Part shown: positions 1 through 64,000 of the stretch, one piece after another
Position numbering within the stretch: position 1 is the first letter of the stretch
How the letters are laid out: every line of letters begins with the position of its first letter
Origin: a bacterium
Lineage (GTDB): Bacteria; UBP6; UBA1177
DNA: 64,000 bases
Reading direction: 5' to 3'
Assembly (NCBI GenBank): GCA_017963125.1
Contig: JAGCUA010000053.1
Location: 1-64,000, forward strand
The notes under the pieces: generated by a model
What the model saw: only the letters and a program-made list of their open reading frames with translations
Told to the model about the DNA's origin: nothing
Database searches by the model: none
Made by a program: the position numbers and the translations under genes

Positions 1-666
1 GATTTTATAACGCAACTGCATGATTCTGCTTATACTGCCGCGGTAAAAGCTGTAAACCGGTTTGCTACAATCCGGAATTATATGATTGGTTTTTACATCG
101 TTGAATACGAGCAGCACGGGAGCGACAGAGCAAAATATGGTGACAAATTGTTGCGGCGGCTCGCTGAACGAGTAAACAAGCGCGGTATAAATGAAACCTT
201 GTTGAAAGTTTCCAGAGCTTTTTATTTGGCTTATCCTCAGGTAAAGGATTATCTGCTTGGGAAAACCACTGAATTAATTGGTAATTTCGAAAAAAGTGCG
301 ACAGCGTCGCACCAATTCAAAATTCCTGCTGAAAAACTGATTTCCCAGCTTTCCTTTTCTCATATCCGCGAGATCTTGACAGTTGACAATCCTCTAGCCC
401 GATTTTTCTATGAATTAAAAGACGACGAATTCAAACATTCCGACCTTAGCCAGCTGAATGCCTATGTGTCTTATTTCAGAGAAAACGAAATGCGAGATGG
501 GGACAATCCGCCTGTCGGGATTCTGCTTTGCACAAAAAAAGGAAAGAAAATGGTCGATTATGCGCTTGCTGGCCTGGATAACAAGCTGTTCGTATCCTCA
601 TATATGCTTTCTCTGCCTGATGAAAAAGTGCTGGAAGAATTTATTATTAAAGAGATAGAGGGATAA
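1..666 (+). CDS. DUF1016 (YhcG-type) protein, cut by window start and internally deleted
   Basis: The reading frame is open from base 1, so the true start lies outside the window. The N-terminal part matches the DUF1016 helical domain. The end (EFKHSDLSQLNAYVSYFREN, DGDNPPVGILLCT, LDNKLFVSSY) matches the last third of the PDDEXK nuclease domain of the same family. Between them PLARFFYE runs directly into LKDDEFKH. Compared with the complete relative at 41723-42766, about 125 residues are missing, including the YYIDLVFY strand with a catalytic Asp and most of the LIDLK strand. The join is in frame, so a protein could still be made, but nuclease activity is very unlikely. DUF1016 proteins usually accompany restriction or other defence genes. 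Confidence 0.8.
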   Translation, partial: DFITQLHDSAYTAAVKAVNRFATIRNYMIGFYIVEYEQHGSDRAKYGDKLLRRLAERVNKRGINETLLKVSRAFYLAYPQVKDYLLGKTTELIGNFEKSATASHQFKIPAEKLISQLSFSHIREILTVDNPLARFFYELKDDEFKHSDLSQLNAYVSYFRENEMRDGDNPPVGILLCTKKGKKMVDYALAGLDNKLFVSSYMLSLPDEKVLEEFIIKEIEG

Positions 667-879
667 AACTGATACTCCGTTCCCTGAGCCTTGTCGTAGA
701 AACCACCACGCAACCCGCCGCAGTTTGTCTCTGACGTAAGTTTCATTCAATATCCTGTTTTTTGTGATCACAAAAATCATGCAGTGCAATCATGTATGAG
801 AGCTGAGCAATGGGAAAAATCAAGTGTTGTTGAGGGATTTTGTGAAAAAGAGGCTGGGAATTTACGGAAAGAGGTTGGG
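667..879. other. Intergenic stretch with an 18-bp perfect palindrome
   Basis: No gene is recognised here. It holds TTTTTGTGATCACAAAAA at 759-776, a perfect palindrome that could be a regulator site or a weak hairpin, and from 830 onward the left inverted repeat of the kinase-Nudix module. Confidence 0.5.
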
Positions 880-885
880 TTAACC
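830..885 (+). repeat. Left inverted repeat of the kinase-Nudix module
   Basis: The stretch TTGAGGGATTTTGTG...GGCTGGGAATTTACGGAAAG...GGTTAACC reappears in reverse complement at 2906-2963 with roughly 80 percent identity by eye (for example GGCTCGGAATTTACAGAAAG). It runs into the stop codon of the kinase-Nudix gene. The pair brackets exactly two genes. Confidence 0.7.
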
Positions 886-2253
886 AATTTGAGGCAGTTT
901 TAATTGTTCACCTTGATTTATATTAAGTTTTAAAACATCCCTAATAATTGTCCTACTCCAATCTTCAAGTGAATCCATGGTAATCTCATTAATTGGGATA
1001 AATTTTCCGCTTTTACTTGTACCTTTTGCCTGAACTAATTCTTGAGGATCCAATCGTAATTTAATTTCTTCATCGATATTCAGAATAAAACAAATGGCCA
1101 TATGCTGTTTGCTTTTGTCATCCGATTTGGTATAGAGGCAAACAGGATTAACCCTATCTAATGCAATGGAAATTCCAATTTCTTCATTTATTTCTCTTTT
1201 CAGAGTAGCTTTACATATCGACAAAAAATCATTGGTGTTAGATCCCGTCTTATCTTCAAGTCTTGAATGTCCACCGATATAAATTAAATCTTTCCCCTTT
1301 TCTGGTGAATCGGGTGACGTGGCATTTTTATTCTTCTTAATAACTAAAATTTTATCTTTATTTTTGCTAAGAAAAATTGCAACTGATATTGGTTGTATAA
1401 ATTCATTGTTTTTTTCAATAATATCTCTGAAATCAAACGAGATATTAGGAATTTTATCCTTAATTTCTGAGAAAGAAATTACATTCTTGTCAGCAAAAAT
1501 ATCTTTGATTTCTTCATTCTTCGGAAAATAACCGATACGTTCCATTAACATATCTTTTAAGGTTTTAAGTGTTAGTTCTGTAACCTCTTTACCAACCTGA
1601 TCTTGATCTTTCTTAGAAGTATCAATTTCCAATACGTTAAAGTATTCTTTCTTTTTTTCTACGGTATTTCTTATTGCTTCACTATATTGACTAAGGACTT
1701 TTTTATTCATAATACTTCCTTTCTTATCAGTTAGCAAGTGGGCATATTCACGTTCAATGGATTTTTCAGGAGTAACTGTGAAGGCAAAAACAATATCTAT
1801 TGATTTCACGAACTTATCCAAAAGTAAAAATTTTTCTGTAGCATCTCGATCATTCTCTTCCATTTTTTCGGTATTAACAAGCCATTCGAACCAACATAAG
1901 GAATCAAATACCCCTCTATCAAGAATTAGAAAATCAATATCGTTTTTTTTATTTTCTAATGTTCCAATTAATCCTGAAAGTGACATTAAGGCAGTCCAAT
2001 AATTAAACATGGGACTCTGTTTATCCGTAACTGGACATACACTAGCACGTTCTTGTATTATTTGTACTTTAAAATCATTTCTTCTTAGAAACAGCTCAAG
2101 AGAATTAATGCAAGAAGTTTTCCCTGCTTTTGGAGAACCACTAAACTCTATAATAATAGGTCTTTTCTGACGATGGTTGTTTTTCAAGTCTCTAACTGTA
2201 TCTGCTAAATTTTTTAAGCTACTAATTACATTTTTTCTTTCATTAGTGTTCAT
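880..2253 (-). CDS. P-loop (thymidylate kinase-like) kinase fused to a Nudix domain
   Basis: The ATG at 2253 is preceded by GGAG six bases upstream, giving 457 aa. The N-terminal half has a Walker A loop GSPKAGKTS (residues 39-47) and an FLILDRG motif (108-114), as in thymidylate or deoxynucleoside kinases. The C-terminal half, from about residue 285, has a Nudix core: IGGH (326-329) then REINEEIG (353-360), with an insertion stretching the usual spacing between the two parts of the Nudix box. Nucleotide phosphorylation and hydrolysis of a nucleoside-diphosphate-linked compound are therefore predicted; the substrate is unknown. It follows a membrane protein gene on the same strand, and both lie between inverted repeats. 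The AT-rich composition suggests transfer. A role in defence or nucleotide signalling is inference only. Confidence 0.75.
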   Translation of the reverse strand: MNTNERKNVISSLKNLADTVRDLKNNHRQKRPIIIEFSGSPKAGKTSCINSLELFLRRNDFKVQIIQERASVCPVTDKQSPMFNYWTALMSLSGLIGTLENKKNDIDFLILDRGVFDSLCWFEWLVNTEKMEENDRDATEKFLLLDKFVKSIDIVFAFTVTPEKSIEREYAHLLTDKKGSIMNKKVLSQYSEAIRNTVEKKKEYFNVLEIDTSKKDQDQVGKEVTELTLKTLKDMLMERIGYFPKNEEIKDIFADKNVISFSEIKDKIPNISFDFRDIIEKNNEFIQPISVAIFLSKNKDKILVIKKNKNATSPDSPEKGKDLIYIGGHSRLEDKTGSNTNDFLSICKATLKREINEEIGISIALDRVNPVCLYTKSDDKSKQHMAICFILNIDEEIKLRLDPQELVQAKGTSKSGKFIPINEITMDSLEDWSRTIIRDVLKLNINQGEQLKLPQIG

Positions 2254-2281
2254 GAGCTTCTCCATATAAAACACATAAAAT

Positions 2282-2788
2282 CTAAATTTTATCTATTTCT
2301 TTTTCCGCAATAGTCTCAAATTTATCTAACAGGCGACCTGGAGAAAAACCTATAAAACTTGAAAGTATTGCGCAAAGATACAAAAATTTTTCATTAATTA
2401 TATAATCTAGACTGCCTGTAACGATAAACATTCCAGATAGTAAGGAAACGATCATCACAATAGTAAACACAAGTGCAAAAACAGGTCTTAATAAAAAGTA
2501 TATTAAATTTCCTATTTCTCCATGTGAAGTAGTATTTTTTATTCTCTCGTCGATACAAGCTTTGTAAAGTCGCCTAATATATTGAATACTGCACAGCATA
2601 GTACTCATGGAAAAAGAAATAAGTATAGTGTATTTAATCAATTGCTCGATTGTAAATTCGGACTTAAGATTTGTTATCACAATTACAGAGCAAAAAATGC
2701 CAGAGATTAATATAAGTACATAGTAGATGAATAAGAATATCACTTTTTTTGTAGACAAATCATAATCGAGGGAATCACTTTTTTTCAT
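2282..2788 (-). CDS. Four-helix membrane protein, partner of the kinase-Nudix gene
   Basis: I place the start at ATG 2788 because AGGAGGTAACA lies just before it; a longer frame upstream lacks such a site. The 168-aa product has four hydrophobic segments (starting near residues 15, 50, 95 and 137), a basic loop after the second, and a charged C-terminal tail following a GFSPGRLLDKF motif. Short membrane proteins ending in similar GFS-x-R motifs are, from memory, common as effectors next to nucleotide-signalling defence genes, but I cannot assign a family. About 30 bases separate it from the kinase-Nudix gene, so the two are probably cotranscribed. Confidence 0.65.
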   Translation of the reverse strand: MKKSDSLDYDLSTKKVIFLFIYYVLILISGIFCSVIVITNLKSEFTIEQLIKYTILISFSMSTMLCSIQYIRRLYKACIDERIKNTTSHGEIGNLIYFLLRPVFALVFTIVMIVSLLSGMFIVTGSLDYIINEKFLYLCAILSSFIGFSPGRLLDKFETIAEKEIDKI

Positions 2789-3100
2789 ATTGTTACCTCC
2801 TCCTAAATCTTGTAGCTCCAATTTTTGTGGAATTCTGGAATGATAAGATAGCTTTTTTAATAATTTCAAAGAATTTTTACAAAAATTTAGTTTACCTGCG
2901 CCATAGGTTAAGTCAACTTCTTTCTGTAAATTCCGAGCCTTAATTTCACCAAAAACCTCTCAATCCGTAATATATACGAGATATCACAAACTATCTCTTT
3001 AGACGGCAACCTCCAAAACATGTTAAAAAAGCAATCGAAACTAAAAAAATCTGTTGAGAAATCAATGGTTTATTTAAGGATTTTTATTATGAGTGCATTT
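2789..3100. other. AT-rich intergenic region without a recognised gene
   Basis: It holds the ribosome-binding site and presumed promoter of the membrane protein gene, and the right inverted repeat (2906-2963). The rest shows no coding stretch I can support. Confidence 0.5.
2906..2963 (-). repeat. Right inverted repeat of the kinase-Nudix module
   Basis: Read on the minus strand this copy matches 830-885 over almost its full length, with two small gaps near the outer end. It lies upstream of the membrane protein gene. No obvious target-site duplication is seen outside the pair. Confidence 0.7.
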
Positions 3101-3769
3101 TTAATCTGCTTTTCTCACACAGCGGACATCGTAATTGTTGTCAATGTGGTTGTTTCCCACACTTCCATAGATGAAATTGACAATCCATCTGTAATCGGAA
3201 TAACCAGGTAGAACAGAGGAAGACCATAACCAGCCAGTATCGCTTAATTTGCTGTATTTACCGCTTGAATCCTTACTACAGTCACTACATGCATCATTTT
3301 TGCATTCATAATACAAACACTTGTCATTGATACCGCAGCTGCCGCCTGTTTCTGTGGCAGGACAATTTTGAATAAGAGTTCGAAGTTCATCGATTGAGGG
3401 CAGATGCCAGTCGGAAAAATCTCCTTCAGTTAAATCTTTACAATAATCAATTGCCTGATTCCAAGTTTTATAATCAGTTTTTGAAGACCAAATTAAACTG
3501 CTTGCGGAATCTTTACAAGGGGTGATGTTTATTTCGCTACATTCTGGATTCGACGGTTCTGTGGGATCAGTCTGCTCGTCGGTTGGATCTGTCGGATTGT
3601 CAGTTGGATTCGGCAGTTCATCGCTTGGCTCGTTATCAGCAGATTCTGTCGATTCCGCGTTCACATAATCATAAGCCGCTTCAATTTTTTCGGTGATATC
3701 CGCTCTCTCGCAGGACACAATGAACGAAAAAATTAGGCAAAAACAGATTGTTAAAGTTAATTTATTCAT
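3101..3769 (-). CDS. Lipoprotein with Lcl/DUF1566-type C-terminal domain
   Basis: A lipoprotein signal peptide ends in the lipobox FIVSC. An acidic linker rich in Pro, Thr and Asp follows (about residues 40-75), then a Cys-rich Lcl/DUF1566 domain with WHLPSIDELRTLIQNC, GKYSKLSDTGWLWSSS and the terminal YDVRCV. Such domains are found in surface lipoproteins; the ligand is unknown. RBS AGGAGG precedes the ATG. It is the last gene of a three-gene minus-strand group. A paralogue with the same motifs lies at 10052-10576. Confidence 0.8.
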   Translation of the reverse strand: MNKLTLTICFCLIFSFIVSCERADITEKIEAAYDYVNAESTESADNEPSDELPNPTDNPTDPTDEQTDPTEPSNPECSEINITPCKDSASSLIWSSKTDYKTWNQAIDYCKDLTEGDFSDWHLPSIDELRTLIQNCPATETGGSCGINDKCLYYECKNDACSDCSKDSSGKYSKLSDTGWLWSSSVLPGYSDYRWIVNFIYGSVGNNHIDNNYDVRCVRKAD

Positions 3770-3778
3770 TGTTTCCTC

Positions 3779-4633
3779 CTAAAATTCGAAGCCAAGCGCA
3801 GCATAGAATCCGTCATTTGCCGGAATAACAGATAAATTTGTCAGAGATACTTTTTTATCATGTTTTTCCTTTTTTATTGCCGTGAGAACTACACCGGTAA
3901 CCAGAAGCGCACCGCCGAAAGCGCCGCTTGAGATTTCCAAAATACGATATGTGTTAGACTTGTTTCGGTAGTTGTTTGCCTTGTTAATATATTCCTCTTT
4001 AGTTAAGCCTGAAGCTTTCTCTTTTGCAGTGTCCAGTTCTCCCATCTTTTTATAGTTGTCATACTCTTTATCCGATGCGATGTGGAATCCTGCGACTCCG
4101 GCAGCAGTAACAAGGGCCCCTGCGACTATGAGAGAAATTCCAGCAGTTTTATAGGGATGATAAGTAGCAGCTTTTTTTGTTTCGAGTTGTTGCCGCTCGT
4201 TTTCCGCTTCCGCCTCTTTTCTCTGCCGTTCCTTCTCAGCCTCGGCTTCCTTTCTCAGTCTTTCCTGCTCAGCTTCAGCCTTGCGTTTTTCTTCTGCCGC
4301 AATGCGTGCTTTTTCAGCCTCTATCGCAGCTTTTATTTTGTTCGCTTCATCGCATCCAGGTTGATATTGCAACTCACATGCCTTGCCGAAATAAACGAGC
4401 TTTTCTTCATCATTCTGAGCGAAACGCTGCGCGTAAGTGACACAGTCTACCGATGAATTGTTCTGACAATTTTCTTCAACGGCCTTTTTCTCGTTTTCTT
4501 TAGCTATCTTTTTTTCAATTTCCTGCTTTTCGCGCTCCTCATTGATTTCATCAAGCGTTTTCGGTGCGGCAAGCAGATTCGCGCAGGAGAAAACGGTTAA
4601 AAATAGAAATGTAAAAAATCTTAATGATTTCAT
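3779..4633 (-). CDS. Exported coiled-coil protein with two glycine-rich membrane segments
   Basis: The start is a signal peptide (FLTVFSCANLLAAP), probably cleaved. A long charged coiled coil with EAEKERQRKEAEAE-type repeats covers about residues 100-155. Two hydrophobic glycine/alanine-rich segments follow (near 166-190 and 232-252), and the end FYAALGFEF resembles a terminal strand of outer-membrane proteins. I do not recognise the family; the layout recalls coiled-coil envelope proteins of Myxococcota. It lies 18 bases after the 180-aa lipoprotein gene and 9 bases before the Lcl lipoprotein gene, so an envelope-related operon is likely. Confidence 0.65.
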   Translation of the reverse strand: MKSLRFFTFLFLTVFSCANLLAAPKTLDEINEEREKQEIEKKIAKENEKKAVEENCQNNSSVDCVTYAQRFAQNDEEKLVYFGKACELQYQPGCDEANKIKAAIEAEKARIAAEEKRKAEAEQERLRKEAEAEKERQRKEAEAENERQQLETKKAATYHPYKTAGISLIVAGALVTAAGVAGFHIASDKEYDNYKKMGELDTAKEKASGLTKEEYINKANNYRNKSNTYRILEISSGAFGGALLVTGVVLTAIKKEKHDKKVSLTNLSVIPANDGFYAALGFEF

Positions 4634-4651
4634 CTTTTTCCCCGAAATTGT

Positions 4652-5194
4652 TTATTTTTTCTCTTCTATTCTAATACAGCCCTGACAGTTTCCTTTTTCA
4701 CATGAAATTTCGCAGTATCTGAAAGCATCGCTTCTTTCAACTGAAACTTCATCGTAAATGACTAATTTCAATGCAACTCCTTTTACCCATGCTGTTTTTA
4801 AACCTGTTTCATCGCTAGTTTCTTTAACCATCGTGATTATCATTCCATCAGCATTTGCTGCTTTAATTGCATTAAATGCTGCGACTTTGGCAAGTGGAGA
4901 AAGTTTGTCTATTTCTATAGCCGCATTTTTGGAAAAAAGGTTGAAGTTCATTGCGCTTTTTGCTTCGTCAAAAGCTGTGGGGTCGTTGATTTTATTATCC
5001 GCGATTCCTTCGATTGAACCTGCAACTTGAAATCCGATTTCAATAGGTCTTGACCAGACGCGCATTGCATCGGGAGCGAGTTTTTCCTCTTTTGAAATAG
5101 TCATGGTTGCAATTGAATTTCTTGACGCTGATGCGCACGAACAAACAAAGATTGCTACGAAAACCAAAAGTGTGATGACAAAAAATTTTTTCAT
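4652..5194 (-). CDS. Lipoprotein of unknown function
   Basis: The signal peptide ends in the lipobox VCSC (MKKFFVITLLVFVAIFVCSC). The mature part of about 160 residues has no motif I recognise; it contains AANADGMIITMVKETS, a pattern seen in small lipoproteins with an alpha/beta fold, and four Cys near the end (CEISCEKGNCQGC) that may pair. GGAGGG precedes the ATG. It is the first gene of the three-gene minus-strand group and is divergent from an XRE regulator, with a 54-bp palindrome between them. Confidence 0.6.
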   Translation of the reverse strand: MKKFFVITLLVFVAIFVCSCASASRNSIATMTISKEEKLAPDAMRVWSRPIEIGFQVAGSIEGIADNKINDPTAFDEAKSAMNFNLFSKNAAIEIDKLSPLAKVAAFNAIKAANADGMIITMVKETSDETGLKTAWVKGVALKLVIYDEVSVERSDAFRYCEISCEKGNCQGCIRIEEKK

Positions 5195-5226
5195 TTTTCC
5201 CTCCTAAAACAAACAAAAAACTGCAT

Positions 5227-5280
5227 TTTTATAACCAGACGGCTACAAAAATCAATTTTTATAGCCAAAAGGTTATAAAA
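5227..5280. promoter_or_regulatory. Large nested palindrome between divergent genes
   Basis: The arms TTTTATAACC (5227-5236) and GGTTATAAAA (5271-5280) are perfect inverted repeats. The inner arms GGCTA (5241-5245) and TAGCC (5262-5266) share the same centre. It sits between the lipoprotein operon (minus) and the XRE gene (plus), a position typical of an operator for the regulator. Confidence 0.6.
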
Positions 5281-5330
5281 TTATTGCCTGCTATCGTTTA
5301 AAAATCACAAACCTTTTGCGGAGTCGTCCT

Positions 5331-5570
5331 TTGGATCTCAAAACAGCATTCGCATTGACTATCAAGGAAATCAGAAAGGAAAAAAAGCTTTCTCAGGAAC
5401 AGGTCGCGAACCGCTGTTTTTGCCAGACCGTGATCATCGGACGCCTTGAAACTGCGCAGAGAGAACCCAAAATCTCAACAATTTTCAAAATCGCGAACGC
5501 GCTGGAAGTTTCCCCCGACTATTTAGTGAAAAAAGTGGAAGAAAAACTGAAAAGCGCACCTCAGGAATAG
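5331..5570 (+). CDS. XRE-family helix-turn-helix regulator
   Basis: An HTH_3 domain covers nearly the whole 79-aa protein: TIKEIRKEKKLSQEQVANRC, then VIIGRLETAQREPKISTIFK and ANALEVSPDYLV. I choose the TTG at 5331 because GGAG stands seven bases before it; an upstream TTG at 5316 lacks a site. The small size and divergent neighbour with a palindrome between suggest a local repressor of the lipoprotein operon and of itself, which is inference. Confidence 0.8.
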   Translation: MDLKTAFALTIKEIRKEKKLSQEQVANRCFCQTVIIGRLETAQREPKISTIFKIANALEVSPDYLVKKVEEKLKSAPQE

Positions 5571-5600
5571 TTTGCCGCGCTCCGACATGAAATAAACCGG

Positions 5601-5628
5601 TTGAAAATATTTGATTTTGTGATATAAT
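5601..5628 (+). promoter_or_regulatory. Sigma-70-type promoter of the vapB-like gene
   Basis: TTGAAA (5601-5606) and TATAAT (5623-5628) are separated by 16 bases. The leader then reads TAGCGGCTTTTTGAATGGAGG, containing the GCGG plus T-run motif seen in other leaders of this window. Confidence 0.65.
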
Positions 5629-5654
5629 TAGCGGCTTTTTGAATGGAGGCTACT

Positions 5655-5858
5655 ATGGCAGAAACGCTTATGCGGATGTATGAAACAATGTCCGAAGCTG
5701 AACAGAAGGAATTGTATGATTTTGCGCTTTTCCTGCTTTCCCGCAATGAGGAAAAAGAGAAACCTAAAAAATCCATGTACGGAGTTTGGAAAAACGAGCA
5801 TTTTTATATGGCTCCTGATTTTGACGATCCTGTGGAAGATTTCGCGGAGTATATGTGA
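5655..5858 (+). CDS. VapB/DUF2281-type antitoxin
   Basis: The 67-aa product begins MAETLMRMYETMSEAEQKEL, with ATG at 5655 five bases after GGAGG. The helical start (LYDFALFLLSRNEE) and the tail GVWKNEHFYMAPDFDDPVED match DUF2281-type antitoxins, whose end wraps the toxin. Its TGA overlaps the ATG of the following PIN toxin remnant (TGATG), the usual coupling in vapBC. The toxin is broken, so this antitoxin is probably an orphan. Confidence 0.75.
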   Translation: MAETLMRMYETMSEAEQKELYDFALFLLSRNEEKEKPKKSMYGVWKNEHFYMAPDFDDPVEDFAEYM

Positions 5859-5984
5859 TGAAATATCTGCTCGACACTCACACAATTCTCTGGTATCTTG
5901 ATTTCACAAGCAATCGAAAACAATCTGACGATCATCACTCACGATGATAAAATTTCACTGTACGATGTAGAAACTGTGTGGTAA
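5858..5984 (+). pseudogene. Gutted VapC (PIN-domain) toxin
   Basis: The frame from ATG 5858 begins MKYLLDTHTILWYL, the classical first strand of a VapC PIN domain with its catalytic Asp. At about 5900 the family match moves to another frame, which reads ISQAIENNLTIITHDDKISL and ends YDVETVW at 5984, the true VapC C-terminus. The central roughly 85 residues, with the other acidic active-site residues, are gone. An internal deletion that also shifts frame explains this. Confidence 0.8.
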
Positions 5985-6029
5985 CGGTTTCTATGAAGGC
6001 GAGTTGCTCGCGCTCCGAAAAAAAGCAAT

Positions 6030-6245
6030 TTGCATTTTTTGCAAATTTGGTATCGCAAATTGCAACTTCAAGTTGCTAACCTCCTCGAATTACATACGGT
6101 TAAAATTCAACTTGTCGAACTTTATCAAAGCAGCAAGGCAAATATCAGCGAGCATATCAGGCACATTTTTGAGGAAGGTGAACTTGATGAAAATTCAGTT
6201 GTTCGGAAATTCCGAACAGTTCAAAAGGCGCGATTCCATTTTTGA
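6030..6245 (+). pseudogene. RhuM/virulence-protein family relic
   Basis: Between about 6093 and 6224 the translation includes LVELYQSSKANISEHIRHIF and EEGELDENSVVRKFRTVQ, which is the N-terminal DNA-binding-like region of RhuM-family proteins (compare the family pattern AELFQTSKQNISLHIKNIF). The start of the family is scrambled and everything after this block (usually more than 200 residues) is missing. It directly follows the broken vapC and precedes the convergent mnmA. Confidence 0.65.
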
Positions 6246-6256
6246 ACTGCTTCGAA

Positions 6257-7330
6257 TCAAAACCCTTTTTCTATGATTCCGCCGCCCTGAAGGATACCGT
6301 CTTCGCGGTAAATTGCGACTGCCTGACCGGGAGTTACCGAAAGTTGCGGCGTTTCGAAAACGACTTTGAATCTGCCGCCTTCCAGGATTGAAACTGTAGC
6401 CGGGCACTCTTTGTGCTTCTGTCTTATTTTGACCAATGCTTTGAATTCATTAGGATTTTCTATATCGTCAAGCAGGTTGAGTTCAGCCCCTTCAAGCCCG
6501 TTTGAAAATAAATGCTCCTTTTCGGTGACGACGACTTCGTTTTTTTCCGCATCGATTTTCAGCACGAAAAGAGGCTTCGGATTGCTGATCCCGAGCCCTT
6601 TGCGCTGGCCTACGGTGTAGTGGATTATTCCTTTGTGGCGGCCCAAGATCTTGCCGTTTTCGTCAACGATATTGCCCTCTTTCACAACTTCGTCATCAAA
6701 AAGAATAGCGTGGTTTCCGCCCATAAAATCCTGGCTTTCCTCTTTTTCGGCAACGGGAAGATGAAACTTTCTCGCCGTTTCGCGCACTTCGTCCTTAGTC
6801 ATGTTTCCGAGCGGGAAAATGATGTGAGGAAGCCATTCGCGGCGCAGCATCTGCAGGAAATAGCTCTGGTCTTTCGCCGTATTCAATGCCTTTGCAAGGA
6901 AAAACTTGCCGTTTTCTTCAATAATTCTCGCATAATGGCCTGTTGCAAAGAGGTCGATCCCAAGCTCAGCCCTCGCCTTTTCGAAAAGAAGCCCGAACTT
7001 CATCTTGAAATTGCATCTCACACACGGATTCGGCGTTCTGCCGCACATGTATTCGTGCTTGAAATACGAAATTATGTTCTCGCGGTATGCCTCGCTCAAA
7101 TCAAAAACTTTATAAGGGATATCAAGCACTTTTGCGATTTCTTCAACCGCTTCCAAGCTTTCTCCCTCGCAAGGCCCGTAGCATGAATCAGGCATCGGAC
7201 CCTCGACATGAAGCGAACCGTCCCAGTTCGACATCGTGACACCGACGACATCGTAACCCTGCTGTTTGAGAAGTGCCGCCGCGACTGCGGAATCGACTCC
7301 GCCGCTTAAGCCCACAGCGATTTTTGCCAT
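6257..7330 (-). CDS. mnmA: tRNA 2-thiouridylase MnmA (unusual active site)
   Basis: MnmA makes 2-thiouridine at the wobble position of Lys, Glu and Gln tRNAs. The protein has the ATP-pyrophosphatase loop GLSGGVDSA (8-16), the Cys pair PNPCVRC (C103, C106), TGHYAR and the C-terminal beta-barrel. In E. coli-type enzymes a second catalytic Cys follows the DS-x-x-IC motif; here the matching stretch is ESQDFMGG (198-205) with no Cys. Extra Cys occur at SCYGPC (50 and 54) and MCGRTP (96). A variant chemistry, perhaps via an iron-sulfur cluster, is possible. GGAGG precedes the ATG. It is the last gene of ftsY-pfp-mnmA. Confidence 0.9.
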   Translation of the reverse strand: MAKIAVGLSGGVDSAVAAALLKQQGYDVVGVTMSNWDGSLHVEGPMPDSCYGPCEGESLEAVEEIAKVLDIPYKVFDLSEAYRENIISYFKHEYMCGRTPNPCVRCNFKMKFGLLFEKARAELGIDLFATGHYARIIEENGKFFLAKALNTAKDQSYFLQMLRREWLPHIIFPLGNMTKDEVRETARKFHLPVAEKEESQDFMGGNHAILFDDEVVKEGNIVDENGKILGRHKGIIHYTVGQRKGLGISNPKPLFVLKIDAEKNEVVVTEKEHLFSNGLEGAELNLLDDIENPNEFKALVKIRQKHKECPATVSILEGGRFKVVFETPQLSVTPGQAVAIYREDGILQGGGIIEKGF

Positions 7331-7341
7331 GTTTCCTCCGG

Positions 7342-8568
7342 CTATTTTTCGTTAAGAATGTGTTTTATGTTGTAAAGCTGCGGATTTTTGAGCCATTTCG
7401 AGGCTTTTTCGTAATCGTCTTCATCGATGTAGTGGAAGTTTTCGACAAGCATTTTGTAGTCGTCGGCTTCGGTATCGACAAGACGCGGTTTGATTTTGCC
7501 GGTTTTTGGATCTTCGACATCCTCGAGGTAGAGCGGAGAAACTGTTCCGTCGTTGTGGCAGACAACGATGCAGCCTGAAACACCGCGGTCAAAAAGTTCT
7601 TTTACGCCGAAACCGAGCAGCGTGCAGTATTTGAGGTCAAAAGCGCACGGGGGACAGCAGCGGACTTCGTAGCCGATTTCGGTCGGTCTGCATTTGACCT
7701 TGAGGCCGAGTTTCGTAAGTTCTTCGTTGAGGAGAACGTTGAATATATGCGCTTTCGAAACGTTTCCGAGTTCGGGATGTCCGTGTTCGTCGAAGGAAAA
7801 TTTGATTCCCGATCCGATTATTTCTTCATCAGACATGAAGTGGAAAACGCCTTCGCTGATCATTATTGCGCCGTAATCCATTCCGTAGATCTTCCTTTTG
7901 ACGATCGAGGAGATCATCATTCGTATGATCCTGTCAAAGGTGACTTCGACGTTTTTGAACATTTCGGGGATGATTATCATCGGATAGTGGCAGGCTGAAC
8001 CGATACCGAAAGCAAGATGTCCCGCCTCGCGTCCCATCGATGAGACTACGAACCAGTTTCCGCTCGTTCTTGCGTCTTCATAAATCGTCGTTGCGATCCT
8101 GACGCCTTCGTTTTTAGCCGACTGATAGCCGAAAGTAGGAAGTCTTTCAGGCAGCGGAAGGTCGTTGTCGATCGTTTTCGGAACGTGGATGTTTCTGACG
8201 GGAAGGTTCTTCTCGTTGAGATATTTTGTGATTCTGTTTGCAGTGGAAGCGGTATCGTCGCCGCCGATCGTGACAAGCAGTTCGACGTTGTTTTTAATGA
8301 AGAAATCGGGCTTGAACTCGCTGTCTTTCGGTTTGTAGCGGCTCATTTTAAGGAAAGATCCGCCGCGATTGAAATAATGGTCGGCAAGGTCAAAATCGAT
8401 ATCGACCGTATCGACATGGTCTGTGAAAAGGGTCTTCGTGCCGTAGTTAATGCCGATGACTCTGTAGTGCGCCTTCAGAAAAACTTTGGCTATCGAGCAA
8501 ACGACTGTGTTTATGCCAGGCGCCGGACCGCCGGAGCAGAGAATTGCAACGGATTTTTTGTCTTCCAT
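7342..8568 (-). CDS. pfp: Diphosphate-type 6-phosphofructokinase
   Basis: The ATG at 8568 with GAGG upstream gives 408 aa. Group markers are GGDDT (102-106) and PKTIDND (130-136): Asp in place of Gly in the first and Lys in the second are the residues that select diphosphate over ATP as phosphoryl donor. It interconverts fructose 6-phosphate and fructose 1,6-bisphosphate reversibly, fitting a fermentative metabolism together with PEP carboxykinase elsewhere in the window. It lies between ftsY and mnmA with 36-bp and 11-bp gaps, so probably one transcript. Confidence 0.9.
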   Translation of the reverse strand: MEDKKSVAILCSGGPAPGINTVVCSIAKVFLKAHYRVIGINYGTKTLFTDHVDTVDIDFDLADHYFNRGGSFLKMSRYKPKDSEFKPDFFIKNNVELLVTIGGDDTASTANRITKYLNEKNLPVRNIHVPKTIDNDLPLPERLPTFGYQSAKNEGVRIATTIYEDARTSGNWFVVSSMGREAGHLAFGIGSACHYPMIIIPEMFKNVEVTFDRIIRMMISSIVKRKIYGMDYGAIMISEGVFHFMSDEEIIGSGIKFSFDEHGHPELGNVSKAHIFNVLLNEELTKLGLKVKCRPTEIGYEVRCCPPCAFDLKYCTLLGFGVKELFDRGVSGCIVVCHNDGTVSPLYLEDVEDPKTGKIKPRLVDTEADDYKMLVENFHYIDEDDYEKASKWLKNPQLYNIKHILNEK

Positions 8569-8604
8569 GGTTTCCCTCACAAAATATTAAATAAAATCAG
8601 GTTA

Positions 8605-9942
8605 TTATTCAAAAAGAGCCTCAACAAATTCATTCGGGTCGAAGGGGCGAAGATCTTCGATTTTCTCGCCTACTCCGACAAGGTAAACCGGCAGGCCAAG
8701 TTCTTTCGAAATGCCGATTATAACGCCGCCTTTCGCGCTGCCGTCGAGTTTCGTAATGATGATTCCCGTAACTTTGACAGCCTCGCTGAACTGTTTTGCC
8801 TGTGTCAGCGCGTTCTGGCCGTTGTTCGCATCGATCACGATTATCGTTTCATGCGGCGCTCCTGGCTTTGCCTTGCCGATTACACGGTTTATCTTGATAA
8901 GTTCTTCCATAAGATTTACGCGGTTCTGCAGCCTTCCCGCCGTATCGACAAGAAGAACGTCAACATCTTTGCTCAGCGCACTGTTTACCGCATTGAAAGC
9001 GACCGAAGCCGGATCCGCGCCGTCTTTGTCACTGATAACAGTGCAGTTGTTGCGCTCGCCCCACACTTTGAGCTGCTCTACTGCCGCAGCCCTGAAAGTG
9101 TCTCCTGCCGCCAGCATCGGGATTTTTCCCTGAGCAATGAATTTGTGAGCGAGTTTGCCGATAGTCGTCGTTTTTCCCGCGCCGTTTACGCCGACCATGA
9201 GGAATATCGTCGGTTTTTCGGTGATCTCGGGGAACGGTTTATGGTTTGCGACGAGAACTTCACGGATCTGCTCTTTGAGGAACTGTTTGACATCATCGCC
9301 GCTTGAGAACTTCGAGCGGTTTTTGTTGACGAGATCCATAAGCCAGGAAACCGTCGCAACACCCATGTCAGCGGTGTAAAGGATCTCTTCGAGCTCTTCG
9401 ATCAAGTCGTCGTCGACGACATTGTTTCTGAAAAGACCGACCAGGCGCGACATAAAACCGCCTTTCCTCGTTTTTTCGAGGCCGGATTTGATTGTTGCGG
9501 CAGGTTTTTCCGGTTCGGGTTCCGGTTCCGTTGATTGTAGAGACGTTTCAGGAAACGTCTCTACGGGTTCCGTCTTTACGGATTCGGGTTCCTCGGTTTT
9601 TTCCGGTTCAGGTTCCAGTTCTGTCGGTTGTTCGGGTTCAATCGGTTTTTGAGACGTTTCGGGAAACGTCTGTACATCCTGTTCCTCGAACAGCTGGATT
9701 TCCTTGCCAGCCTCTTTGAAAGGAGGTTCTTCCGTTTTTTCGATAACCGGCTCGATTTCGGCTTTCAGCTTTTTATCGGCTTTTATGAGCTTGTCGAGCT
9801 CGGTCTCTTCGACCTCTTCCTTTTTCTCTTTCTTTTTGTCGGGCCAGAAAATAACGATCAAAAGAAGTATCAGCAGGACCGCCGGCACGATATAGAAAAA
9901 CAACTCGCCGTTTTTAAGGCTTTCTTCAATCCACACTTGCAT
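8605..9942 (-). CDS. ftsY: Signal recognition particle receptor FtsY
   Basis: The ATG at 9942 stands six bases after GGAG. One transmembrane segment (about residues 15-32) is followed by a long acidic Pro/Glu/Thr-rich linker to about residue 150, then the NG GTPase domain: GVNGAGKTT (near 250), DTAGR, and TKLDGSAKGG. It docks SRP-ribosome complexes at the membrane. A membrane anchor instead of only an amphipathic helix is known in some lineages. Oddly, the linker contains two copies of a palindromic DNA repeat (9537-9564, 9652-9672) that code for the peptides ETFPETS. Confidence 0.95.
   Translation of the reverse strand: MQVWIEESLKNGELFFYIVPAVLLILLLIVIFWPDKKKEKKEEVEETELDKLIKADKKLKAEIEPVIEKTEEPPFKEAGKEIQLFEEQDVQTFPETSQKPIEPEQPTELEPEPEKTEEPESVKTEPVETFPETSLQSTEPEPEPEKPAATIKSGLEKTRKGGFMSRLVGLFRNNVVDDDLIEELEEILYTADMGVATVSWLMDLVNKNRSKFSSGDDVKQFLKEQIREVLVANHKPFPEITEKPTIFLMVGVNGAGKTTTIGKLAHKFIAQGKIPMLAAGDTFRAAAVEQLKVWGERNNCTVISDKDGADPASVAFNAVNSALSKDVDVLLVDTAGRLQNRVNLMEELIKINRVIGKAKPGAPHETIIVIDANNGQNALTQAKQFSEAVKVTGIIITKLDGSAKGGVIIGISKELGLPVYLVGVGEKIEDLRPFDPNEFVEALFE
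9537..9564. repeat. GACGTTTC palindrome inside ftsY
   Basis: GTAGAGACGTTTC and GAAACGTCTCTAC are perfect 13-bp arms around AG. It lies in frame in the ftsY linker. The best preserved copy of a family with members at 9652, 11895, 12517, 12554, 12596 and 28587. Confidence 0.85.
9652..9672. repeat. GACGTTTC palindrome inside ftsY, second copy
   Basis: AGACGTTTC and GAAACGTCT are perfect arms around CGG. It is also in frame and encodes another ETFPETS block of the FtsY linker. Confidence 0.8.
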
Positions 9943-10051
9943 ATCCAACTCCGAAAATTATCAAAAAAATCGGCTAACTGCCGAAAAACACACTATTATT
10001 GTCAAAAAGTGCATTAAATCAAGAAAAAGGAGGCTTTTGTCGGCGCAGATT

Positions 10052-10576
10052 TCACTTCACGCAGCGGACAGCATAGCTATCCTGTTTGTGGACATCTACG
10101 ATTTTCGCTTCATAAAAATCGATATGCCAAGCACCCTCATCTCCCGTTTCAGAAGACGACCAGAGTCCTCCCAAGTCACCGAATTTGCTGTATTTTCCGC
10201 TTTCATCGAGTTCACACAGACAAGATCTTGACCAGCACGAATCGTAAGAAAGGCACCCTCTTTCATGGCTCACGTGACATTCGCCGCCGGTAACCGTGCC
10301 GGAACACTCCTGCACAAGAGTCCGAAGCTCGTCGATATTAGGCAGACGCCATTTTCTGATGCCGCCTTCTTCAAGATTTTCACAGTAAAAAACCGCTTCG
10401 CTCCAGATTTTGGAATGAGACGTCTTTTCAGACCATGAAAGCCCGCTCACCGCATCAATACAAGGGAAAACCTGATTTTCAACACATTCGGGAATGTCCG
10501 TCGCAGATTCGCTCCCGCCGCATGACGAAAGCAGAAAAGCGGCAGACAGAATAAAGACGAAAAAAATTTTTTTCAT
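10052..10576 (-). CDS. Lcl/DUF1566-type lipoprotein
   Basis: A lipoprotein signal peptide ends in LLSSC. The mature part is a Cys-rich Lcl/DUF1566 domain with WRLPNIDELRTLVQEC, CLCELDESGKYSKFGDLGGL and terminal YAVRCVK. It is clearly paralogous to 3101-3769 but lacks the long acidic linker. Its ATG follows the stop of the DUF1015 gene directly (TAAATG), so it is translationally linked to that gene even though no functional tie is obvious. Confidence 0.8.
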   Translation of the reverse strand: MKKIFFVFILSAAFLLSSCGGSESATDIPECVENQVFPCIDAVSGLSWSEKTSHSKIWSEAVFYCENLEEGGIRKWRLPNIDELRTLVQECSGTVTGGECHVSHERGCLSYDSCWSRSCLCELDESGKYSKFGDLGGLWSSSETGDEGAWHIDFYEAKIVDVHKQDSYAVRCVK

Positions 10577-11818
10577 TTAGTCGAGGATGTGAACGAGAAG
10601 TCCGCTTCTGAGCTTCGGTTCGAACCATGTCGATTTCGGCGGCATGATCCTGCCTGCGTCCGCAACGCTCATAAGCTGTTCGATCGAGGTCGGGAACATG
10701 CTGAACGCCATCGTGCATTCGCCGCTGTCGACTCTCTTTTCGAGCTCTTCGGTTCCTCTGATTCCGCCGACAAAGTCGATTTTCTCGTCGCTTCTCGGAT
10801 CGCCGATCCCAAGGATAGGAGCGAGAAGATTGTTCTGAAGAATAGCGACATCAAGGCTTTCGATCGGGTCGTCAGCCGGGAATGTGCCGTCTTTCGCTTT
10901 GATAGTGATCCATTTTTTATCCATGTAAAGGCCGAATTCTTTTGCGCATCTCGGTCTTGCTTCGCCTTCGCGGACGATTTCGAACTTTTCGAGAACTTTC
11001 TTCATGAACTCTTCTTTGGTGAGACCGTTCATCGTGAGAAGGACTCTGTTGTAGTCGAGGATCTTGAGCTGGGTTGCCGGGAAGAAAACAGCGAGGAAGA
11101 AGTTGTATTCCTTTTCCGGGTTCCAGTGCGGATCGTTTTTCATTCTCTCAGCCTTTGCTCTTGCAGCACTTGCGCTTCTGTGATGGCCGTCAGCGACGTA
11201 AAGAAGCGGAACTTCGTTGTAGAAAGTGCCTGTGATCTCATTGTTGATCCTGTTGTCTTTGATGACCCATACAGTGTGGCGGATGCCGTCGTCAGCGGTA
11301 AAATCGACTTCCGGAGTATTTTTAACAACTTCTGCAACGAGTTCGTCGATGCGTTTGTTGTCTCTGTATGTAAGGAAAACAGGTCCTGCGTTGATGTTGA
11401 GCTCGATAACGTGGCGGGTTCTGTCGTCCTCTTTTTTCTTACGGGTAAGCTCATGCTTTTTGATGAGGTCGTTGTTGTAGTCGTCAGCGCTTGCGCAGCC
11501 TACGATACCATACTGCTCGTGGCCGTTCATGACCTGGCGGTAGATGTAAAGGTGCGGTTCCTTATCCTGAACGAGAACGCCTTCCTTCATCATTTTCTGG
11601 AAGTTCTCTTTTCCTTTTGCATAAACGCTGTCGTCATAGAGATCGGTCCCTTTCGGAAGGTCGATTTCGGGTTTGTTGATGTGAAGGAAAGAGATAGGAT
11701 TGTCTTTTGCAAGTTCCCTTGCCTCTTCCGAATTGAGAACGTCATAAGGATAAGCCGCGACTTTAGAAGCGATTTCGTCACGCGGTCTGATAGCTCTGAA
11801 AGGTCTTACTGTTACCAT
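10577..11818 (-). CDS. DUF1015 family protein
   Basis: The full-length 413-aa protein matches the DUF1015 family (COG4198): start VRPFRAIRPRDEIASKVAAY and PYDVLN, middle IYRQVMNGHEQYGIVG, and the conserved LYVADGHHRSASA motif near residue 215. DUF1015 proteins lack a firm biochemical role; the DGHHR motif resembles that of the ParB-type serine kinase fold, suggesting nucleotide-dependent phosphotransfer, which is inference. GGGGGA precedes the ATG. A lipoprotein gene follows without a gap. Confidence 0.85.
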   Translation of the reverse strand: MVTVRPFRAIRPRDEIASKVAAYPYDVLNSEEARELAKDNPISFLHINKPEIDLPKGTDLYDDSVYAKGKENFQKMMKEGVLVQDKEPHLYIYRQVMNGHEQYGIVGCASADDYNNDLIKKHELTRKKKEDDRTRHVIELNINAGPVFLTYRDNKRIDELVAEVVKNTPEVDFTADDGIRHTVWVIKDNRINNEITGTFYNEVPLLYVADGHHRSASAARAKAERMKNDPHWNPEKEYNFFLAVFFPATQLKILDYNRVLLTMNGLTKEEFMKKVLEKFEIVREGEARPRCAKEFGLYMDKKWITIKAKDGTFPADDPIESLDVAILQNNLLAPILGIGDPRSDEKIDFVGGIRGTEELEKRVDSGECTMAFSMFPTSIEQLMSVADAGRIMPPKSTWFEPKLRSGLLVHILD

Positions 11819-11894
11819 GGATTCCCCCTAAAATTTAAAAGTTAATAAACAGAAAACGGCTCTTCTTATTATTGAGTCGAGGTTTTGTCAAGTA

Positions 11895-11916
11895 GAGACG
11901 TTTCATGAAACGTCTC
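11895..11916. repeat. GACGTTTC palindrome, intergenic copy
   Basis: GAGACGTTTCA and TGAAACGTCTC form a perfect 22-bp palindrome. It lies five bases before a GTCATTCTGAG element, downstream of cysC and upstream of the DUF1015 gene. Confidence 0.85.
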
Positions 11917-11921
11917 AATCA

Positions 11922-11980
11922 GCGTCATTCTGAGCAAAGCGAAGAATCTAAGAGATGTTTCGGCAAGCCTCAACATGACG
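11922..11980. repeat. GTCATTCTGAG mobile-type repeat, copy 1
   Basis: The element starts GCGTCATTCTGAGCAAAGCG and ends CTCAACATGACG. Its ends are imperfect 12-bp inverted repeats (CGTCATTCTGAG against CGTCATGTTGAG, 10 of 12 identical). It overlaps the 3' end of cysC and supplies its last codons and stop. A second copy is at 28497-28555. I recall very similar sequences in many unrelated bacterial genomes. Confidence 0.75.
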
Positions 11981-12488
11981 AATTCAAATACCCGACCAGT
12001 TTTCCAAACGATTCTTCCACCGTTTCGTTGTCGGTTTTTATAGTGAGTTCCGGGTTAAGCGGCGGTTCGTAAGGGTCGTCGATCCCGGTAAAAGAAGTTA
12101 TTTCCCCTTTTCTCGCCTTTTTGTAGAGTCCTTTTACATCGCGTTTTTCGCATATTTCAAGCGAGGTCGAGACGTAAACTTCGACAAAATTCTTACACAT
12201 TTTTCTCACGAAATCACGAGATTCGCGGTATGGCGAAATGAAGGATGCTAAAACCGTAACACCGTTGCGCTCAAGCATCGAAGCAAGGAAACCCATCCGT
12301 TTCACGTGTTCGTCGCGCTCTTTTTTTGTAAATCCGGTCTGCGGGAAGATGTTTCTCACAGTGTCGCCGTCAAGAAGTTCACATTTTACGCCTGAATTTT
12401 TGAGGTAAGCGGCCAGTTTTTCGGCGAGAGTCGTCTTCCCGGCGCCGGAAAGACCGGTAAACCAGATGACACGCGCTTCTTCAGTCAT
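11970..12488 (-). CDS. cysC: Adenylylsulfate kinase CysC
   Basis: CysC phosphorylates APS to PAPS. The 172-aa protein has the Walker A loop TGLSGAGKTT (about 11-20), LLDGDTVR, the FISPYRESRDFVR motif and GLYKKAR; its length is normal. It overlaps cdaR by 8 bases and is the last gene of folP-cdaA-cdaR-cysC. The final residues NSSC and the stop codon come from the GTCATTCTGAG repeat, so the original end has probably been replaced. A cysD gene lies apart at 20773; no cysN is present in this window. Confidence 0.95.
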   Translation of the reverse strand: MTEEARVIWFTGLSGAGKTTLAEKLAAYLKNSGVKCELLDGDTVRNIFPQTGFTKKERDEHVKRMGFLASMLERNGVTVLASFISPYRESRDFVRKMCKNFVEVYVSTSLEICEKRDVKGLYKKARKGEITSFTGIDDPYEPPLNPELTIKTDNETVEESFGKLVGYLNSSC

Positions 12489-13050
12489 TTTTTCCCCCGG
12501 ATGCCGGCTCTTTAGGGGACGTTTCGTGAGACATCTCTACAGGTTTTTGTTCAGGAGACGTTTCAGGTGACGTCTCTACGGATTGTTTCTCTTTTGGAGA
12601 CATCTCAGCTGACATCTCTACAAGCGGTTCCGGTGAGGTTTCCGCCTTTTTATCTTCCGTCCTGAAAACTATGCTCTCCGGCGAAATGCTTTTCACATCA
12701 AGCGGAAGAAAAGCCGCAGGAAGCTCCTTGGCGCCGACATTCATGGTTATCTCACCCGCACGTTCTTTCGAAAAATCGAAATTTATCACGAGATCTTCGC
12801 TTTTCACTTTACGCAGCTCGAAGAAATTTCCGCCGACTTTTACTTCGACACTGCTGACATTTTCAGAAACAAGCACCTGATCAGGTGAAATATTCGCGTT
12901 GACCCGGAGGGAATAAACTCTGTTGACAGGCTTGAAACAGACCGCTACGATCATGATCACTACCGAACACAAAACCGCAAGAAGTTTTTCGCGGCGGTTG
13001 TGGGTAAATGTCCTTTTTATAAAGCTTTGTTTTTGTGTCATTATCTTCAT
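12481..13050 (-). CDS. cdaR: CdaR-like YbbR-domain protein
   Basis: One transmembrane helix (about residues 23-39) is followed by a single YbbR-type domain (VNANISPDQVLVSENVSSVE to about 130), then a low-complexity tail full of SPETSPEQ and MSHETSP blocks. CdaR proteins bind and regulate the diadenylate cyclase CdaA, whose gene is immediately upstream. Typical CdaR has several YbbR domains; one is the short form. The tail is coded by three decayed copies of the GACGTTTC palindrome, so it is probably not functional sequence by origin. Confidence 0.8.
   Translation of the reverse strand: MKIMTQKQSFIKRTFTHNRREKLLAVLCSVVIMIVAVCFKPVNRVYSLRVNANISPDQVLVSENVSSVEVKVGGNFFELRKVKSEDLVINFDFSKERAGEITMNVGAKELPAAFLPLDVKSISPESIVFRTEDKKAETSPEPLVEMSAEMSPKEKQSVETSPETSPEQKPVEMSHETSPKEPASGGKND
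12517..12540. repeat. GACGTTTC-family palindrome in cdaR, decayed copy
   Basis: Reads GGACGTTTCGTGAGACATCTCTAC. The arms are diverged but match the family in order and spacing. In frame inside cdaR. Confidence 0.6.
12554..12579. repeat. GACGTTTC-family palindrome in cdaR, middle copy
   Basis: Starts GGAGACGTTTCAGG and ends TGACGTCTCTAC, close to the best copy at 9537. In frame; encodes VETSPETS. Confidence 0.75.
12596..12621. repeat. GACGTTTC-family palindrome in cdaR, decayed copy
   Basis: Starts GGAGACATCTCAGC and ends TGACATCTCTAC. Both arms carry the same CAT for CGT change, as if changed in step. In frame; encodes VEMSAEMS. Confidence 0.6.
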
Positions 13051-13059
13051 AAAAATCTC

Positions 13060-13854
13060 CTAAAGTCTGTTTGCGAGCTGCTGTTTGAGCGCGTCCTTGC
13101 TGAGATCGCGCGTGATCCTGCCGCCGTGGAGAAGCGAAATCTCGCCTCTCTCCTCACTGACTACGATGACGAGCGCGTCAGGAACTTTTTCGCTGATACC
13201 GTAAGCCGCCCTGTGTCTCGTTCCGAAGTTCGGGTCGATATCAGGATTCGTGCTGAGCGAGAAGAAAACTGAAGCTCTTAAGATCCTTTTGTTTTTGATG
13301 ATTACAGCACCGTCATGAAGAGGCGAATTTTTCTTGAAGATCGTAAGAAGAAGTTCTCTCGTTATGAGTGAATCGATTTCAGTTCCCTCGGCGATCGCAC
13401 CGAGTTTCACATCTTCCGAAGGCATGATTACGACAAGTGCGCCCTCACGGACCGAAGCAAGATAATCCATTGCGTTCGCGATATGACTTATGATGTCCTC
13501 TTCACCCGAAGAGTCTTCCTGCTTCATGCTGACCTTAACAAGGCTCATCGACGAGAGCATATTCTTGATTTCATTACGGAAAACCACAATTATCAGCACC
13601 GGTGCGTAGGAAAAGAAATTCCCGAGGAACCAGGTGATCCCCGTGAGATCAAAGATCCTCGCAATAATGTAGAACAGGGCCATAAGGGCGAAACCTGCCG
13701 TTACCCTGATCGATTTGCTGTCTTTGATCTCGACAAAAAAGAGATAAAAAATGAAGTAGATGCAGCAGAAATCGACTGCCGCCTTGAAAATGAAAAGCGG
13801 AACAGAATCGCTTCCCGCTACAGCCAGCAGAAATTCTGAAAAAGTTAAAGACAT
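13060..13854 (-). CDS. cdaA: Diadenylate cyclase CdaA
   Basis: CdaA makes cyclic di-AMP from two ATP at the membrane. Three hydrophobic segments (about 20-40, 50-68, 78-92) are followed by the DAC domain with both signature motifs, LHDGAVII (DGA at 181-183) and GTRHRAA (RHR at 213-215). Order and spacing are standard. Its start overlaps the end of folP by 10 bases and cdaR follows. The cdaA-cdaR pair is typical of Firmicutes but is also known in several Gram-negative phyla. Confidence 0.95.
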   Translation of the reverse strand: MSLTFSEFLLAVAGSDSVPLFIFKAAVDFCCIYFIFYLFFVEIKDSKSIRVTAGFALMALFYIIARIFDLTGITWFLGNFFSYAPVLIIVVFRNEIKNMLSSMSLVKVSMKQEDSSGEEDIISHIANAMDYLASVREGALVVIMPSEDVKLGAIAEGTEIDSLITRELLLTIFKKNSPLHDGAVIIKNKRILRASVFFSLSTNPDIDPNFGTRHRAAYGISEKVPDALVIVVSEERGEISLLHGGRITRDLSKDALKQQLANRL

Positions 13855-15041
13855 GACGGCTCCTTTAAAGCGTTGAATATTTCTAAAGTATCTTTTGCTT
13901 CTTTTACATCGTGGACTCTTATCACCGCCGCACCTTTTTCCAAAGCTATGGTATTGAGCGCGACAGTTCCCGCAAGCCTTTCAATGGGATTTTTTCTTCC
14001 GCAGAGAGCTCCGATCATACTTTTGCGGCTGAAACCGACCACTACAGGATCAAGGCATGAGAAGAAGACTTCCAGATGTTTTGTTATCGCTAAATTGTGT
14101 TCAAGAGTTTTGCCGAAACCGATCCCGGGATCGATCATGATGAGCTTTTCGTCAAACCCTTTTGCAAGCAGGGTCTCACGTGACTTATCGAAGAAATCGA
14201 GCATTTCAGGAAAAAGATCGTCGTAGTGAGGATCATGCTGCATATCCTTCGGCAGGCCCTTGATGTGACCGATGACTACAGGTTTTTGAGCAGCGGCACA
14301 GACTGAAGCCATTTCAGGATCGAAAGTGAGGCCGCTGACGTCGTTTATCATCTCAGCCCCTGCATTTACCGCGGCTTCGGCGACAGAACTTTTCACCGTA
14401 TCGATTGAAATTACAGTCTTGGGAAACTGCTTTTTTATTTCGGCAATTACAGGAACGACACGCTTTTTCTCGGTTTCGGCATCGACCGCATCACTTCCGG
14501 GACGCGTAGATTCACCGCCCACATCAATAATATCGGTACCGTTTTCAACCATTTCGGAAACATGTTTCAAAGCAGCATCGATGTTTGTCCAGCTTCCGCC
14601 GTCGGAAAAAGAATCGGGCGTGACGTTCAGGATCCCCATGATATTCGGCCGCGTCGTATCGATCCCAGGATATGAAAAAGAAAACCACGGCGCACTTGAT
14701 TTACAGAATTTCTCGACGAAATCTGCGACCTGCGGCAACTTCCAGCACTGAGCCTTCATACGCGAAACAAAATCCGGAATTCTGTCGCTTCTCAAGGAAA
14801 AGACGAAACAGCTTTTCGGCAGAGAACAGTTGACTGCATGAGCAGGAACGGCAGTCTCGCCGCCCAAAGAAAGGACTTCCTGCTTCACGACATTCGCCGC
14901 CGGAGTAGAAATATCGGACACCATGAAACTCTTTGTCGAAAAACGTCCGCGCATGATCGCTGTTCCAGCTGCGGAGACTCCGATTTTCTTCATCAGAGAG
15001 CCGTATTCTTCATCAGTAACATTGAAAGGAAAGACCTGCAT
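13845..15041 (-). CDS. folP: Dihydropteroate synthase FolP with N-terminal extension
   Basis: The catalytic TIM barrel begins about residue 130 with RPNIMGILNVTPDSFSDGG and continues with DIIDVGGESTRPGS, VISIDT, MINDVSG, DPGIGFGKT and GFSRKSM, all pterin or pABA-binding motifs in the expected order. It joins 7,8-dihydropterin pyrophosphate to p-aminobenzoate. At 398 aa it is about 120 residues longer than the common 280-aa form; the N-terminal extension resembles that of the longer DHPS variants seen in some bacteria. First gene of the folP-cdaA-cdaR-cysC group; GAGG precedes the ATG. Confidence 0.95.
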   Translation of the reverse strand: MQVFPFNVTDEEYGSLMKKIGVSAAGTAIMRGRFSTKSFMVSDISTPAANVVKQEVLSLGGETAVPAHAVNCSLPKSCFVFSLRSDRIPDFVSRMKAQCWKLPQVADFVEKFCKSSAPWFSFSYPGIDTTRPNIMGILNVTPDSFSDGGSWTNIDAALKHVSEMVENGTDIIDVGGESTRPGSDAVDAETEKKRVVPVIAEIKKQFPKTVISIDTVKSSVAEAAVNAGAEMINDVSGLTFDPEMASVCAAAQKPVVIGHIKGLPKDMQHDPHYDDLFPEMLDFFDKSRETLLAKGFDEKLIMIDPGIGFGKTLEHNLAITKHLEVFFSCLDPVVVGFSRKSMIGALCGRKNPIERLAGTVALNTIALEKGAAVIRVHDVKEAKDTLEIFNALKEPSCL

Positions 15042-15122
15042 TTGAGCCTCAAAAAAATAACCGCTGAATTTTACGAGTTATATCCGACAAGTCAAATGGA
15101 AAGACGTATTAAAACAAAAGAT

Positions 15123-16700
15123 TTATTTGGGAGCTATACCGGGTTTACCGGCCATTTCGTACCATTGGAAGTTGTCAAGCAGAACCATACTGTCGAGAAC
15201 GTGGTCTTTCGTGTCCCAGATCGCCATTCTGAGTTTAAAATCCTCTCCGGGAACGATGTTGCCTTTGACTTCGAGCCAGCCTGTCGCTCCGTGAGCTTCC
15301 GTTATCGTCATAGCGTTACATGTCGCAGTGGTGAAAGGAGTTCCTTTGAGTTCCTCGTCTCCCTGGCAGCTCGGGAACGCGTTTCTCGGGCAGCAGACAT
15401 TGAAAAGTCCCGATTTGGCAAGGTTTATGCCGAGCGGATTGCCGAGGCTGTCCATCGCGATGTTTTTGTCGAAAGGATTCTGCAGATTCGGGTCAGTAGA
15501 GGTATACGCGCTGTCGAGAAGCATGACGAAGAAGTCGTTATACTTGCAGACATACGAGGGAAACTCACTGCTTATATAGTAAACACCCAAACCGAACGCC
15601 GAAGCGTTTTTCGGAGCGCGGATCACAAGTTCAAACATTACAGGATCGTTCACCGGCGGTTTTCCGGGATCGTTGTCCTGACTGATAATAAGACCTTTGC
15701 ACGCCGGAGAATCAGGAAAACTTTCCCCGCCGTTCGCCTGGAACCAGTCAGCCGGAGCACCGCTTGAAGTTCCGTTGTCGACTTCGAATTCGTTCTGTCC
15801 GGCATTTACGTTACCGGTCGAAAACGCAAGGAACGAACTTCCCGCCTTCGGTTTGAGAACATTGCCGTAACCCTGCAGGACAGCATGCTGCTGAGCGGGG
15901 ATCTCGCCTTCCGTTCCGTCGGGGAAAAGGAGTCTTGCGCTGACAACGCCGAATGTCTGCTCGCCCGCAACAGGACACAGATCGATCGACTGAGCCATAT
16001 CCATCGGATCCGCAGTATTCTGCATAATGTTGGAGTCACACGCAGAAACGACTTCGTCTACCTGACCGTTGCAGTTGTCGTCAACAGCATTATCCGGTAC
16101 TTCAAATGAGGAAGGATTGACTTTTTCAGGCTCACCGAGACAGTCCCAGCCAGTCTCGCAGCAGTCTCCGCTGCAGTAAGTATAACCGTCGCCGTCAATG
16201 TCGACCGCAGTTTCCGGAGTCAGATCGCTGCCGTCACAGTCCTGATCGATACCGTCACTGCATATTTCCGCTACAGGAAGGACCTGATCGCGGCATTCGC
16301 TCCAATCGCTTCCGTCCTCGACACACTCTTTATAACCGGCCTTGCACAGCCCGACATTGACCGTTCCGCTCGGACCTTCGTAGCATTCCTTGTGCTCGCC
16401 GGGAGTACACGTGACATAAATTCCGCCAGAGTTGTGATCCGCATCGTCATCAGGGATCGTGCCGTCTGCGGCACTTCCGTCAGGGTTTTCACCGTCGGAA
16501 GTACCGTTTTCAGCATTTTCATCTTCATTTCCATTGTTCTCTCCAGAATTTTCAGGAATACATTTCCCGAGATTCTGATCACAGAAAAAACCGCTTGCAC
16601 AGTCTTCATTCTGCACGCACGTCTCGTCATCATCGCTTCCGCACGAAACCATGAAAAGAAGCGAAAGAAACATAACGGAAATAACAAGGATTTTCTTCAT
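15123..16700 (-). CDS. MopE-like metal-motif lipoprotein with choice-of-anchor-L-type domain
   Basis: The signal peptide ends in FMVSC. An acidic Asn/Asp/Glu-rich linker follows. Next come Cys-rich repeats with CSDGIDQDCDGSD and DNCNGQVDE, the putative Ca/metal-binding motif common in Myxococcota surface proteins. The remaining C-terminal part (about 240-525) with GVVSARLLFPDGT, AFGLGVYYISSEFPSY and TGWLEV fits the choice-of-anchor-L domain. The protein is expected at the cell surface; its ligand is unknown. A good promoter lies upstream (16734-16761). This gene is one of the best taxonomic hints in the window. Confidence 0.8.
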   Translation of the reverse strand: MKKILVISVMFLSLLFMVSCGSDDDETCVQNEDCASGFFCDQNLGKCIPENSGENNGNEDENAENGTSDGENPDGSAADGTIPDDDADHNSGGIYVTCTPGEHKECYEGPSGTVNVGLCKAGYKECVEDGSDWSECRDQVLPVAEICSDGIDQDCDGSDLTPETAVDIDGDGYTYCSGDCCETGWDCLGEPEKVNPSSFEVPDNAVDDNCNGQVDEVVSACDSNIMQNTADPMDMAQSIDLCPVAGEQTFGVVSARLLFPDGTEGEIPAQQHAVLQGYGNVLKPKAGSSFLAFSTGNVNAGQNEFEVDNGTSSGAPADWFQANGGESFPDSPACKGLIISQDNDPGKPPVNDPVMFELVIRAPKNASAFGLGVYYISSEFPSYVCKYNDFFVMLLDSAYTSTDPNLQNPFDKNIAMDSLGNPLGINLAKSGLFNVCCPRNAFPSCQGDEELKGTPFTTATCNAMTITEAHGATGWLEVKGNIVPGEDFKLRMAIWDTKDHVLDSMVLLDNFQWYEMAGKPGIAPK

Positions 16701-16733
16701 ATACGCCTCCTACGATCGAAAAAACACCGGAAT

Positions 16734-16761
16734 ATTTTACGAAGAAATCAATTTTATGCAA
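16734..16761 (-). promoter_or_regulatory. Promoter of the MopE-like lipoprotein gene
   Basis: On the minus strand TTGCAT and TAAAAT are separated by 16 bases. The leader then has CCGG and a T-run before AGGAGG. Confidence 0.55.
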
Positions 16762-16787
16762 CTCAAAAAGAGAGCGAAAACCGATAT

Positions 16788-18479
16788 TTAAGCAGTTTTC
16801 CTTTTGAGCGGAATCTCAAGAATAAACGCAGCGCCTCCGAGAGAGGAATCGCCGACATAGAGTTTTCCGCCTGCATCAGTAGCAAGTTTTCTCGAATGAC
16901 TGAGCCCGACCCCCGTACCGCCCGGTTTTTTAGTATAGAAATTTTTGAATACAGTCTCGCGCTCGCTCTGAGGAACACCCCGTCCGGAATCTTCAACCGA
17001 AATGACAGCGAAACTGCCCTCACGGCCTATATTCACAGCTATTTTCCCGCCGTTTCCGAGTTCTTCCCACGCGTTTTTCAGCAGATTCAGCATGATCTCC
17101 TTGAACGATGAGAGTGAAAGCGAAGCAGAAAGCTGCTCATCTCCTTTTCCGACCTCGATTTCTATATTCCGTTTGGTCAGTTCAGGAAGATGGAACGAAA
17201 GAAACTCTATAATGTCTGACGGAAGTGAAACTCCGCTCTCGACCGCATCGTTTCTGTTGTAGTTCACCATTCCCATGTATTTGTCAGTGATCTGCTCAAG
17301 CCGCTCGACTTCAGCCACAACCAGAGAGAGAAGCTGTTTTTTCTCTTCAGAACCGTTTTTATCAATATTTTCAAGAAGATAAACGCTGTTCATTTTGATC
17401 GTATTCAGAGGATTTCTGATCTCGTGAGTGATCTGCGTCGCCATCTGACCGATCGAAGCCAGACGCTCGGAACTGATAAGTTTGCTCGAAAGTTCCTCCG
17501 ACTTCGTTATATTTCTTATAATGTAAAAAGTCTCGTTCTGTCCTTGAGAAACTGAAAGCTGGTAAGTCTCGTCCCCGCTCGTGAACTTACCCTCTGCTCC
17601 GTCAGTCCCGATCTTGACGAAAACCGATTTTACTTCTTCGCCGATTGCGGATCCGTCGATTCCGAACCAATCCTTCATCGTTTTGTTGACGAACGTGACA
17701 CTTCCTGCAGATGCCGTCAGAAGCCCTTCAGGAATAGCGTTGAGAAGATCCTCCTTTCTTTTTCCCACGATCTGTTCTCTTGCATATTTTTTGCCGAGCT
17801 CTTCAAATTCCGCGCTTTTCGCGTCCGTCAGCTTTCTGATCTCTTCCGCCGCCGCAGCGACTGAAGCGTTTCCGCCCAAACCTATCAAAGAAAACAGCTT
17901 TACGGCGATTTTTCTCTTTTTCAAAAGAAGAATGGTAAGAATCAAGGTCGTCAGAAAGAAGAGAGCCGAAACAGTTATAACGGTTTTGTTGATGAAATCC
18001 TGCCAGACAAAGTAGCTGTATTTCAAAACTGCCGATTTCTGCCTCGCCGAAAGATCGGCCATCCCCTTCAAAGTTGAAATATCAGCGCGCAGAGCCGCAG
18101 CGATCTGCGGTTTCTCCTCTGCCGGAGATTCGGCAAGCAGTTCACCTTTAGCCGCAATTTTACCGGCAAAATCCTCGATCCTCGTCAAAAGATCACCGAT
18201 GCTTTCATCCTTCAGGAAAGATGCGTCCCTGCTTACAGACTTTAGAGCCGTCCGCAGAAAATCATTCATCAGCTCGCTTTCTTCCGATTTTTCATAAAGA
18301 ACGATAAAATTATCCAAAGAATCGAGCTCAGCCTTAAAACTGCCGATATTTGCAAAAACAGGACTCTCTTTTTCTATCGCGCCGCTCAAACCTTCCGGAT
18401 CGGTAAAGTTCAGACAGACAAAAATAAAGAGTGAAATCGAAAATAAAAGAGGTAAAAAGATTAGGAACTTATTCTTCAA
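16788..18479 (-). CDS. Membrane sensor histidine kinase
   Basis: Two transmembrane helices (about 6-24 and 166-187) enclose a helical periplasmic sensor of about 140 residues. A PAS-like segment (about 245-325), a HisKA domain with ITHEIRNPLN (phosphorylated His at 352) and an HATPase_c domain with NLLKNAWEEL, VEDSGRGVP and GGTGVGLSHS follow. No response-regulator gene is adjacent. The start codon is TTG at 18479, inside the end of the LysM gene (11-bp overlap), so the two are translationally coupled. Confidence 0.9.
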   Translation of the reverse strand: MKNKFLIFLPLLFSISLFIFVCLNFTDPEGLSGAIEKESPVFANIGSFKAELDSLDNFIVLYEKSEESELMNDFLRTALKSVSRDASFLKDESIGDLLTRIEDFAGKIAAKGELLAESPAEEKPQIAAALRADISTLKGMADLSARQKSAVLKYSYFVWQDFINKTVITVSALFFLTTLILTILLLKKRKIAVKLFSLIGLGGNASVAAAAEEIRKLTDAKSAEFEELGKKYAREQIVGKRKEDLLNAIPEGLLTASAGSVTFVNKTMKDWFGIDGSAIGEEVKSVFVKIGTDGAEGKFTSGDETYQLSVSQGQNETFYIIRNITKSEELSSKLISSERLASIGQMATQITHEIRNPLNTIKMNSVYLLENIDKNGSEEKKQLLSLVVAEVERLEQITDKYMGMVNYNRNDAVESGVSLPSDIIEFLSFHLPELTKRNIEIEVGKGDEQLSASLSLSSFKEIMLNLLKNAWEELGNGGKIAVNIGREGSFAVISVEDSGRGVPQSERETVFKNFYTKKPGGTGVGLSHSRKLATDAGGKLYVGDSSLGGAAFILEIPLKRKTA

Positions 18480-19752
18480 TCTCGCCCGAGACCGCAGTGT
18501 CGCCCGCTTCGAGAGCAGTGATGCTGTTTGTAATGATAGCTACGGAAGTCTTTTCGGCAACCTGAACGACTACAAGTTCACCGATCATTTCGTACGGAAG
18601 ACCGGACGGAGACGATTTGCCTTCGAATTCCTTGAGACCGTCGCCCTTTCTGTAAACAGAGAGCATAACGCCTTTTTCGACGCCGTCATCGCTGCCCTTG
18701 TCAAGATAAACGATGTAGTTCGGACCATAAAAGAAAGTCGGGTCGTAACCGGTAAGGATCTTCGCCCTGATGTCGGATGCCGGTTCGGTGACCTTTACGC
18801 TGTCTTCGGTTTCAACATATTCGCGAACATAGAAACCGCGCTCGATCGCATCGTAAGCCTTTATGATTTTGACTGTCGCGATCTGCGTGTCTTTATCTTT
18901 GTCGTCTTCGTCTTTCTTCTTTTTTCCGATATCGAGGACTTTGCCTCTGCCGACTATATCGACGATCGAACCGATTTTGTCACCGGTATCGGGATGTTTG
19001 ATTTTCTCTTTTACGTTAATTATTTCAACGTAGTCGCCGATCTGAAAATGAGGTTTTCCGCCTTTTTTCTTCTCGTCGTCTTTATCGTCTTCCTCTTCGT
19101 CGTCGCCGAGTTCAACATAGACGTTGTCGCCGGTAGCCAAAAGCTCTTTCGGCTCGAATGAAGCGACGATCTTCGCCATTTTCTCTTCTTCGGTGTTGCC
19201 GACAAAACCTTTCTGGACAACGTCGAAAATCGTGTCATCGATCTGTTTGAATCTGTCGATTCTGTATTTTCCGCCGAGTTTTACGAAACTCTTGTAGTTT
19301 TCAGGCGTTGCGTCAAGCGTTTTACCTGTCTGGGCAAGAGAATCGGTCTCGCCTTCATCTTCATATTCAGCGCTGTAGCCTTCTTCACCGTTTTCGCCGT
19401 ATGCGCCGTTCGCACCGTTTGCACCGGTCCCCTCTTCTCCGGGCATCATCATTTCGCCGGTCGGACGGAACGAGATCTTGTCTCCGGGATATATTCTGTG
19501 AGGATTCTGGATCTGCGGGTTGAGAGACCATACTTTCGGCCAGTACCACGGACTTTTAAGTTCTTTTTCGCTTATATCCCAAAGCGTGTCGCCCGGAACG
19601 ACCTCGTAAGTTTCGGGAGCTGAATTGAGATCCACATTGTCAAGATTGATAAAATCGGGAACCGGAACTTCTTCCGCGCTTGCCGGCGGAACTTCCTCGG
19701 CAAACATAAGAGTCGAAAGCATTAAAACGAAAGCAAGAATCATCGTTTTCAT
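18469..19752 (-). CDS. Exported LysM-domain protein
   Basis: The ATG at 19752 follows AAGGAG by seven bases. A signal peptide (MKTMILAFVLMLSTLMFAEE) is followed by a LysM domain (YEVVPGDTLWDISEKELKSP, then NPQIQNPHRIYPGDKISF), as in proteins that bind peptidoglycan or stand in the periplasm. A Gly/Ala/Asn-rich stretch and a long mixed C-terminal part with a KKKDEDDKDKD insert follow. The C-terminal part, with VYLDKGSDDGVEKGVMLSVY, resembles LysM proteins of deltaproteobacteria. Coupled to the histidine kinase, suggesting that the kinase may sense cell-wall state (inference). Confidence 0.8.
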   Translation of the reverse strand: MKTMILAFVLMLSTLMFAEEVPPASAEEVPVPDFINLDNVDLNSAPETYEVVPGDTLWDISEKELKSPWYWPKVWSLNPQIQNPHRIYPGDKISFRPTGEMMMPGEEGTGANGANGAYGENGEEGYSAEYEDEGETDSLAQTGKTLDATPENYKSFVKLGGKYRIDRFKQIDDTIFDVVQKGFVGNTEEEKMAKIVASFEPKELLATGDNVYVELGDDEEEDDKDDEKKKGGKPHFQIGDYVEIINVKEKIKHPDTGDKIGSIVDIVGRGKVLDIGKKKKDEDDKDKDTQIATVKIIKAYDAIERGFYVREYVETEDSVKVTEPASDIRAKILTGYDPTFFYGPNYIVYLDKGSDDGVEKGVMLSVYRKGDGLKEFEGKSSPSGLPYEMIGELVVVQVAEKTSVAIITNSITALEAGDTAVSGEIEE

Positions 19753-19953
19753 CGGAAACTCCTTATATTTAATTATAAGACAAAACAAAAATAGCCGTGA
19801 CATACTACGCAGAAACGCTATTTTGTCAATTTAATTAAACACAATCCTCTGAAAACATGAGATTTTTCGATTTCGACTGCAAAAAAGTGCCTCAAAAATT
19901 CCAATTTTCCGATGTCTCAATATAATCTTCCGGCTTGATTCAAGGAGGTAAAA

Positions 19954-20595
19954 ATGGAAATCCGGAAAATGCCTGTGTCTCCCATCGGAGCTAACTGTTA
20001 CATAGTTTCTGAAGCTGACGAAGCGTTCATCATAGACCCCGGCGGAGATGCTGAAAAGATAATCCGCGAAGTCGGGAACCGAAAAGTGCGCTATATTCTG
20101 TTGACTCACTCCCATTTCGACCACATCAGCGGACTCAACGACATCGCAAAGGCTTTTCCCGATGCAAAAACAGCAATAAACATTTATGAACACGACTGGC
20201 TCTACTCGCCGCAGCTAAATTTGTCGGAAGATTTCGGTCTCACTTTCGTTTTCACAGGAAAAGTCGACCTCAAACTCGAAAACGGCATGCAACTCGATTT
20301 TGCAGGAACAAAGATCAACCTCATCCACACTCCGGGACACACACCCGGAAGCACATGCTTTTACATTGAAAAATCGGACATCTGTGAAAATAATCTCCTT
20401 TTTTCAGGCGACACCCTTTTCAGAAGCAGCATCGGAAGAACCGATTTCCCCGGCGGCGACGGAAGAAAAATCATTGACAGCATCAAAATCAAGCTGCTCG
20501 TCCTGCCGGACGAAACCGTTGTTTATCCCGGACACGACGAAAACACATCGATCGCGATGGAAAAAAAGTTCAATCCTTTTCTGAAAAGAATCTGA
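19954..20595 (+). CDS. MBL-fold hydrolase (glyoxalase II-like)
   Basis: The metallo-beta-lactamase motifs are all present: LLTHSHFDHISG (two-metal site), HTPGHTPGST, FSGDTLF, GRTDFPGGD and YPGHDE. At 213 aa it matches the short glyoxalase II-like hydrolases found in many bacteria, which are rarely assigned one substrate. AAGGAGG precedes the ATG, and a TATAAT at 19921-19926 may be its -10 element. No operon partner. Confidence 0.85.
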   Translation: MEIRKMPVSPIGANCYIVSEADEAFIIDPGGDAEKIIREVGNRKVRYILLTHSHFDHISGLNDIAKAFPDAKTAINIYEHDWLYSPQLNLSEDFGLTFVFTGKVDLKLENGMQLDFAGTKINLIHTPGHTPGSTCFYIEKSDICENNLLFSGDTLFRSSIGRTDFPGGDGRKIIDSIKIKLLVLPDETVVYPGHDENTSIAMEKKFNPFLKRI

Positions 20596-20620
20596 TTTTC
20601 GATTCAGTTCGTTTTTTCGA

Positions 20621-20683
20621 CGCCGCCAGTCTTTTTCGTTATAACGTTATACCGGTATAACGGGATACCGACACAAGGCGGCG
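20621..20683. repeat. GC-clamped iteron element, copy 1
   Basis: CGCCGCC (20621-20627) and GGCGGCG (20677-20683) are perfect inverted ends. Inside lies the 18-bp palindrome CGTTATACCGGTATAACG (20645-20662) and further GATACCG and ATAACG units. Intergenic, just before cysD. Confidence 0.7.
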
Positions 20684-20772
20684 AATCGTTCTTATCGATC
20701 TGGATCGTTATTCCGACGAAATTTTACTTTCCCGAAAATATTGTTAAGATTCGCGGCTTTTTGGGAGGCTGA

Positions 20773-21654
20773 ATGGAACACCTGGACAGGCTTGAGGCCA
20801 CTTCGATACACATCATCAGAGAGTCTTACGCAAACTTCAAGAATCTCGGTATGCTCTGGTCTATCGGCAAGGACAGCACTGTCCTGCTCTGGCTCGTGAA
20901 AAAGGCGTTTTTCGGCCATGTTCCGTTTCCGCTCATCCACATCGACACGCACTACAAAATTCCGGAAATGATCGAATACCGCGACCGTCTCACGAAAGAG
21001 TGGCACTTGAACATGGTCGTCGGAGTCAACGAAGAGGCGCTTGCGCAGAAGGCGACTTTTCCCGACGGAAACGCAGACAGGATCACGTGCTGCCGCAATT
21101 TAAAAACGCAGGCGCTGAAATCGACTCTCGACGGGACCGGCAAAAGATATGTTTTCAACCACGCAAAAGGGTGTTACGAACTTGATCCGTCGCACGAAGC
21201 ATTCACCGCGATAATTCTCGGCATCAGAAGCGACGAGGAGGGAAGCCGCTCGAAAGAACGCTACTTCTCGCCGCGCAACGCCTCTAACGAATGGAACATC
21301 GGAGACCAGCCGCCCGAATTCTGGAACCAGTTCAAAACCGATTTCGCGCCGGGAACGCATCTTAGAATCCATCCGCTTCTCGACTGGACGGAACTCAATA
21401 TCTGGGAATACATCGAACGTGAAAAAATCCCGACTGTTTCGCTTTACTACGACCACGGCGAAGGAAAAAGATACCGCTCTCTCGGGTGTTATCCGTGCAC
21501 TTTCCCTGTCGAAAGCACTGCAAAAAATGTTTCTGAAATAATCGAAGAACTGAGGAGCGGAAAGTTCGCCAAAATCGCGGAACGCTCAGGCAGAGCGCAG
21601 GACAAGGATGACGGCGGCGGACTGGAGACTCTCAGGAAAGACGGTTATATGTAA
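20773..21654 (+). CDS. cysD: Sulfate adenylyltransferase subunit 2, CysD
   Basis: CysD is the catalytic subunit that makes APS from sulfate and ATP, normally with the GTPase CysN. The motifs [19 protein letters not shown] (PP-loop), [34 protein letters not shown] and [15 protein letters not shown] are characteristic; length 293 aa is normal. The C-terminal [20 protein letters not shown] is also typical. Odd: no cysN next to it, and cysC is 8 kb away. It stands alone between two GC-clamped iteron elements. Confidence 0.93.
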
Positions 21655-21662
21655 CATCGTCA

Positions 21663-21721
21663 CGCGCCGAAAATCATGTCGATATACCGTGATACCGTTA
21701 TACCGTTATACCGACGGCGCG
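21663..21721. repeat. GC-clamped iteron element, copy 2
   Basis: CGCGCCG (21663-21669) and CGGCGCG (21715-21721) are perfect inverted ends. Inside are four 8-bp tandem units from 21684: ATACCGTG, ATACCGTT, ATACCGTT, ATACCGAC. It follows cysD. Confidence 0.7.
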
Positions 21722-21854
21722 AACCGGAAAAAAATTTAATAAAAACAATTCAGTTTTTTGTTGCAATAAAACTAAAAAAATATTATGTCTCAGGCGTTCT
21801 TTGTTTTGTGATATTTTGTGTCCCGTTTTTTTAATATTTTTTAAGGAGTTAAAA

Positions 21855-23294
21855 ATGGCAACAAAGAAAGCAACACCGGCTGCGAAAGCTGCTCCGGCAA
21901 AGAAACCGTGCGCAAAAAAAGCTTGCTGCGCAAAAACAGTCAAAGAAGTAAAACCGGCAGAAATCAAAGAGATGAAGGCTTCCCAGGTTCATCAGATCCT
22001 CGGCAAGTACATCCTCTGCGACGGCTACGACATGGTTGTCGACACCGAAAAAAGCCACGGCAGCTACATGTACGATGCAAAACACAACAAAGAGTACCTT
22101 GATTTCTTCTCGTTCTTTGCTTCAATGCCCATCGGCTTCAACCATCCGAAACTTCACAACGACGATTTCATCAAAGAGATCGGTGAAGTTGCTCTTCACA
22201 AAATCTCCAACAGCGACTTCTACACCACGACAATGGCTGAATTCGTAGAAGCTATGGCAAACACTGCAAAACCCGACTACATGAAGAAGATGTTCTTCGT
22301 TGACGGTGGCGGCCTTGCTGTTGAAAACGCACTCAAAACCGCTTTCGACTGGAAATTCAGAAAGAACCTTGAGAAGGGTGTCAGAATCGACGAAAACGAG
22401 ATGAAGATCATCCACTTCAAACAGGCTTTCCACGGCAGAACGGGCTACACCCTTTCGCTCACCAACACTTCCGACCCGAGAAAATATATGTATTTCCCGA
22501 AATTCGACTGGCCGAGAATCACCAACCCGAAAGCTATTTTCCCGCTTGAAGGCGAAAATCTGAAGAAGACCATCGAAGCTGAAAAAGTTGCTTGCAAGGA
22601 AATCCTTGATGCATGCGAAAAATACGGCAGCCAGATCGCCGGCCTCATCATCGAACCGGTTCAGGGCGAAGGCGGTGACAACCACTTCAGAAAAGAGTTC
22701 ATTCAGGAACTCAGAAAGTTCGCTGACAAATACGAATTCCTCCTTATCTTCGACGAAGTTCAGGCAGGCGGCGGTCTCAGCGGCAAATGGTGGACTCACG
22801 AACACTACGGCGTAAAACCCGACATCATCTGCTTCGGAAAGAAATTCCAGGTTTGCGGTATCCTTGCAAACGACAGAGTCCTTTCGGTCAAGAACAACGT
22901 TTTCGTTGAATCGAGCAGACTTAATTCTACTTGGGGCGGCAACATCGTCGATATGAAGAGAACCGCTCGTTACCTCAAGATCATAAAGGAAGAAAAGCTC
23001 GTTGAGAACGCAGCGAAAATGGGAAAGATCCTTCTTGAAGGACTTGAAGCACTTTCAAAGAAGACAAAAGGCAAAATCTTCAACGTACGCGGCAAAGGCC
23101 TTCTCTGCGCGTTCGATATGAAAGACGGCGCTGCAAGAAACAAATTCATCGACGACTGCATGAACAAAGAGAACATGATCGTTCTTGCTTGCGGCGACAA
23201 CTCCATCAGATTCAGACCGTTCCTTGACATCACCGAAGCTGACGTCAAAGAAGGTTTGAAGAGAATGGAAAGAGTTCTCATGGCGAAGAAATAA
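21855..23294 (+). CDS. lat: L-lysine 6-aminotransferase with histone-like N-terminal tail
   Basis: ATG at 21855 follows AAGGAG. A class-III PLP aminotransferase fold begins near residue 40; HQILGKYILCDGYDMVVD, FVDGGGLAVENALKTAFDW, FKQAFHGRTGYTLSLTNT, IFDEVQAGGGLSGKWW and CFGKKFQVCG (catalytic Lys) match lysine 6-transaminases. It transfers the epsilon-amino group of lysine to 2-oxoglutarate. Unusual is the first 35-40 residues, ATKKATPAAKAAPAKKP and CAKKACCAK, a Lys/Ala/Pro-rich tail like those of H1-like bacterial proteins. Codons in this gene are strongly biased toward C-ending forms, suggesting high expression. A clear terminator follows. Confidence 0.92.
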   Translation: MATKKATPAAKAAPAKKPCAKKACCAKTVKEVKPAEIKEMKASQVHQILGKYILCDGYDMVVDTEKSHGSYMYDAKHNKEYLDFFSFFASMPIGFNHPKLHNDDFIKEIGEVALHKISNSDFYTTTMAEFVEAMANTAKPDYMKKMFFVDGGGLAVENALKTAFDWKFRKNLEKGVRIDENEMKIIHFKQAFHGRTGYTLSLTNTSDPRKYMYFPKFDWPRITNPKAIFPLEGENLKKTIEAEKVACKEILDACEKYGSQIAGLIIEPVQGEGGDNHFRKEFIQELRKFADKYEFLLIFDEVQAGGGLSGKWWTHEHYGVKPDIICFGKKFQVCGILANDRVLSVKNNVFVESSRLNSTWGGNIVDMKRTARYLKIIKEEKLVENAAKMGKILLEGLEALSKKTKGKIFNVRGKGLLCAFDMKDGAARNKFIDDCMNKENMIVLACGDNSIRFRPFLDITEADVKEGLKRMERVLMAKK

Positions 23295-23315
23295 TTTTTC
23301 TCCATCATAACCTCA

Positions 23316-23346
23316 AAAGGGCCGGCTCAGTCCGGCTCTTTTTTTT
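23316..23346 (+). terminator. Rho-independent terminator after lat
   Basis: The stem GCCGG-CTCAGT-CCGGC, extended by flanking pairs, is followed by eight T. Confidence 0.85.
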
Positions 23347-23364
23347 ATGTAAAACTTCAAAAAT

Positions 23365-23392
23365 TTGTTTTCGTCCCTTTTTCATATAAAAT
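23365..23392 (+). promoter_or_regulatory. Promoter of a small lipoprotein gene
   Basis: TTGTTT (23365-23370) and TAAAAT (23387-23392) are 16 bases apart. The leader is ACGCGGATTTTTTTGGGAGG. Confidence 0.55.
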
Positions 23393-23416
23393 ACGCGGAT
23401 TTTTTTGGGAGGTCAG

Positions 23417-23965
23417 ATGAATCCGGTTCGTTTTTGCTTCAAAAAAATAGTTATTGCCGCTGTTTTATGCACTTTTTCTCTCCTTTTCTCTTCATGCTCG
23501 CAGAAAGAAAATGAAAATAAAAAAGAACCCGATCTCACGATAACGCAGAGCGACATCATGCTTCTTATCGAGCACAAAAAAACGATCGACGGCATAACGG
23601 CAGAGTACGACAAAAAAATAGCCGAATCCAAGCCGAATTCAGCCTACAAACTGATCGAGGAAGGAAAAGGCGAGATCAACAGATACCTTGAAAGCAAGGG
23701 GCTGAAGCCTGAAGTTTTCATGAAAAAATCGAAAAAAATACTCAGATGCTACCTCGCTTTCAACGAGATCAGCGAAGAAACGATGCAGAAAAGGATCGAA
23801 ATATTGAAAAAGAACGACACCTCCGAAAAAGATCTCAAAATCAAAATCGAAGCATACAGAAAAACTGGCGAAGCCTTTTTCAAAGAGATGACGTCCGGAC
23901 TCTCCGGAAAAGAGATCGAACTCGTCAGATCGAACCTTAAAAATATCGCCGAGGTCACTGAATAA
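23417..23965 (+). CDS. Helical lipoprotein of unknown function
   Basis: The ATG at 23417 has GGGAGG before it. The signal peptide ends in LFSSC. The mature 155 residues are charged and helical, with repeated Lys/Glu stretches such as KKSKKILRCYLAFNE and KDLKIKIEAYRKTGE; no family is recognised. It has its own promoter and is followed by an unrelated membrane protein gene. Confidence 0.6.
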   Translation: MNPVRFCFKKIVIAAVLCTFSLLFSSCSQKENENKKEPDLTITQSDIMLLIEHKKTIDGITAEYDKKIAESKPNSAYKLIEEGKGEINRYLESKGLKPEVFMKKSKKILRCYLAFNEISEETMQKRIEILKKNDTSEKDLKIKIEAYRKTGEAFFKEMTSGLSGKEIELVRSNLKNIAEVTE

Positions 23966-24049
23966 CACTCTTTTTGCCTTATAAAAAAAAATCAATAGAA
24001 TAGATCGCTTTAGTTTTTTTATACTCTGTCTGTTCGCCCGGAGGAGGTA

Positions 24050-24661
24050 ATGCGCAGAACGGAAAGACTTGATTTTGTCGGTGCTTTCGAACACGCCTGG
24101 ATTCAATACAAATCGAATTTCACAAAACTTATCGGCTGGGGTGCCGCAATCGCCGTTCCGCCGGTCTTCTTTCACTTCAGTATAACAGCCGGAGTGATCC
24201 TGACTCTGCTTTTTGAAGGTTTTCTCATGATCCTGCTCGCAAATTCGGTCGTATGCGCTTCGAAAGGGCTGAAAAACGATACTTTTTCTTCGGTAAAACT
24301 CCTCCTGACCTGCTTCAGAAACGGATTTCTCACTTCGATACTTCTTTTTCCCTTGCTCACGATCGGTGCCGCTGTCCTGATAGTTCCTTCGATCGCCCTT
24401 TTCAGCGTTTTCATGTTCACTTTTTTCATATCGGCGCGCCAGCAGAGATTCGCCGTTGACGCAATGACAGAAAGCCTGCGGAAAGGAAACGGCTGCCGGC
24501 TGCCGCTTTTCCTGTTTTCGCTTATTTTTTACGCTTCGGCAGCTTTAGCGCTTCTTTTAGCGCAGTTGTTCATGCCGCTCGGATTTATTGTCGGCGCATT
24601 CATAACACCTTATTTTTTCTCGGTAATTTACGAATTTTATGACCAGCTGGAGACAAAATAA
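24050..24661 (+). CDS. Integral membrane protein
   Basis: The 203-aa protein has about five to six hydrophobic segments, starting with LIGWGAAIAVPPVFF and ending with LLLAQLFMPLGFIVGAFI. GGAGG lies directly before the ATG. It overlaps the following phosphotransferase gene in TAATG, so it belongs to that operon. No family recognised; a membrane-domain pattern as in DUF4013-type proteins is possible. Confidence 0.6.
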   Translation: MRRTERLDFVGAFEHAWIQYKSNFTKLIGWGAAIAVPPVFFHFSITAGVILTLLFEGFLMILLANSVVCASKGLKNDTFSSVKLLLTCFRNGFLTSILLFPLLTIGAAVLIVPSIALFSVFMFTFFISARQQRFAVDAMTESLRKGNGCRLPLFLFSLIFYASAALALLLAQLFMPLGFIVGAFITPYFFSVIYEFYDQLETK

Positions 24662-25704
24662 TGAACTACGAAACCGATTTTCTGGCTTATCAGCTTCTGA
24701 ACCTTTACAAAGGGAGAAAGATTCTTGATTTTTTCGTTGAGCCGCTTTTCGGCGACGCTTCAGGCAGATCCTACTGCCGTATCCGCTTTGAAAACACTAC
24801 TGTCGTGATGATGAAAGTTGCAAACATCAAGCCCGGCGAATTCGGGCGCGGCGATTCATTCACCGACTTCATAGCGATCCGCGACTTTCTGAGCAGCATC
24901 GGGGTGAACGTTCCCGCAATACTTGCCGTTATTCCCGAACAGAAAGCGATGCTTCTCGAAGATTTAGGTAATTCGACCCTTTTCAGCCTCATCGAAAACG
25001 ACAAGAAGGACAAGTTCAAATACATAAAAGACGCGCTCGATCTTCTGACCGACACGCAGAAAAGACTTTACGACCGCACGAAATTCGACACTCCGGCCGA
25101 TAAAAGAAAGTTTACAACAAAACTTTTTATGGACGAGTTCTACCATTTTTACGAATACATGATCGCAAAAAGGATCTACCACATTCCTTACAAAAATCTG
25201 TGGCCGAAACTTGAAAAATACTGCACGAAAATATCGAAAGAGCTCTACAATCTGCCCTATTTCTTTTCGCACAGGGATTTCCAGTCGAAAAACATTATGG
25301 TAAAAGATGACGTAAAATATCTCATCGATTTTCAGGATGCGCTTATGGCGCCTGCGGTTTACGACCTTGTTTCGCTCCTTCGCGATTCATACGTCACCCT
25401 TTCGGCTGAAGAACTTTCGTCGCTGCTTTCCTATTTCTGGAACACGAACAATGTAATGCATGAAGTTTTCGACAGTTACGACACTTTCGAGCACGCATTC
25501 TACATTCAGACTCTTCAGCGCAAGATGAAAGACGCAGGAAGATTCGTATATCTCAATCAGGTCAAAGGCAAAGAATGGTTCGTGCCTTACATCCTGCCGA
25601 CTCTCGGTTACGTGAAAGATGCACTGATAAAGCTCGAACTCGAAAAGGTTTTAGAGCTTCTCGCACCTTTTATTCCTGAATTTGACAACGGGAGAGCAAA
25701 GTGA
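24661..25704 (+). CDS. APH-family phosphotransferase, AmgK-like
   Basis: The kinase motifs SHRDFQSKNIMV (HRD at 204-206) and YLIDFQDALMAPAVYDLVSL (DFQD at 223-226) match the aminoglycoside phosphotransferase fold and resemble AmgK, the anomeric N-acetylmuramate/N-acetylglucosamine kinase of cell-wall recycling. The overlap with a MurU-like nucleotidyltransferase gene (GTGA) strongly supports that reading. It lies in an operon with a membrane protein upstream. The alternative is a general sugar or choline kinase. Confidence 0.75.
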   Translation: MNYETDFLAYQLLNLYKGRKILDFFVEPLFGDASGRSYCRIRFENTTVVMMKVANIKPGEFGRGDSFTDFIAIRDFLSSIGVNVPAILAVIPEQKAMLLEDLGNSTLFSLIENDKKDKFKYIKDALDLLTDTQKRLYDRTKFDTPADKRKFTTKLFMDEFYHFYEYMIAKRIYHIPYKNLWPKLEKYCTKISKELYNLPYFFSHRDFQSKNIMVKDDVKYLIDFQDALMAPAVYDLVSLLRDSYVTLSAEELSSLLSYFWNTNNVMHEVFDSYDTFEHAFYIQTLQRKMKDAGRFVYLNQVKGKEWFVPYILPTLGYVKDALIKLELEKVLELLAPFIPEFDNGRAK

Positions 25705-26729
25705 AAGCGCTGATTTTAGCAGCAGGTTTCGGAACCAGAATGGCTCCGATCACAGACAGCATTCCGAAACCGCTCATTCCGGTTCTGAACCGTCCGACGA
25801 TCGAATACAACATATACTTCCTGAAGCATTACGGGATAAAAGAGATCTACATAAATCTTCATTCCCACGGTGAAAAGATCGCAAAAGAACTTGGAAACGG
25901 CAGCAAATACGGAGTCCACATCGAATATCTGCCGGAAAAGGAGATCCTCGGCACAGGCGGCGCGATCGCTTCCATGGCTCCTTTCGTCAAAAAAGAGCCT
26001 TTTGTCGTCATAAATTCCGACACGATTTTCAACTTTGACCTCGACAAGATGATCGAAAGCCACAACCACTCCGATTCTTTAGCGACTTTGGGCATACTAC
26101 CGGCATCGCAGAACGATCCGCGCTCAGTTATAAGAGTTGACGGCAACAAGATAGTCAGAATGCTCAACGAATCGATTTACGACACGATACCTGAAGGAAA
26201 CGCCCTTTTCACCGGCATTCATGTCATAAATCCGCAGCTTCTCGAATTTATTCCGAAAGAATGCTTCGTTTCGATCACGAGCTATGTCTACAAGCGCGCA
26301 ATAAAATCGAGAAGGAACCTTAACGCCTTTTACATCCAGGGAAACTGGTGGGACATGGGAACTCCCGACGGATATCTGGACTGCTCGTTCGAACTGCTGC
26401 GCACTCTCCCGCTCAAATTCTTTGACGACACCGATATTTTCGGCGATTACTACCATACAAAATACGAGCATTTAAGCGGCGCTAACGAAGATTTTTTTGT
26501 CGCGCTCGGCAAAAAACTGAATTTCCCGCCGATCAAACAGGAGCCTCCGATAATCATCGGCAACAACTGTGAAATAGAAAAAAACAGCGAGATCATTCTC
26601 GGCCCCAACCTCATAGCAGGTGACGGCGCAGTCCTTACAGCAGACCACGAACTTTCAAACGCCGTATACCTTCCGGGAGCCGACGGAACAAGGGTCATCT
26701 ACGGCAAAAAAGGCAGGATTTACTACTGA
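25701..26729 (+). CDS. Sugar-1-phosphate nucleotidyltransferase, MurU-like
   Basis: The start GTG at 25701 overlaps the stop of the kinase gene. The N-terminal LILAAGFGTRMAPIT, KPLIPVLNRPTIEYNI and VINSDTIFNFDL are signature motifs of NDP-sugar pyrophosphorylases. A C-terminal extension (about 260-342) with EPPIIIGNNCEIEKNSEI looks like a partial left-handed beta-helix, not found in short MurU proteins. Together with the AmgK-like kinase it could make UDP-MurNAc, or another NDP-sugar, from a salvaged sugar. Confidence 0.8.
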   Translation: MKALILAAGFGTRMAPITDSIPKPLIPVLNRPTIEYNIYFLKHYGIKEIYINLHSHGEKIAKELGNGSKYGVHIEYLPEKEILGTGGAIASMAPFVKKEPFVVINSDTIFNFDLDKMIESHNHSDSLATLGILPASQNDPRSVIRVDGNKIVRMLNESIYDTIPEGNALFTGIHVINPQLLEFIPKECFVSITSYVYKRAIKSRRNLNAFYIQGNWWDMGTPDGYLDCSFELLRTLPLKFFDDTDIFGDYYHTKYEHLSGANEDFFVALGKKLNFPPIKQEPPIIIGNNCEIEKNSEIILGPNLIAGDGAVLTADHELSNAVYLPGADGTRVIYGKKGRIYY

Positions 26730-26770
26730 TCCGCGAAAAACCGTTTTTTCGTCCAAAATTCTCAAAAACC

Positions 26771-26798
26771 TTGACTTGATATGCTTTCAGACTAAAAT
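26771..26798 (+). promoter_or_regulatory. Promoter of the small XRE gene
   Basis: TTGACT (26771-26776) and TAAAAT (26793-26798) are 16 bases apart; the leader contains GCGGTTTTTAGGAG. Confidence 0.65.
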
Positions 26799-26821
26799 TT
26801 TGCGGTTTTTAGGAGTATGCT

Positions 26822-27034
26822 ATGGAAAAAGAAACAACAAATAATTTGAAAACAATAAGAGAAAAAAGACTTATAAGCAAGACAGAGCTTGCCCGCGAGG
26901 CGGAAATTTCGCTCGTAACTCTCGACAGAATAGAAAAAGGCTACGACTGCCGTCTTTCAACAAAAAGAAAAATTATCGAGGCTTTAGGCCTTACCTTTGA
27001 CGAAAAAGAAGAAGTTTTTCCTGAAGAAAAATAA
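26822..27034 (+). CDS. Small XRE-type helix-turn-helix protein
   Basis: A 70-aa protein made of one HTH_3 domain: LKTIREKRLISKTELAREAE and LVTLDRIEKGYDCRLS, IIEALGLTFDE. It has a strong promoter and is followed 20 bases later by a lipoprotein gene, so it may control that operon. Its target is unknown. Confidence 0.75.
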   Translation: MEKETTNNLKTIREKRLISKTELAREAEISLVTLDRIEKGYDCRLSTKRKIIEALGLTFDEKEEVFPEEK

Positions 27035-27054
27035 CAGAAACAACGGAGAAAAAA

Positions 27055-27912
27055 ATGAAAAAACTGCAGTTTACAGGTTTGATTTTAACAGTTTTCCTTG
27101 CGTTTTTTACAGTTTCATGCGCCGGATCGAAAGGCGAAGCAGAAAAAACGATAGAATCCTATGTCGAGCTTCTCAAAGCGAAGAATTTTGCGAGAGCATG
27201 GGATATGCTTGATCAGGAATCGCAGGAAGTTGTCGGTCAGAAAAAGTTCATCGAAGACGCTCAGAACATTTCCGGCAACGCGATGTTCCTTAAGAACAAA
27301 CCTATAAAAATCAACGAAGCAGGCGACAAAGCGATCATGGAAACCGAATATACCGGTCAGAAAGTCGCTTTCAACAAGCTTCCTGATGCAAAAATCACCT
27401 ACTACGCAAGCAAAAACAACGGTAAATGGCAGGTAAGACTTCAGGAGAGAATCGATCAGATCCTCGAAGAGCGGAAACGCGACTCCATCGAGATTCCTAT
27501 CGATCCGGAACTTATCGAAACCGCAAAACTTTACAAAGACAAGATCGAAGTCAAAAATCTCCGCAACGGCGAAGTCGGCGACGGTCCCACAGCTCAGTAT
27601 ATGATGGATGCAACAGTCAAAAACAACACCGACAAACCGCTCAGCTATGTCGGCGTTCTCGTAAAATTCATGGATGATGCTGAACAGAAAGTCCTTTTCG
27701 AGAAAACTTTCTTCGTAATCTACACCCGCCAGATCGAAGAGATCTACCCGATCCAGCCCGGTGAAGAAAGAAACATTATCATCCCCGGCTACGATGCAGG
27801 CGACATCGACGGCAACTGGACAGGCAAACTTCAGTGGGAAGTCAACGCAGTCAAAGTCGCGACTCCGGCTGAACTCATCAAAATCGAAGATCTGAAGCTT
27901 CCGAAAAAATAA
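27055..27912 (+). CDS. Lipoprotein with DUF4878/NTF2-like N-terminal part
   Basis: The signal peptide ends in FTVSC. The following EAEKTIESYVELLKAKNFAR, AWDMLDQESQ, then KFIEDAQ recalls DUF4878 or other NTF2-like lipoproteins. The second half (about 175-280) has a beta-rich domain with MDATVKNNTDKPLSYVGVLV, as in secreted domains binding partner proteins. No enzyme motif is seen. It is followed by a 189-aa protein gene with a TAATG overlap. Confidence 0.65.
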   Translation: MKKLQFTGLILTVFLAFFTVSCAGSKGEAEKTIESYVELLKAKNFARAWDMLDQESQEVVGQKKFIEDAQNISGNAMFLKNKPIKINEAGDKAIMETEYTGQKVAFNKLPDAKITYYASKNNGKWQVRLQERIDQILEERKRDSIEIPIDPELIETAKLYKDKIEVKNLRNGEVGDGPTAQYMMDATVKNNTDKPLSYVGVLVKFMDDAEQKVLFEKTFFVIYTRQIEEIYPIQPGEERNIIIPGYDAGDIDGNWTGKLQWEVNAVKVATPAELIKIEDLKLPKK

Positions 27913-28481
27913 TGCATATCGGCGAATTCGTTTCGACACTTATCACAAAAATAGAGAAATTAGACCACGATTTCAATATGTATTTCACGGCTCAGGAGAA
28001 AAAGGCTCCTCTTCAGGCCCTGGAAAACATGAAGCGTGAGGTAAATCTCCTTATGCAAGGAGCGGCCGATTCACAGAATTTAGTTGAAAAAAATCTGGCA
28101 ACGCAGCTTATAAACCGCTTCACGACTTACCGTCAGAAGTGGGAAAGGTGTGTCCGCGACATCGAGGAAGGACGCGCAAAACCGGGCTGCAAATTCTTCG
28201 GCTGTGCCGGAAGCAGCGATCTGAGTGATCTGAAATCGGCGGCGAATTCGATCGAAAGAAAAGATGCCGAGGCATTTGCAATGAGTGCAATGATCGACAA
28301 TACTGCCAATAAATTCATAGAGTTAAGCAAAAAATACACAAATAAATCATACAGTTTCGACGCTGTGACCGAAATGCTGACAAAGAAAATCGGCGATGTC
28401 CGCGAAAAATTCGGAAACAACTTCTCGTTCGATGTCTACTACGAAGACGGCAAAGTCAAAATCAAGCCGGTAAGAAGGTAA
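27912..28481 (+). CDS. Helical protein of unknown function
   Basis: The ATG overlaps the preceding stop, so it is translationally coupled to the lipoprotein gene. The 189-aa product is soluble and mostly helical (LITKIEKLDHDFNMY, LINRFTTYRQKWERCVRDIE), with CKFFGCAGSSD in the middle. No family recognised, no signal peptide. Confidence 0.55.
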   Translation: MHIGEFVSTLITKIEKLDHDFNMYFTAQEKKAPLQALENMKREVNLLMQGAADSQNLVEKNLATQLINRFTTYRQKWERCVRDIEEGRAKPGCKFFGCAGSSDLSDLKSAANSIERKDAEAFAMSAMIDNTANKFIELSKKYTNKSYSFDAVTEMLTKKIGDVREKFGNNFSFDVYYEDGKVKIKPVRR

Positions 28482-28496
28482 TTTCATCTTATCTTA

Positions 28497-28555
28497 GCGT
28501 CATTCTGAGTGTAGCGAAGAATCTAAAAGATCTTTCACCTTCGTTCAAGATGACG
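28497..28555. repeat. GTCATTCTGAG mobile-type repeat, copy 2
   Basis: GCGTCATTCTGAGTGTAGCG, AAGAATCT and a terminal TTCAAGATGACG match copy 1 (11922-11980). A GACGTTTC palindrome follows 31 bases later, the same combination as at copy 1 but in reversed order. Confidence 0.75.
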
Positions 28556-28586
28556 GGAAGATATTTCGCTATGACTCAACATGACA

Positions 28587-28607
28587 GAGACGTTTCTGAA
28601 ACGTCTC
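28587..28607. repeat. GACGTTTC palindrome, intergenic copy
   Basis: GAGACGTTTC and GAAACGTCTC are perfect arms around T. It lies at the meeting point of two convergent genes. Confidence 0.85.
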
Positions 28608-28613
28608 AACGGG

Positions 28614-29351
28614 TTAATTCTTGCTGTACTTGTCAACGTTGAAAAAGCGCTGGACTTTGAATATTTCCGAAGCCATCGCGCCGTCGAATGTACCTGAGAA
28701 GAGAACGTGCTTGTCTGCGAGCATGAGGACTTTCTGAGCCGTTCTTTTTATAGAAAGAAGTTCGTGTGTTACGATGAAATATGTCGTTCCCAGCTGCTCG
28801 TTGAGCTTGATGAAAAGCATATCGAGATCACGTGCCGTGACTGGGTCGAGACCTGCCTGAGGCTCGTCGAAAAAGATGATGTCCGGGTCAAGAACAAGCG
28901 CTCTTGCTAGTGCTCCCCTCTTTTTCATACCGCCTGAAAGTTCCTGAGGAAACTTGTCGCGGTGTTTATAGAGATTGACCATCGCAAGTTTCTCGTCTGC
29001 CATGTCCTGAGCTGTTTTTTTGGAAAAATCGGGATAGTGCATCGTTATCGGAAGCATTATGTTTTCTTCGAGAGTGAGCGAATTGAGAAGCGCCGAGTTC
29101 TGGTATAAGATGCCGATTTTCTTATAGAAATCCGAATTTTCAGGCATCGGGTGAATTATTTCTTCTTCGTGAAAGAAAATTTTTCCGCTTACAGGCGGGT
29201 TCAAGCCGACGATCGCCTTCATCAAAGTCGATTTTCCGCAGCCTGACTCGCCCAAAACAACGAAGCGCTCCCCTTTTTCGATCTGGAACGTTATGTCTTC
29301 GAGAATCGTTCCCGCTCCGTATCCGGCAGTAAGATTCTCAGTTCTGAGCAT
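28614..29351 (-). CDS. ABC transporter ATP-binding protein, MlaF-like
   Basis: The motifs VVLGESGCGKSTLMKAI (Walker A), LSGGMKKRGALARAL (signature) and IIFFDEPQAGLDP (Walker B) are complete. The sequence pattern, with KIGILYQNSALLNSLTLEEN, is that of MlaF/Ttg2A-type ATPases that drive phospholipid or lipid traffic between membranes. I take the ATG at 29351, which overlaps the pckA stop in TAATG; an in-frame ATG 15 bases upstream is also possible. No permease (MlaE) or MlaD gene is next to it, so partners must be encoded elsewhere. Confidence 0.85.
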   Translation of the reverse strand: MLRTENLTAGYGAGTILEDITFQIEKGERFVVLGESGCGKSTLMKAIVGLNPPVSGKIFFHEEEIIHPMPENSDFYKKIGILYQNSALLNSLTLEENIMLPITMHYPDFSKKTAQDMADEKLAMVNLYKHRDKFPQELSGGMKKRGALARALVLDPDIIFFDEPQAGLDPVTARDLDMLFIKLNEQLGTTYFIVTHELLSIKRTAQKVLMLADKHVLFSGTFDGAMASEIFKVQRFFNVDKYSKN

Positions 29352-30997
29352 TATTTCCCGGGGCATTGTTTTCTGACCGCGTCAGAAATGCTGGTGTTGC
29401 TGCCGTAAGCTTTGTCGAACTGTTTTGCAAAGTCTGCCGCAAGTTTCTCAGCTCTCGCTTTGAAAGCCTCTTTGTCGCTCCATGTGTTGATCGGATCGAG
29501 GATCGAGCTTTCTACACCGGGGCAGCTCTTCGGGATCATGACGTGGAAAAGTTTGTCTTCGGTGTATTCCGATTTTTCAAGTTCGCCGCTGATTGCTGCG
29601 GAAACAATCGCTCTCGTGATGTTGATATCCATTCTTTTGCCGGTTCCGTAAGCGCCGCCGCTCCAGCCGGTGTTTACGAGATAAACGTTTACGCCGTGAC
29701 GATCCATTTTCTTGCCAAGCAGTTCACTGTAATCATTGGGATTTCTCGGCATAAACGGTGCACCGAAGAATCTTGAGAAGGTGCTTACCGGCTCAACGAT
29801 TCCCGTTTCCGTTCCTGCAAGTTTGCTTGTGTAGCCCATGAGGAACCAGAGCATAGCCTGCTCTCTCGTGAGTTTTGCGACAGGCGGAAGAACGCCGTTG
29901 GCGTCTGCCGTGAGGAAAATGATCGTCGTCGGATGACCACTGACAGAGGATTCCTTGATGTTGGAGAGGAATCTCAGCGGATAGCTTGCACGCGAGTTAG
30001 CCGTGTATCTTTCGTCGTCGAAATCGATCGTTCCGTCGGGATAGATCATGCAGTTTTCGATCATTGCGCCATGTTCCATGTAGTCTGCTTCGTGGAAAAC
30101 AGCGTTGTAAATTTCGGGTTCTTTCTCTTTTTTGAGGTTGATGAGTTTAGCGTAGCAGCCGTTCTCGAAGTTCGCGATGCCGTTATCGTTCCAGCCGTGC
30201 TCGTCATCACCGATGAGTTTTCTTTCGGGATCTGCCGAAAGCGTCGTTTTGCCTGTACCGCTGAGTCCCAGCATGAGCGCGCTTTTGCCGTCTGCACCTT
30301 CGTTAGCGCTGCAGTGAAGCGGAAGGATGCCGTATTCAGGCAGGTAGTAGTTCATGACGGTGAACATAAGTTTTTTGCAGCTTCCGAGGTATGCCGAGCC
30401 GAAAACGATACCCATAGAATTTTCATAATCCATGACGATCGCCATGTCGCTCGATTTGTTCTCGTTTATCATTCTGATGCGGTTTCTGTATTTTTTCTCG
30501 TCAAGTTTGTCGTACGGAACGACCAGAAGTGTGAATTTTTTATCCCAGAGAAGACTTTTTTCAATGCCTTCGGGAACTGCCCTGAACATATTGTCGGCAA
30601 AAAGCGAAGTGAAAGCTCTGTCGGTTATCGTTCTGATCGGAAGAGCATAGCTTGCATCTGCGCCGATGACTCTGTCTGTGACGAAAAGAGAGTCTTTTTT
30701 GGAAAGAGCGGCAACTGCATCCTCGAAAAGCATATCGAAAGTTTCCTGCGATACCGGAAGGTTGTTCGGGGAAGTCCAGTCGACCGTTTTTTCAGTCTTT
30801 GAATTTTTGACGATAAATGTATCTTTCGGGCTTCTTCCGGTCGATTCAGCCGGCGTCCAGACAGACAAAGCACCTGTTTTAGTAACAAAAACTTTTTCTT
30901 TCGTTACCGATTTGTGAATAAGCATTTCCCTTGACGGGTTGATAAAAACTTTTTTGTGAGCATCAAGAAGCTCTTTCAGACCAGCATTGAAATTCAT
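29351..30997 (-). CDS. pckA: Phosphoenolpyruvate carboxykinase (ATP)
   Basis: The ATG at 30997 follows AAGGAG; 548 aa is slightly above the usual length. GLSGTGKTTLSADPERKLIG is the ATP/oxaloacetate site with the kinase-1a loop, followed by GDDEHGWND and SRASYPLRF. It converts oxaloacetate and ATP to PEP and CO2, or the reverse during fermentation with CO2 fixation. The MlaF-like gene follows directly, with stop-start overlap; a functional link is not evident. Confidence 0.96.
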   Translation of the reverse strand: MNFNAGLKELLDAHKKVFINPSREMLIHKSVTKEKVFVTKTGALSVWTPAESTGRSPKDTFIVKNSKTEKTVDWTSPNNLPVSQETFDMLFEDAVAALSKKDSLFVTDRVIGADASYALPIRTITDRAFTSLFADNMFRAVPEGIEKSLLWDKKFTLLVVPYDKLDEKKYRNRIRMINENKSSDMAIVMDYENSMGIVFGSAYLGSCKKLMFTVMNYYLPEYGILPLHCSANEGADGKSALMLGLSGTGKTTLSADPERKLIGDDEHGWNDNGIANFENGCYAKLINLKKEKEPEIYNAVFHEADYMEHGAMIENCMIYPDGTIDFDDERYTANSRASYPLRFLSNIKESSVSGHPTTIIFLTADANGVLPPVAKLTREQAMLWFLMGYTSKLAGTETGIVEPVSTFSRFFGAPFMPRNPNDYSELLGKKMDRHGVNVYLVNTGWSGGAYGTGKRMDINITRAIVSAAISGELEKSEYTEDKLFHVMIPKSCPGVESSILDPINTWSDKEAFKARAEKLAADFAKQFDKAYGSNTSISDAVRKQCPGK

Positions 30998-31092
30998 TTC
31001 ATAACTCCTTAAAATTATTAACAATAATGGTTTTAGAAATTTTCTTCATCGAAAGAACGGGATTTCCCGCCTCAAATATCGGACAAAACAGA

Positions 31093-31905
31093 CTAATCAA
31101 ATGTATTGTTCGTTCCGGTCCAGATCATGTGGAAATATTCGCCCATCTTTTCGCCGATAAAGCGCATAGCTTCCATATCGTCCGCATCGAAACGGCTGCT
31201 TCCTTTCTTGTTGATAAGCTCGAGAACACCGAAAGTGATGTTGGTTTCCATAGATTTTATCGGAACACAGACGATCGAATTGGTTTCGTAACCGATCTTC
31301 TGGCTTATGTCCTTGAAGAAACGCGGATCTTTCTGAACATCACCGACAGCGATGTAGCAGCTGTGTCTTGCAGCAAAGCCAACAAGTCCCTGACCTACGC
31401 GGACTTTGATGCCGAGAACCGAATCAGCCTTGGGGCCGCGGCACGAAACAAATTCCATGTCGGTCGTGCTGAGGTCTGACCTTGCAAACGAACCGCTTTC
31501 GCAAGGGATATATTTGAGTGCCAGATCAAGGAAAAAATCGATTCCTTTCTGCTGCGGCATTCCCCATGCATCCATAACTTCGGTGAAAAGATCAGCGAGA
31601 AGTTCATCCTTCGGAGTGATTTTGTCTGCGACCCATCCCGATTTTTTCTCTTCGACAAGATCTCTGATATCAGTGGTGTTCGCCGGATCGACTTCCCTGA
31701 GATAAAATTTTCTTCTGGAATCGGTATCCGTGACTACGATAAGACCGTTTTCTTTGACATCGCAAAGAATGTGCTTCATGCAGTCGGCAAGGCCCTTACT
31801 CGTGAGCGCCTCTTTGAGCGCGTCCATGTAATCAACACTTTCAGTAGTAATAACAACACCTTTCGTGCTTCCAGCCATTGGAATAAAGACTTCAAATTTA
31901 GCCAT
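31093..31905 (-). CDS. GAF-domain protein
   Basis: The N-terminal 100 residues have no match I know. A GAF domain fills about residues 115-265: GSFARSDLSTTDMEFVSCRG, VRVGQGLVGFAARH, SIVCVPIKSMETNITFGVLE and LINKKG. GAF domains bind small ligands and relay signals, but no output domain is present, so it may act by protein contact. AAGGAG precedes the ATG. It is divergent from a PilZ-domain gene. Confidence 0.8.
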   Translation of the reverse strand: MAKFEVFIPMAGSTKGVVITTESVDYMDALKEALTSKGLADCMKHILCDVKENGLIVVTDTDSRRKFYLREVDPANTTDIRDLVEEKKSGWVADKITPKDELLADLFTEVMDAWGMPQQKGIDFFLDLALKYIPCESGSFARSDLSTTDMEFVSCRGPKADSVLGIKVRVGQGLVGFAARHSCYIAVGDVQKDPRFFKDISQKIGYETNSIVCVPIKSMETNITFGVLELINKKGSSRFDADDMEAMRFIGEKMGEYFHMIWTGTNNTFD

Positions 31906-32047
31906 AATGTTCTCCTTAAAGAATGACTCCTACAAAAAAACATGGGATTAAATACCAAAAACAGAAAAATTTCAAATATTCTTTAGTGGACTTTAAATTT
32001 TGTTGGTTTATATTTTTCCGATTTTGGATTTTTACGAGGAGAAGGAA

Positions 32048-32476
32048 ATGGAAGACAGGCGAAAAAACAAAGACCGCAGAGACGATCTGCAATTCAAACT
32101 TCCCAACGATGCGAGAGGCAACAAAGACAGAAGGCAGAAGGAGCGCCGCACGAAAGAGCGTATCCCTGTCAAAATGTGGGTCAGGAATATCGAAGGAGAT
32201 GCCGACTATTTCCAGCAGACGGCGAATCTGAGCACAAACGGCATGTACATTCTTTCCCCGAGTCCGTACGAAGTCGGAACAATCATTGACATAGAATTTC
32301 AGGTCCCGGGCACAGACTACATCATAAAATGCGGTGCCGAAATTCTCCGCTGCAACGAGGAAAATCAGGTTTTCGGGCTCAGTGCGAAATTCGCAAATAT
32401 GTCGGATTCCGACAAGAAAATCATCGAAAAAGCTATGGACGAGCTTATAAGCGAATTTTGGTATATAAACGAATAG
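32048..32476 (+). CDS. PilZ-domain protein
   Basis: The ATG at 32048 follows GAGGAGAAGG. The 142-aa protein has a basic start (EDRRKNKDRRDD) and a PilZ domain with RRTKERIPVKM and TANLSTNGMYIL, the RxxxR and (D/N)xSxxG motifs that bind cyclic di-GMP. Ten bases separate it from nadB. Whether it binds c-di-GMP is inferred from the motifs. Confidence 0.8.
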   Translation: MEDRRKNKDRRDDLQFKLPNDARGNKDRRQKERRTKERIPVKMWVRNIEGDADYFQQTANLSTNGMYILSPSPYEVGTIIDIEFQVPGTDYIIKCGAEILRCNEENQVFGLSAKFANMSDSDKKIIEKAMDELISEFWYINE

Positions 32477-32485
32477 GTTTGAGAA

Positions 32486-34084
32486 ATGAAGCGCATTTAT
32501 GCAGACGCCCTCATCATCGGAAGCGGACTTTCAGGGCTTTCGACAGCTCTGAGCCTCGCCGAAAAAGGGCTTAAAACAGTAGTAGTCACGAAAGAGGCGA
32601 TCGATGTTTCGAACAGCGCGAACGCACAGGGCGGGATCGCGACTGTAACCGATTTCGACGTCGATTCTTTTGAAAAGCACATAAAGGACACGATCACTGC
32701 CGGAGCGGGCCTCAACAACGAAAAGGCGGTCCGTTTTTTTGTGGAAAACGGTCCCGACGCGATCAAATATTTTGAAAAACTCGGATGTCACTTCACCGAG
32801 AACGAAGACGGGAAACTTGATCTCGGACGCGAAGGAGGGCATTCAGAGCGCAGAGTCGTCCATGCAGGCGACATCACCGGTTTCGAGCTGATAAAAGTCG
32901 TCAAAAAGGCGGTCCTGCTCCACTCGAACATCACAGTTCTTGAAAATCACACGGCCATCGACGTCATCACCGAATCGAAGTTCATGTGCAGCGAAAGCAA
33001 TAAAATCATCGGAGCCTACGTTCTCGGCAGAAACGGTGAGATCCTTACCATCACAGCAAAAACTGTGCTTTTAGCGACAGGCGGCTGCGGAAAAGTTTAC
33101 CTCTATACGTCGAATCCCGATGTTACGACCGGCGACGGCGTTGCGATCGGCTTCCGTGCAGGCGTTCCGGTCGTCAATATGGAGATGATCCAGTTCCATC
33201 CGACGATCCTCTATCACGAAAAAATCAAGTCGATGCTCATTTCGGAGGCTCTGCGCGGCGAAGGCGGCGTTCTCATAAACAAACGCGGCGAAACCTTCAT
33301 GGAAAAGTATCATCCGCTCAAATCGCTTGCTCCGCGTGACATCGTTGCCCGCGCAATCGACCACGAGATGAAGATGAGCGGCGACGACTGCGTTTTTCTC
33401 GATATGACGAAGCTTGACGGACACTTTCTGCAGCAGCGTTTCCCGAACATCTTCAGAATCTGCATGGATGCGGGGATCGATATGCGGACAATGCCGATAC
33501 CGGTCGTTCCTGCGGCGCACTATTCATGCGGCGGTCTGCAGAGCGAACCGACAGGCAAGACTCTCATTCCGGGACTTTTCGTAAGCGGCGAAGTGGCACA
33601 CACGGGGCTTCACGGCGCAAACAGGCTTGCCTCGAACTCGCTTCTTGAAGCAGCCGTCATGGCGAAATACGTTGCCAAAGAGATCGTTGCCTATGTCGCA
33701 GACTACACCGGCGAATGTCCGGAACCGCCGGAATGGAATCCGGGAGACGCCGAAGACGAAGATGAAAAGATCATCATCAAGCAGAACTGGGACGAAGTCC
33801 GCCGCATCATGTGGAACTATGTCGGCATCGTCCGCAGCAACAAACGTCTTGAACGCGCTCTGGCGAGACTCGAACTGATGAAGCATGAAATCAACGAATA
33901 CTACTGGAATTTCAAAGTTTCACGCGACCTTCTTGAACTCAGGAACCTCACTCTCACGGCTGAACTCATCATCAAAAGCGCGATGAAGCGCAAGGAAAGC
34001 CGCGGTCTGCATTTCAATATCGACTATCCGAAACTGCTCGACGAAGCTAAAGACACAATTTTGACACCATCGGAAATATTTTAA
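32486..34084 (+). CDS. nadB: L-aspartate oxidase NadB
   Basis: The FAD loop ADALIIGSGLSGLSTALSLA, SNSANAQGGIATV, LGREGGHSERRVVHAGDITG, ATGGCGKVY and SCGGLQSEPTGKTLIPGLF identify NadB, first step of NAD synthesis (aspartate to iminoaspartate). The length of 532 aa is normal. Its flavin-linked relatives include fumarate reductase, but the AQGGIA and GREGGHS motifs support NadB. No nadA or nadC is adjacent. Confidence 0.9.
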   Translation: MKRIYADALIIGSGLSGLSTALSLAEKGLKTVVVTKEAIDVSNSANAQGGIATVTDFDVDSFEKHIKDTITAGAGLNNEKAVRFFVENGPDAIKYFEKLGCHFTENEDGKLDLGREGGHSERRVVHAGDITGFELIKVVKKAVLLHSNITVLENHTAIDVITESKFMCSESNKIIGAYVLGRNGEILTITAKTVLLATGGCGKVYLYTSNPDVTTGDGVAIGFRAGVPVVNMEMIQFHPTILYHEKIKSMLISEALRGEGGVLINKRGETFMEKYHPLKSLAPRDIVARAIDHEMKMSGDDCVFLDMTKLDGHFLQQRFPNIFRICMDAGIDMRTMPIPVVPAAHYSCGGLQSEPTGKTLIPGLFVSGEVAHTGLHGANRLASNSLLEAAVMAKYVAKEIVAYVADYTGECPEPPEWNPGDAEDEDEKIIIKQNWDEVRRIMWNYVGIVRSNKRLERALARLELMKHEINEYYWNFKVSRDLLELRNLTLTAELIIKSAMKRKESRGLHFNIDYPKLLDEAKDTILTPSEIF

Positions 34085-34102
34085 CAAGTTACAGGTTGCG
34101 CC

Positions 34103-35878
34103 ATGAAAAAAATCCTGTTAGCCGCAATCGTTTTTTCGATGATTTTTTTCGGTACAGGCTGCGGAAGTTCGTCGAAAAACGAAGAAGAGACCCCTGATTA
34201 CGATGACACTGAGACGGATGAGGGCACCGAGGAAGAGGATACTGAAGAAACGGATGCCGACGAAAATGCTCCGGAACTCTCCCCTGAAGATGAAGCGAAG
34301 CTGGAAAGCATAAAAAATCTTGCCGAAGAGTATGTCAGATTCTCCAACGGCACCGGCGTTGCCATCGGTTACGGGAAAGACGAGCTGCACTCCGTCGTCT
34401 ACGGTGTACGCAACAGCGAAACTCAGGAGCCGCTTTCCACAGGCGACCTTTTTGAAATCGGCAGCATCACCAAAAATTTCACTGCCGTAACGATGCTTCT
34501 TTTACAGGAAGAAGGAAAAATCGACCTTGACCAGACGATAGACAAGTGGTTCCCGGACTTTGAAAAAGGTGACATTATCACTGTCAGAATGCTTCTCAAC
34601 CACACGTCGGGGATTTTAGAGTGGAACGAATTCAACGATCTGGAAGCAACTGTAGACAAGGTCAACGGACAGTTTAACTTCGAGCCTGGTACCGACTGGT
34701 CGTACAGCAACACAAACTTTATTCTTGCAGGACTCATCATAAACAGAATCACTGGAAAGGATGCGGTCGAAGTGATCCGTGAAAAGATCCTTGATCCGCT
34801 CGGGATGACCCACACTTTTATGAAAAATTTCGAAGAGTATCCGTTGGACAGCAAGGCTCACGGTCACACATTCGACGAGTACGGAAATATTATTCCTTAT
34901 GAACTCAACGAACGTTTCTGGACTGCCGGAGGTATCGTCTCAAACCTTGAAGATATGTTCAAGTACGCTCACGCGCTTTTTAACGGAGACCTTCTTTCGG
35001 AAGAGAGCATGAAGGAGATGCTTGACTTTGTTAAAGTCTCGGGAACTCCTGTTTACGGACTCGCCATAATGCACGGCAACGGTTCCCACGGTAAATTCTA
35101 CTACCACGGCGGAGATGTGATCACCACTGCGGCAATGATGGCCTACTACCCTGAAACCGGCGAAATACACGTTCTTTTCAACAACAGCGGAAGCAGTTCC
35201 AGTACGCTGTATCTCCTCAATGACGAGATGGAATATGTTCTTATGGACGGCAAAACAGCTGAAAAGATAAGCAGTTTTCCTGATTGGGATGAACTTATAA
35301 AAAACGATGACGACACACAGGTCTTTGCCCTTTACGCTCCGCTGCCCGATTATCCAGCCGAAGAACTGAACGATTCTATCGGATATTTCGTCTATCCCGG
35401 AGACTACTATCCCGACTTTTACTGCACGCACTATCTGTTCAAAACTCAGGGTTATGTAAAGATCATACAGGAATGTTCTGAACCTTTGAGATACTACACT
35501 GATGATCTCAAGGTCAGAAGAACAGATATCGACATGTATCTCAGCGAATTCGAGGCAGCGGCGGAATCAGGCAACCCGACACAGAACTTCTACTTCACGA
35601 AATACGACTATTACTACGATATCGAAGATGCTTACGTCACTAAAATATGCTACGATCTTGAAGAAAGCGATCCTGACAAATATATGATGGTTTCAAGCGG
35701 TCCGCATCCGTCAGACCGTGAATTCTACCACATCTGGGGCAAATCGAAAATGGCTGAAGGCACAAGAGCCACCGGATGCGAGTGCTACAATAAAGACGGG
35801 ACAGAGCGGGAATGCACTGATGATGACCAGGCGGACGATGGAACCGAGGCTTCAAGACCTCCGATATTACTTTTCTAA
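34103..35878 (+). CDS. Serine hydrolase lipoprotein (beta-lactamase/DD-peptidase fold), copy 1
   Basis: The signal peptide ends in FGTGC, followed by an acidic linker to about residue 65. The active-site motifs SITK (121-124), YSN (201-203) and HGG (335-337) fit the class-C beta-lactamase/LACTB fold. NHTSGI is also typical. A C-terminal part (about 390-590) with DIDMYLSEFEAA, FTKYDYYYDIED and a Cys-containing tail is shared with the next gene and unknown otherwise. It may cleave cell-wall peptides or esters outside the cell. The following paralogue indicates tandem duplication. Confidence 0.82.
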   Translation: MKKILLAAIVFSMIFFGTGCGSSSKNEEETPDYDDTETDEGTEEEDTEETDADENAPELSPEDEAKLESIKNLAEEYVRFSNGTGVAIGYGKDELHSVVYGVRNSETQEPLSTGDLFEIGSITKNFTAVTMLLLQEEGKIDLDQTIDKWFPDFEKGDIITVRMLLNHTSGILEWNEFNDLEATVDKVNGQFNFEPGTDWSYSNTNFILAGLIINRITGKDAVEVIREKILDPLGMTHTFMKNFEEYPLDSKAHGHTFDEYGNIIPYELNERFWTAGGIVSNLEDMFKYAHALFNGDLLSEESMKEMLDFVKVSGTPVYGLAIMHGNGSHGKFYYHGGDVITTAAMMAYYPETGEIHVLFNNSGSSSSTLYLLNDEMEYVLMDGKTAEKISSFPDWDELIKNDDDTQVFALYAPLPDYPAEELNDSIGYFVYPGDYYPDFYCTHYLFKTQGYVKIIQECSEPLRYYTDDLKVRRTDIDMYLSEFEAAAESGNPTQNFYFTKYDYYYDIEDAYVTKICYDLEESDPDKYMMVSSGPHPSDREFYHIWGKSKMAEGTRATGCECYNKDGTERECTDDDQADDGTEASRPPILLF

Positions 35879-35900
35879 ATAACAGCAAAAGGAGAACGAA

Positions 35901-37769
35901 ATGAAAAAACTCTTTATTACAATGATCCTTCTTTCAATGGTTTTCTTCGGAACATCATGCGGAAGTTCCTCTAAAGACAAAAATAAAGAGGAAACTCCGG
36001 AGACCGACGATATCGAAACAGACAGCGATACCGGCGAAGAAGATACCGGCACCGAAGACGAAAGCGACAGTGAGGACGAAACGGAAGACACTGAGATCGA
36101 CGACGAAGAACCGGATACGGAAGGGCCTCTTACCGATGAAGAGAAACTTGAGAGCATAAAAAATCTTGCCGAAGAGTATGTCAATTTCGCACACGGCACA
36201 GGCGTCGTCGTTGGTTACGGAAAAGACAAACTCACCTCTTTTGCTTACGGCGTTCGCAACAGCGAAACAAAAGAGGAACTCAAGGCCGACGATCTTTTTG
36301 AAGTCGGCAGCATAACCAAAAATTTCACGGCAGTCACCATGCTTCTTTTGCAGGAAGAGGGCAAAATCGACCTCGACGAGACAATAGACACATGGTTCCC
36401 CGACTTTGAAAAAGGCGACATCATCACTGTCAGAATGCTCCTCAACCACACTTCCGGCATCATGGAGATGAGCGAGGTCATGGATCCTGAGGATGTCGTC
36501 GAAGACGTCAACGGCAGATTCGACTTCGAGCCGGGAACTTCATGGACTTACATCAACGCAAATTTTGTTCTCGCAGGACTGATTATGAGCGAAGTCGCCG
36601 GAAAACCGGCACATGAAGTCATCCGTGAAAAAATCATCGATCCTCTCGGTCTCACCCACACTTTCATGAAAGGTTTCGAAGAACATTCCGCAGAGAATAA
36701 AGCTCACGGACACGCCTACGATGCTCACGGAAATATCGTTCCCTACGAATATCAGCACAAGGCATGGACGGCCGGTTCTCTCGTTTCAAACGTCGAAGAC
36801 CTTTTCAAGTACGGCTATGCGCTTTTCCACGGACAGATCCTCTCGAAAGAAAGCATGGATCAGATGCTCGATATAGTTGAACTTCTGGGAGAGCCTGTCT
36901 ACGGCCTTGGTACGCAGTACGGCAAAGGTTCGCACAGTGAATTTTACGGACACGGCGGAGATGTTTTCGCATCACACTCAATGCTTTACTACTACCCGGA
37001 AACAGATGAAATCCACATAATCCTCAACAACTTCAACGAAAGCAAGGATATGTACGTCCTGAACGACGAAATGGAATACGTTCTCACGGACGACTCTCCC
37101 GCCAGAAAGAAAACAGAATTCCCTGACTGGGAAGAACTCACGGATGCAGACCAGCACACCCAGATCTTCGCTCTTTATTCAATAATGGAAGATTACCCCG
37201 TGTATAATTTAGACTACGGTATCGGCTACTTCGCATATCCTGAAGACGAGTATATCAACTACTACTGCACACAGTATATGTTCAGATACCAGAGCTACGG
37301 AGTAACGATCGTAAAAATCGCTTCTGAGTGCATCGAACCGAAAGAATATTATGTCGGACCGTTCAAAGTTCAGCGAACCGACATCGATATGTATCTCAGC
37401 GATTTCAAGGATGCCATCAGTTCCGGCGCTCCGACGCAGCAGTTCTATGTCACGAAATACGATTATTACTATGACCTTGATCGTGAATATGTCTACAAAT
37501 ACTGCTACTACCTTGAAGACAGCGACCCAGACAAATACATGGTAATTTCAAAAGACAAAAACCCGTCAAAAACAGAATTTTATCACGTTTGGGGCAAGAC
37601 GAAAATGGATGCAAGCAAAAAACTTGTCGGCTGCCACTGCTACAACGAAAGTGAAAAAGAACGCGAATGCACCGAAAATGACGAATATCCGCCGAAAGAA
37701 GAAACCGAAGAACCGGAAGAATCCGGCGACGATGATGAAATCACGGACAACGAAACTCCGGATGAATAA
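35901..37769 (+). CDS. Serine hydrolase lipoprotein (beta-lactamase/DD-peptidase fold), copy 2
   Basis: Signal peptide ends in FGTSC and the acidic linker is longer than in copy 1. SITK (137-140), YIN (in TSWTYINANF) and HGG (in FYGHGGDVF) form the active site. It shares with copy 1 both the catalytic domain and the Tyr-rich C-terminal domain (TDIDMYLSDF, VTKYDYYYDLD, GCHCYNESEKERECTEND), plus its own acidic tail. RBS AAAAGGAG precedes the ATG. Divergence between the two suggests an old duplication. Confidence 0.82.
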   Translation: MKKLFITMILLSMVFFGTSCGSSSKDKNKEETPETDDIETDSDTGEEDTGTEDESDSEDETEDTEIDDEEPDTEGPLTDEEKLESIKNLAEEYVNFAHGTGVVVGYGKDKLTSFAYGVRNSETKEELKADDLFEVGSITKNFTAVTMLLLQEEGKIDLDETIDTWFPDFEKGDIITVRMLLNHTSGIMEMSEVMDPEDVVEDVNGRFDFEPGTSWTYINANFVLAGLIMSEVAGKPAHEVIREKIIDPLGLTHTFMKGFEEHSAENKAHGHAYDAHGNIVPYEYQHKAWTAGSLVSNVEDLFKYGYALFHGQILSKESMDQMLDIVELLGEPVYGLGTQYGKGSHSEFYGHGGDVFASHSMLYYYPETDEIHIILNNFNESKDMYVLNDEMEYVLTDDSPARKKTEFPDWEELTDADQHTQIFALYSIMEDYPVYNLDYGIGYFAYPEDEYINYYCTQYMFRYQSYGVTIVKIASECIEPKEYYVGPFKVQRTDIDMYLSDFKDAISSGAPTQQFYVTKYDYYYDLDREYVYKYCYYLEDSDPDKYMVISKDKNPSKTEFYHVWGKTKMDASKKLVGCHCYNESEKERECTENDEYPPKEETEEPEESGDDDEITDNETPDE

Positions 37770-37826
37770 GCGCGCCGTGTCGTAGTAACGGCGAAACAAC
37801 GTGACGACGTGACGTCGAGGGCGCGC
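37770..37826. repeat. GC-clamped iteron element, copy 3
   Basis: GCGCGCC (37770-37776) and GGCGCGC (37820-37826) are perfect inverted ends, with 8-bp units CGTGACGA and CGTGACGT inside. Same plan as the elements at 20621 and 21663, but with a different iteron. Confidence 0.6.
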
Positions 37827-37845
37827 AATTAAACAAGGCTTTCCA

Positions 37846-38511
37846 ATGAATGTTCTCAACAAATTCGGCTGGTTCATAGTTCCGACACTGATGTTTTCTT
37901 TAGTCGAGCTGGTGGGAGAAAAATATATTCCCGGTTACAAATTGGCTGAACTACAGGTAAGGACAACGACTGAAGATATTTTTCATGTCGCTATTATCTA
38001 TTTGTTAGTTGCAATTCTTATGGATTTTGCCTTTTACGAGCATACACAAAACTATCTCTACACTTTTTACCGCGAATCTTTTTTCGACAGAAACTGGTTT
38101 CTTCTCATTCTTCCGGCTTATTCGTTCCGCGTATTTCACGGTGATCCAAAGATTTACATCATCGCGGCATTAGCATTGATCCTAATCAACGAGCCTTTCA
38201 GAAGATGGAGAATGAAGAAAAGAGTGATTGCTGCGGAAAAAGCGAAAAATCTTCTGGAACATCCTTATTACGACGCGACAAAAGTGGAATTGAAACACTA
38301 CACAAAGAACTTTTTTATAAGAAGCTGGTTTATGTTCATTATCCCGTGGGGACTTATTCTTATTACCGATCCTGGTCGCAGAGGTGCTTTCTATAACCCC
38401 ATGTTAATAGCTTTCGGTTTTTTTGAGGCATTCTGCAAGAGCAAAGCCCGCAAAGAAATCAAAGCAATGCTCGGAGAAGATAATTTTATAGATTTTACGG
38501 AAGATTCCTGA
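37846..38511 (+). CDS. Integral membrane protein of unknown function
   Basis: The 221-aa product has about five hydrophobic segments, near residues 7-25, 45-65, 80-95, 105-120 and 160-180, and positively charged ends. A recurrent feature is RxxF/W pairs (FRRWRMKKR, IRSWFMF). No family recognised. Convergent with trxA, almost touching it. Confidence 0.55.
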   Translation: MNVLNKFGWFIVPTLMFSLVELVGEKYIPGYKLAELQVRTTTEDIFHVAIIYLLVAILMDFAFYEHTQNYLYTFYRESFFDRNWFLLILPAYSFRVFHGDPKIYIIAALALILINEPFRRWRMKKRVIAAEKAKNLLEHPYYDATKVELKHYTKNFFIRSWFMFIIPWGLILITDPGRRGAFYNPMLIAFGFFEAFCKSKARKEIKAMLGEDNFIDFTEDS

Positions 38512-38515
38512 AGAA

Positions 38516-38839
38516 CTACAGATTCCTTTTGACCAAATCTTCGAGTTCCTCTTTCGGAACAAGACCGACTGAAGTTTCAACTTCCTGACCGTTTTTGAAA
38601 ACTTTGATGCACGGAATCCCGCGGATTTTGTACTTGAACGAAAGTTCCATGTTTTCATCGGTATCGACCTTTACGAATTTGACATTTGCATTGTCTGCGT
38701 AGTCGTTCGAAAGCTCTTCGAAAATAGGACCAAGCATTTTGCACGGACCGCACCACTGAGCCCAGAAATCAACGATCGCGACACCTTTGAAATCAATGAC
38801 TTCCGCCTGAAAAGTCTCTTCATTTGCATGAATAAGCAT
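38516..38839 (-). CDS. trxA: Thioredoxin
   Basis: The 107-aa protein has VDFWAQWCGPCK (C30, C33), VDTDEN and GIPCIKVFKNGQ, the normal thioredoxin layout. It reduces protein disulfides. One extra Cys sits right after the cis-Pro (IPC), as in some anaerobe thioredoxins. AGGAGG precedes the ATG. Confidence 0.95.
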   Translation of the reverse strand: MLIHANEETFQAEVIDFKGVAIVDFWAQWCGPCKMLGPIFEELSNDYADNANVKFVKVDTDENMELSFKYKIRGIPCIKVFKNGQEVETSVGLVPKEELEDLVKRNL

Positions 38840-38848
38840 TGTTTCCTC

Positions 38849-39382
38849 CTATTTGAAAACTATTTTTTTGATGTTGTTTTTGCTCAGTTCGAGGACTTCC
38901 CTTTCAAGATCGGGATAGTCTTTTTTGCTCTCGTTTCCTTCGTTACTGACCTGAATTTTGTAGAAAAACGCCGCAACCGGAGTTTTTTCGCCCTCGATAT
39001 GAATGAAGAAAACCCTGTTGTCTTCGATTTCGACAGGCTCTTTGCTCTCGCCTTTTACTTTCGGCACGATATGGTAGAGCGCCTTCATCGAACAGAACTT
39101 TCTGACGGGAACGAATCTGCCGTCCTCAAAGCACGAAACATCGTCGCTGCTTTTGAAATCGATCTCTTTGATGTCGGAGAATTTGAGCATAAGCTCGTTG
39201 ACGCCCTGAGCAGCAGAAATCGTCGTAGTTTCAGCCAAAGACTTGCTGCCGATCTGTGCAGCCTCGATCTTTACGATTTTACCCGAAACCGTCTTGCCGT
39301 TTTTCAGCGTGATCGTCACATTTTCGGCAAACAGAAGCGACGAAACAAACAAAATTGCAAAAAACATGAAAAATTTCTTCAT
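38849..39382 (-). CDS. Exported protein of unknown function
   Basis: ATG at 39382 has GGAGG before it. A signal peptide (MKKFFMFFAILFVSSLLFAE) precedes a 157-residue beta-rich domain beginning VTITLKNGKTVSGKIVKIEA, a pattern often seen as an SH3-like or Sm-like fold in Myxococcota secreted proteins. No catalytic motif. It lies between trxA and a RelA/SpoT-like gene on the same strand. Confidence 0.6.
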   Translation of the reverse strand: MKKFFMFFAILFVSSLLFAENVTITLKNGKTVSGKIVKIEAAQIGSKSLAETTTISAAQGVNELMLKFSDIKEIDFKSSDDVSCFEDGRFVPVRKFCSMKALYHIVPKVKGESKEPVEIEDNRVFFIHIEGEKTPVAAFFYKIQVSNEGNESKKDYPDLEREVLELSKNNIKKIVFK

Positions 39383-39396
39383 AACAACCTCCAAAA

Positions 39397-40569
39397 TTAT
39401 TTTATTTCAGTTTCCCAAGGATGCTGTCTCATATACCTGATAACATTCGTAAGGACACGTTTTCTTGCCGCGATCGTCTGATTTTTCTTGTATTCTTCGT
39501 GGTTCGCGCGTCCTGAGCGGCTTTCGATGAAGCTCTCCTCGTCTAAGATCTGCACTTCGAACGGGAAGAAAAAGCGATAGATCGGTTTCGCCGGATTTAT
39601 CGGGTCTTCCATCGTGATCAGAAGCCGGCTCGTGAGCTGGATCGAAGAGTACGAAGTCGAAGAATAAAGGTTCGTCTCCTCGATATTTCTCTTTGTGATC
39701 TCCTCTTTTTCCTCCGGCGGGATTTCGAGATATTTTTCAAGGAAATCGGCAACGTCTTCCTGAGACCACGACGAAAGATCGTACGATTTCAGCTCTTCGA
39801 CGCCTTCGATGAAACGCGGAATGTTGACGACGTTGTTTTTTGTCCGGCTCGGCTTGATGTTGGCGAACGAAATAACGTGATTTGTCGCGAAATACCTGAG
39901 CACAAGAATGATGTCGAGTTTTGTATAGGTCACGATCCGCACTCCTACGCGGTCGAAAATGTCGGCGGTGACATTCTCCTTTTTGTGGAGAAGTTTGAGA
40001 ATCAGGCTGTCACGTGATTTGTCGTTTTTTATTTCGAAAAGTTTTAGTCTGATCGCGTCGTCGCCCGTTCCCAGGAAGTAACCGCCCGCAGAATTGCCGT
40101 TCAGGTGTGCACTGAACCTTTTGTAAATCTGGTTTCTGATGCCCGGCATAAAACTTTTTGCGAGGTCATTTTCGACGTGCGTGATCGTATGCGCCACTCT
40201 CAGGATCGCACAGGCCCAGGCCTGCTCAAGCGTTTTCTCCTTTTCCGAAGCCATGATGAGCAGGCTCACGATATCGTCGTTGCAGAGAATGTCCGGCGGA
40301 ATCACTAAAGTCTCCCCTTTTCCTTCGGGATCTTCGAGAAGATAGCTCTGAATAAAGGTTTTCGCCTCGCTCAGAATCGCAGAAACAGTCTCCGCAATTT
40401 TAGGATCAGTTATGTCGTAACCGTAATTTTTGATGAAAACGAGTCCCGATTCCCTGTCGTGAACGTTGAGCCTTTCGATGTCGATGAAACTTTTCTGAGA
40501 AAAAATCGCATCAAAAAGCTCGAAAGGGAATTTCAGAAAATTTTTTTCGAGTTTGTTTTTAAGTTCCAT
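39397..40569 (-). CDS. RelA/SpoT-fold-like protein (TIGR04552-type)
   Basis: I take ATG 40569 with GGAGG ten bases upstream. The protein (390 aa) resembles a family I recall from Myxococcota (possibly TIGR04552). Segments match (p)ppGpp synthetase motifs: FDRVGVRIVTYTKLD (for D-x-x-G-x-R-I), YSSIQLTSRLLI (for GYRSLHL) and FPFEVQILDEESFIE with HEEYKKNQ (for EVQIRT...H..YK). A nucleotidyltransferase fold is therefore likely; whether it makes (p)ppGpp is uncertain. A TATAAT at 40602-40607 on this strand may be its -10 element. Confidence 0.6.
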   Translation of the reverse strand: MELKNKLEKNFLKFPFELFDAIFSQKSFIDIERLNVHDRESGLVFIKNYGYDITDPKIAETVSAILSEAKTFIQSYLLEDPEGKGETLVIPPDILCNDDIVSLLIMASEKEKTLEQAWACAILRVAHTITHVENDLAKSFMPGIRNQIYKRFSAHLNGNSAGGYFLGTGDDAIRLKLFEIKNDKSRDSLILKLLHKKENVTADIFDRVGVRIVTYTKLDIILVLRYFATNHVISFANIKPSRTKNNVVNIPRFIEGVEELKSYDLSSWSQEDVADFLEKYLEIPPEEKEEITKRNIEETNLYSSTSYSSIQLTSRLLITMEDPINPAKPIYRFFFPFEVQILDEESFIESRSGRANHEEYKKNQTIAARKRVLTNVIRYMRQHPWETEIK

Positions 40570-40736
40570 GGTTTGCAAACCTCCAAAGGTCGAAACGCGC
40601 TATTATACTAAATTTTTCGGAAATTGCGAGAGAAAGGGAGAATCAAAATTTCAGGAATGATTTTTTTAAGAAAATTCATCCGGGTGTTTGATTTTATTTT
40701 CGTTGTAAGACATTATCGATAGCGGGAGGTGAAAGT

Positions 40737-41180
40737 ATGAACAAATATATGGAAATCGCTCTTCAGGAAGCGAAAAACGGCATAAATGCAGGTCACGGCG
40801 GTCCTTTCGGATGCGTTGTTGTCAAAAACGGCGAAATCGTCGGACGCGGTCACAATGAAGTGATAAGGCGCAACGACCCGACATGTCACGGCGAAGTTAT
40901 GGCTATACGCGACGCATGCAGAAATCTGAACTCGTTCGACCTTTCAGGATGCGAACTTTATACAACGGCAGAACCCTGCCCCATGTGTTTCGGCGCGATA
41001 CTCTGGGCCAACATAAGAAAAGTTTACTACGGCTGCACCATAGCTGACACCGACAAACTTGGTTTCCGTGACGAAATTTTCTGCACTTCATCTTTCGACA
41101 TAAAAACGGAGATGGACAGAAAGGAATGCCTCGGTCTTTTTGAAGAATACAAAGCGATCAAGGACAGAAAAAGTTACTGA
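40737..41180 (+). CDS. Nucleoside/guanine deaminase
   Basis: A cytidine-deaminase-fold enzyme: CHGEVMAIRDA (H51, E53) and AEPCPMCFGAI (C81, C84) bind zinc. The KVYYGCTIADTDKLGFRD stretch and length (147 aa) fit guanine deaminase of the GuaD type rather than TadA. It turns guanine into xanthine. GGGAGG precedes the ATG. It stands alone. Confidence 0.8.
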   Translation: MNKYMEIALQEAKNGINAGHGGPFGCVVVKNGEIVGRGHNEVIRRNDPTCHGEVMAIRDACRNLNSFDLSGCELYTTAEPCPMCFGAILWANIRKVYYGCTIADTDKLGFRDEIFCTSSFDIKTEMDRKECLGLFEEYKAIKDRKSY

Positions 41181-41239
41181 CAGCAGAATTTCAGCTGGGT
41201 TTTTAGTACAAAAAATAATTCAAAAAATTTACCCAATCC

Positions 41240-41272
41240 TCATTATCTGTCATTTTGTTCCTTGCGTTTCTT
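41240..41272. repeat. 33-bp direct repeat, copy 1
   Basis: TCATTATCTGTCATTTTG followed by TTCCTTGCGTTTCTT. It matches 42853-42885 at 31 of 33 positions, same orientation. It forms the 3' end of the small gene next to it. Confidence 0.7.
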
Positions 41273-41545
41273 TATCATTTCGTCAAGCTCCATCTTGAAT
41301 CTCATCCATGTTTCTCTATCACACTCATCACCCCATGAATTTCCGGATTTAGCGAAGTCATCAAAATCTTGATCCATACGCTCAAGTGTTATAAGCGATA
41401 AATCCTGCATGATTGATTTCACATAATCGCAAAAAGTGCCGACAATATAAGTTCTTCGCCCCATGGCGTATCTCATGGCACAACTCAACATTAATTCTAA
41501 ATCTTTGTTAAGTTCTATAGTTTTGTTAACAACTTCTGTTTTCAT
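41243..41545 (-). CDS. Small protein of unknown function
   Basis: ATG 41545 has GGAG six bases before it; product 100 aa: MKTEVVNKTIELNKDLELML, AMRYAMGRRTYIV and DRETWMRFKMELDEMIKKR. Acidic and helical with no known domain. It resembles small phage or plasmid proteins, which is an impression only. Divergent from a DUF1016 gene in the AT-rich island. Confidence 0.5.
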   Translation of the reverse strand: MKTEVVNKTIELNKDLELMLSCAMRYAMGRRTYIVGTFCDYVKSIMQDLSLITLERMDQDFDDFAKSGNSWGDECDRETWMRFKMELDEMIKKRKEQNDR

Positions 41546-41722
41546 TGTGATCTCCAAAGATAAAATTCGCAAAAACAACAAAAGCATTATAAAATATCTA
41601 TATTGAAAAGTCAAATTATTTTCTAAGCACAACAAAATAAATTTACAAAAAATCTCCTAAATATTTTACAAAAATTGAAATTTGTGAATAAAATATGCAG
41701 TGGTTTTTGTTTGGGGTATGCA

Positions 41723-42766
41723 ATGAACAACAAAATAACAAAGCAAAATGAAAATGAGAACCTCATTAAATCTGAAACAGTCTTTGTAAATGATATAAAG
41801 AAGATCATAAATGAAGGCAGAAAGTCAGCATATAGCGCAGTTTCCGCCGTTATGATTCAAACATATTGGAACATTGGCAGACGAATCATAGAGCAGGAGC
41901 AGAGAGGAAAAACACGCGCTGCGTACGGTGCGCATTTGATAGACTTGCTTTCGGAAGAACTCTCGAAAGAATACGGCACAGGATTTTCCGCACGATATCT
42001 GAGACAATTCAGAAAATTCTATGTGATTTTTCCGGAATCAGAGATTTGGAAAACGCGATTTCCAAATTTGACATGGACACACTACCTTGCGGTTTTGCGT
42101 GTCTCGGATGAAACTGCGTGCCGTTGGTATATTGAAGCAGCTTCTAAAGAAATGTGGAGTGTCAGGACTTTAAACAGAAATATAAGCACCCAATATTTTG
42201 AACGCCATATGTCTAATCCGGCTGACGCCATAAAAGGTAAAAAGAAAATTTCAGCCCCCAAAGTTCTGAAAAATCCTTTCGTTGCAGAATTTTTGGGGTT
42301 CAAAACCGACGATAGTTTTTCTGAATCTGATTTGGAAAGTGCCATAATAACACATTTGAAAGATTTTCTGCTCGAAATGGGCAGAGGATTTGCATTCGTG
42401 GCTCGGCAGCAGCATATTCATACTGATGCGGAAGATTATTATATTGATCTCGTGTTTTATAACATAATTTTAAAATGTTATGTCCTTATTGACTTGAAGG
42501 CAGGTAAAATCAGGCATCAGGATGTCGGTCAAATGGATATGTATGTTCGTATGTACGATGAATTAAAACGGACTGATGGTGATAATCCGACAATCGGTGT
42601 TCTGCTTTGTTCAGAAACGGACGAGGCTATTGCAAAATACTCGGTTCTTCGGGAGAGTGACCGTCTTTTTGCCACCAAACTTATGACTTGTATGCCTACC
42701 GAAGAGCAGCTAAAGGCAGAAATAGAACATCAGAAAGAAATTTTCAGACTACAGCATGAAGAATAA
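41723..42766 (+). CDS. PDDEXK nuclease, DUF1016/YhcG family (complete)
   Basis: ATG at 41723 follows a GGGG site. The N-terminal DUF1016 helical domain (about 20-180) includes IQTYWNIGRRIIEQEQ and LSKEYGTGFSARYLRQFRKF. The C-terminal PDDEXK nuclease has FSESDLESAIITHL, FAFVARQQ, EDYYIDLVFYN and CYVLIDLKAG, with all core acidic and Lys residues present. Such proteins often lie with restriction or other defence genes; its partner could be the DUF262 genes downstream. It is the intact counterpart of the gutted gene at 1-666. Confidence 0.85.
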   Translation: MNNKITKQNENENLIKSETVFVNDIKKIINEGRKSAYSAVSAVMIQTYWNIGRRIIEQEQRGKTRAAYGAHLIDLLSEELSKEYGTGFSARYLRQFRKFYVIFPESEIWKTRFPNLTWTHYLAVLRVSDETACRWYIEAASKEMWSVRTLNRNISTQYFERHMSNPADAIKGKKKISAPKVLKNPFVAEFLGFKTDDSFSESDLESAIITHLKDFLLEMGRGFAFVARQQHIHTDAEDYYIDLVFYNIILKCYVLIDLKAGKIRHQDVGQMDMYVRMYDELKRTDGDNPTIGVLLCSETDEAIAKYSVLRESDRLFATKLMTCMPTEEQLKAEIEHQKEIFRLQHEE

Positions 42767-43056
42767 AGGCGAGTCGTTGAAAAAAAATGCCCAAAGTGGC
42801 AAAAATTTTCAGCGGAACTTGATTTTCAGCAATAATTCCACTGCACCGACTTTCATCATCTGTTATTTTGTTCCTTGCGTTTCTTGCGCTGAATAACTCA
42901 ATTTCCGAAACAGTGTCTCGGAGATTCATGTAAGTTGGCCTCGCTATCTTTGTAAAAATATTCAGCATGGATTTTTTCAAAAAAATCAAAGATTTTTGTT
43001 GATTATTTGAGCTGTATCGGTCTTAATTGCAAGACTTTAAACGGAAGGAGGTGCTA
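42767..43056. other. Intergenic stretch with a 33-bp repeat
   Basis: No gene is supported. It contains the second 33-bp direct repeat (42853-42885) and AAAAATCAAAGATTTTT-like hairpin sequence near 42980, plus the AAGGAGG site of the DUF262 gene. Confidence 0.4.
42853..42885. repeat. 33-bp direct repeat, copy 2
   Basis: TCATCATCTGTTATTTTG followed by TTCCTTGCGTTTCTT; two mismatches to copy 1. The pair brackets the small gene and the DUF1016 gene. Confidence 0.7.
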
Positions 43057-44565
43057 TTGGGCAACAATCTGATTTTAGGGATTACAAAAATAGGAGATTT
43101 ACTCGTAAACAATAAAATTTCTGAAACTAATGTAGATAAAGAAGGAAGATCTGTTTCATTGAAAATTCCGCCGTATCAGCGGCCTTACAAGTGGACTGCC
43201 AAAAACGCCAATCAGCTTTTGGATGATATTATTGAGGCGATAAACGAAAACAAGGAAGTCTATCGTGTCGGAACGCTGATTCTGCATAACAAAAACAATG
43301 AAAATAAAGATTACGATATTGTTGACGGTCAGCAGAGAGTCATAACCTTTGCGTTGCTGCTGCAAGCTTTGAATCAAGTTTTGGAAAAGAAAAACAGTGA
43401 AAACAAGCAGGAGGATATTAGCTTTTTAAGCGAAGAATTAGCAGATAACGACTATAATCTTCACAATGTTTTAAATAACTTCAGAGTATTCGAGCGGCGG
43501 ATCAACAATATCGAGAAAAAAGATGAACTGAAAAAGTTTATAGAAGGACAATGCGAACTTGTTGTAGTAATTACAAGTGATTTATCGGAAGCATTCCAGT
43601 TTTTCGATTCGCAGAACGCCCGCGGAAAGGCACTTTATCCGCACGATCTGCTGAAAGCCTATCACCTTCGCGAAATGCAGGATCTAAGCGCGGAGAAAAC
43701 CGAAAAAATCGTCAAAACATGGGAAGATTGTGACCAAAAGGAGCTTTCAAACCTTTTTAAGGAATATCTTTACCGCTTGAAAGAGTGGATCAAAGGTAAT
43801 CGTTCCGATGAGCTTACCGAAAAAAATATCGATATGTTCAAAGGAATCACGGCAAAAGACAAACATCCTTATGCACAGTTTTACAAAGGAGCGTTTGCTT
43901 ATGCCGACAATCTCAACAACTCTTCTGTGCCGTTTGTTACTGGTGGAAAGCTGCTAAAACCTTTCCAGATTGATGCTCCGGTTATTGCCGGGAAACCCTT
44001 TTTCGAATATGCAAAACACTATTTTGATATTCTTGCGGACATCAAGGATAACGACAAATATTCCGGTTACTTTATAAACGACAACGAAATAGTAAAAACA
44101 CTGGATAAATATTACAGTCACGGTACTGGCAACAGGATCACGCGCTTGCTTTTCGATACTGCGATTCTCCTTTATGTGGACAGGTTCTGTCCGCTTGTTC
44201 CAGATAAAACAGATCTGAATTTTTTTGAGGAATTTGTGAAATTTGCATTTATCTGGGCTTATTCAATGCGGGCTCAGTATACAAACGTCGGCTGGCTTGT
44301 AGCGCAGAATTTCATAACAGAAACATCAAAGAAAGAAGGCTTGAGAAACAGCTTTAACATCTACAGGATGATTGCTGATTCAGATTCACCCAATGTCTTG
44401 CTTTCAAAACTTTCGGACAATCTTGTTCCGCTTGAAAGTATAAAAGCTGAAAAGAAGGTAATCAACAAAGATAAAGATGAAGAAGATGAAGACAAAATTT
44501 TTGTAAATTATCTGCACTTCTTCAAAGCCTATAAATTTTGGGAGATAAAAGATGAGCCAAAATAA
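43057..44565 (+). CDS. DUF262 protein without a nuclease domain
   Basis: I place the start at TTG 43057, six bases after AAGGAGG. The DUF262 domain has IPPYQRPYKW (37-46), VGTLIL, DIVDGQQR (DGQQR at 90-94) and FFDSQNARGKALYPHDLLKA. The remaining C-terminal part is helical, with no DUF1524 HNH motif. In GmrSD-type systems DUF262 carries the nucleotide-dependent part and DUF1524 the nuclease; this gene seems to be the helper. Its end overlaps the next gene by 14 bases. Confidence 0.85.
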   Translation: MGNNLILGITKIGDLLVNNKISETNVDKEGRSVSLKIPPYQRPYKWTAKNANQLLDDIIEAINENKEVYRVGTLILHNKNNENKDYDIVDGQQRVITFALLLQALNQVLEKKNSENKQEDISFLSEELADNDYNLHNVLNNFRVFERRINNIEKKDELKKFIEGQCELVVVITSDLSEAFQFFDSQNARGKALYPHDLLKAYHLREMQDLSAEKTEKIVKTWEDCDQKELSNLFKEYLYRLKEWIKGNRSDELTEKNIDMFKGITAKDKHPYAQFYKGAFAYADNLNNSSVPFVTGGKLLKPFQIDAPVIAGKPFFEYAKHYFDILADIKDNDKYSGYFINDNEIVKTLDKYYSHGTGNRITRLLFDTAILLYVDRFCPLVPDKTDLNFFEEFVKFAFIWAYSMRAQYTNVGWLVAQNFITETSKKEGLRNSFNIYRMIADSDSPNVLLSKLSDNLVPLESIKAEKKVINKDKDEEDEDKIFVNYLHFFKAYKFWEIKDEPK

Positions 44566-46405
44566 TAATGATCTGCCGTTGCAGGAACTTTCAATAAATA
44601 AGTTATTCTGTGAAGAGTCACGCACATACGAAATTCCGATTTATCAGCGGAATTATGCATGGGGAAAAGACGAAATAGAGACTCTTGTGCAGGATGTTTA
44701 TGATTCTTTTACAAAACAAAAAGAGAACTATTACATAGGCACTTTGGTAACATTCCGTAAAGATAACAATCTCTTTGAAGTAATCGACGGACAACAGCGG
44801 CTTACGACAATTTATTTGATTTTGAAGGCTTTAAACGAAAAGCCAAAAAGCAAATTAACCTACAAAGCCCGCCCAAAATCAGATAAGACGTTGAATGCAT
44901 TGCCCGATTTCAAAGATATTGAAGAAAAAGACCAAGGAATTGTGAATGGTTTTAATTGGGCAAAAAATGCTTTAAAGGATAAAACAGATTTAAAGGATTA
45001 TTTTCTGAACAAAGTTCACATTATTCATTATCAGGTTCCGCATGACATTGACTTGAACCATTATTTTGAGGTTATGAACTCACGCGGTGAGCAGCTCGAA
45101 AAACACGAAATTGTAAAAGCAAGGCTGATGGGAAAACTTGATAATGGTAATGATGATGCTCGAATGATTTTCAATAAAATTTGGGAAGCATGCAGCCAGA
45201 TGTCAACCTATGTGCAAAGGAATTTGTCAGAAGTTTTCAATGATAAGCCAGATAAATTTGAACTAAGCGATTTTGACTCGTTGAAAATAGAAAACAATGA
45301 ACAACGAGGCTCAAAATCAATCGAAAAAATTTTGTCCGAAGAGAGTTTAAAAACATTAAAAAAAGAAGAAAAAAGCGATACTTTCCAACCGATAATCGAC
45401 TTTCCGAATTTTCTGCTGATCGTCTTGAAAATTACAAGAATGCTGGATGAAAACGATCAAGAAACCAAAGTTACACTTGACGACAAGGAACTTCTGAGTG
45501 AGTTTGATAAAGCGAAATTTGATGCTGACAAAGTAAAAACTTTTGCATTCAACCTCTTAAAAGCTCGTTTTTTTCTTGATAACTACATCGTTCATCATTC
45601 AAACGAAGATGATATTTATGGGAACAACCCATGGAAACTTCAAGTTTTGACAAAAAAAGATAAAGAAACAACGCCTGAAAACCTTTGTTCCGATAACAAA
45701 GAATTGCAGGAAAAATTGGTTCACCTTCTTTCGATGTTTGAAGTTTCTTACACTGCGAAACAATATAAAAACTATCTTTTTGATTGTCTCTATTGGTTAA
45801 TGAAAGATGATTTAAAAAATGTTTCCAGTTATGCTGATTTTGTGGAAAATCTTGCTAGTAAATATTTCAAAACTTCTGCGAAAGATTTTGAAAATCCTGC
45901 AAGAATTCCGCTGTTTGTTTTTAATTACCTTGATTATAAAATCTGGAAACTGTATGCGGAACAGTTGAAGGGCCAAGAATCTGAAAAGGGAGATTCTAAA
46001 AGAAGACCGTTCTTTGAGCAACTTGGTTGTTCTGATTTCGGACTTGATATTTTTCAGAAATTCTATTTTTCAAGAACGCGCCGCAGCCTTGAACACTATT
46101 TTCCGCAGGCTAATGCAAATAAAGAAGGCGCACCCAATGATAAACAGATAAATTGCTTCGGTAATTTTGCAATGATCGGTGCAGAAGCAAACAGTTCCGG
46201 TTCAAATTGGAGCCCTAAAGCGAAACTTGATCACTATCTTGACCCTTCAGGAAAGATAAATCAGATCAGCGTAGCTTCATTAAAATTTATGATAATGATG
46301 CAAATCTGCAAAGATCATAAAAAATGGGAGAGGAAAGAAATTCAAGAACACCAAAGCAAAATGCTCGCAATTTTGGGGTTGACAGAAGAGAAGGTGGGTT
46401 GTTGA
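44552..46405 (+). CDS. DUF262-DUF1524 nuclease protein
   Basis: A DUF262 domain with IPIYQRNYAWGKDEIETLV and VIDGQQRLTTIY (DGQQR at 79-83), then FEVMNSRGEQLEKHEIVKAR. The C-terminal DUF1524 (HNH-type) has SLEHYFPQ (513-519) and INCFGNFAMIGAEANSSGSN, so its active site looks intact. Such proteins are GmrSD-type endonucleases that cut modified phage DNA. Pairing with a DUF262-only gene is common in defence loci. AT-rich like the previous gene; the two overlap and must be cotranscribed. Confidence 0.88.
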   Translation: MSQNNNDLPLQELSINKLFCEESRTYEIPIYQRNYAWGKDEIETLVQDVYDSFTKQKENYYIGTLVTFRKDNNLFEVIDGQQRLTTIYLILKALNEKPKSKLTYKARPKSDKTLNALPDFKDIEEKDQGIVNGFNWAKNALKDKTDLKDYFLNKVHIIHYQVPHDIDLNHYFEVMNSRGEQLEKHEIVKARLMGKLDNGNDDARMIFNKIWEACSQMSTYVQRNLSEVFNDKPDKFELSDFDSLKIENNEQRGSKSIEKILSEESLKTLKKEEKSDTFQPIIDFPNFLLIVLKITRMLDENDQETKVTLDDKELLSEFDKAKFDADKVKTFAFNLLKARFFLDNYIVHHSNEDDIYGNNPWKLQVLTKKDKETTPENLCSDNKELQEKLVHLLSMFEVSYTAKQYKNYLFDCLYWLMKDDLKNVSSYADFVENLASKYFKTSAKDFENPARIPLFVFNYLDYKIWKLYAEQLKGQESEKGDSKRRPFFEQLGCSDFGLDIFQKFYFSRTRRSLEHYFPQANANKEGAPNDKQINCFGNFAMIGAEANSSGSNWSPKAKLDHYLDPSGKINQISVASLKFMIMMQICKDHKKWERKEIQEHQSKMLAILGLTEEKVGC

Positions 46406-46407
46406 CG

Positions 46408-46524
46408 ATGGAGAAAAAATTGATACCACAGTCAATAAACTTCCTAAAGACTTCCCAAAGAAATTCCCAAAGACGGCACCCAAGATGGCACTCAAGACGG
46501 CACTCAAATGAGGATTCGAAATAA
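46408..46524 (+). pseudogene. Tail-like relic with 12-bp repeats
   Basis: A frame without its own start reads DDGEKIDTTVNKLP then KDFP, KKFP, KTAP, KMAL, KTAL and stops. Four-residue period repeats after a TTVN block are, from memory, typical of C-terminal tails of AlbA_2/Fic-type proteins. It is therefore perhaps the remnant of such a gene; the 12-bp DNA repeats are at 46446-46505. Confidence 0.35.
46446..46505. repeat. Five degenerate 12-bp tandem units
   Basis: AAAGACTTCCCA, AAGAAATTCCCA, AAGACGGCACCC, AAGATGGCACTC, AAGACGGCACTC in direct succession. Confidence 0.7.
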
Positions 46525-47244
46525 ATGCAGCACCAGCTTGAAATAAACGGCAGGATCCTGGAATACACTCTTGAACGGAAGAAGGTGAAAAACCTGAATC
46601 TGAGGATAAGGCGGGACGGAAGCGTCTATGTTTCGGCAAACAAGTCGGTTCCGCTGGATTACATCGAGAATTTTCTAAGGTCAAAGTCGGACTTTATTTT
46701 CAAAGCAGTCGAGCATTATTCTGAAGTCTCTGCCATGAAGGAATCCCCGAAAAAATATGTGGACGGAGAATCGTTCCGCGTTCTCGGGCATGATCTGAGG
46801 CTGAAAGTGATCCGCGGGGCGAGGAACGAAGTCAAAAACGACGGTGTTTTCATAACCTTGCGGGTGAAAGATCCTTTTGACACCGATATGAAAGAACGTG
46901 TTTTCCGCAAGTGGCTGACATCTGTTTGCAAAGAAACTGTGACAAAATTATGCGAAGCGGTTTATCCGAAATTCAAGAAATACGGCATAGATTTTCCTGA
47001 AATAAAGTTCAGAAACATGGTTTCCCGCTGGGGAAGCTGCACGCCCGGCAGAAAAACCCTCACTTTCAGTTATGCACTCGCCACAGTTCCGGTTTCGTGC
47101 ATCGAATACGTCGTCATGCACGAATTCACCCATTTTCTGCATCTCAACCATTCGCCCGATTTTTACCGTCAGCTTGCGGTTTTCATGCCTGACTGGCGTG
47201 AGAGAAAGAAACTTCTTGAAAAAAGTGTGTGCCGGAAAGTGTGA
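46525..47244 (+). CDS. YgjP-type (M48-like) metallopeptidase
   Basis: The 239-aa protein has VMHEFTHFLHLNHS (HEFTH at 199-203, NHS at 208-210) and MVSRWGSC, the typical zinc-peptidase site and preceding motif of the YgjP/DUF45 family. Such genes often sit beside type I restriction or other defence genes, although their substrate is unknown. Composition is more GC-rich than the DUF262 genes, so it could be a core neighbour. Convergent with the GH57 gene. Confidence 0.85.
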   Translation: MQHQLEINGRILEYTLERKKVKNLNLRIRRDGSVYVSANKSVPLDYIENFLRSKSDFIFKAVEHYSEVSAMKESPKKYVDGESFRVLGHDLRLKVIRGARNEVKNDGVFITLRVKDPFDTDMKERVFRKWLTSVCKETVTKLCEAVYPKFKKYGIDFPEIKFRNMVSRWGSCTPGRKTLTFSYALATVPVSCIEYVVMHEFTHFLHLNHSPDFYRQLAVFMPDWRERKKLLEKSVCRKV

Positions 47245-47247
47245 CTT

Positions 47248-49422
47248 CTACACGTCCCAGAGTTTGAAAAGGGCTGCTTCGTCTGGGACAGTCACTTCAA
47301 TCGAACCGTTTCCGGGGATCCTTTCGAGTTCTATTCCCTCGTTTGAAAGGATTTTGAAGTAGATCCGCACTTTTTCGCCCGGTTTCAGGCCGATTTTCTT
47401 TGCATAAAGAGTGAACTCCATAACTTCGTCGAAAGCTGCTTCGCCGGCCCCCACGATGTCGGAAACTCTTCCTGATTCGTTGCTGCTGTGGATCAGGAAA
47501 GGTGTTTTTTCGATCCTCACCATCGGAAGAGCGAAATCTATGCTTTTGTGATCCATCACAAAGCCTTTGATAAAGTATTTTTTGTGCTCGTAAAAGTGCA
47601 TCGGGTTTGTCAGTTCGATCCTGAAAAAGAGCATATCGCGGTTGAAGCCGTAAAGGATCTTGTCAACGAGTTTGATCGAATTATACATCGCGCCGCCGGC
47701 TTTCTGCGCGTTTTCGAAGCGTCCGGCACCCGCCCATTCGTAATAACCGTTGCTGTGACCAGAAATAACCGGATTTATCTCGCCGGTCGGTTCGACGAGC
47801 AGACTGTTGCTCAGTTCTGACGAAATCGGAATGTCGAGGAATGTCGGATAGTTCATGCCGAGCAGATTGTAGACGCGGCGCAGATGACGCCTGAAAAGAC
47901 GGTCGAAAAGCCAGTCGTTTTCGGTCGAGAACTGCGGACCGTACCACCAGAACCAGTCGCTTCCTTCAGCTCTGTAGAGACAGCGCATGATTTCAGAATG
48001 GATCTGCGGCCCGACAATGTGATTCTGGCTGTATTTCGCGTAAAAATCGCGGACCCGCTTGAGGTAACCCCACGCGGCATTGTCTTCGTCGTTTCCGATC
48101 CAGATTTCGTAATTCCCGTTTATCCATGAACCCGACCACAAGTCGTTTATGACCGGATATTTGTCGGTTCCGCGACTGATTATGTCGGAATAAACCGTAG
48201 TTTTTATCACGCTATCGCTGCTAAGACGCATGAAAAGTTCTTTCAAAAAGTGCTCGCCGTTATCTGGATAGGATTCCCACGCGTTTTCGCCGTCCATTAT
48301 GACCGAAACGACTGGTTCCGAGCCGTTTGACGGAAAACTTGCCGCCGCGTTCCTGACATAGTTCACAAAAATGTCAGCAGCCTGCTCAGGTTTCATCTGC
48401 GAAAAAGAAAATCCCAGAAGATCCGACAGATATTTGTCTCTGAAAAATATTGCGACATCCTGATTTTTCTCACCTTTCAAAAGATACGGTGTGTAGAGCA
48501 CCTGAGATTTGTCGCTGCGGCCGAGGGATTTCAGAAGAATAGTTTCATCAGTTGTCATCCACTTTACCGAAGAATCGGCAGCGGCATCGATTATTTCGGG
48601 CGCAACCGAGCCTTCAGCAGGCCACATTCCGTTCAGAGTACGTCCCCATACCTCTTCACTGTAACGCTTTCCCTCTTCCAAATGCCATTTTGCGTCTTCG
48701 GGATAGGAAAATTTTGCCGGAAGCGGGGAACTCATGCACCTTTTTGCGATATCGGTATCGTAAACAAGCGGAAAAATCGGGTGATAGAACGGCGTGAACG
48801 AAATTTCGATGACACCTTCATCGGCAAGACGTCTGTAAAGCGGGATTATGCTGCGCAGGACCTTGCGCTGGATTTCGAGAAGATCCTCCTTGTCCCTTTT
48901 TGTAAAGCCGCAGTCCTTGCGCTCGAGTTCTGCGAGACGCTCAAACTCCGCTTTTGCAGTAAAACCGAACCATTTTAAGTTGAAAAGGACCTGCAGATCG
49001 AGGATCTCGTCATCGGAAAAAAGACGTGCCATCTCGTTCCAGCCAAGTTTCTTTTCGTAGCGCAGACGTTTGTTCAAAAGCTCGTTGTAACGCGGCGAAG
49101 TCCTTACCAGACGGTCCCAGTTTATCATAAAAAAATTCTTTATGACGAACGCTTTCTGCTCTTCCTTCATCTCTGACGGGTCAGCGATCGTGTGTTCGAG
49201 CCATGCGTCGGTCACATTGTTTTCGGCGTAGTCCTTAAGCTGCTCGATAAGCGACGGAACGACGTTCACGACACCTTTGACACCGTATTTTTTCATTGCA
49301 GAAGGAATATCGTAGTAGCCTTTCAGCGCGTGAAGCCGGACCCACGGCATGAGGTATGTGTTTCTGATGCAGTCTTTGTAGTAAGGCTGGTGCATGTGCC
49401 ACAAAAAAACGAGTTCAGTCAT
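47248..49422 (-). CDS. GH57 family glycoside hydrolase
   Basis: GH57 conserved regions are all seen: LWHMHQPYY (7-15), GMWPAEGSVAPE, WMTTDETIL and MDGENAWESYP (with the acid/base Asp). The family includes alpha-amylase, amylopullulanase and 4-alpha-glucanotransferase. The C-terminal 250 residues form a beta-rich domain (about residues 480-724). The gene follows glgC by 3 bases, so it probably degrades or remodels glycogen-type glucan. Intracellular, since no signal peptide is seen. Confidence 0.9.
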   Translation of the reverse strand: MTELVFLWHMHQPYYKDCIRNTYLMPWVRLHALKGYYDIPSAMKKYGVKGVVNVVPSLIEQLKDYAENNVTDAWLEHTIADPSEMKEEQKAFVIKNFFMINWDRLVRTSPRYNELLNKRLRYEKKLGWNEMARLFSDDEILDLQVLFNLKWFGFTAKAEFERLAELERKDCGFTKRDKEDLLEIQRKVLRSIIPLYRRLADEGVIEISFTPFYHPIFPLVYDTDIAKRCMSSPLPAKFSYPEDAKWHLEEGKRYSEEVWGRTLNGMWPAEGSVAPEIIDAAADSSVKWMTTDETILLKSLGRSDKSQVLYTPYLLKGEKNQDVAIFFRDKYLSDLLGFSFSQMKPEQAADIFVNYVRNAAASFPSNGSEPVVSVIMDGENAWESYPDNGEHFLKELFMRLSSDSVIKTTVYSDIISRGTDKYPVINDLWSGSWINGNYEIWIGNDEDNAAWGYLKRVRDFYAKYSQNHIVGPQIHSEIMRCLYRAEGSDWFWWYGPQFSTENDWLFDRLFRRHLRRVYNLLGMNYPTFLDIPISSELSNSLLVEPTGEINPVISGHSNGYYEWAGAGRFENAQKAGGAMYNSIKLVDKILYGFNRDMLFFRIELTNPMHFYEHKKYFIKGFVMDHKSIDFALPMVRIEKTPFLIHSSNESGRVSDIVGAGEAAFDEVMEFTLYAKKIGLKPGEKVRIYFKILSNEGIELERIPGNGSIEVTVPDEAALFKLWDV

Positions 49423-49425
49423 GGA

Positions 49426-50676
49426 CTATCTGTCCTCCTGGAAATTGTAACCCTTGGGAACGACAACTATTCCGTCTTCAGTAACGGTAAAGCCGCGCTC
49501 TGCATCCTTCTTGAGGTCGAAACCGATCTTCGTGTCGGGCGGAATGACGACGTTCTTATCGACAATGACGTTTTTAAGCTCGCAGTAACGCCCGATCTTG
49601 ACGTTGTTGAGGATTACGCACTGGTCAAGTTTGCTGTAGCTGTTGACTCTGACACCGGGCGAAAGAACGGAGCGGTTTACGCTGCCGCCGCTGATGATGC
49701 ACCCTTCCGAAACAAGCGAATCTGTCGCGATCCCGAGCCTTTTATGCTCCTTGTCTGCAAAAACGAACTTCGCCGGCGGCATATTGACTTCCGGGAAACC
49801 GAAAATCGGCCAGTGGCGGTTGTAGAGATTGATCGCCGGAGAGACCGAAACCAGGTCCATGTGGGCTTCGAAGTAGCTTTTTATAGTTCCGACATCGCGC
49901 CAGTAAGGTTTTTCATACTCGTTTTCATCTGGCATGTAGATCGTATTTTTGAGGAAATCGTAAACATAGACCCGTTTGTAGGGATAAAGCGCCGGAATTA
50001 CGTTTTTGCCGAAATCGTGCTCGCTTAACGGATCTCTCGCATCATTCGTAACCGCATTGACGAGAACATCGCGGGAAAAAAGGTAGTTCCCCATGCTGAC
50101 GAGCGCGTAATCAGGTTTCCCGGGGATCGGCTTCGGATTTTTCGGTTTCTCTTCAAAACCGATCATGCGGTAGTCTTCATCTATTTCGATGACGCCGAAA
50201 GCGCTCGCTTCCTTTATCGGAACGGGGAGAGCTGCGATCGTCATATCCGCGTTTTTGATGTTGTGGTATGTGTACATCTGCGAAATATCCATCTTGTAAA
50301 TGTGGTCGCCGCTGAAAACGAAGACATTTTTCGGAGATTCGTCACGGACAAGGTTGAGATTCTGATAAATAGCATCGGCACTGCCGAGATACCAGTTTTC
50401 GCCGGTACGCATCTGCGCCGGGACCGAATCGACATACTGGTTGAAGCGCGGCGACAGCCCCCAGTTCCTCGAAATGTGCTGGATCAGTGAATCGCTCATA
50501 AACTGCGTCAGAACTTTGATCTGCATAAAGCCGGAGTTGACGAAGTTGCTCAGAACGAAGTCGATGATACGGTAGGAACCGCCGAACGGAACCGCCGGTT
50601 TCGCCCTGTCAAGAGTGAGCGGAGCGAGCCTTTTGCCCTGACCGCCTGCGAGGATCATTACGAGTGCCTTTGACAT
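49426..50676 (-). CDS. glgC: Glucose-1-phosphate adenylyltransferase
   Basis: GlgC makes ADP-glucose for glycogen. MILAGGQGKRLAPLT, AKPAVPFGGSYRIIDFVLSN, SADAIYQN, FSGDHIYKMD and a left-handed beta-helix end (ILNNVKIGRYCELKNVIVD) fit well. Length 416 aa is normal. AGAGGAG precedes the ATG; the GH57 gene follows at once. Confidence 0.95.
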   Translation of the reverse strand: MSKALVMILAGGQGKRLAPLTLDRAKPAVPFGGSYRIIDFVLSNFVNSGFMQIKVLTQFMSDSLIQHISRNWGLSPRFNQYVDSVPAQMRTGENWYLGSADAIYQNLNLVRDESPKNVFVFSGDHIYKMDISQMYTYHNIKNADMTIAALPVPIKEASAFGVIEIDEDYRMIGFEEKPKNPKPIPGKPDYALVSMGNYLFSRDVLVNAVTNDARDPLSEHDFGKNVIPALYPYKRVYVYDFLKNTIYMPDENEYEKPYWRDVGTIKSYFEAHMDLVSVSPAINLYNRHWPIFGFPEVNMPPAKFVFADKEHKRLGIATDSLVSEGCIISGGSVNRSVLSPGVRVNSYSKLDQCVILNNVKIGRYCELKNVIVDKNVVIPPDTKIGFDLKKDAERGFTVTEDGIVVVPKGYNFQEDR

Positions 50677-50701
50677 TTTTCTCTCCTCTTAAAAGTTAGA
50701 T

Positions 50702-51895
50702 TTATATCAGTATTCCTGCGATATTTGCCGTAAGAAGACACGCAAAAGTGCCGCCGATGAGCGCCTTTATCCCGAGAGACGCGATCTCACTTCTTCTTTC
50801 AGGTATCATCGCGCCGATCCCGCCGAGAAGTATCGCTATCGAGCCGAAATTCGAGAATCCGCAGAGCGCATAGATCGAAATTACCGTACTTCTTTCAGAA
50901 AGCATCGTTGCGGCATCGGCATTCATTTTTGCGAGAGAATCGTAAGCGATGAACTCGTTGAGGACCGTTTTCTGGCCGAGCAGAGTGCCTACCTGTGAAG
51001 TCTCCTCCCACGGAACGCCCATCAGAAATGCCAGCGGCCTGAAGATCCAGCCGAGGATCTCTTCCATGGATGTCCCGAAAAGTGAAAAAACGTAGTTGAA
51101 CATGGCGACGAAAGCGATGAACGAAACAAGCATCGCGACAACGTTTATTGCAAGGAAAACGCCTTCGCTTGCACCTCTCGCCGCTGCGTCGAGAACGTTT
51201 CTGTCGGTGACTTCGATCTTTATCCCGCTCTGTGAAACGGTCTGCGGCGTTCCGGTCTCCGGCACCAGTATTTTCGCCATGACTATCGCAGCCGGCGCGC
51301 TCATAACGCTTGCCGCGATAAGGTGCCCTGCGTCGATTCCCATCTTGATGTAAGCCGCGAGAACTCCGCCTGCAACTGTGGCGAGGCCGCCTGTCATAAG
51401 GCACATAAGCTCGCTTCTCGTCATGTTTTTGATGTAAGGTTTGACAATGAGCGGCGCTTCGGTCTGACCGATGAAGATGTTCGCCGCTGCAGAAAGGCTT
51501 TCCGCTCCGCTTGTTTTAAGGACTTTCACAAAGATCCACGCAAAAATGCGGACGAAAAACTGCAAAATCCCGAAATAGTAGAGAAGGGCGAAAAGAGACG
51601 AGAAAAATATGATCGTCGGAAGGACAGAAAGTGCGAACGAAAATTTGTCGAGCAAGCCTCCGAAGACAAACTCAGAACCTGCCGTCGTGAAACTCGTGAT
51701 CTTCGTAAAGCATTTGTTGAGAAAATCGAAAATGGCCTTTCCCGGCGAAGTTTTGAGGACGAAAAAAGCAAACAAAAACTGGACGATGATACCGTAGGCT
51801 ACAAGTTTGAAATCCACTTTCCGCCTGTTTTCGCTCAGCAGCCACGCAATTAAAACGAAAACCGCTATTCCGAGCAGACTTATGATTCGATACAT
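50702..51895 (-). CDS. nupC: Concentrative nucleoside transporter NupC
   Basis: ATG 51895 follows GGAG. The 397-aa protein has ten or so transmembrane segments; FGGLLDKFSFALSVLPTIIF, FIGQTEAPLIVKPYI and LCGFSNFGSIAILLGGIGAM are typical CNT motifs. It imports nucleosides with sodium or protons. It lies between glgC and the ROK kinase on the same strand; its start overlaps the end of the ROK gene region, so all may share a transcript. Confidence 0.92.
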   Translation of the reverse strand: MYRIISLLGIAVFVLIAWLLSENRRKVDFKLVAYGIIVQFLFAFFVLKTSPGKAIFDFLNKCFTKITSFTTAGSEFVFGGLLDKFSFALSVLPTIIFFSSLFALLYYFGILQFFVRIFAWIFVKVLKTSGAESLSAAANIFIGQTEAPLIVKPYIKNMTRSELMCLMTGGLATVAGGVLAAYIKMGIDAGHLIAASVMSAPAAIVMAKILVPETGTPQTVSQSGIKIEVTDRNVLDAAARGASEGVFLAINVVAMLVSFIAFVAMFNYVFSLFGTSMEEILGWIFRPLAFLMGVPWEETSQVGTLLGQKTVLNEFIAYDSLAKMNADAATMLSERSTVISIYALCGFSNFGSIAILLGGIGAMIPERRSEIASLGIKALIGGTFACLLTANIAGILI

Positions 51896-51909
51896 TTCAT
51901 TCTCCCCTT

Positions 51910-52794
51910 CTAACAATCAAAAAGAAGTTCGACCGCACCTACCGCCCCGGAATCGGTGTGAAGCGCCGCGCGGACGATCTTCACATTCTGAGCGGCTATC
52001 GAAAACGCCGATGAAGCGACTTTTTTACGTATCGGCTCCAGAATCAGTTCTCCCAGCTGCGAAACTCCGCCTCCGACAACGATTATCTGCGGATTGAGAA
52101 GAGTCGTGACGTTCGCAAGCATTGTTCCGATCCCGTCAGTCAGATACTTGACCGCCTTTTCTGCACCGGGATCGTTTTTTTCAACAAGTTCAGCGAGCTG
52201 CGGAGCAGGAATGCCGAAAAGCCTCTCGATCGCAGGTCCGGCGAAACCGGTTTCGAATATCGAGCCGTCTAAAAGTCTCATTCTGCCGAATTCACCAGCA
52301 GCGCCGTCTGCACCGTGATAGATTTTTCCGTTCGTGATTATCGCCGCGCCTATACCGGTGCTTACCGTGATGTAAAAGACATGGTCGTAACCTTTTGCAG
52401 CACCGAGCCTCGTTTCGGCAAGTCCTGCGACTCTTGCATCGTTTTCGACTTTAACCGGAACGTTCCAGCGTTCGTTGAGCAGTTTTCTCACTTCGATATT
52501 TTTCCAGCCGCTCAGGTTGGGACAGTCGTAGACAAGTCCTTTTTCGTGATTTACCGGCCCGGGAACACCTATTCCGATCCCGGAAAGTCCGTCAGGTGAA
52601 ACGCCGATCTCTTTGCACGATATTTCCAATGATTTTACAATATTATCCATAACAGCGCTGACTCCGCGCGTTGCCTCTGTCGGAATTTTCGTCTTAGCCA
52701 GAAGGTTCCTTTCACCGTCTTCGATGACTGTCAGGATTTTAGTGCCGCCGAGGTCGATTCCTGCATAAAGACCTTTTTTATTTCCACTGTTCAT
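51910..52794 (-). CDS. ROK-family sugar kinase without zinc motif
   Basis: The ATP loop is GIDLGGTK (12-19), with IGVPGPVN, VENDARVAGLAE and YITVSTGIGAAII as in ROK glucokinases. At the usual metal site (AGEIGH-M...C-x-CG-x-x-GC) the sequence reads AGEFGRMRLLDGSIFETGFA, so the zinc His and all Cys are absent. Activity on glucose or another hexose remains likely, since the catalytic Asp of ENDA is present. TGGAGC precedes the ATG. Confidence 0.85.
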   Translation of the reverse strand: MNSGNKKGLYAGIDLGGTKILTVIEDGERNLLAKTKIPTEATRGVSAVMDNIVKSLEISCKEIGVSPDGLSGIGIGVPGPVNHEKGLVYDCPNLSGWKNIEVRKLLNERWNVPVKVENDARVAGLAETRLGAAKGYDHVFYITVSTGIGAAIITNGKIYHGADGAAGEFGRMRLLDGSIFETGFAGPAIERLFGIPAPQLAELVEKNDPGAEKAVKYLTDGIGTMLANVTTLLNPQIIVVGGGVSQLGELILEPIRKKVASSAFSIAAQNVKIVRAALHTDSGAVGAVELLFDC

Positions 52795-52952
52795 GGCTGC
52801 TCCAAAAAATCAAAACCTGCCCATTATATACGCTTTTTATTTAAAATCCATGTGTTTTTTACCCTCTTGCCGTTTTTACTGTATTTATAAATCCACTATT
52901 TTGACATAATCTGAATATCGTGCTACAAGGAGCAGTTTTGGGGGTGCCGGTT

Positions 52953-53492
52953 ATGAAAATACTTGTTATTTCCGATACTCACGGCAATATGCCGATGGAA
53001 ATGAAAAATATGGAGTTTGACGCGGTGATACACGCCGGAGACATAGGAGACGCCGCTTTTTTCGGTGCGCTTGACGCGGACGCAGGAGAAAGAAAACTTT
53101 ATGCGGTTTACGGCAACACCGATTTCGTCCTTTCAGGCTATCTGCCCGAAAATGTTTCGGCAAATATCGGCGGAGAGAAATTTTTTATCGTCCACAATCT
53201 CACCGCTCCGCACAGGATCCTCCCGGCAAACGAAAGCGCGATAAGCGCAGCGGAAGCAGGGATCGTCGTTTTCGGACACACCCATACGCCTATGGCCGAA
53301 GAGCGCGAAGGAAGGATCTTCATCAATCCCGGCTCTCTCGGAAAAACAGGGCTCACAGGCCGCAGATCTTTCGCCGAGGCGGAAATCTGCTCTTCCGGAG
53401 AAATCTCGGTCAAAATTCGCGATATCGATACAAAAGAAGTTTTTGTTTCAAAAAAATTTAATAAAATCAACGGTTTGTTTAAGGAGATCTAA
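52953..53492 (+). CDS. YfcE/MJ0936-type phosphodiesterase
   Basis: Calcineurin-like motifs are ILVISDTHGN, VIHAGDIGD, VYGNTDF, VHNLTAP and VVFGHTHTPM. I chose ATG 52953 (MKILVIS) because it matches the family start; an upstream TTG at 52938 sits five bases after AAGGAG and is also possible. Enzymes of this family act on phosphodiesters and phosphomonoesters. It is followed by a lipoprotein gene 2 bases after its stop codon, thus in one operon. Confidence 0.85.
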   Translation: MKILVISDTHGNMPMEMKNMEFDAVIHAGDIGDAAFFGALDADAGERKLYAVYGNTDFVLSGYLPENVSANIGGEKFFIVHNLTAPHRILPANESAISAAEAGIVVFGHTHTPMAEEREGRIFINPGSLGKTGLTGRRSFAEAEICSSGEISVKIRDIDTKEVFVSKKFNKINGLFKEI

Positions 53493-53494
53493 AA

Positions 53495-55219
53495 ATGAAA
53501 AACCTTTCATGGTTAATTTTTGTAGTTTTTTCGCTTTTTTTCTTCGCTTCGTGCGGCGGTAACGAAAACGATGAAGCTGCTAAAGACGGCGGTAACGACG
53601 GAGAAAACATTGCCGTTTCGGTCAGGGCGGCAGGCGAATCCGAATGCACAGGAATGCAGCTGGGCTGTCTCAGCCAGCAGCTTGCGGCTATTTCGTTTCA
53701 GATAAGGAACGGAAACGGCGACACGGTCTTCCAGAAATCGGTAGAAAGAAAAGATCTTAGAAACGAGATAAAACTTACCGGCATCAAAAATGCAGAAAAC
53801 GCGACGCTGATAGTTTCGGTCTTCGGAACGACGAACGGTGCAGCAGATCTCAACACCGTAAAATGGCAGGGTAAGGCGACCGGACTCAAGTTCGAAAAAG
53901 GAAAAACGACATCAGTCAGCATTCTTCTCTACCCGAAGGACATTCAGGAAAAAGAGATTTCCATGCCGGAAGGACTTAAAACTCCGAGATTCGGCCACAC
54001 TTCGACCGTTCTTGCTGACGGCCGTGTCCTTGTTGCCGGAGGTTTCACAGTCTGCTATGCAAACGGCAAATGCCCCGCATCGAAAACTGTCGAAATAATA
54101 GACCTCGAATCCGGTCATATCGAACAGCTCACAGATATGGCTGAAGAAAGAGCGCTGCACACGGCTGTACCTTTGAATGACGGAAGCGTTCTCTTCATCG
54201 GCGGTATCCACACGCTCGACACGAACTGGCAGGAAGCACCTTTCGAAGGTTACCCGCTTATGCGCTACACTCCTTCGACGGCTTCTGTAAAAATCGAAAG
54301 ATATATGCCGGGCTATCCGAAATACAACATGAAGGCAAACGGTTTCGGAACGCCTATCTCCAACATTTCAGAGCCTATGACTCCTGATTCGGAAATTCCT
54401 TTTTCAACTTTCCAGAGTATCCTTGCCGAAAGGATCTCCGATTCCCGTATAGATCTCTTCTTAGTCGGCGGTCTTGATGAAAACGGCGCGCCTTCCGGCA
54501 AATCATACAGAGTCACGATAACCGAAAGCGATGACGGACAAGTTTCGATAGGCGAACTGACGGAACTTGCCGAAAGTTCGGAACCTATGCTTCTTCCGGC
54601 ACTCGCATACAGCAATGGATCACTTATCGCAGCCGGCGGCAGACCGACCGCATCGGAATACGCTGCATCGATAATCTCCGAAAGCGGCAGTGAAGACTTC
54701 GGTTCTTCAGCAGACAACATCTTCTTTATGCAGAGCATCGAAGCAAACGGCAACCTCTACACCTTCGGAGGTTACGAGGTCGATAAGGACACGAATTCAC
54801 TGATAGTTTCCAAAACGAAATACGACAGCGACGGCAATGAAACGCAGGAAACACGTCTCAACAGGAACAGGAAATGGAACATTTCAGGCAAATCGGTTTC
54901 GGCAGCAAAAGACCTGCTCCGTTCGTACGATGCAAACGTAATATTCCCCGGCACGATCCACGACCAGAAGAACAACAGATTCATCGTCATCGGCGGAACG
55001 AACGCTGCAAACATCTATCAGGTCATAAACACCGACAGCCTTGTTCCGTATAAGGAACCGACAAGCCATGTCATGAGCGACAAAAGAATAATGCCTTCGG
55101 CTGCGATAGTTCCGGCCGGAGTTATCGGTGACACTCCGATCATAGTGATAACCGGCGGCTCAAGCGCGCTTGACGACAAAGGTTCAGCAGCATCGACAGT
55201 AAAAATCAACAATCTCTGA
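53495..55219 (+). CDS. Kelch-like beta-propeller lipoprotein
   Basis: The signal peptide ends in FFASC, then a linker and an Ig-like or beta domain with a Cys pair (SECTGMQLGC). From about residue 155 several kelch-type blades appear: FGHTSTVLADGRVLVAGG, HTAVPLNDGSVLFIGGI, LDLFLVGG-like and FIVIGG. It is expected at the cell surface. The substrate or partner is unknown. Confidence 0.75.
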   Translation: MKNLSWLIFVVFSLFFFASCGGNENDEAAKDGGNDGENIAVSVRAAGESECTGMQLGCLSQQLAAISFQIRNGNGDTVFQKSVERKDLRNEIKLTGIKNAENATLIVSVFGTTNGAADLNTVKWQGKATGLKFEKGKTTSVSILLYPKDIQEKEISMPEGLKTPRFGHTSTVLADGRVLVAGGFTVCYANGKCPASKTVEIIDLESGHIEQLTDMAEERALHTAVPLNDGSVLFIGGIHTLDTNWQEAPFEGYPLMRYTPSTASVKIERYMPGYPKYNMKANGFGTPISNISEPMTPDSEIPFSTFQSILAERISDSRIDLFLVGGLDENGAPSGKSYRVTITESDDGQVSIGELTELAESSEPMLLPALAYSNGSLIAAGGRPTASEYAASIISESGSEDFGSSADNIFFMQSIEANGNLYTFGGYEVDKDTNSLIVSKTKYDSDGNETQETRLNRNRKWNISGKSVSAAKDLLRSYDANVIFPGTIHDQKNNRFIVIGGTNAANIYQVINTDSLVPYKEPTSHVMSDKRIMPSAAIVPAGVIGDTPIIVITGGSSALDDKGSAASTVKINNL

Positions 55220-55311
55220 CCGTTTTTTTCGCTTAAACTTGTTTTTATTATATATATATTTATAATTCCGCGTTTAAATTTGTTCCATCCTAAATTTGTT
55301 GGCAGGTAAAA

Positions 55312-58300
55312 ATGAGAAACTTAATTCCTGATCTAAAGCAGCTCGGTTATTTTGACATCCATTCCGACAAAAAATCGGGATCGGTTGATGCTTCTGTTAT
55401 GTTTGTGGACATATCCGGTTTTACAAATATGACAAGAAAGCTCATGTCGCGCGGCAGCGACGGCGCGGAGACTCTTTCGGTCTTCATGAACACGATATTC
55501 AATCCGCTGATCGAGGCAGTGTACAACCAGAACGGCTTTATCCTCAACTTCGCAGGTGATGCTTTCACCGCAGTTTTCAAAGGCGACAACGGAAGCCGCG
55601 CAATCACGGCGGCTTTCACGATCCACCGGTTTTTTACAGAGAATCCTTCGCTCTATCACCGGGGAGAGGCTTTTAAAATTTCGGCCAAAGCGGGAATTTC
55701 AATAGGAAAATTCAACTGGATCGCGGCAAAAGGCGAGGAAAACTTAAGACACTTCCTCTTTTTCGGAGATGTCGTTGACGAAGCTGCCGAAGCGGAACAC
55801 CACTGCCAGGCGAACGATATCTGCATCAATGACAAAGTTTTCTCGATCCTCAAGGCAGACTGCGTGACTCACATCAAGGAAGGGGCTTACTTCGTTGACG
55901 AACTTCTCGCTCCGGCAGAAGTAACTCCTGCGGCCACAAAACCTAAAATCGAAGAACTTGAAATATTCATTCCGCGCACCGTAATCGAGCAGGAAATCCC
56001 CGGAGAGTTCCGCGAAGTGGTATCGCTTTTCATCTCCTACAAAATCTCGAAAGAGATGTCGGAAATCGAAAAAATGCTCGAGTATTTAGCAAGTTATGTC
56101 CAGAAATACGGCGGATACATCAGCGGATTCGACTTCGGTGACAAAGGTGCGACTCTTCTCGCTCTTTTCGGTGCTCCGGTAAGCTACGAGGACAACCTTG
56201 AGCGTGCGATCGACTGCGTTGCCGAAATCAGGAAAAACTGCGATACAGAGCTCAGAAGCGGTATAACGCAGGGTGTTGTCTATGCCGGATTCGTCGGCAG
56301 CCCGAAACGAGCGGCTTACACTGCTTTAGGCGACAACGTAAACCTTTCGGCCAGGATCATGATGAAAACTCCGTACGGCTTCGACTGGATCGCAGGAAAG
56401 GCTGCTGAAAAGGCAAAAAGCGTGTTCGCACTCGAAAGCAAGGGCGAGTTTGCATTCAAGGGGATCGATATTCCGATCGAGGTCTTCGAAATTCAGGGAC
56501 ATCTTAAAGTCGAAGAGGATGCTTCGTTCTCGACAGTTTTCACAGGCAGAGCTGAAGAACTCAAAACACTTTCCGAGACATGCAGCAAATGCCGTGAGAA
56601 CAAAAAACTCTACGCGGCAACAATCTACGGCGAAGCAGGTATCGGAAAATCCCGCCTGATTTACGAAATAAGAAAAAAATCCAATGACTTCAGAGTCTTT
56701 ACTCTTAAAACAGATACGATCCTCCGTCAGTCGATGAACATGTTCACGAACTTCTTCCACACTCTTTTCAACCAGAACGAAAACGCTTCATCTGACGAAA
56801 ACTTAGCTGCTTTTGAAAAAGTCTGGAATGCCTTTTCGGCCGAAATCGCCAATAAAAAAGAGGCTTTTGAGGCCGCAAAACCTTATATTGAAGCCCTTTC
56901 CGGCATCATCCGCGAAGGTTCTGTCTATAAAATGCTTGATGCAAAGAACAGATACGAGAACACAATGTATGCTGTCTGCGATTTTTTTGTCGCAATCGCC
57001 GAAACCAGGCCGCTGATGCTGGTCATGGACGATATGCTGACAGTTGACAGCGATTCCGTAGCGATAATCAGGGCTTTGGTAAAGGCTCTCGACGAATACC
57101 CTGTCGTGATCTACATCTTGTCGAGACTCAACGACGACGGTACAAAACCCGAGATCCTCACCTCCGGCGGAGACCGTTTCCGTGAAATAGTCATCGACAA
57201 AATGCAGAAAAGCGAAATCCCGATGCTCGTAAAGAACATTCTCGGCGAGAAAGGAAATAAGGAACTGAACGATTTCGTATTCTCCCGCACCGACGGCAAC
57301 CCGTTCTTTATCGAGCAGCTCGTTCTCTTCATGAAGGACAAAAAATACATCCAGAATACAGGAAAACACTACGCTCTCACAAGCAACAAAACCGAGGTGC
57401 CTAGCGGCGTCAACTCACTTCTTGTCAGCCGTCTCGACAGGCTTTCGCTGCACTTGAAAGACCTTGTTTTCCGCGCTTCGGTCATGGGCAACAACATCGA
57501 CCTTCTGGTTCTCAACGACATCGCGCAGGAACAGGACAAACAGAACATCCCGAACCTGCTCAAAGAGGGTGTAGACGAACTCGTATGGAACGAGGCGTCC
57601 ACGCTGCTCTACTCGTTCAGACACGCACTTCTCCGCGATGCGGCTTACTCAATGCAGCTCAAGGCGCGCTTGAAGGAAATCCACAAGAAAGTGGCCAACG
57701 CCATCGAGAAAAATTACAAGGACGAGGAAAAATTCTTCTCGACTCTCGCCTTCCACTACGAAAAGGCTGAAGATACCGACAAGGAAACTTTTTACCTCAG
57801 AAAAGCTGCCGCTTACGCCAAATCCCAGTATCACAACCAGGAGGCTGAAAAAATGTATGAAAAACTTCTCGGTGTCCTCAAAGACGACGCTGAACGTATC
57901 AAAGCAGGCCACAGCCTCGCGAATGTCTACAAAATCGAAGGAAAGTGGGATCTCGCGGAAAAGATGTTCAAAGAGAGCCTTGAACTTTCGCAGAAAATCG
58001 GCGACGAGCTCCTTATCGCGATAAGTATGAAGGAACTTGCCAACATGATGCTTCAGAAAGGCCGCTACGATGAGGCTTCTCCGCTTCTGGACAATGCTGA
58101 CGAACTTTACAAAAAACTCGACGACACCAAAGGGAAATGCGATGTCGAAGGTTTCCGAGGACTTATCCACTACTACAAAGGCGAACTTGACGATGCGGTC
58201 GAACACTTCACCGAAAAGCTCCGTCTTGCAGAAATCATCGGCGACAAAACGGCAAAAGCTCTTTCATACCGCTACATGGGCGGTGTCGCATACTACCGCG

Positions 58301-59106
58301 GCGACTACCAGACAGCGCTTCAGCACTACAAGAATCAGCTCAAAATCTCCAAAGACAACAAGAATCTGCTCGATGTCGCAGTTGCCGAAAACAACATCGG
58401 TCTTGTATATTCCTACCTGAATGACTTCAAAAACGCTGCAAAATTCTACAGACGCGCCCTCGAAACCTACAAAAAAGTCGGTATCAGACAGTACATCTGC
58501 TACACTTCGAACAACCTCGGAGAACTCAAATACTGGCTCGGCGAATACGACGAGGCGAAATCGCTCATCGAAGACCAGCTTTCGATCGCTACTGAACTCG
58601 GGATCCGCAGACATATCGCCCTCGCCCACCTTATTCTCGGCAACATCGCGAAAAAAGAACTCGACTACAACAAGTCAGAGGAGCATTACCTTCAGGCGAT
58701 CGCCATAGCCAAAGAACTTAACGCAAACAATATCCTTTGCGAATTCCTCTTTGAATACGCGGATCTGCTTTTCCGCACAAAAAGGTACGACAAAGCTATG
58801 GAACTCAGCAAGGAAGCCGGCAAGATAATCGTCGAAGTCAACCGCAAGGATCTAGAGTTAAAGAATCTCCTTTTCCAATGGAAAATCATCTCGCTGAAAG
58901 ATCCGGAAAAGGCGATCGAAGGAATCCAAAACATGATAACCGACGATCTTACAGGTGAAATTTTGGCAGGCACCAAAGTAGGCCTCTTCGATTTGACGCA
59001 CGAAGAACGTTACCGCAAAGAAGCTATAGAAATTATAGAATCACTTTACGCGACAGCACCGAAGAAATTCTACAAAGAGACCCTGGATCATTTGAGAGCA
59101 AAATAA
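55312..59106 (+). CDS. Tandem adenylate cyclase domains with AAA-type NTPase and TPR
   Basis: The order is cyclase C1 (about 20-200; metal Asp in MFVDISGFT, D33, and NFAGDAF, D83), cyclase C2 (about 235-370; DKGATLLALFG with K278, and DNVNLSARIM with N344 and R348), an NTPase (Walker A YGEAGIGKSRL near 440-448) and a long TPR end (about 800-1180; repeats like NNIGLVYSYLNDFKNAAKFY). This is the layout of mammalian soluble adenylyl cyclase (ADCY10). In C1 the usual Lys before FAGDA is Asn (LNFAGD), which may lower or change substrate use. It stands alone with its own promoter region. Confidence 0.85.
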   Translation: MRNLIPDLKQLGYFDIHSDKKSGSVDASVMFVDISGFTNMTRKLMSRGSDGAETLSVFMNTIFNPLIEAVYNQNGFILNFAGDAFTAVFKGDNGSRAITAAFTIHRFFTENPSLYHRGEAFKISAKAGISIGKFNWIAAKGEENLRHFLFFGDVVDEAAEAEHHCQANDICINDKVFSILKADCVTHIKEGAYFVDELLAPAEVTPAATKPKIEELEIFIPRTVIEQEIPGEFREVVSLFISYKISKEMSEIEKMLEYLASYVQKYGGYISGFDFGDKGATLLALFGAPVSYEDNLERAIDCVAEIRKNCDTELRSGITQGVVYAGFVGSPKRAAYTALGDNVNLSARIMMKTPYGFDWIAGKAAEKAKSVFALESKGEFAFKGIDIPIEVFEIQGHLKVEEDASFSTVFTGRAEELKTLSETCSKCRENKKLYAATIYGEAGIGKSRLIYEIRKKSNDFRVFTLKTDTILRQSMNMFTNFFHTLFNQNENASSDENLAAFEKVWNAFSAEIANKKEAFEAAKPYIEALSGIIREGSVYKMLDAKNRYENTMYAVCDFFVAIAETRPLMLVMDDMLTVDSDSVAIIRALVKALDEYPVVIYILSRLNDDGTKPEILTSGGDRFREIVIDKMQKSEIPMLVKNILGEKGNKELNDFVFSRTDGNPFFIEQLVLFMKDKKYIQNTGKHYALTSNKTEVPSGVNSLLVSRLDRLSLHLKDLVFRASVMGNNIDLLVLNDIAQEQDKQNIPNLLKEGVDELVWNEASTLLYSFRHALLRDAAYSMQLKARLKEIHKKVANAIEKNYKDEEKFFSTLAFHYEKAEDTDKETFYLRKAAAYAKSQYHNQEAEKMYEKLLGVLKDDAERIKAGHSLANVYKIEGKWDLAEKMFKESLELSQKIGDELLIAISMKELANMMLQKGRYDEASPLLDNADELYKKLDDTKGKCDVEGFRGLIHYYKGELDDAVEHFTEKLRLAEIIGDKTAKALSYRYMGGVAYYRGDYQTALQHYKNQLKISKDNKNLLDVAVAENNIGLVYSYLNDFKNAAKFYRRALETYKKVGIRQYICYTSNNLGELKYWLGEYDEAKSLIEDQLSIATELGIRRHIALAHLILGNIAKKELDYNKSEEHYLQAIAIAKELNANNILCEFLFEYADLLFRTKRYDKAMELSKEAGKIIVEVNRKDLELKNLLFQWKIISLKDPEKAIEGIQNMITDDLTGEILAGTKVGLFDLTHEERYRKEAIEIIESLYATAPKKFYKETLDHLRAK

Positions 59107-59127
59107 GTTATATATCTGATTTTATTA

Positions 59128-59170
59128 TCTGAAAATGGTACGTTTCTACACAGCCGTACCTTTTTTCAGA
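59128..59170. terminator. Bidirectional terminator between convergent genes
   Basis: TCTGAAAATGGTACG pairs with CGTACCTTTTTTCAGA around a 12-base loop; a T-run follows on both strands. Confidence 0.8.
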
Positions 59171-60272
59171 TATTTTTTACAAAGAATTCCTTTATTTTTT
59201 CAGAAACAAAAACGACTTCTTCAGCATTTAAATGCTCCCCTATCGGAAGAGAAAGAAGAGTATGAGACTCTTTGAGTGCGCGGTAACCGCCGCAATAGCT
59301 CATGTGACTTGCGAACGCCGGCTGCTCGGGAAGCGAAAGCGGATAGTGGATCCCCGTTTCGATTCCGCAGTTCTTCAAATATTCCTGCAGATGATCGCGT
59401 TTTTCAGTTTTGATTACGAACAGGTGCCAAGCATCCAGAGTTTCAGGATGAATTTCAGGAAGGACTATTTCCGAAACACCTGAAAGCTGCTCAATATACA
59501 TTTTTGCGACACGGTTTCTTGCTTCGACCCACTCGTCCAGATGTTTCAGCTTGACATTCAGAACCGCCGCCTGAAGAGTGTCCATTCTTGAATTTATGCC
59601 GGCAAACTCGTGAAAATATTTCAATGATCTTCCATGGTTACAAAACATCTTCGCTTTAAGAGCCTTTTCTTCGTCATTGAGAAGGACCGCTCCTGCATCT
59701 CCGGCCGCACCGAGAACTTTTCCGGGATAGAAGCTGAAACCTGCTCCGTCTGCAAGAGTCCCCACCTTTTTCCCGCGGTAAAGCGCACCGTGAGCCTGAG
59801 CGGCGTCTTCAAAAAGTTTCAGATCATGCTTTTCAGCGATTTTTTTAAGCGGTTCCATATCGGCCGGATGTCCGTAAAGATGAACTGCAATAATTGCAGA
59901 AGTATTCGGATTTATTAAAGATTCAGCACTTTCAGGTGAAATCGTAAAGTCTTCTTTTATGTCGGCGAAAACAGGCTTCAGTCCGTTCGATACAGCCGCT
60001 TCGGCAGTTGCAATAAACGTGTTTGCCGGAAGAATGACTTCGCTCCCTTTCGGCAGATTATGGACTTTCAAAAGGACTGTAAGAGCATCAGTTCCGTTTC
60101 CGCAGGAAATACAATGGCTTACGCCGCAATAATTTGCAAAACTCTCTTCAAATTTTTCTACTTCCTTCCCTTTTATGAAGGCTGCATCGGCAAAAACCGT
60201 CTGAACTGCGCTGTCTATTTCGTTTTTAAGCAGAGAATATTGCTTTTTAAGGTCTAAGAACTTAACTTCCAT
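59166..60272 (-). CDS. DegT/DnrJ/EryC1-type sugar aminotransferase
   Basis: PLP-dependent, DegT family: GNGTDALTVLLKV, VILPANTFIATAEA, AVHLYGHPADM, LFEDAAQAHGALY and FSFYPGKVLGAAGD with the PLP Lys at 185. These enzymes make amino-sugars from keto-sugars for O-antigen, capsule or nucleotide-sugar products. It lies 6 bases after the DUF1846 gene, with no other sugar gene beside it, so the product is unknown. Confidence 0.9.
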   Translation of the reverse strand: MEVKFLDLKKQYSLLKNEIDSAVQTVFADAAFIKGKEVEKFEESFANYCGVSHCISCGNGTDALTVLLKVHNLPKGSEVILPANTFIATAEAAVSNGLKPVFADIKEDFTISPESAESLINPNTSAIIAVHLYGHPADMEPLKKIAEKHDLKLFEDAAQAHGALYRGKKVGTLADGAGFSFYPGKVLGAAGDAGAVLLNDEEKALKAKMFCNHGRSLKYFHEFAGINSRMDTLQAAVLNVKLKHLDEWVEARNRVAKMYIEQLSGVSEIVLPEIHPETLDAWHLFVIKTEKRDHLQEYLKNCGIETGIHYPLSLPEQPAFASHMSYCGGYRALKESHTLLSLPIGEHLNAEEVVFVSEKIKEFFVKNI

Positions 60273-60278
60273 AGTTTT

Positions 60279-61796
60279 TTACGCGTTTACAAGGTGGTTT
60301 GTCGCAAATTCGGGCTCGCTTGTTACATTGACGCCCAGCTTTCTGAGTCCCATTTCATCGCCTGGAGTCGGAATGTGGGTAAGATGGACTTCGCAGCCGC
60401 GCAGATCTTTGAGTTTTTCCATCGCGAATGCCGCCGACGGGTTGTATGCCGCACTTATCGCAAGGGCAATGAGCACCTCTTCGACATCAAGACTGACATT
60501 TCCGCGCATGAAAATATTCTGTTTGAGGTGAGCCACCATCTCTGTGATATGCTCCGGGATAAGCGGAATTTCCTTAGGAATTCCGGCAAGTTTCTTGACA
60601 GCGTTGAGGATCATAGCGGAAGCTGCATGCAGGAAAGGAGAGTTGCTGCCGGTCACAAATTCGCCGTTTTTGAGTTCGATCGCGGCACCGGAATAAACAC
60701 CTTCGTTGCCTTTATCGTTGACTTTCGCATCAAAAGCCGCCTTTTTCGCATATTCGGAAACGACTCTGTCAGACGGCTTTGCACCGATATTTTTCATAAT
60801 CATTTCAGCACGTTGAGCCGTCTCCTCATTGACCAGCCCCATCGCGTATTCACATGCGTAGCGGTAATATCTGCGGATGATCTCCTGCTTTGAAGCCTCC
60901 TGGACCGCCTCGTCGTCGATGATTCCGAAACCGGCGCGGTTGACACCCATGTCGGTCGGAGATTTATAGACCGAAGGCTGTCCGGTGATCTTCTCGATTA
61001 TCCTTTTGATAAGCGGGAACGCCTCAAGGTCGCGGTTGTAGTTGACAGCAACTTCGCCGTAAGCCTCGAAATGGAAGTTGTCCATCATGTTGACATCCTT
61101 GAGGTCGCAGGTCGCCGATTCGTAAGCAACATTTACAAGATGTTTGAGCGGAAGATTCCAGATGGGGAAAGTCTCGAATTTCGCATAACCCGCGTTCACA
61201 CCGCGCTGGTTTTCGTGGTAAAGCTGGCTCAGGCATGTCGCGAATTTGCCGCTTCCCGGGCCTGGGCCAGTGACTACGACTATCGGTTTTTCGGTTTCGA
61301 TGAAAGCGTTTTTGCCGTAACCTTCAGGACTTACGATCGTATCGACATCGGTCGGATAACCTTTTGTGAAGCTGTGGGTATAGACTTTTACGCCGCGCCT
61401 TTCGAGCTTGTTTTTGAAGGCTTCCGCAGCAGGCTGGCCGTTGAAACGGGTGATTACAACAGCTCTCACCGTAACGCCGCGGTCGGTGAAATCGTCGATC
61501 GTCCGCATCGTATCGGCATCGTAGGAAACACCGAAATCTGCGCGGATCTTTCTTTTCTCGATATCGCCGGCATAAATGCACATGATGACCTCGGCATCAT
61601 CCTTGATCATCTGCAGAAGGCGCATTTTTACATTCGGGTCGAAGCCAGGCAGAACACGCGCCGCGTGGTAATCGTACATAATTTTGCCGCCGAACTCGAG
61701 ATAGAGCTTGTTGTTGAACATTTTTACACGTTCAAGGATCGCTTTGGATTGTTCTTCCAGATACTTTTCGTTGTCGAAACCGATTTTAAAGACCAT
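60279..61796 (-). CDS. DUF1846 family protein
   Basis: ATG 61796 follows GGGGGA. The 505-aa protein matches DUF1846 (COG4868) along its length: [75 protein letters not shown]-loop-like GPGPGSGK is present, so nucleotide binding is likely. The family function is not settled. Its -10 element may be TATACT in the leader. Cotranscribed with DegT aminotransferase. Confidence 0.88.
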
Positions 61797-61913
61797 TTTT
61801 CCCCCATTTTTGACCGAAACGTTGCAACTCAAAAAACACTCAAAAACGGGATTCAGTATATAGAGAAAAATTTTTTCAAGGCAAGGAAAAAATCAATTTT
61901 CGGAAGGATTTTT

Positions 61914-61970
61914 GTGATTGGCAATGTTTATTCCGAGGAACAGGTTTCTGAAGAAATGAAACGGCTTTAA
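61914..61970 (+). pseudogene. Tail of an antitoxin gene
   Basis: The frame reads IGNVYSEEQVSEEMKRL and stops at 61970. This resembles C-termini of small RelB/addiction-module antitoxins. No complete N-terminal part is present. Confidence 0.45.
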
Positions 61971-61986
61971 ATAGCCGAATAAAGAA

Positions 61987-62052
61987 GTGAAAGTCGTGAA
62001 CATCGTCCGCATAATGTATGGCGGCAGAGATTTATCTAAAATATCGGTATAA
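61987..62052 (+). pseudogene. Tail of a RelE/ParE-type toxin gene
   Basis: The frame reads EVKVVNIVRIMYGGRDLSKI and stops at 62052; the I-x-R-I-x-H/Y-G-x-R-D-L pattern is that of RelE/ParE toxin C-termini. About 70 residues of the toxin body are missing. It follows the antitoxin tail in the order expected for a toxin-antitoxin pair. Confidence 0.55.
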
Positions 62053-62073
62053 AAAGACAACTCATTGTAAATA

Positions 62074-62394
62074 TTAAAGAATCATTGGAAAAAGGATATC
62101 GTGTTCCTGCCAGATTCGCTCTACTTCTTTGCGATTTTTTCTTAACTCAAACAGCGAAATCAAACAAAGAAGCCTCAACTCTGATTTTCTGCTTTCCGCC
62201 ATAATTTCTTGTTGAGAAACATTTCTTTCTTCGCAGATTTTGGCAATTTCTTGCTCTGTCGGATTGTAATCCCAAATGGTTTCTTTAGATTGATAAGCCG
62301 CATTTATTTCTTCCTTTAATTCTTCAAAAAAATCATCTATAAATTGCACTTTTGGCAAATTGTCAGGTCTTTTGCGTCTATTGTTGTTACTCAT
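62074..62394 (-). CDS. Small protein of unknown function
   Basis: I take ATG 62394, six bases after GGAGG, giving 106 aa. It is charged and helical (FIDDFFEELKEEINAAYQ, RKSELRLLCLISLFELRK); WDYNPTEQEIAKICEERN is a possible HTH-like stretch. No family is recognised. It lies downstream of a DUF4143 ATPase gene on the same strand and may be cotranscribed. Confidence 0.5.
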   Translation of the reverse strand: MSNNNRRKRPDNLPKVQFIDDFFEELKEEINAAYQSKETIWDYNPTEQEIAKICEERNVSQQEIMAESRKSELRLLCLISLFELRKNRKEVERIWQEHDILFPMIL

Positions 62395-62441
62395 CTCCAT
62401 CCTCCTTTTTTCGCCACAAAATACTCATCTTCTTGCAATCA

Positions 62442-63704
62442 TCAGATTCCAAGCAAAAAACGGAAAACAGGGATGACTTCGATTTTGATGCCGTTTTCTT
62501 CAATGATTTCATGCTCGTCTTTTGTCAGGACAACAAATCTTTCCGCCTCTTTGAATGATGAAGCAAGCTTTTTCAGGTTGCTGATTTCCCGTTCTCTGGC
62601 AGAAGTTTTGATTGAATATGCCACCTGGACAGCCGTTTTTGTCTCAGGAACATAAAAATCGATGTCGATTCCTGTTTTTGCCGATTTCAGGAAGAAAATC
62701 TCGCCGTATTTTCTGAGCAGATCTGTTGCGACAACATTTTCCAGCAGAGCAGAGTTCCCGTCCCGCAGAAAAAGATTCAGGATTCCGTTGTCGCTGAAAT
62801 AATACTTCTGGTTCCCCTCTCTTTCCGCGAATTTTGTAAAATAATTCTGCACCGGAAAGAGAAGATATGCGTTGATCGCGTAGTTCACATATTCGATGAC
62901 ACTGTCCTTGCTGACCGATATGCCCACGGTATTCAGCAGATTGTGCATTTTTGAATACGATATTTCGCTGCACACCGATTCGGCGATTTTTTTGAAAAGG
63001 ATTCTGGCAGCGTAGTCGTTTCTTATTTTGTTCCGCGTTATAATGTCACCCAGAAGCACTTTCTGGTAAACGCTCATAATGTATTCGCGCTTGATTTCAT
63101 ACTGCAGCAGCTCAGGAAATCCGCCGAAAACCAGATATTTTTCGAACTGTTTCATAATCAGTCCGGCAGCCTTCGTGGAAAGATTTCCGGTGGCATTCCA
63201 CGGCGTTCCGGTTGCACGGAGATATTCCGGAAAACTGTAAGGAGTTATATGTTTTGTGATAAACCTGCCGCCGAGAGTAGTTTCAATTTCGCGGCTGAGC
63301 ATTGTCGCGTTGCTTCCTGTTATGCAGATATGCTCTTTCATGTCGGCCATACGGCGTGCAAATTTTTCCCAACCCTGAATATTCTGGATTTCGTCAAAAA
63401 AATAATAGCCGTTTCCATCACCGATCTCGCTGTGAACCGCAATAATGTCGTTGAAGTCGTCAGCATTGAACTCAATCAGCCGCTCATCCTCGAAATTTAT
63501 GTAGATTATATCGTTCCAGTTCGTGCCGGCATCAACAAGATCCCTGCATTTTTTGTAAAGCATAGTCGATTTTCCGGCACGGCGAAGCCCAGTCAGAACA
63601 TAGTTCGCGTTCTTGTCGAACTCGTAATCACGCGGCACAATATCAATATTTTTAATAATTTCGTGCTGGTCGAATATAACGCTTTTCAAAATTTCACGGT
63701 TCAT
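62442..63704 (-). CDS. DUF4143 ATPase (AAA_14)
   Basis: ATG 63704 follows GGAGG by five bases; an in-frame extension upstream covers the operator-like palindromes and is not coding. The 420-aa protein has Walker A LTGLRRAGKST (37-47), IYINFEDERLIEF, GYYFFDEIQNIQGWEKF (Walker B) and ITGSNATMLSREIETTLGGR. The C-terminal DUF4143 has IDFYVPETKTAVQVAYS, an ExK-type nuclease-like core. Function of this very common accessory family is unclear. It is the last well-supported gene before the window end. Confidence 0.88.
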   Translation of the reverse strand: MNREILKSVIFDQHEIIKNIDIVPRDYEFDKNANYVLTGLRRAGKSTMLYKKCRDLVDAGTNWNDIIYINFEDERLIEFNADDFNDIIAVHSEIGDGNGYYFFDEIQNIQGWEKFARRMADMKEHICITGSNATMLSREIETTLGGRFITKHITPYSFPEYLRATGTPWNATGNLSTKAAGLIMKQFEKYLVFGGFPELLQYEIKREYIMSVYQKVLLGDIITRNKIRNDYAARILFKKIAESVCSEISYSKMHNLLNTVGISVSKDSVIEYVNYAINAYLLFPVQNYFTKFAEREGNQKYYFSDNGILNLFLRDGNSALLENVVATDLLRKYGEIFFLKSAKTGIDIDFYVPETKTAVQVAYSIKTSAREREISNLKKLASSFKEAERFVVLTKDEHEIIEENGIKIEVIPVFRFLLGI

Positions 63705-63753
63705 GGCTTCCTCCACTAAAAAAACCGGAAGCATCATACTCATTTTTTGCTTC

Positions 63754-63806
63754 TTGTCGAGTACGATCGACAAAATCCACACATTTTTGTCGAACATGAT
63801 CGACGA
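63754..63806. promoter_or_regulatory. Two operator-like palindromes before the DUF4143 gene
   Basis: TTGTCGAGTACGATCGACAA (63754-63773) and TTGTCGAACATGATCGACGA (63787-63806) share TTGTCGA-N6-TCGAC and are 33 bases apart, three helical turns. They lie about 50-100 bases before the start codon. Confidence 0.7.
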
Positions 63807-63832
63807 AAATCCGATTTTTTTACTCTGAGAAC

Positions 63833-64000
63833 TCACTCATAACCGAGCTTTTTTAGATACTTTTTCCACTCTTTTTTAGAATAAAATCAAAGAAAATATG
63901 GGAAACAAATAGCGTGCCAGCGTTCAACGCGAGCTAAATCTTCTTTGTTTCCTCTTAAATCAAAAAGAGTTTCAAGACACCAAAAGCGGCCTTCTCCAGT
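63833..64000 (-). pseudogene. Partial gene at window end with in-frame TGA
   Basis: On the minus strand the frame from the window edge reads TGEGRFWCLETLFDLRGN and ERWHAICFPYFL, then TGA (63889-63887), then FYSKKEWKKYLKKLGYE and a final TGA at 63835-63833. The residues after the first stop look like natural protein sequence in the same frame, so the first TGA may be a nonsense mutation (for example from TGG) rather than the true end. Family not recognised; the start lies beyond the window. Confidence 0.4.

Follow-up and report, generated by a model that had tools for sequence, protein, structure and literature searches.

A probable TgvAB-type restriction gene pair in a genus-specific hotspot that changes its cargo and its position

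The window analysed here, the whole 64,000-nucleotide stretch of contig JAGCUA010000053.1, holds an insert of several genes between two genes of the native chromosome. Its features are the following:

40570..47247, no strand: whole insert between a TIGR04562-family gene and a GH57 gene; these flank genes abut in 11 of 14 congeners
40737..41180, forward strand: cytidine/tRNA-adenosine-deaminase-like gene (Pfam PF00383, E 1e-29)
41240..41272, no strand: first copy of a 33-nt direct repeat, the 3' end of the small ORF (repeat comparison)
41243..41548, reverse strand: conserved small ORF, the constant gene at the left of the block, PHROG 11947 (identity across congeners)
41549..41722, forward strand: leader ahead of the cargo (alignment with congeners)
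41723..42766, forward strand: DUF1016 nuclease, DUF1016_N and YhcG_C PD-(D/E)XK (Pfam, E 5e-43 and 3e-52)
42853..42885, no strand: second copy (94%) of the 33-nt direct repeat (repeat comparison)
43057..44565, forward strand: TgvA-like gene, GmrSD_N (DUF262) and DUF7834, no DUF1524, 502 aa (Pfam, motifs)
44552..46405, forward strand: TgvB-like gene, GmrSD_N (DUF262), helical middle and GmrSD_C (DUF1524) His-Me finger, 617 aa (Pfam, motifs)
46470..46507, no strand: tandem array of three 12-nt units (AAGACGGCACTC-type) within the leader of YgjP, common to congener G004
46525..47244, forward strand: YgjP-like (SprT-type) metallopeptidase, right constant gene of the block (Pfam PF01863, E 4e-53)

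The initial annotation had described four genes at 41.7-47.2 kb as a defence-type island, and both the description as such and the domains claimed for each gene were confirmed by ORFs and Pfam; an NCBIfam search gave no match for any of the four proteins. That the island is AT-rich holds for 41695-46405, with 37.1% GC against a mean of about 45% for 4.7-kb stretches of the window, but not for the YgjP gene, which at 46% GC resembles the native flanks. The first 5 kb of the window has a GC content lower still than that of 41695-46405. Missing from the earlier description were the small reverse ORF (41243-41548) and the cytidine-deaminase-type gene (40737-41180), which are parts of the same insert in some relatives. 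A contaminated assembly is an unlikely source, because the other parts of the block agree with their counterparts in congeners at about 85-97% and the flanking genes are native to the genus.

The two DUF262 genes overlap, as had been noted, by 14 bp, shared between 43057-44565(+) and 44552-46405(+). The likely start of the first is a TTG at 43057, preceded by AAGGAGG. The QR, DGQQR and FxxxN motifs are all present in both proteins (in ORF numbering, Q51R52, D100-R104 and F193-N197 in the TgvA-like protein; Q32R33, D79-R83 and F172-N176 in the TgvB-like protein). The DUF1524 His-Me signature H...N...N occurs in the TgvB-like protein alone of the two (H515, N538, N547), so that the HNH motif is indeed absent from the first gene and intact in the second. 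The earlier interpretation of the pair as a DUF262 helper with a DUF262-HNH nuclease, distinct from classical GmrSD, is supported by our analysis. GmrSD, Eco94GmrSD and BrxU are modification-dependent enzymes of the same DUF262 and DUF1524 superfamily, but they consist of either a single chain or a GmrS (DUF262) and a GmrD (DUF1524) protein, whereas both chains in the window carry DUF262; this rules out classical GmrSD as a name. GrwAB, from V. cholerae WASA VSP-II, also combines two DUF262 proteins, one of them with DUF1524 (PMC12137116). In that system the gene for the DUF1524 protein comes first, and the partner protein has a long multi-domain C-terminus, whereas in the window the gene order is reversed and the 502-aa partner has DUF7834 only, without the extended C-terminus, and this name was also ruled out. 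PDB sequence and fold searches with the pair returned SspE, DndI-complex and other DUF262 proteins. The fold match to SspE, of SspABCD-SspE, is significant for both proteins, but SspE is a single protein tied to phosphorothioate modification; its architecture does not fit a two-protein pair, and no Ssp genes were seen beside the pair in the window.

The remaining claim, that no system known by name matches these genes, could not be sustained, since the pair is built like TgvAB and the DUF1016 gene corresponds to a PADLOC single-gene candidate. TgvAB (VC1767-VC1766 of the V. cholerae island VPI-2), described in 2024, likewise has a DUF262-only gene and, directly downstream of it, a DUF262-DUF1524 gene, with the same motifs and the same pattern of catalytic residues (PMC11411939). 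By architecture, gene order and residue pattern, and with V. cholerae TgvA and TgvB compared by description only, the window's pair looks like TgvAB. In V. cholerae both proteins are required, and protection is lost when the DGQQR motifs, H571 or N602 are mutated (PMC11411939). TgvAB targets phages with glucosylated or arabinosylated hydroxymethylcytosine, a range that may by analogy extend to the window's pair. The settings differ: the window's pair lies behind a DUF1016 gene in a YgjP-ended block, TgvAB inside hsdS-hsdR. TgvAB-homologous pairs are often embedded in other defence loci, and such nesting also occurs among the loci related to the window's pair.

Approximately 85,000 species genomes were scanned with the first DUF262 protein, and this returned 80 loci from many phyla, at 50-67% identity. 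In all 74 loci with enough sequence, the second gene directly follows the first, in the same order and on the same strand, the distance between them ranging from -143 to +14 bp. Plasmid-borne pairs are 33-40% identical to the window's pair, and two of them are placed behind type I RM HsdS genes, an arrangement also seen in VPI-2. The TgvAB-type pair thus behaves as a stable two-gene unit, with DUF1016 and YgjP as its exchangeable neighbours. A search of the source genome found no further GmrSD_N gene elsewhere. DUF7834 occurs in one of 61 genomes, the source genome itself, which is consistent with recent acquisition. A phage-borne origin of the pair was considered and rejected, as 2.9 million viral contigs yielded just 4 relatives.

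The TgvB-like protein lacks about 52 residues kept by its close relatives, in two in-frame gaps of about 43 and 9 aa, and does not have the full-length middle domain seen in those relatives. The missing segment is nearly invariant among 32 relatives, and with 617 aa this is the shortest full TgvB copy seen. Both observations would suit a damaged TgvB copy in a decaying pair that has lost its restriction activity. We regard such decay as unlikely: all frames of the pair are open, its NTPase and nuclease motifs are intact, and the structural model has fair to good confidence around the gap, though low confidence in the nuclease region. (In the TgvA-like model, good quality is limited to the DUF262 domain and the C-terminal part.) The segment is likewise missing from more distant pairs (L006, L007, L009). 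For this reason the segment is probably not a defining feature of TgvAB, and loss of restriction activity through the gap is rated as possible. The activity of the TgvB-like protein is nevertheless uncertain, because residues that its close relatives keep are missing.

The DUF1016 protein carries active-site residues D242 and D257-L-K259 in its YhcG_C PD-(D/E)XK core. PADLOC 2023, a check that the initial annotation had proposed, matched this gene to PDC-S02 (E 8e-131, almost the whole model covered); for the pair, its matches were confined to the generic Orf5/HEC-06/SspE models. PDC-S02/YhcG has the same DUF1016_N and YhcG_C core with its active-site residues, and PDC-S02 is a single-gene candidate with no partner defined. 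A PDB search with the DUF1016 protein gave no match. Another proposed check, conservation of the DUF1016-DUF262 adjacency, separated the genes: while the pair itself is constant, DUF1016 is its direct upstream neighbour in only 4 of the 66 related loci that extend far enough upstream (L053, L054, L085 and L078). This is largely the outcome that the initial annotation had named as refuting its reading. A C-terminal DUF1016 remnant lies upstream of the pair in a further locus, L011. L053, L054 and L085 have a common upstream sequence and represent one lineage (Prevotella); their DUF1016 proteins are 28-29% identical to the window's, that of L078 63%. Given these different DUF1016 types, the DUF1016-TgvAB association has probably arisen more than once, yet it is uncommon.

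Could DUF1016, TgvA and TgvB nonetheless work jointly as a single three-gene system, such as a modification sensor controlling two nucleases? The DUF1016 genes of those four loci, like the remnant, stand on the same strand directly upstream of TgvA, the gap is 79-83 bp where the TgvA start is clear, and no other DUF1016 was found across 1.3 Mb of related loci. We nevertheless find such a system quite improbable. Besides the rarity of the association and the unlike types of the neighbouring DUF1016 genes, V. cholerae TgvAB is active without DUF1016 (PMC11411939), and DUF1016 genes are scattered and multi-copy, with 10 matches in the source genome (one at window positions 1-666) and up to 15 in relatives and congeners. 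The other DUF1016 genes inspected in the source genome have no TgvAB beside them. The sister species G002 carries a DUF1016 protein with 97% amino acid identity in the same setting, without the DUF262 pair; window 40662-42926 is collinear with it at 92%, and the two sequences diverge at 42926. Since G002 has this setting without the pair, DUF1016 was probably in the block before TgvAB came in behind it. The 33-nt direct repeat (41240-41272 and 42853-42885) brackets the DUF1016 unit. At 42777-42885 the flank of the small reverse ORF is present a second time, in a form equal to the 3' flank of that ORF in G008.

The YgjP-like protein has a YgjP domain with an intact HExxH motif (HEFTH). Copies 88-96% identical occur in eight congeners; in seven of these the gene lies elsewhere, at two other sites. 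YgjP matches were obtained from 16 of 18 relatives. YgjP, earlier considered a possible member of the system, is a genus gene that belongs to the block and not to its cargo. In several congener loci it is preceded by RM or AlbA_2 genes, and on an unrelated plasmid (L093) an SprT-family gene comes after HsdM-HsdS-DUF1016-HsdR, as might be expected if YgjP were a working component of the restriction cargo. Its presence in nearly all relatives, and without RM or AlbA_2 cargo in G001, G004, G006, G009, G013 and G014, makes that role very improbable. As a separate observation, AlbA_2 + HATPase_c_4 + winged-helix genes stand directly before YgjP or HsdR-YgjP at L152:9239-10582, L163:739-2094 and L157:5198-6562, and a similar gene lies after TgvAB in L088 and before it in L010.

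The small reverse ORF is a single-copy gene found in five congeners, always within the YgjP-ended block: it has 84-88% amino acid identity in G002, G004, G007 and G008, is damaged in G003, and was not found in the other relatives searched. The deaminase gene rides with the block in G002 and G004, is damaged in G003, and is missing from the block in G007 and G008. By alignment, the leader at 41549-41722 is similar among congeners whether DUF1016, AlbA_2 or YgjP comes next, and the 12-nt tandem units upstream of YgjP (46470-46507) are also present in the G004 block, which has no cargo. Against this cargo-free block, the window's cargo extends from about 41695 in the leader to 46407, at the TgvB stop codon.

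The block is mobile and its cargo is exchanged. The insert is absent at the window's site in G002-G007 and G010-G014, where the flank genes are adjacent; junction sequences were viewed for nine of these 11 congeners, and blastn places the breakpoints of the insert at 40569 and 47245-47250. G008 has, at the same site as the window, the small ORF, an AlbA_2 gene and YgjP. In G009 and G001 the flank genes have other sequence between them or fall on separate contigs, and the stretches read there contain no defence genes. Across the genus the block occupies three different genome sites, and in the source genome both alternative sites are empty. At another site, G002 has deaminase, small ORF, DUF1016, type II RM, AlbA_2 and YgjP, in that order, and G010 has type I RM with an AlbA_2 gene upstream of YgjP. 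AlbA_2/HATPase_c_4 genes lie upstream of YgjP in G003, G007 and G008, while G001 and G004 have no restriction-type cargo there. No recombinase accounting for the movement of the block was found. It is tempting to speculate, although we consider it rather unlikely, that the small reverse ORF with the leader and YgjP make up a relocatable exchange platform, without a recombinase of its own, which moves between several chromosomal sites in the genus and swaps whole restriction modules (type I, type II, type IV-like, DUF1016, AlbA_2). On this reading, the short repeats and the constant leader may guide cargo exchange by homologous recombination.

A single four-gene system is rejected, because DUF1016 and YgjP are separable from the pair. 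The findings probably reflect a two-protein, modification-dependent type IV restriction system of the TgvAB type, within the GmrSD superfamily, that was added to a genus-specific hotspot changing both its cargo and its position. By analogy with V. cholerae TgvAB, the DUF262 domains of TgvA and TgvB would bind NTPs, hydrolyse them and recognise hypermodified bases in DNA entering the cell; the His-Me finger of TgvB would then cut this DNA, and both proteins would be needed. DUF1016 would act as a separate, independent PD-(D/E)XK nuclease module, probably in the block ahead of TgvAB, and YgjP and the small reverse ORF would be constant block ends rather than effectors. The TgvAB type itself is already described, and the DUF1016-TgvAB arrangement recurs outside the genus; the pair places a system of this type in a poorly known lineage. 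Less ordinary are the relocating hotspot and, more rarely encountered, the recurrence of DUF1016-TgvAB. With 14 congeners compared, the swapping of restriction modules at a block that also changes place can be followed unusually clearly.

Among the related loci, TgvAB-type pairs are nested in other defence operons, including toxin-antitoxin operons: the pair lies between AbiEi and AbiEii genes in L068, L069 and L073, and between HsdS and HsdR in L042, L049 and L056. On an Aliarcobacter plasmid (L004:4624-13293) it is flanked on one side by a gene for a PDDEXK_1 nuclease and on the other by one for a UvrD helicase, and all of these genes overlap by about 10 bp in an operon-like arrangement.
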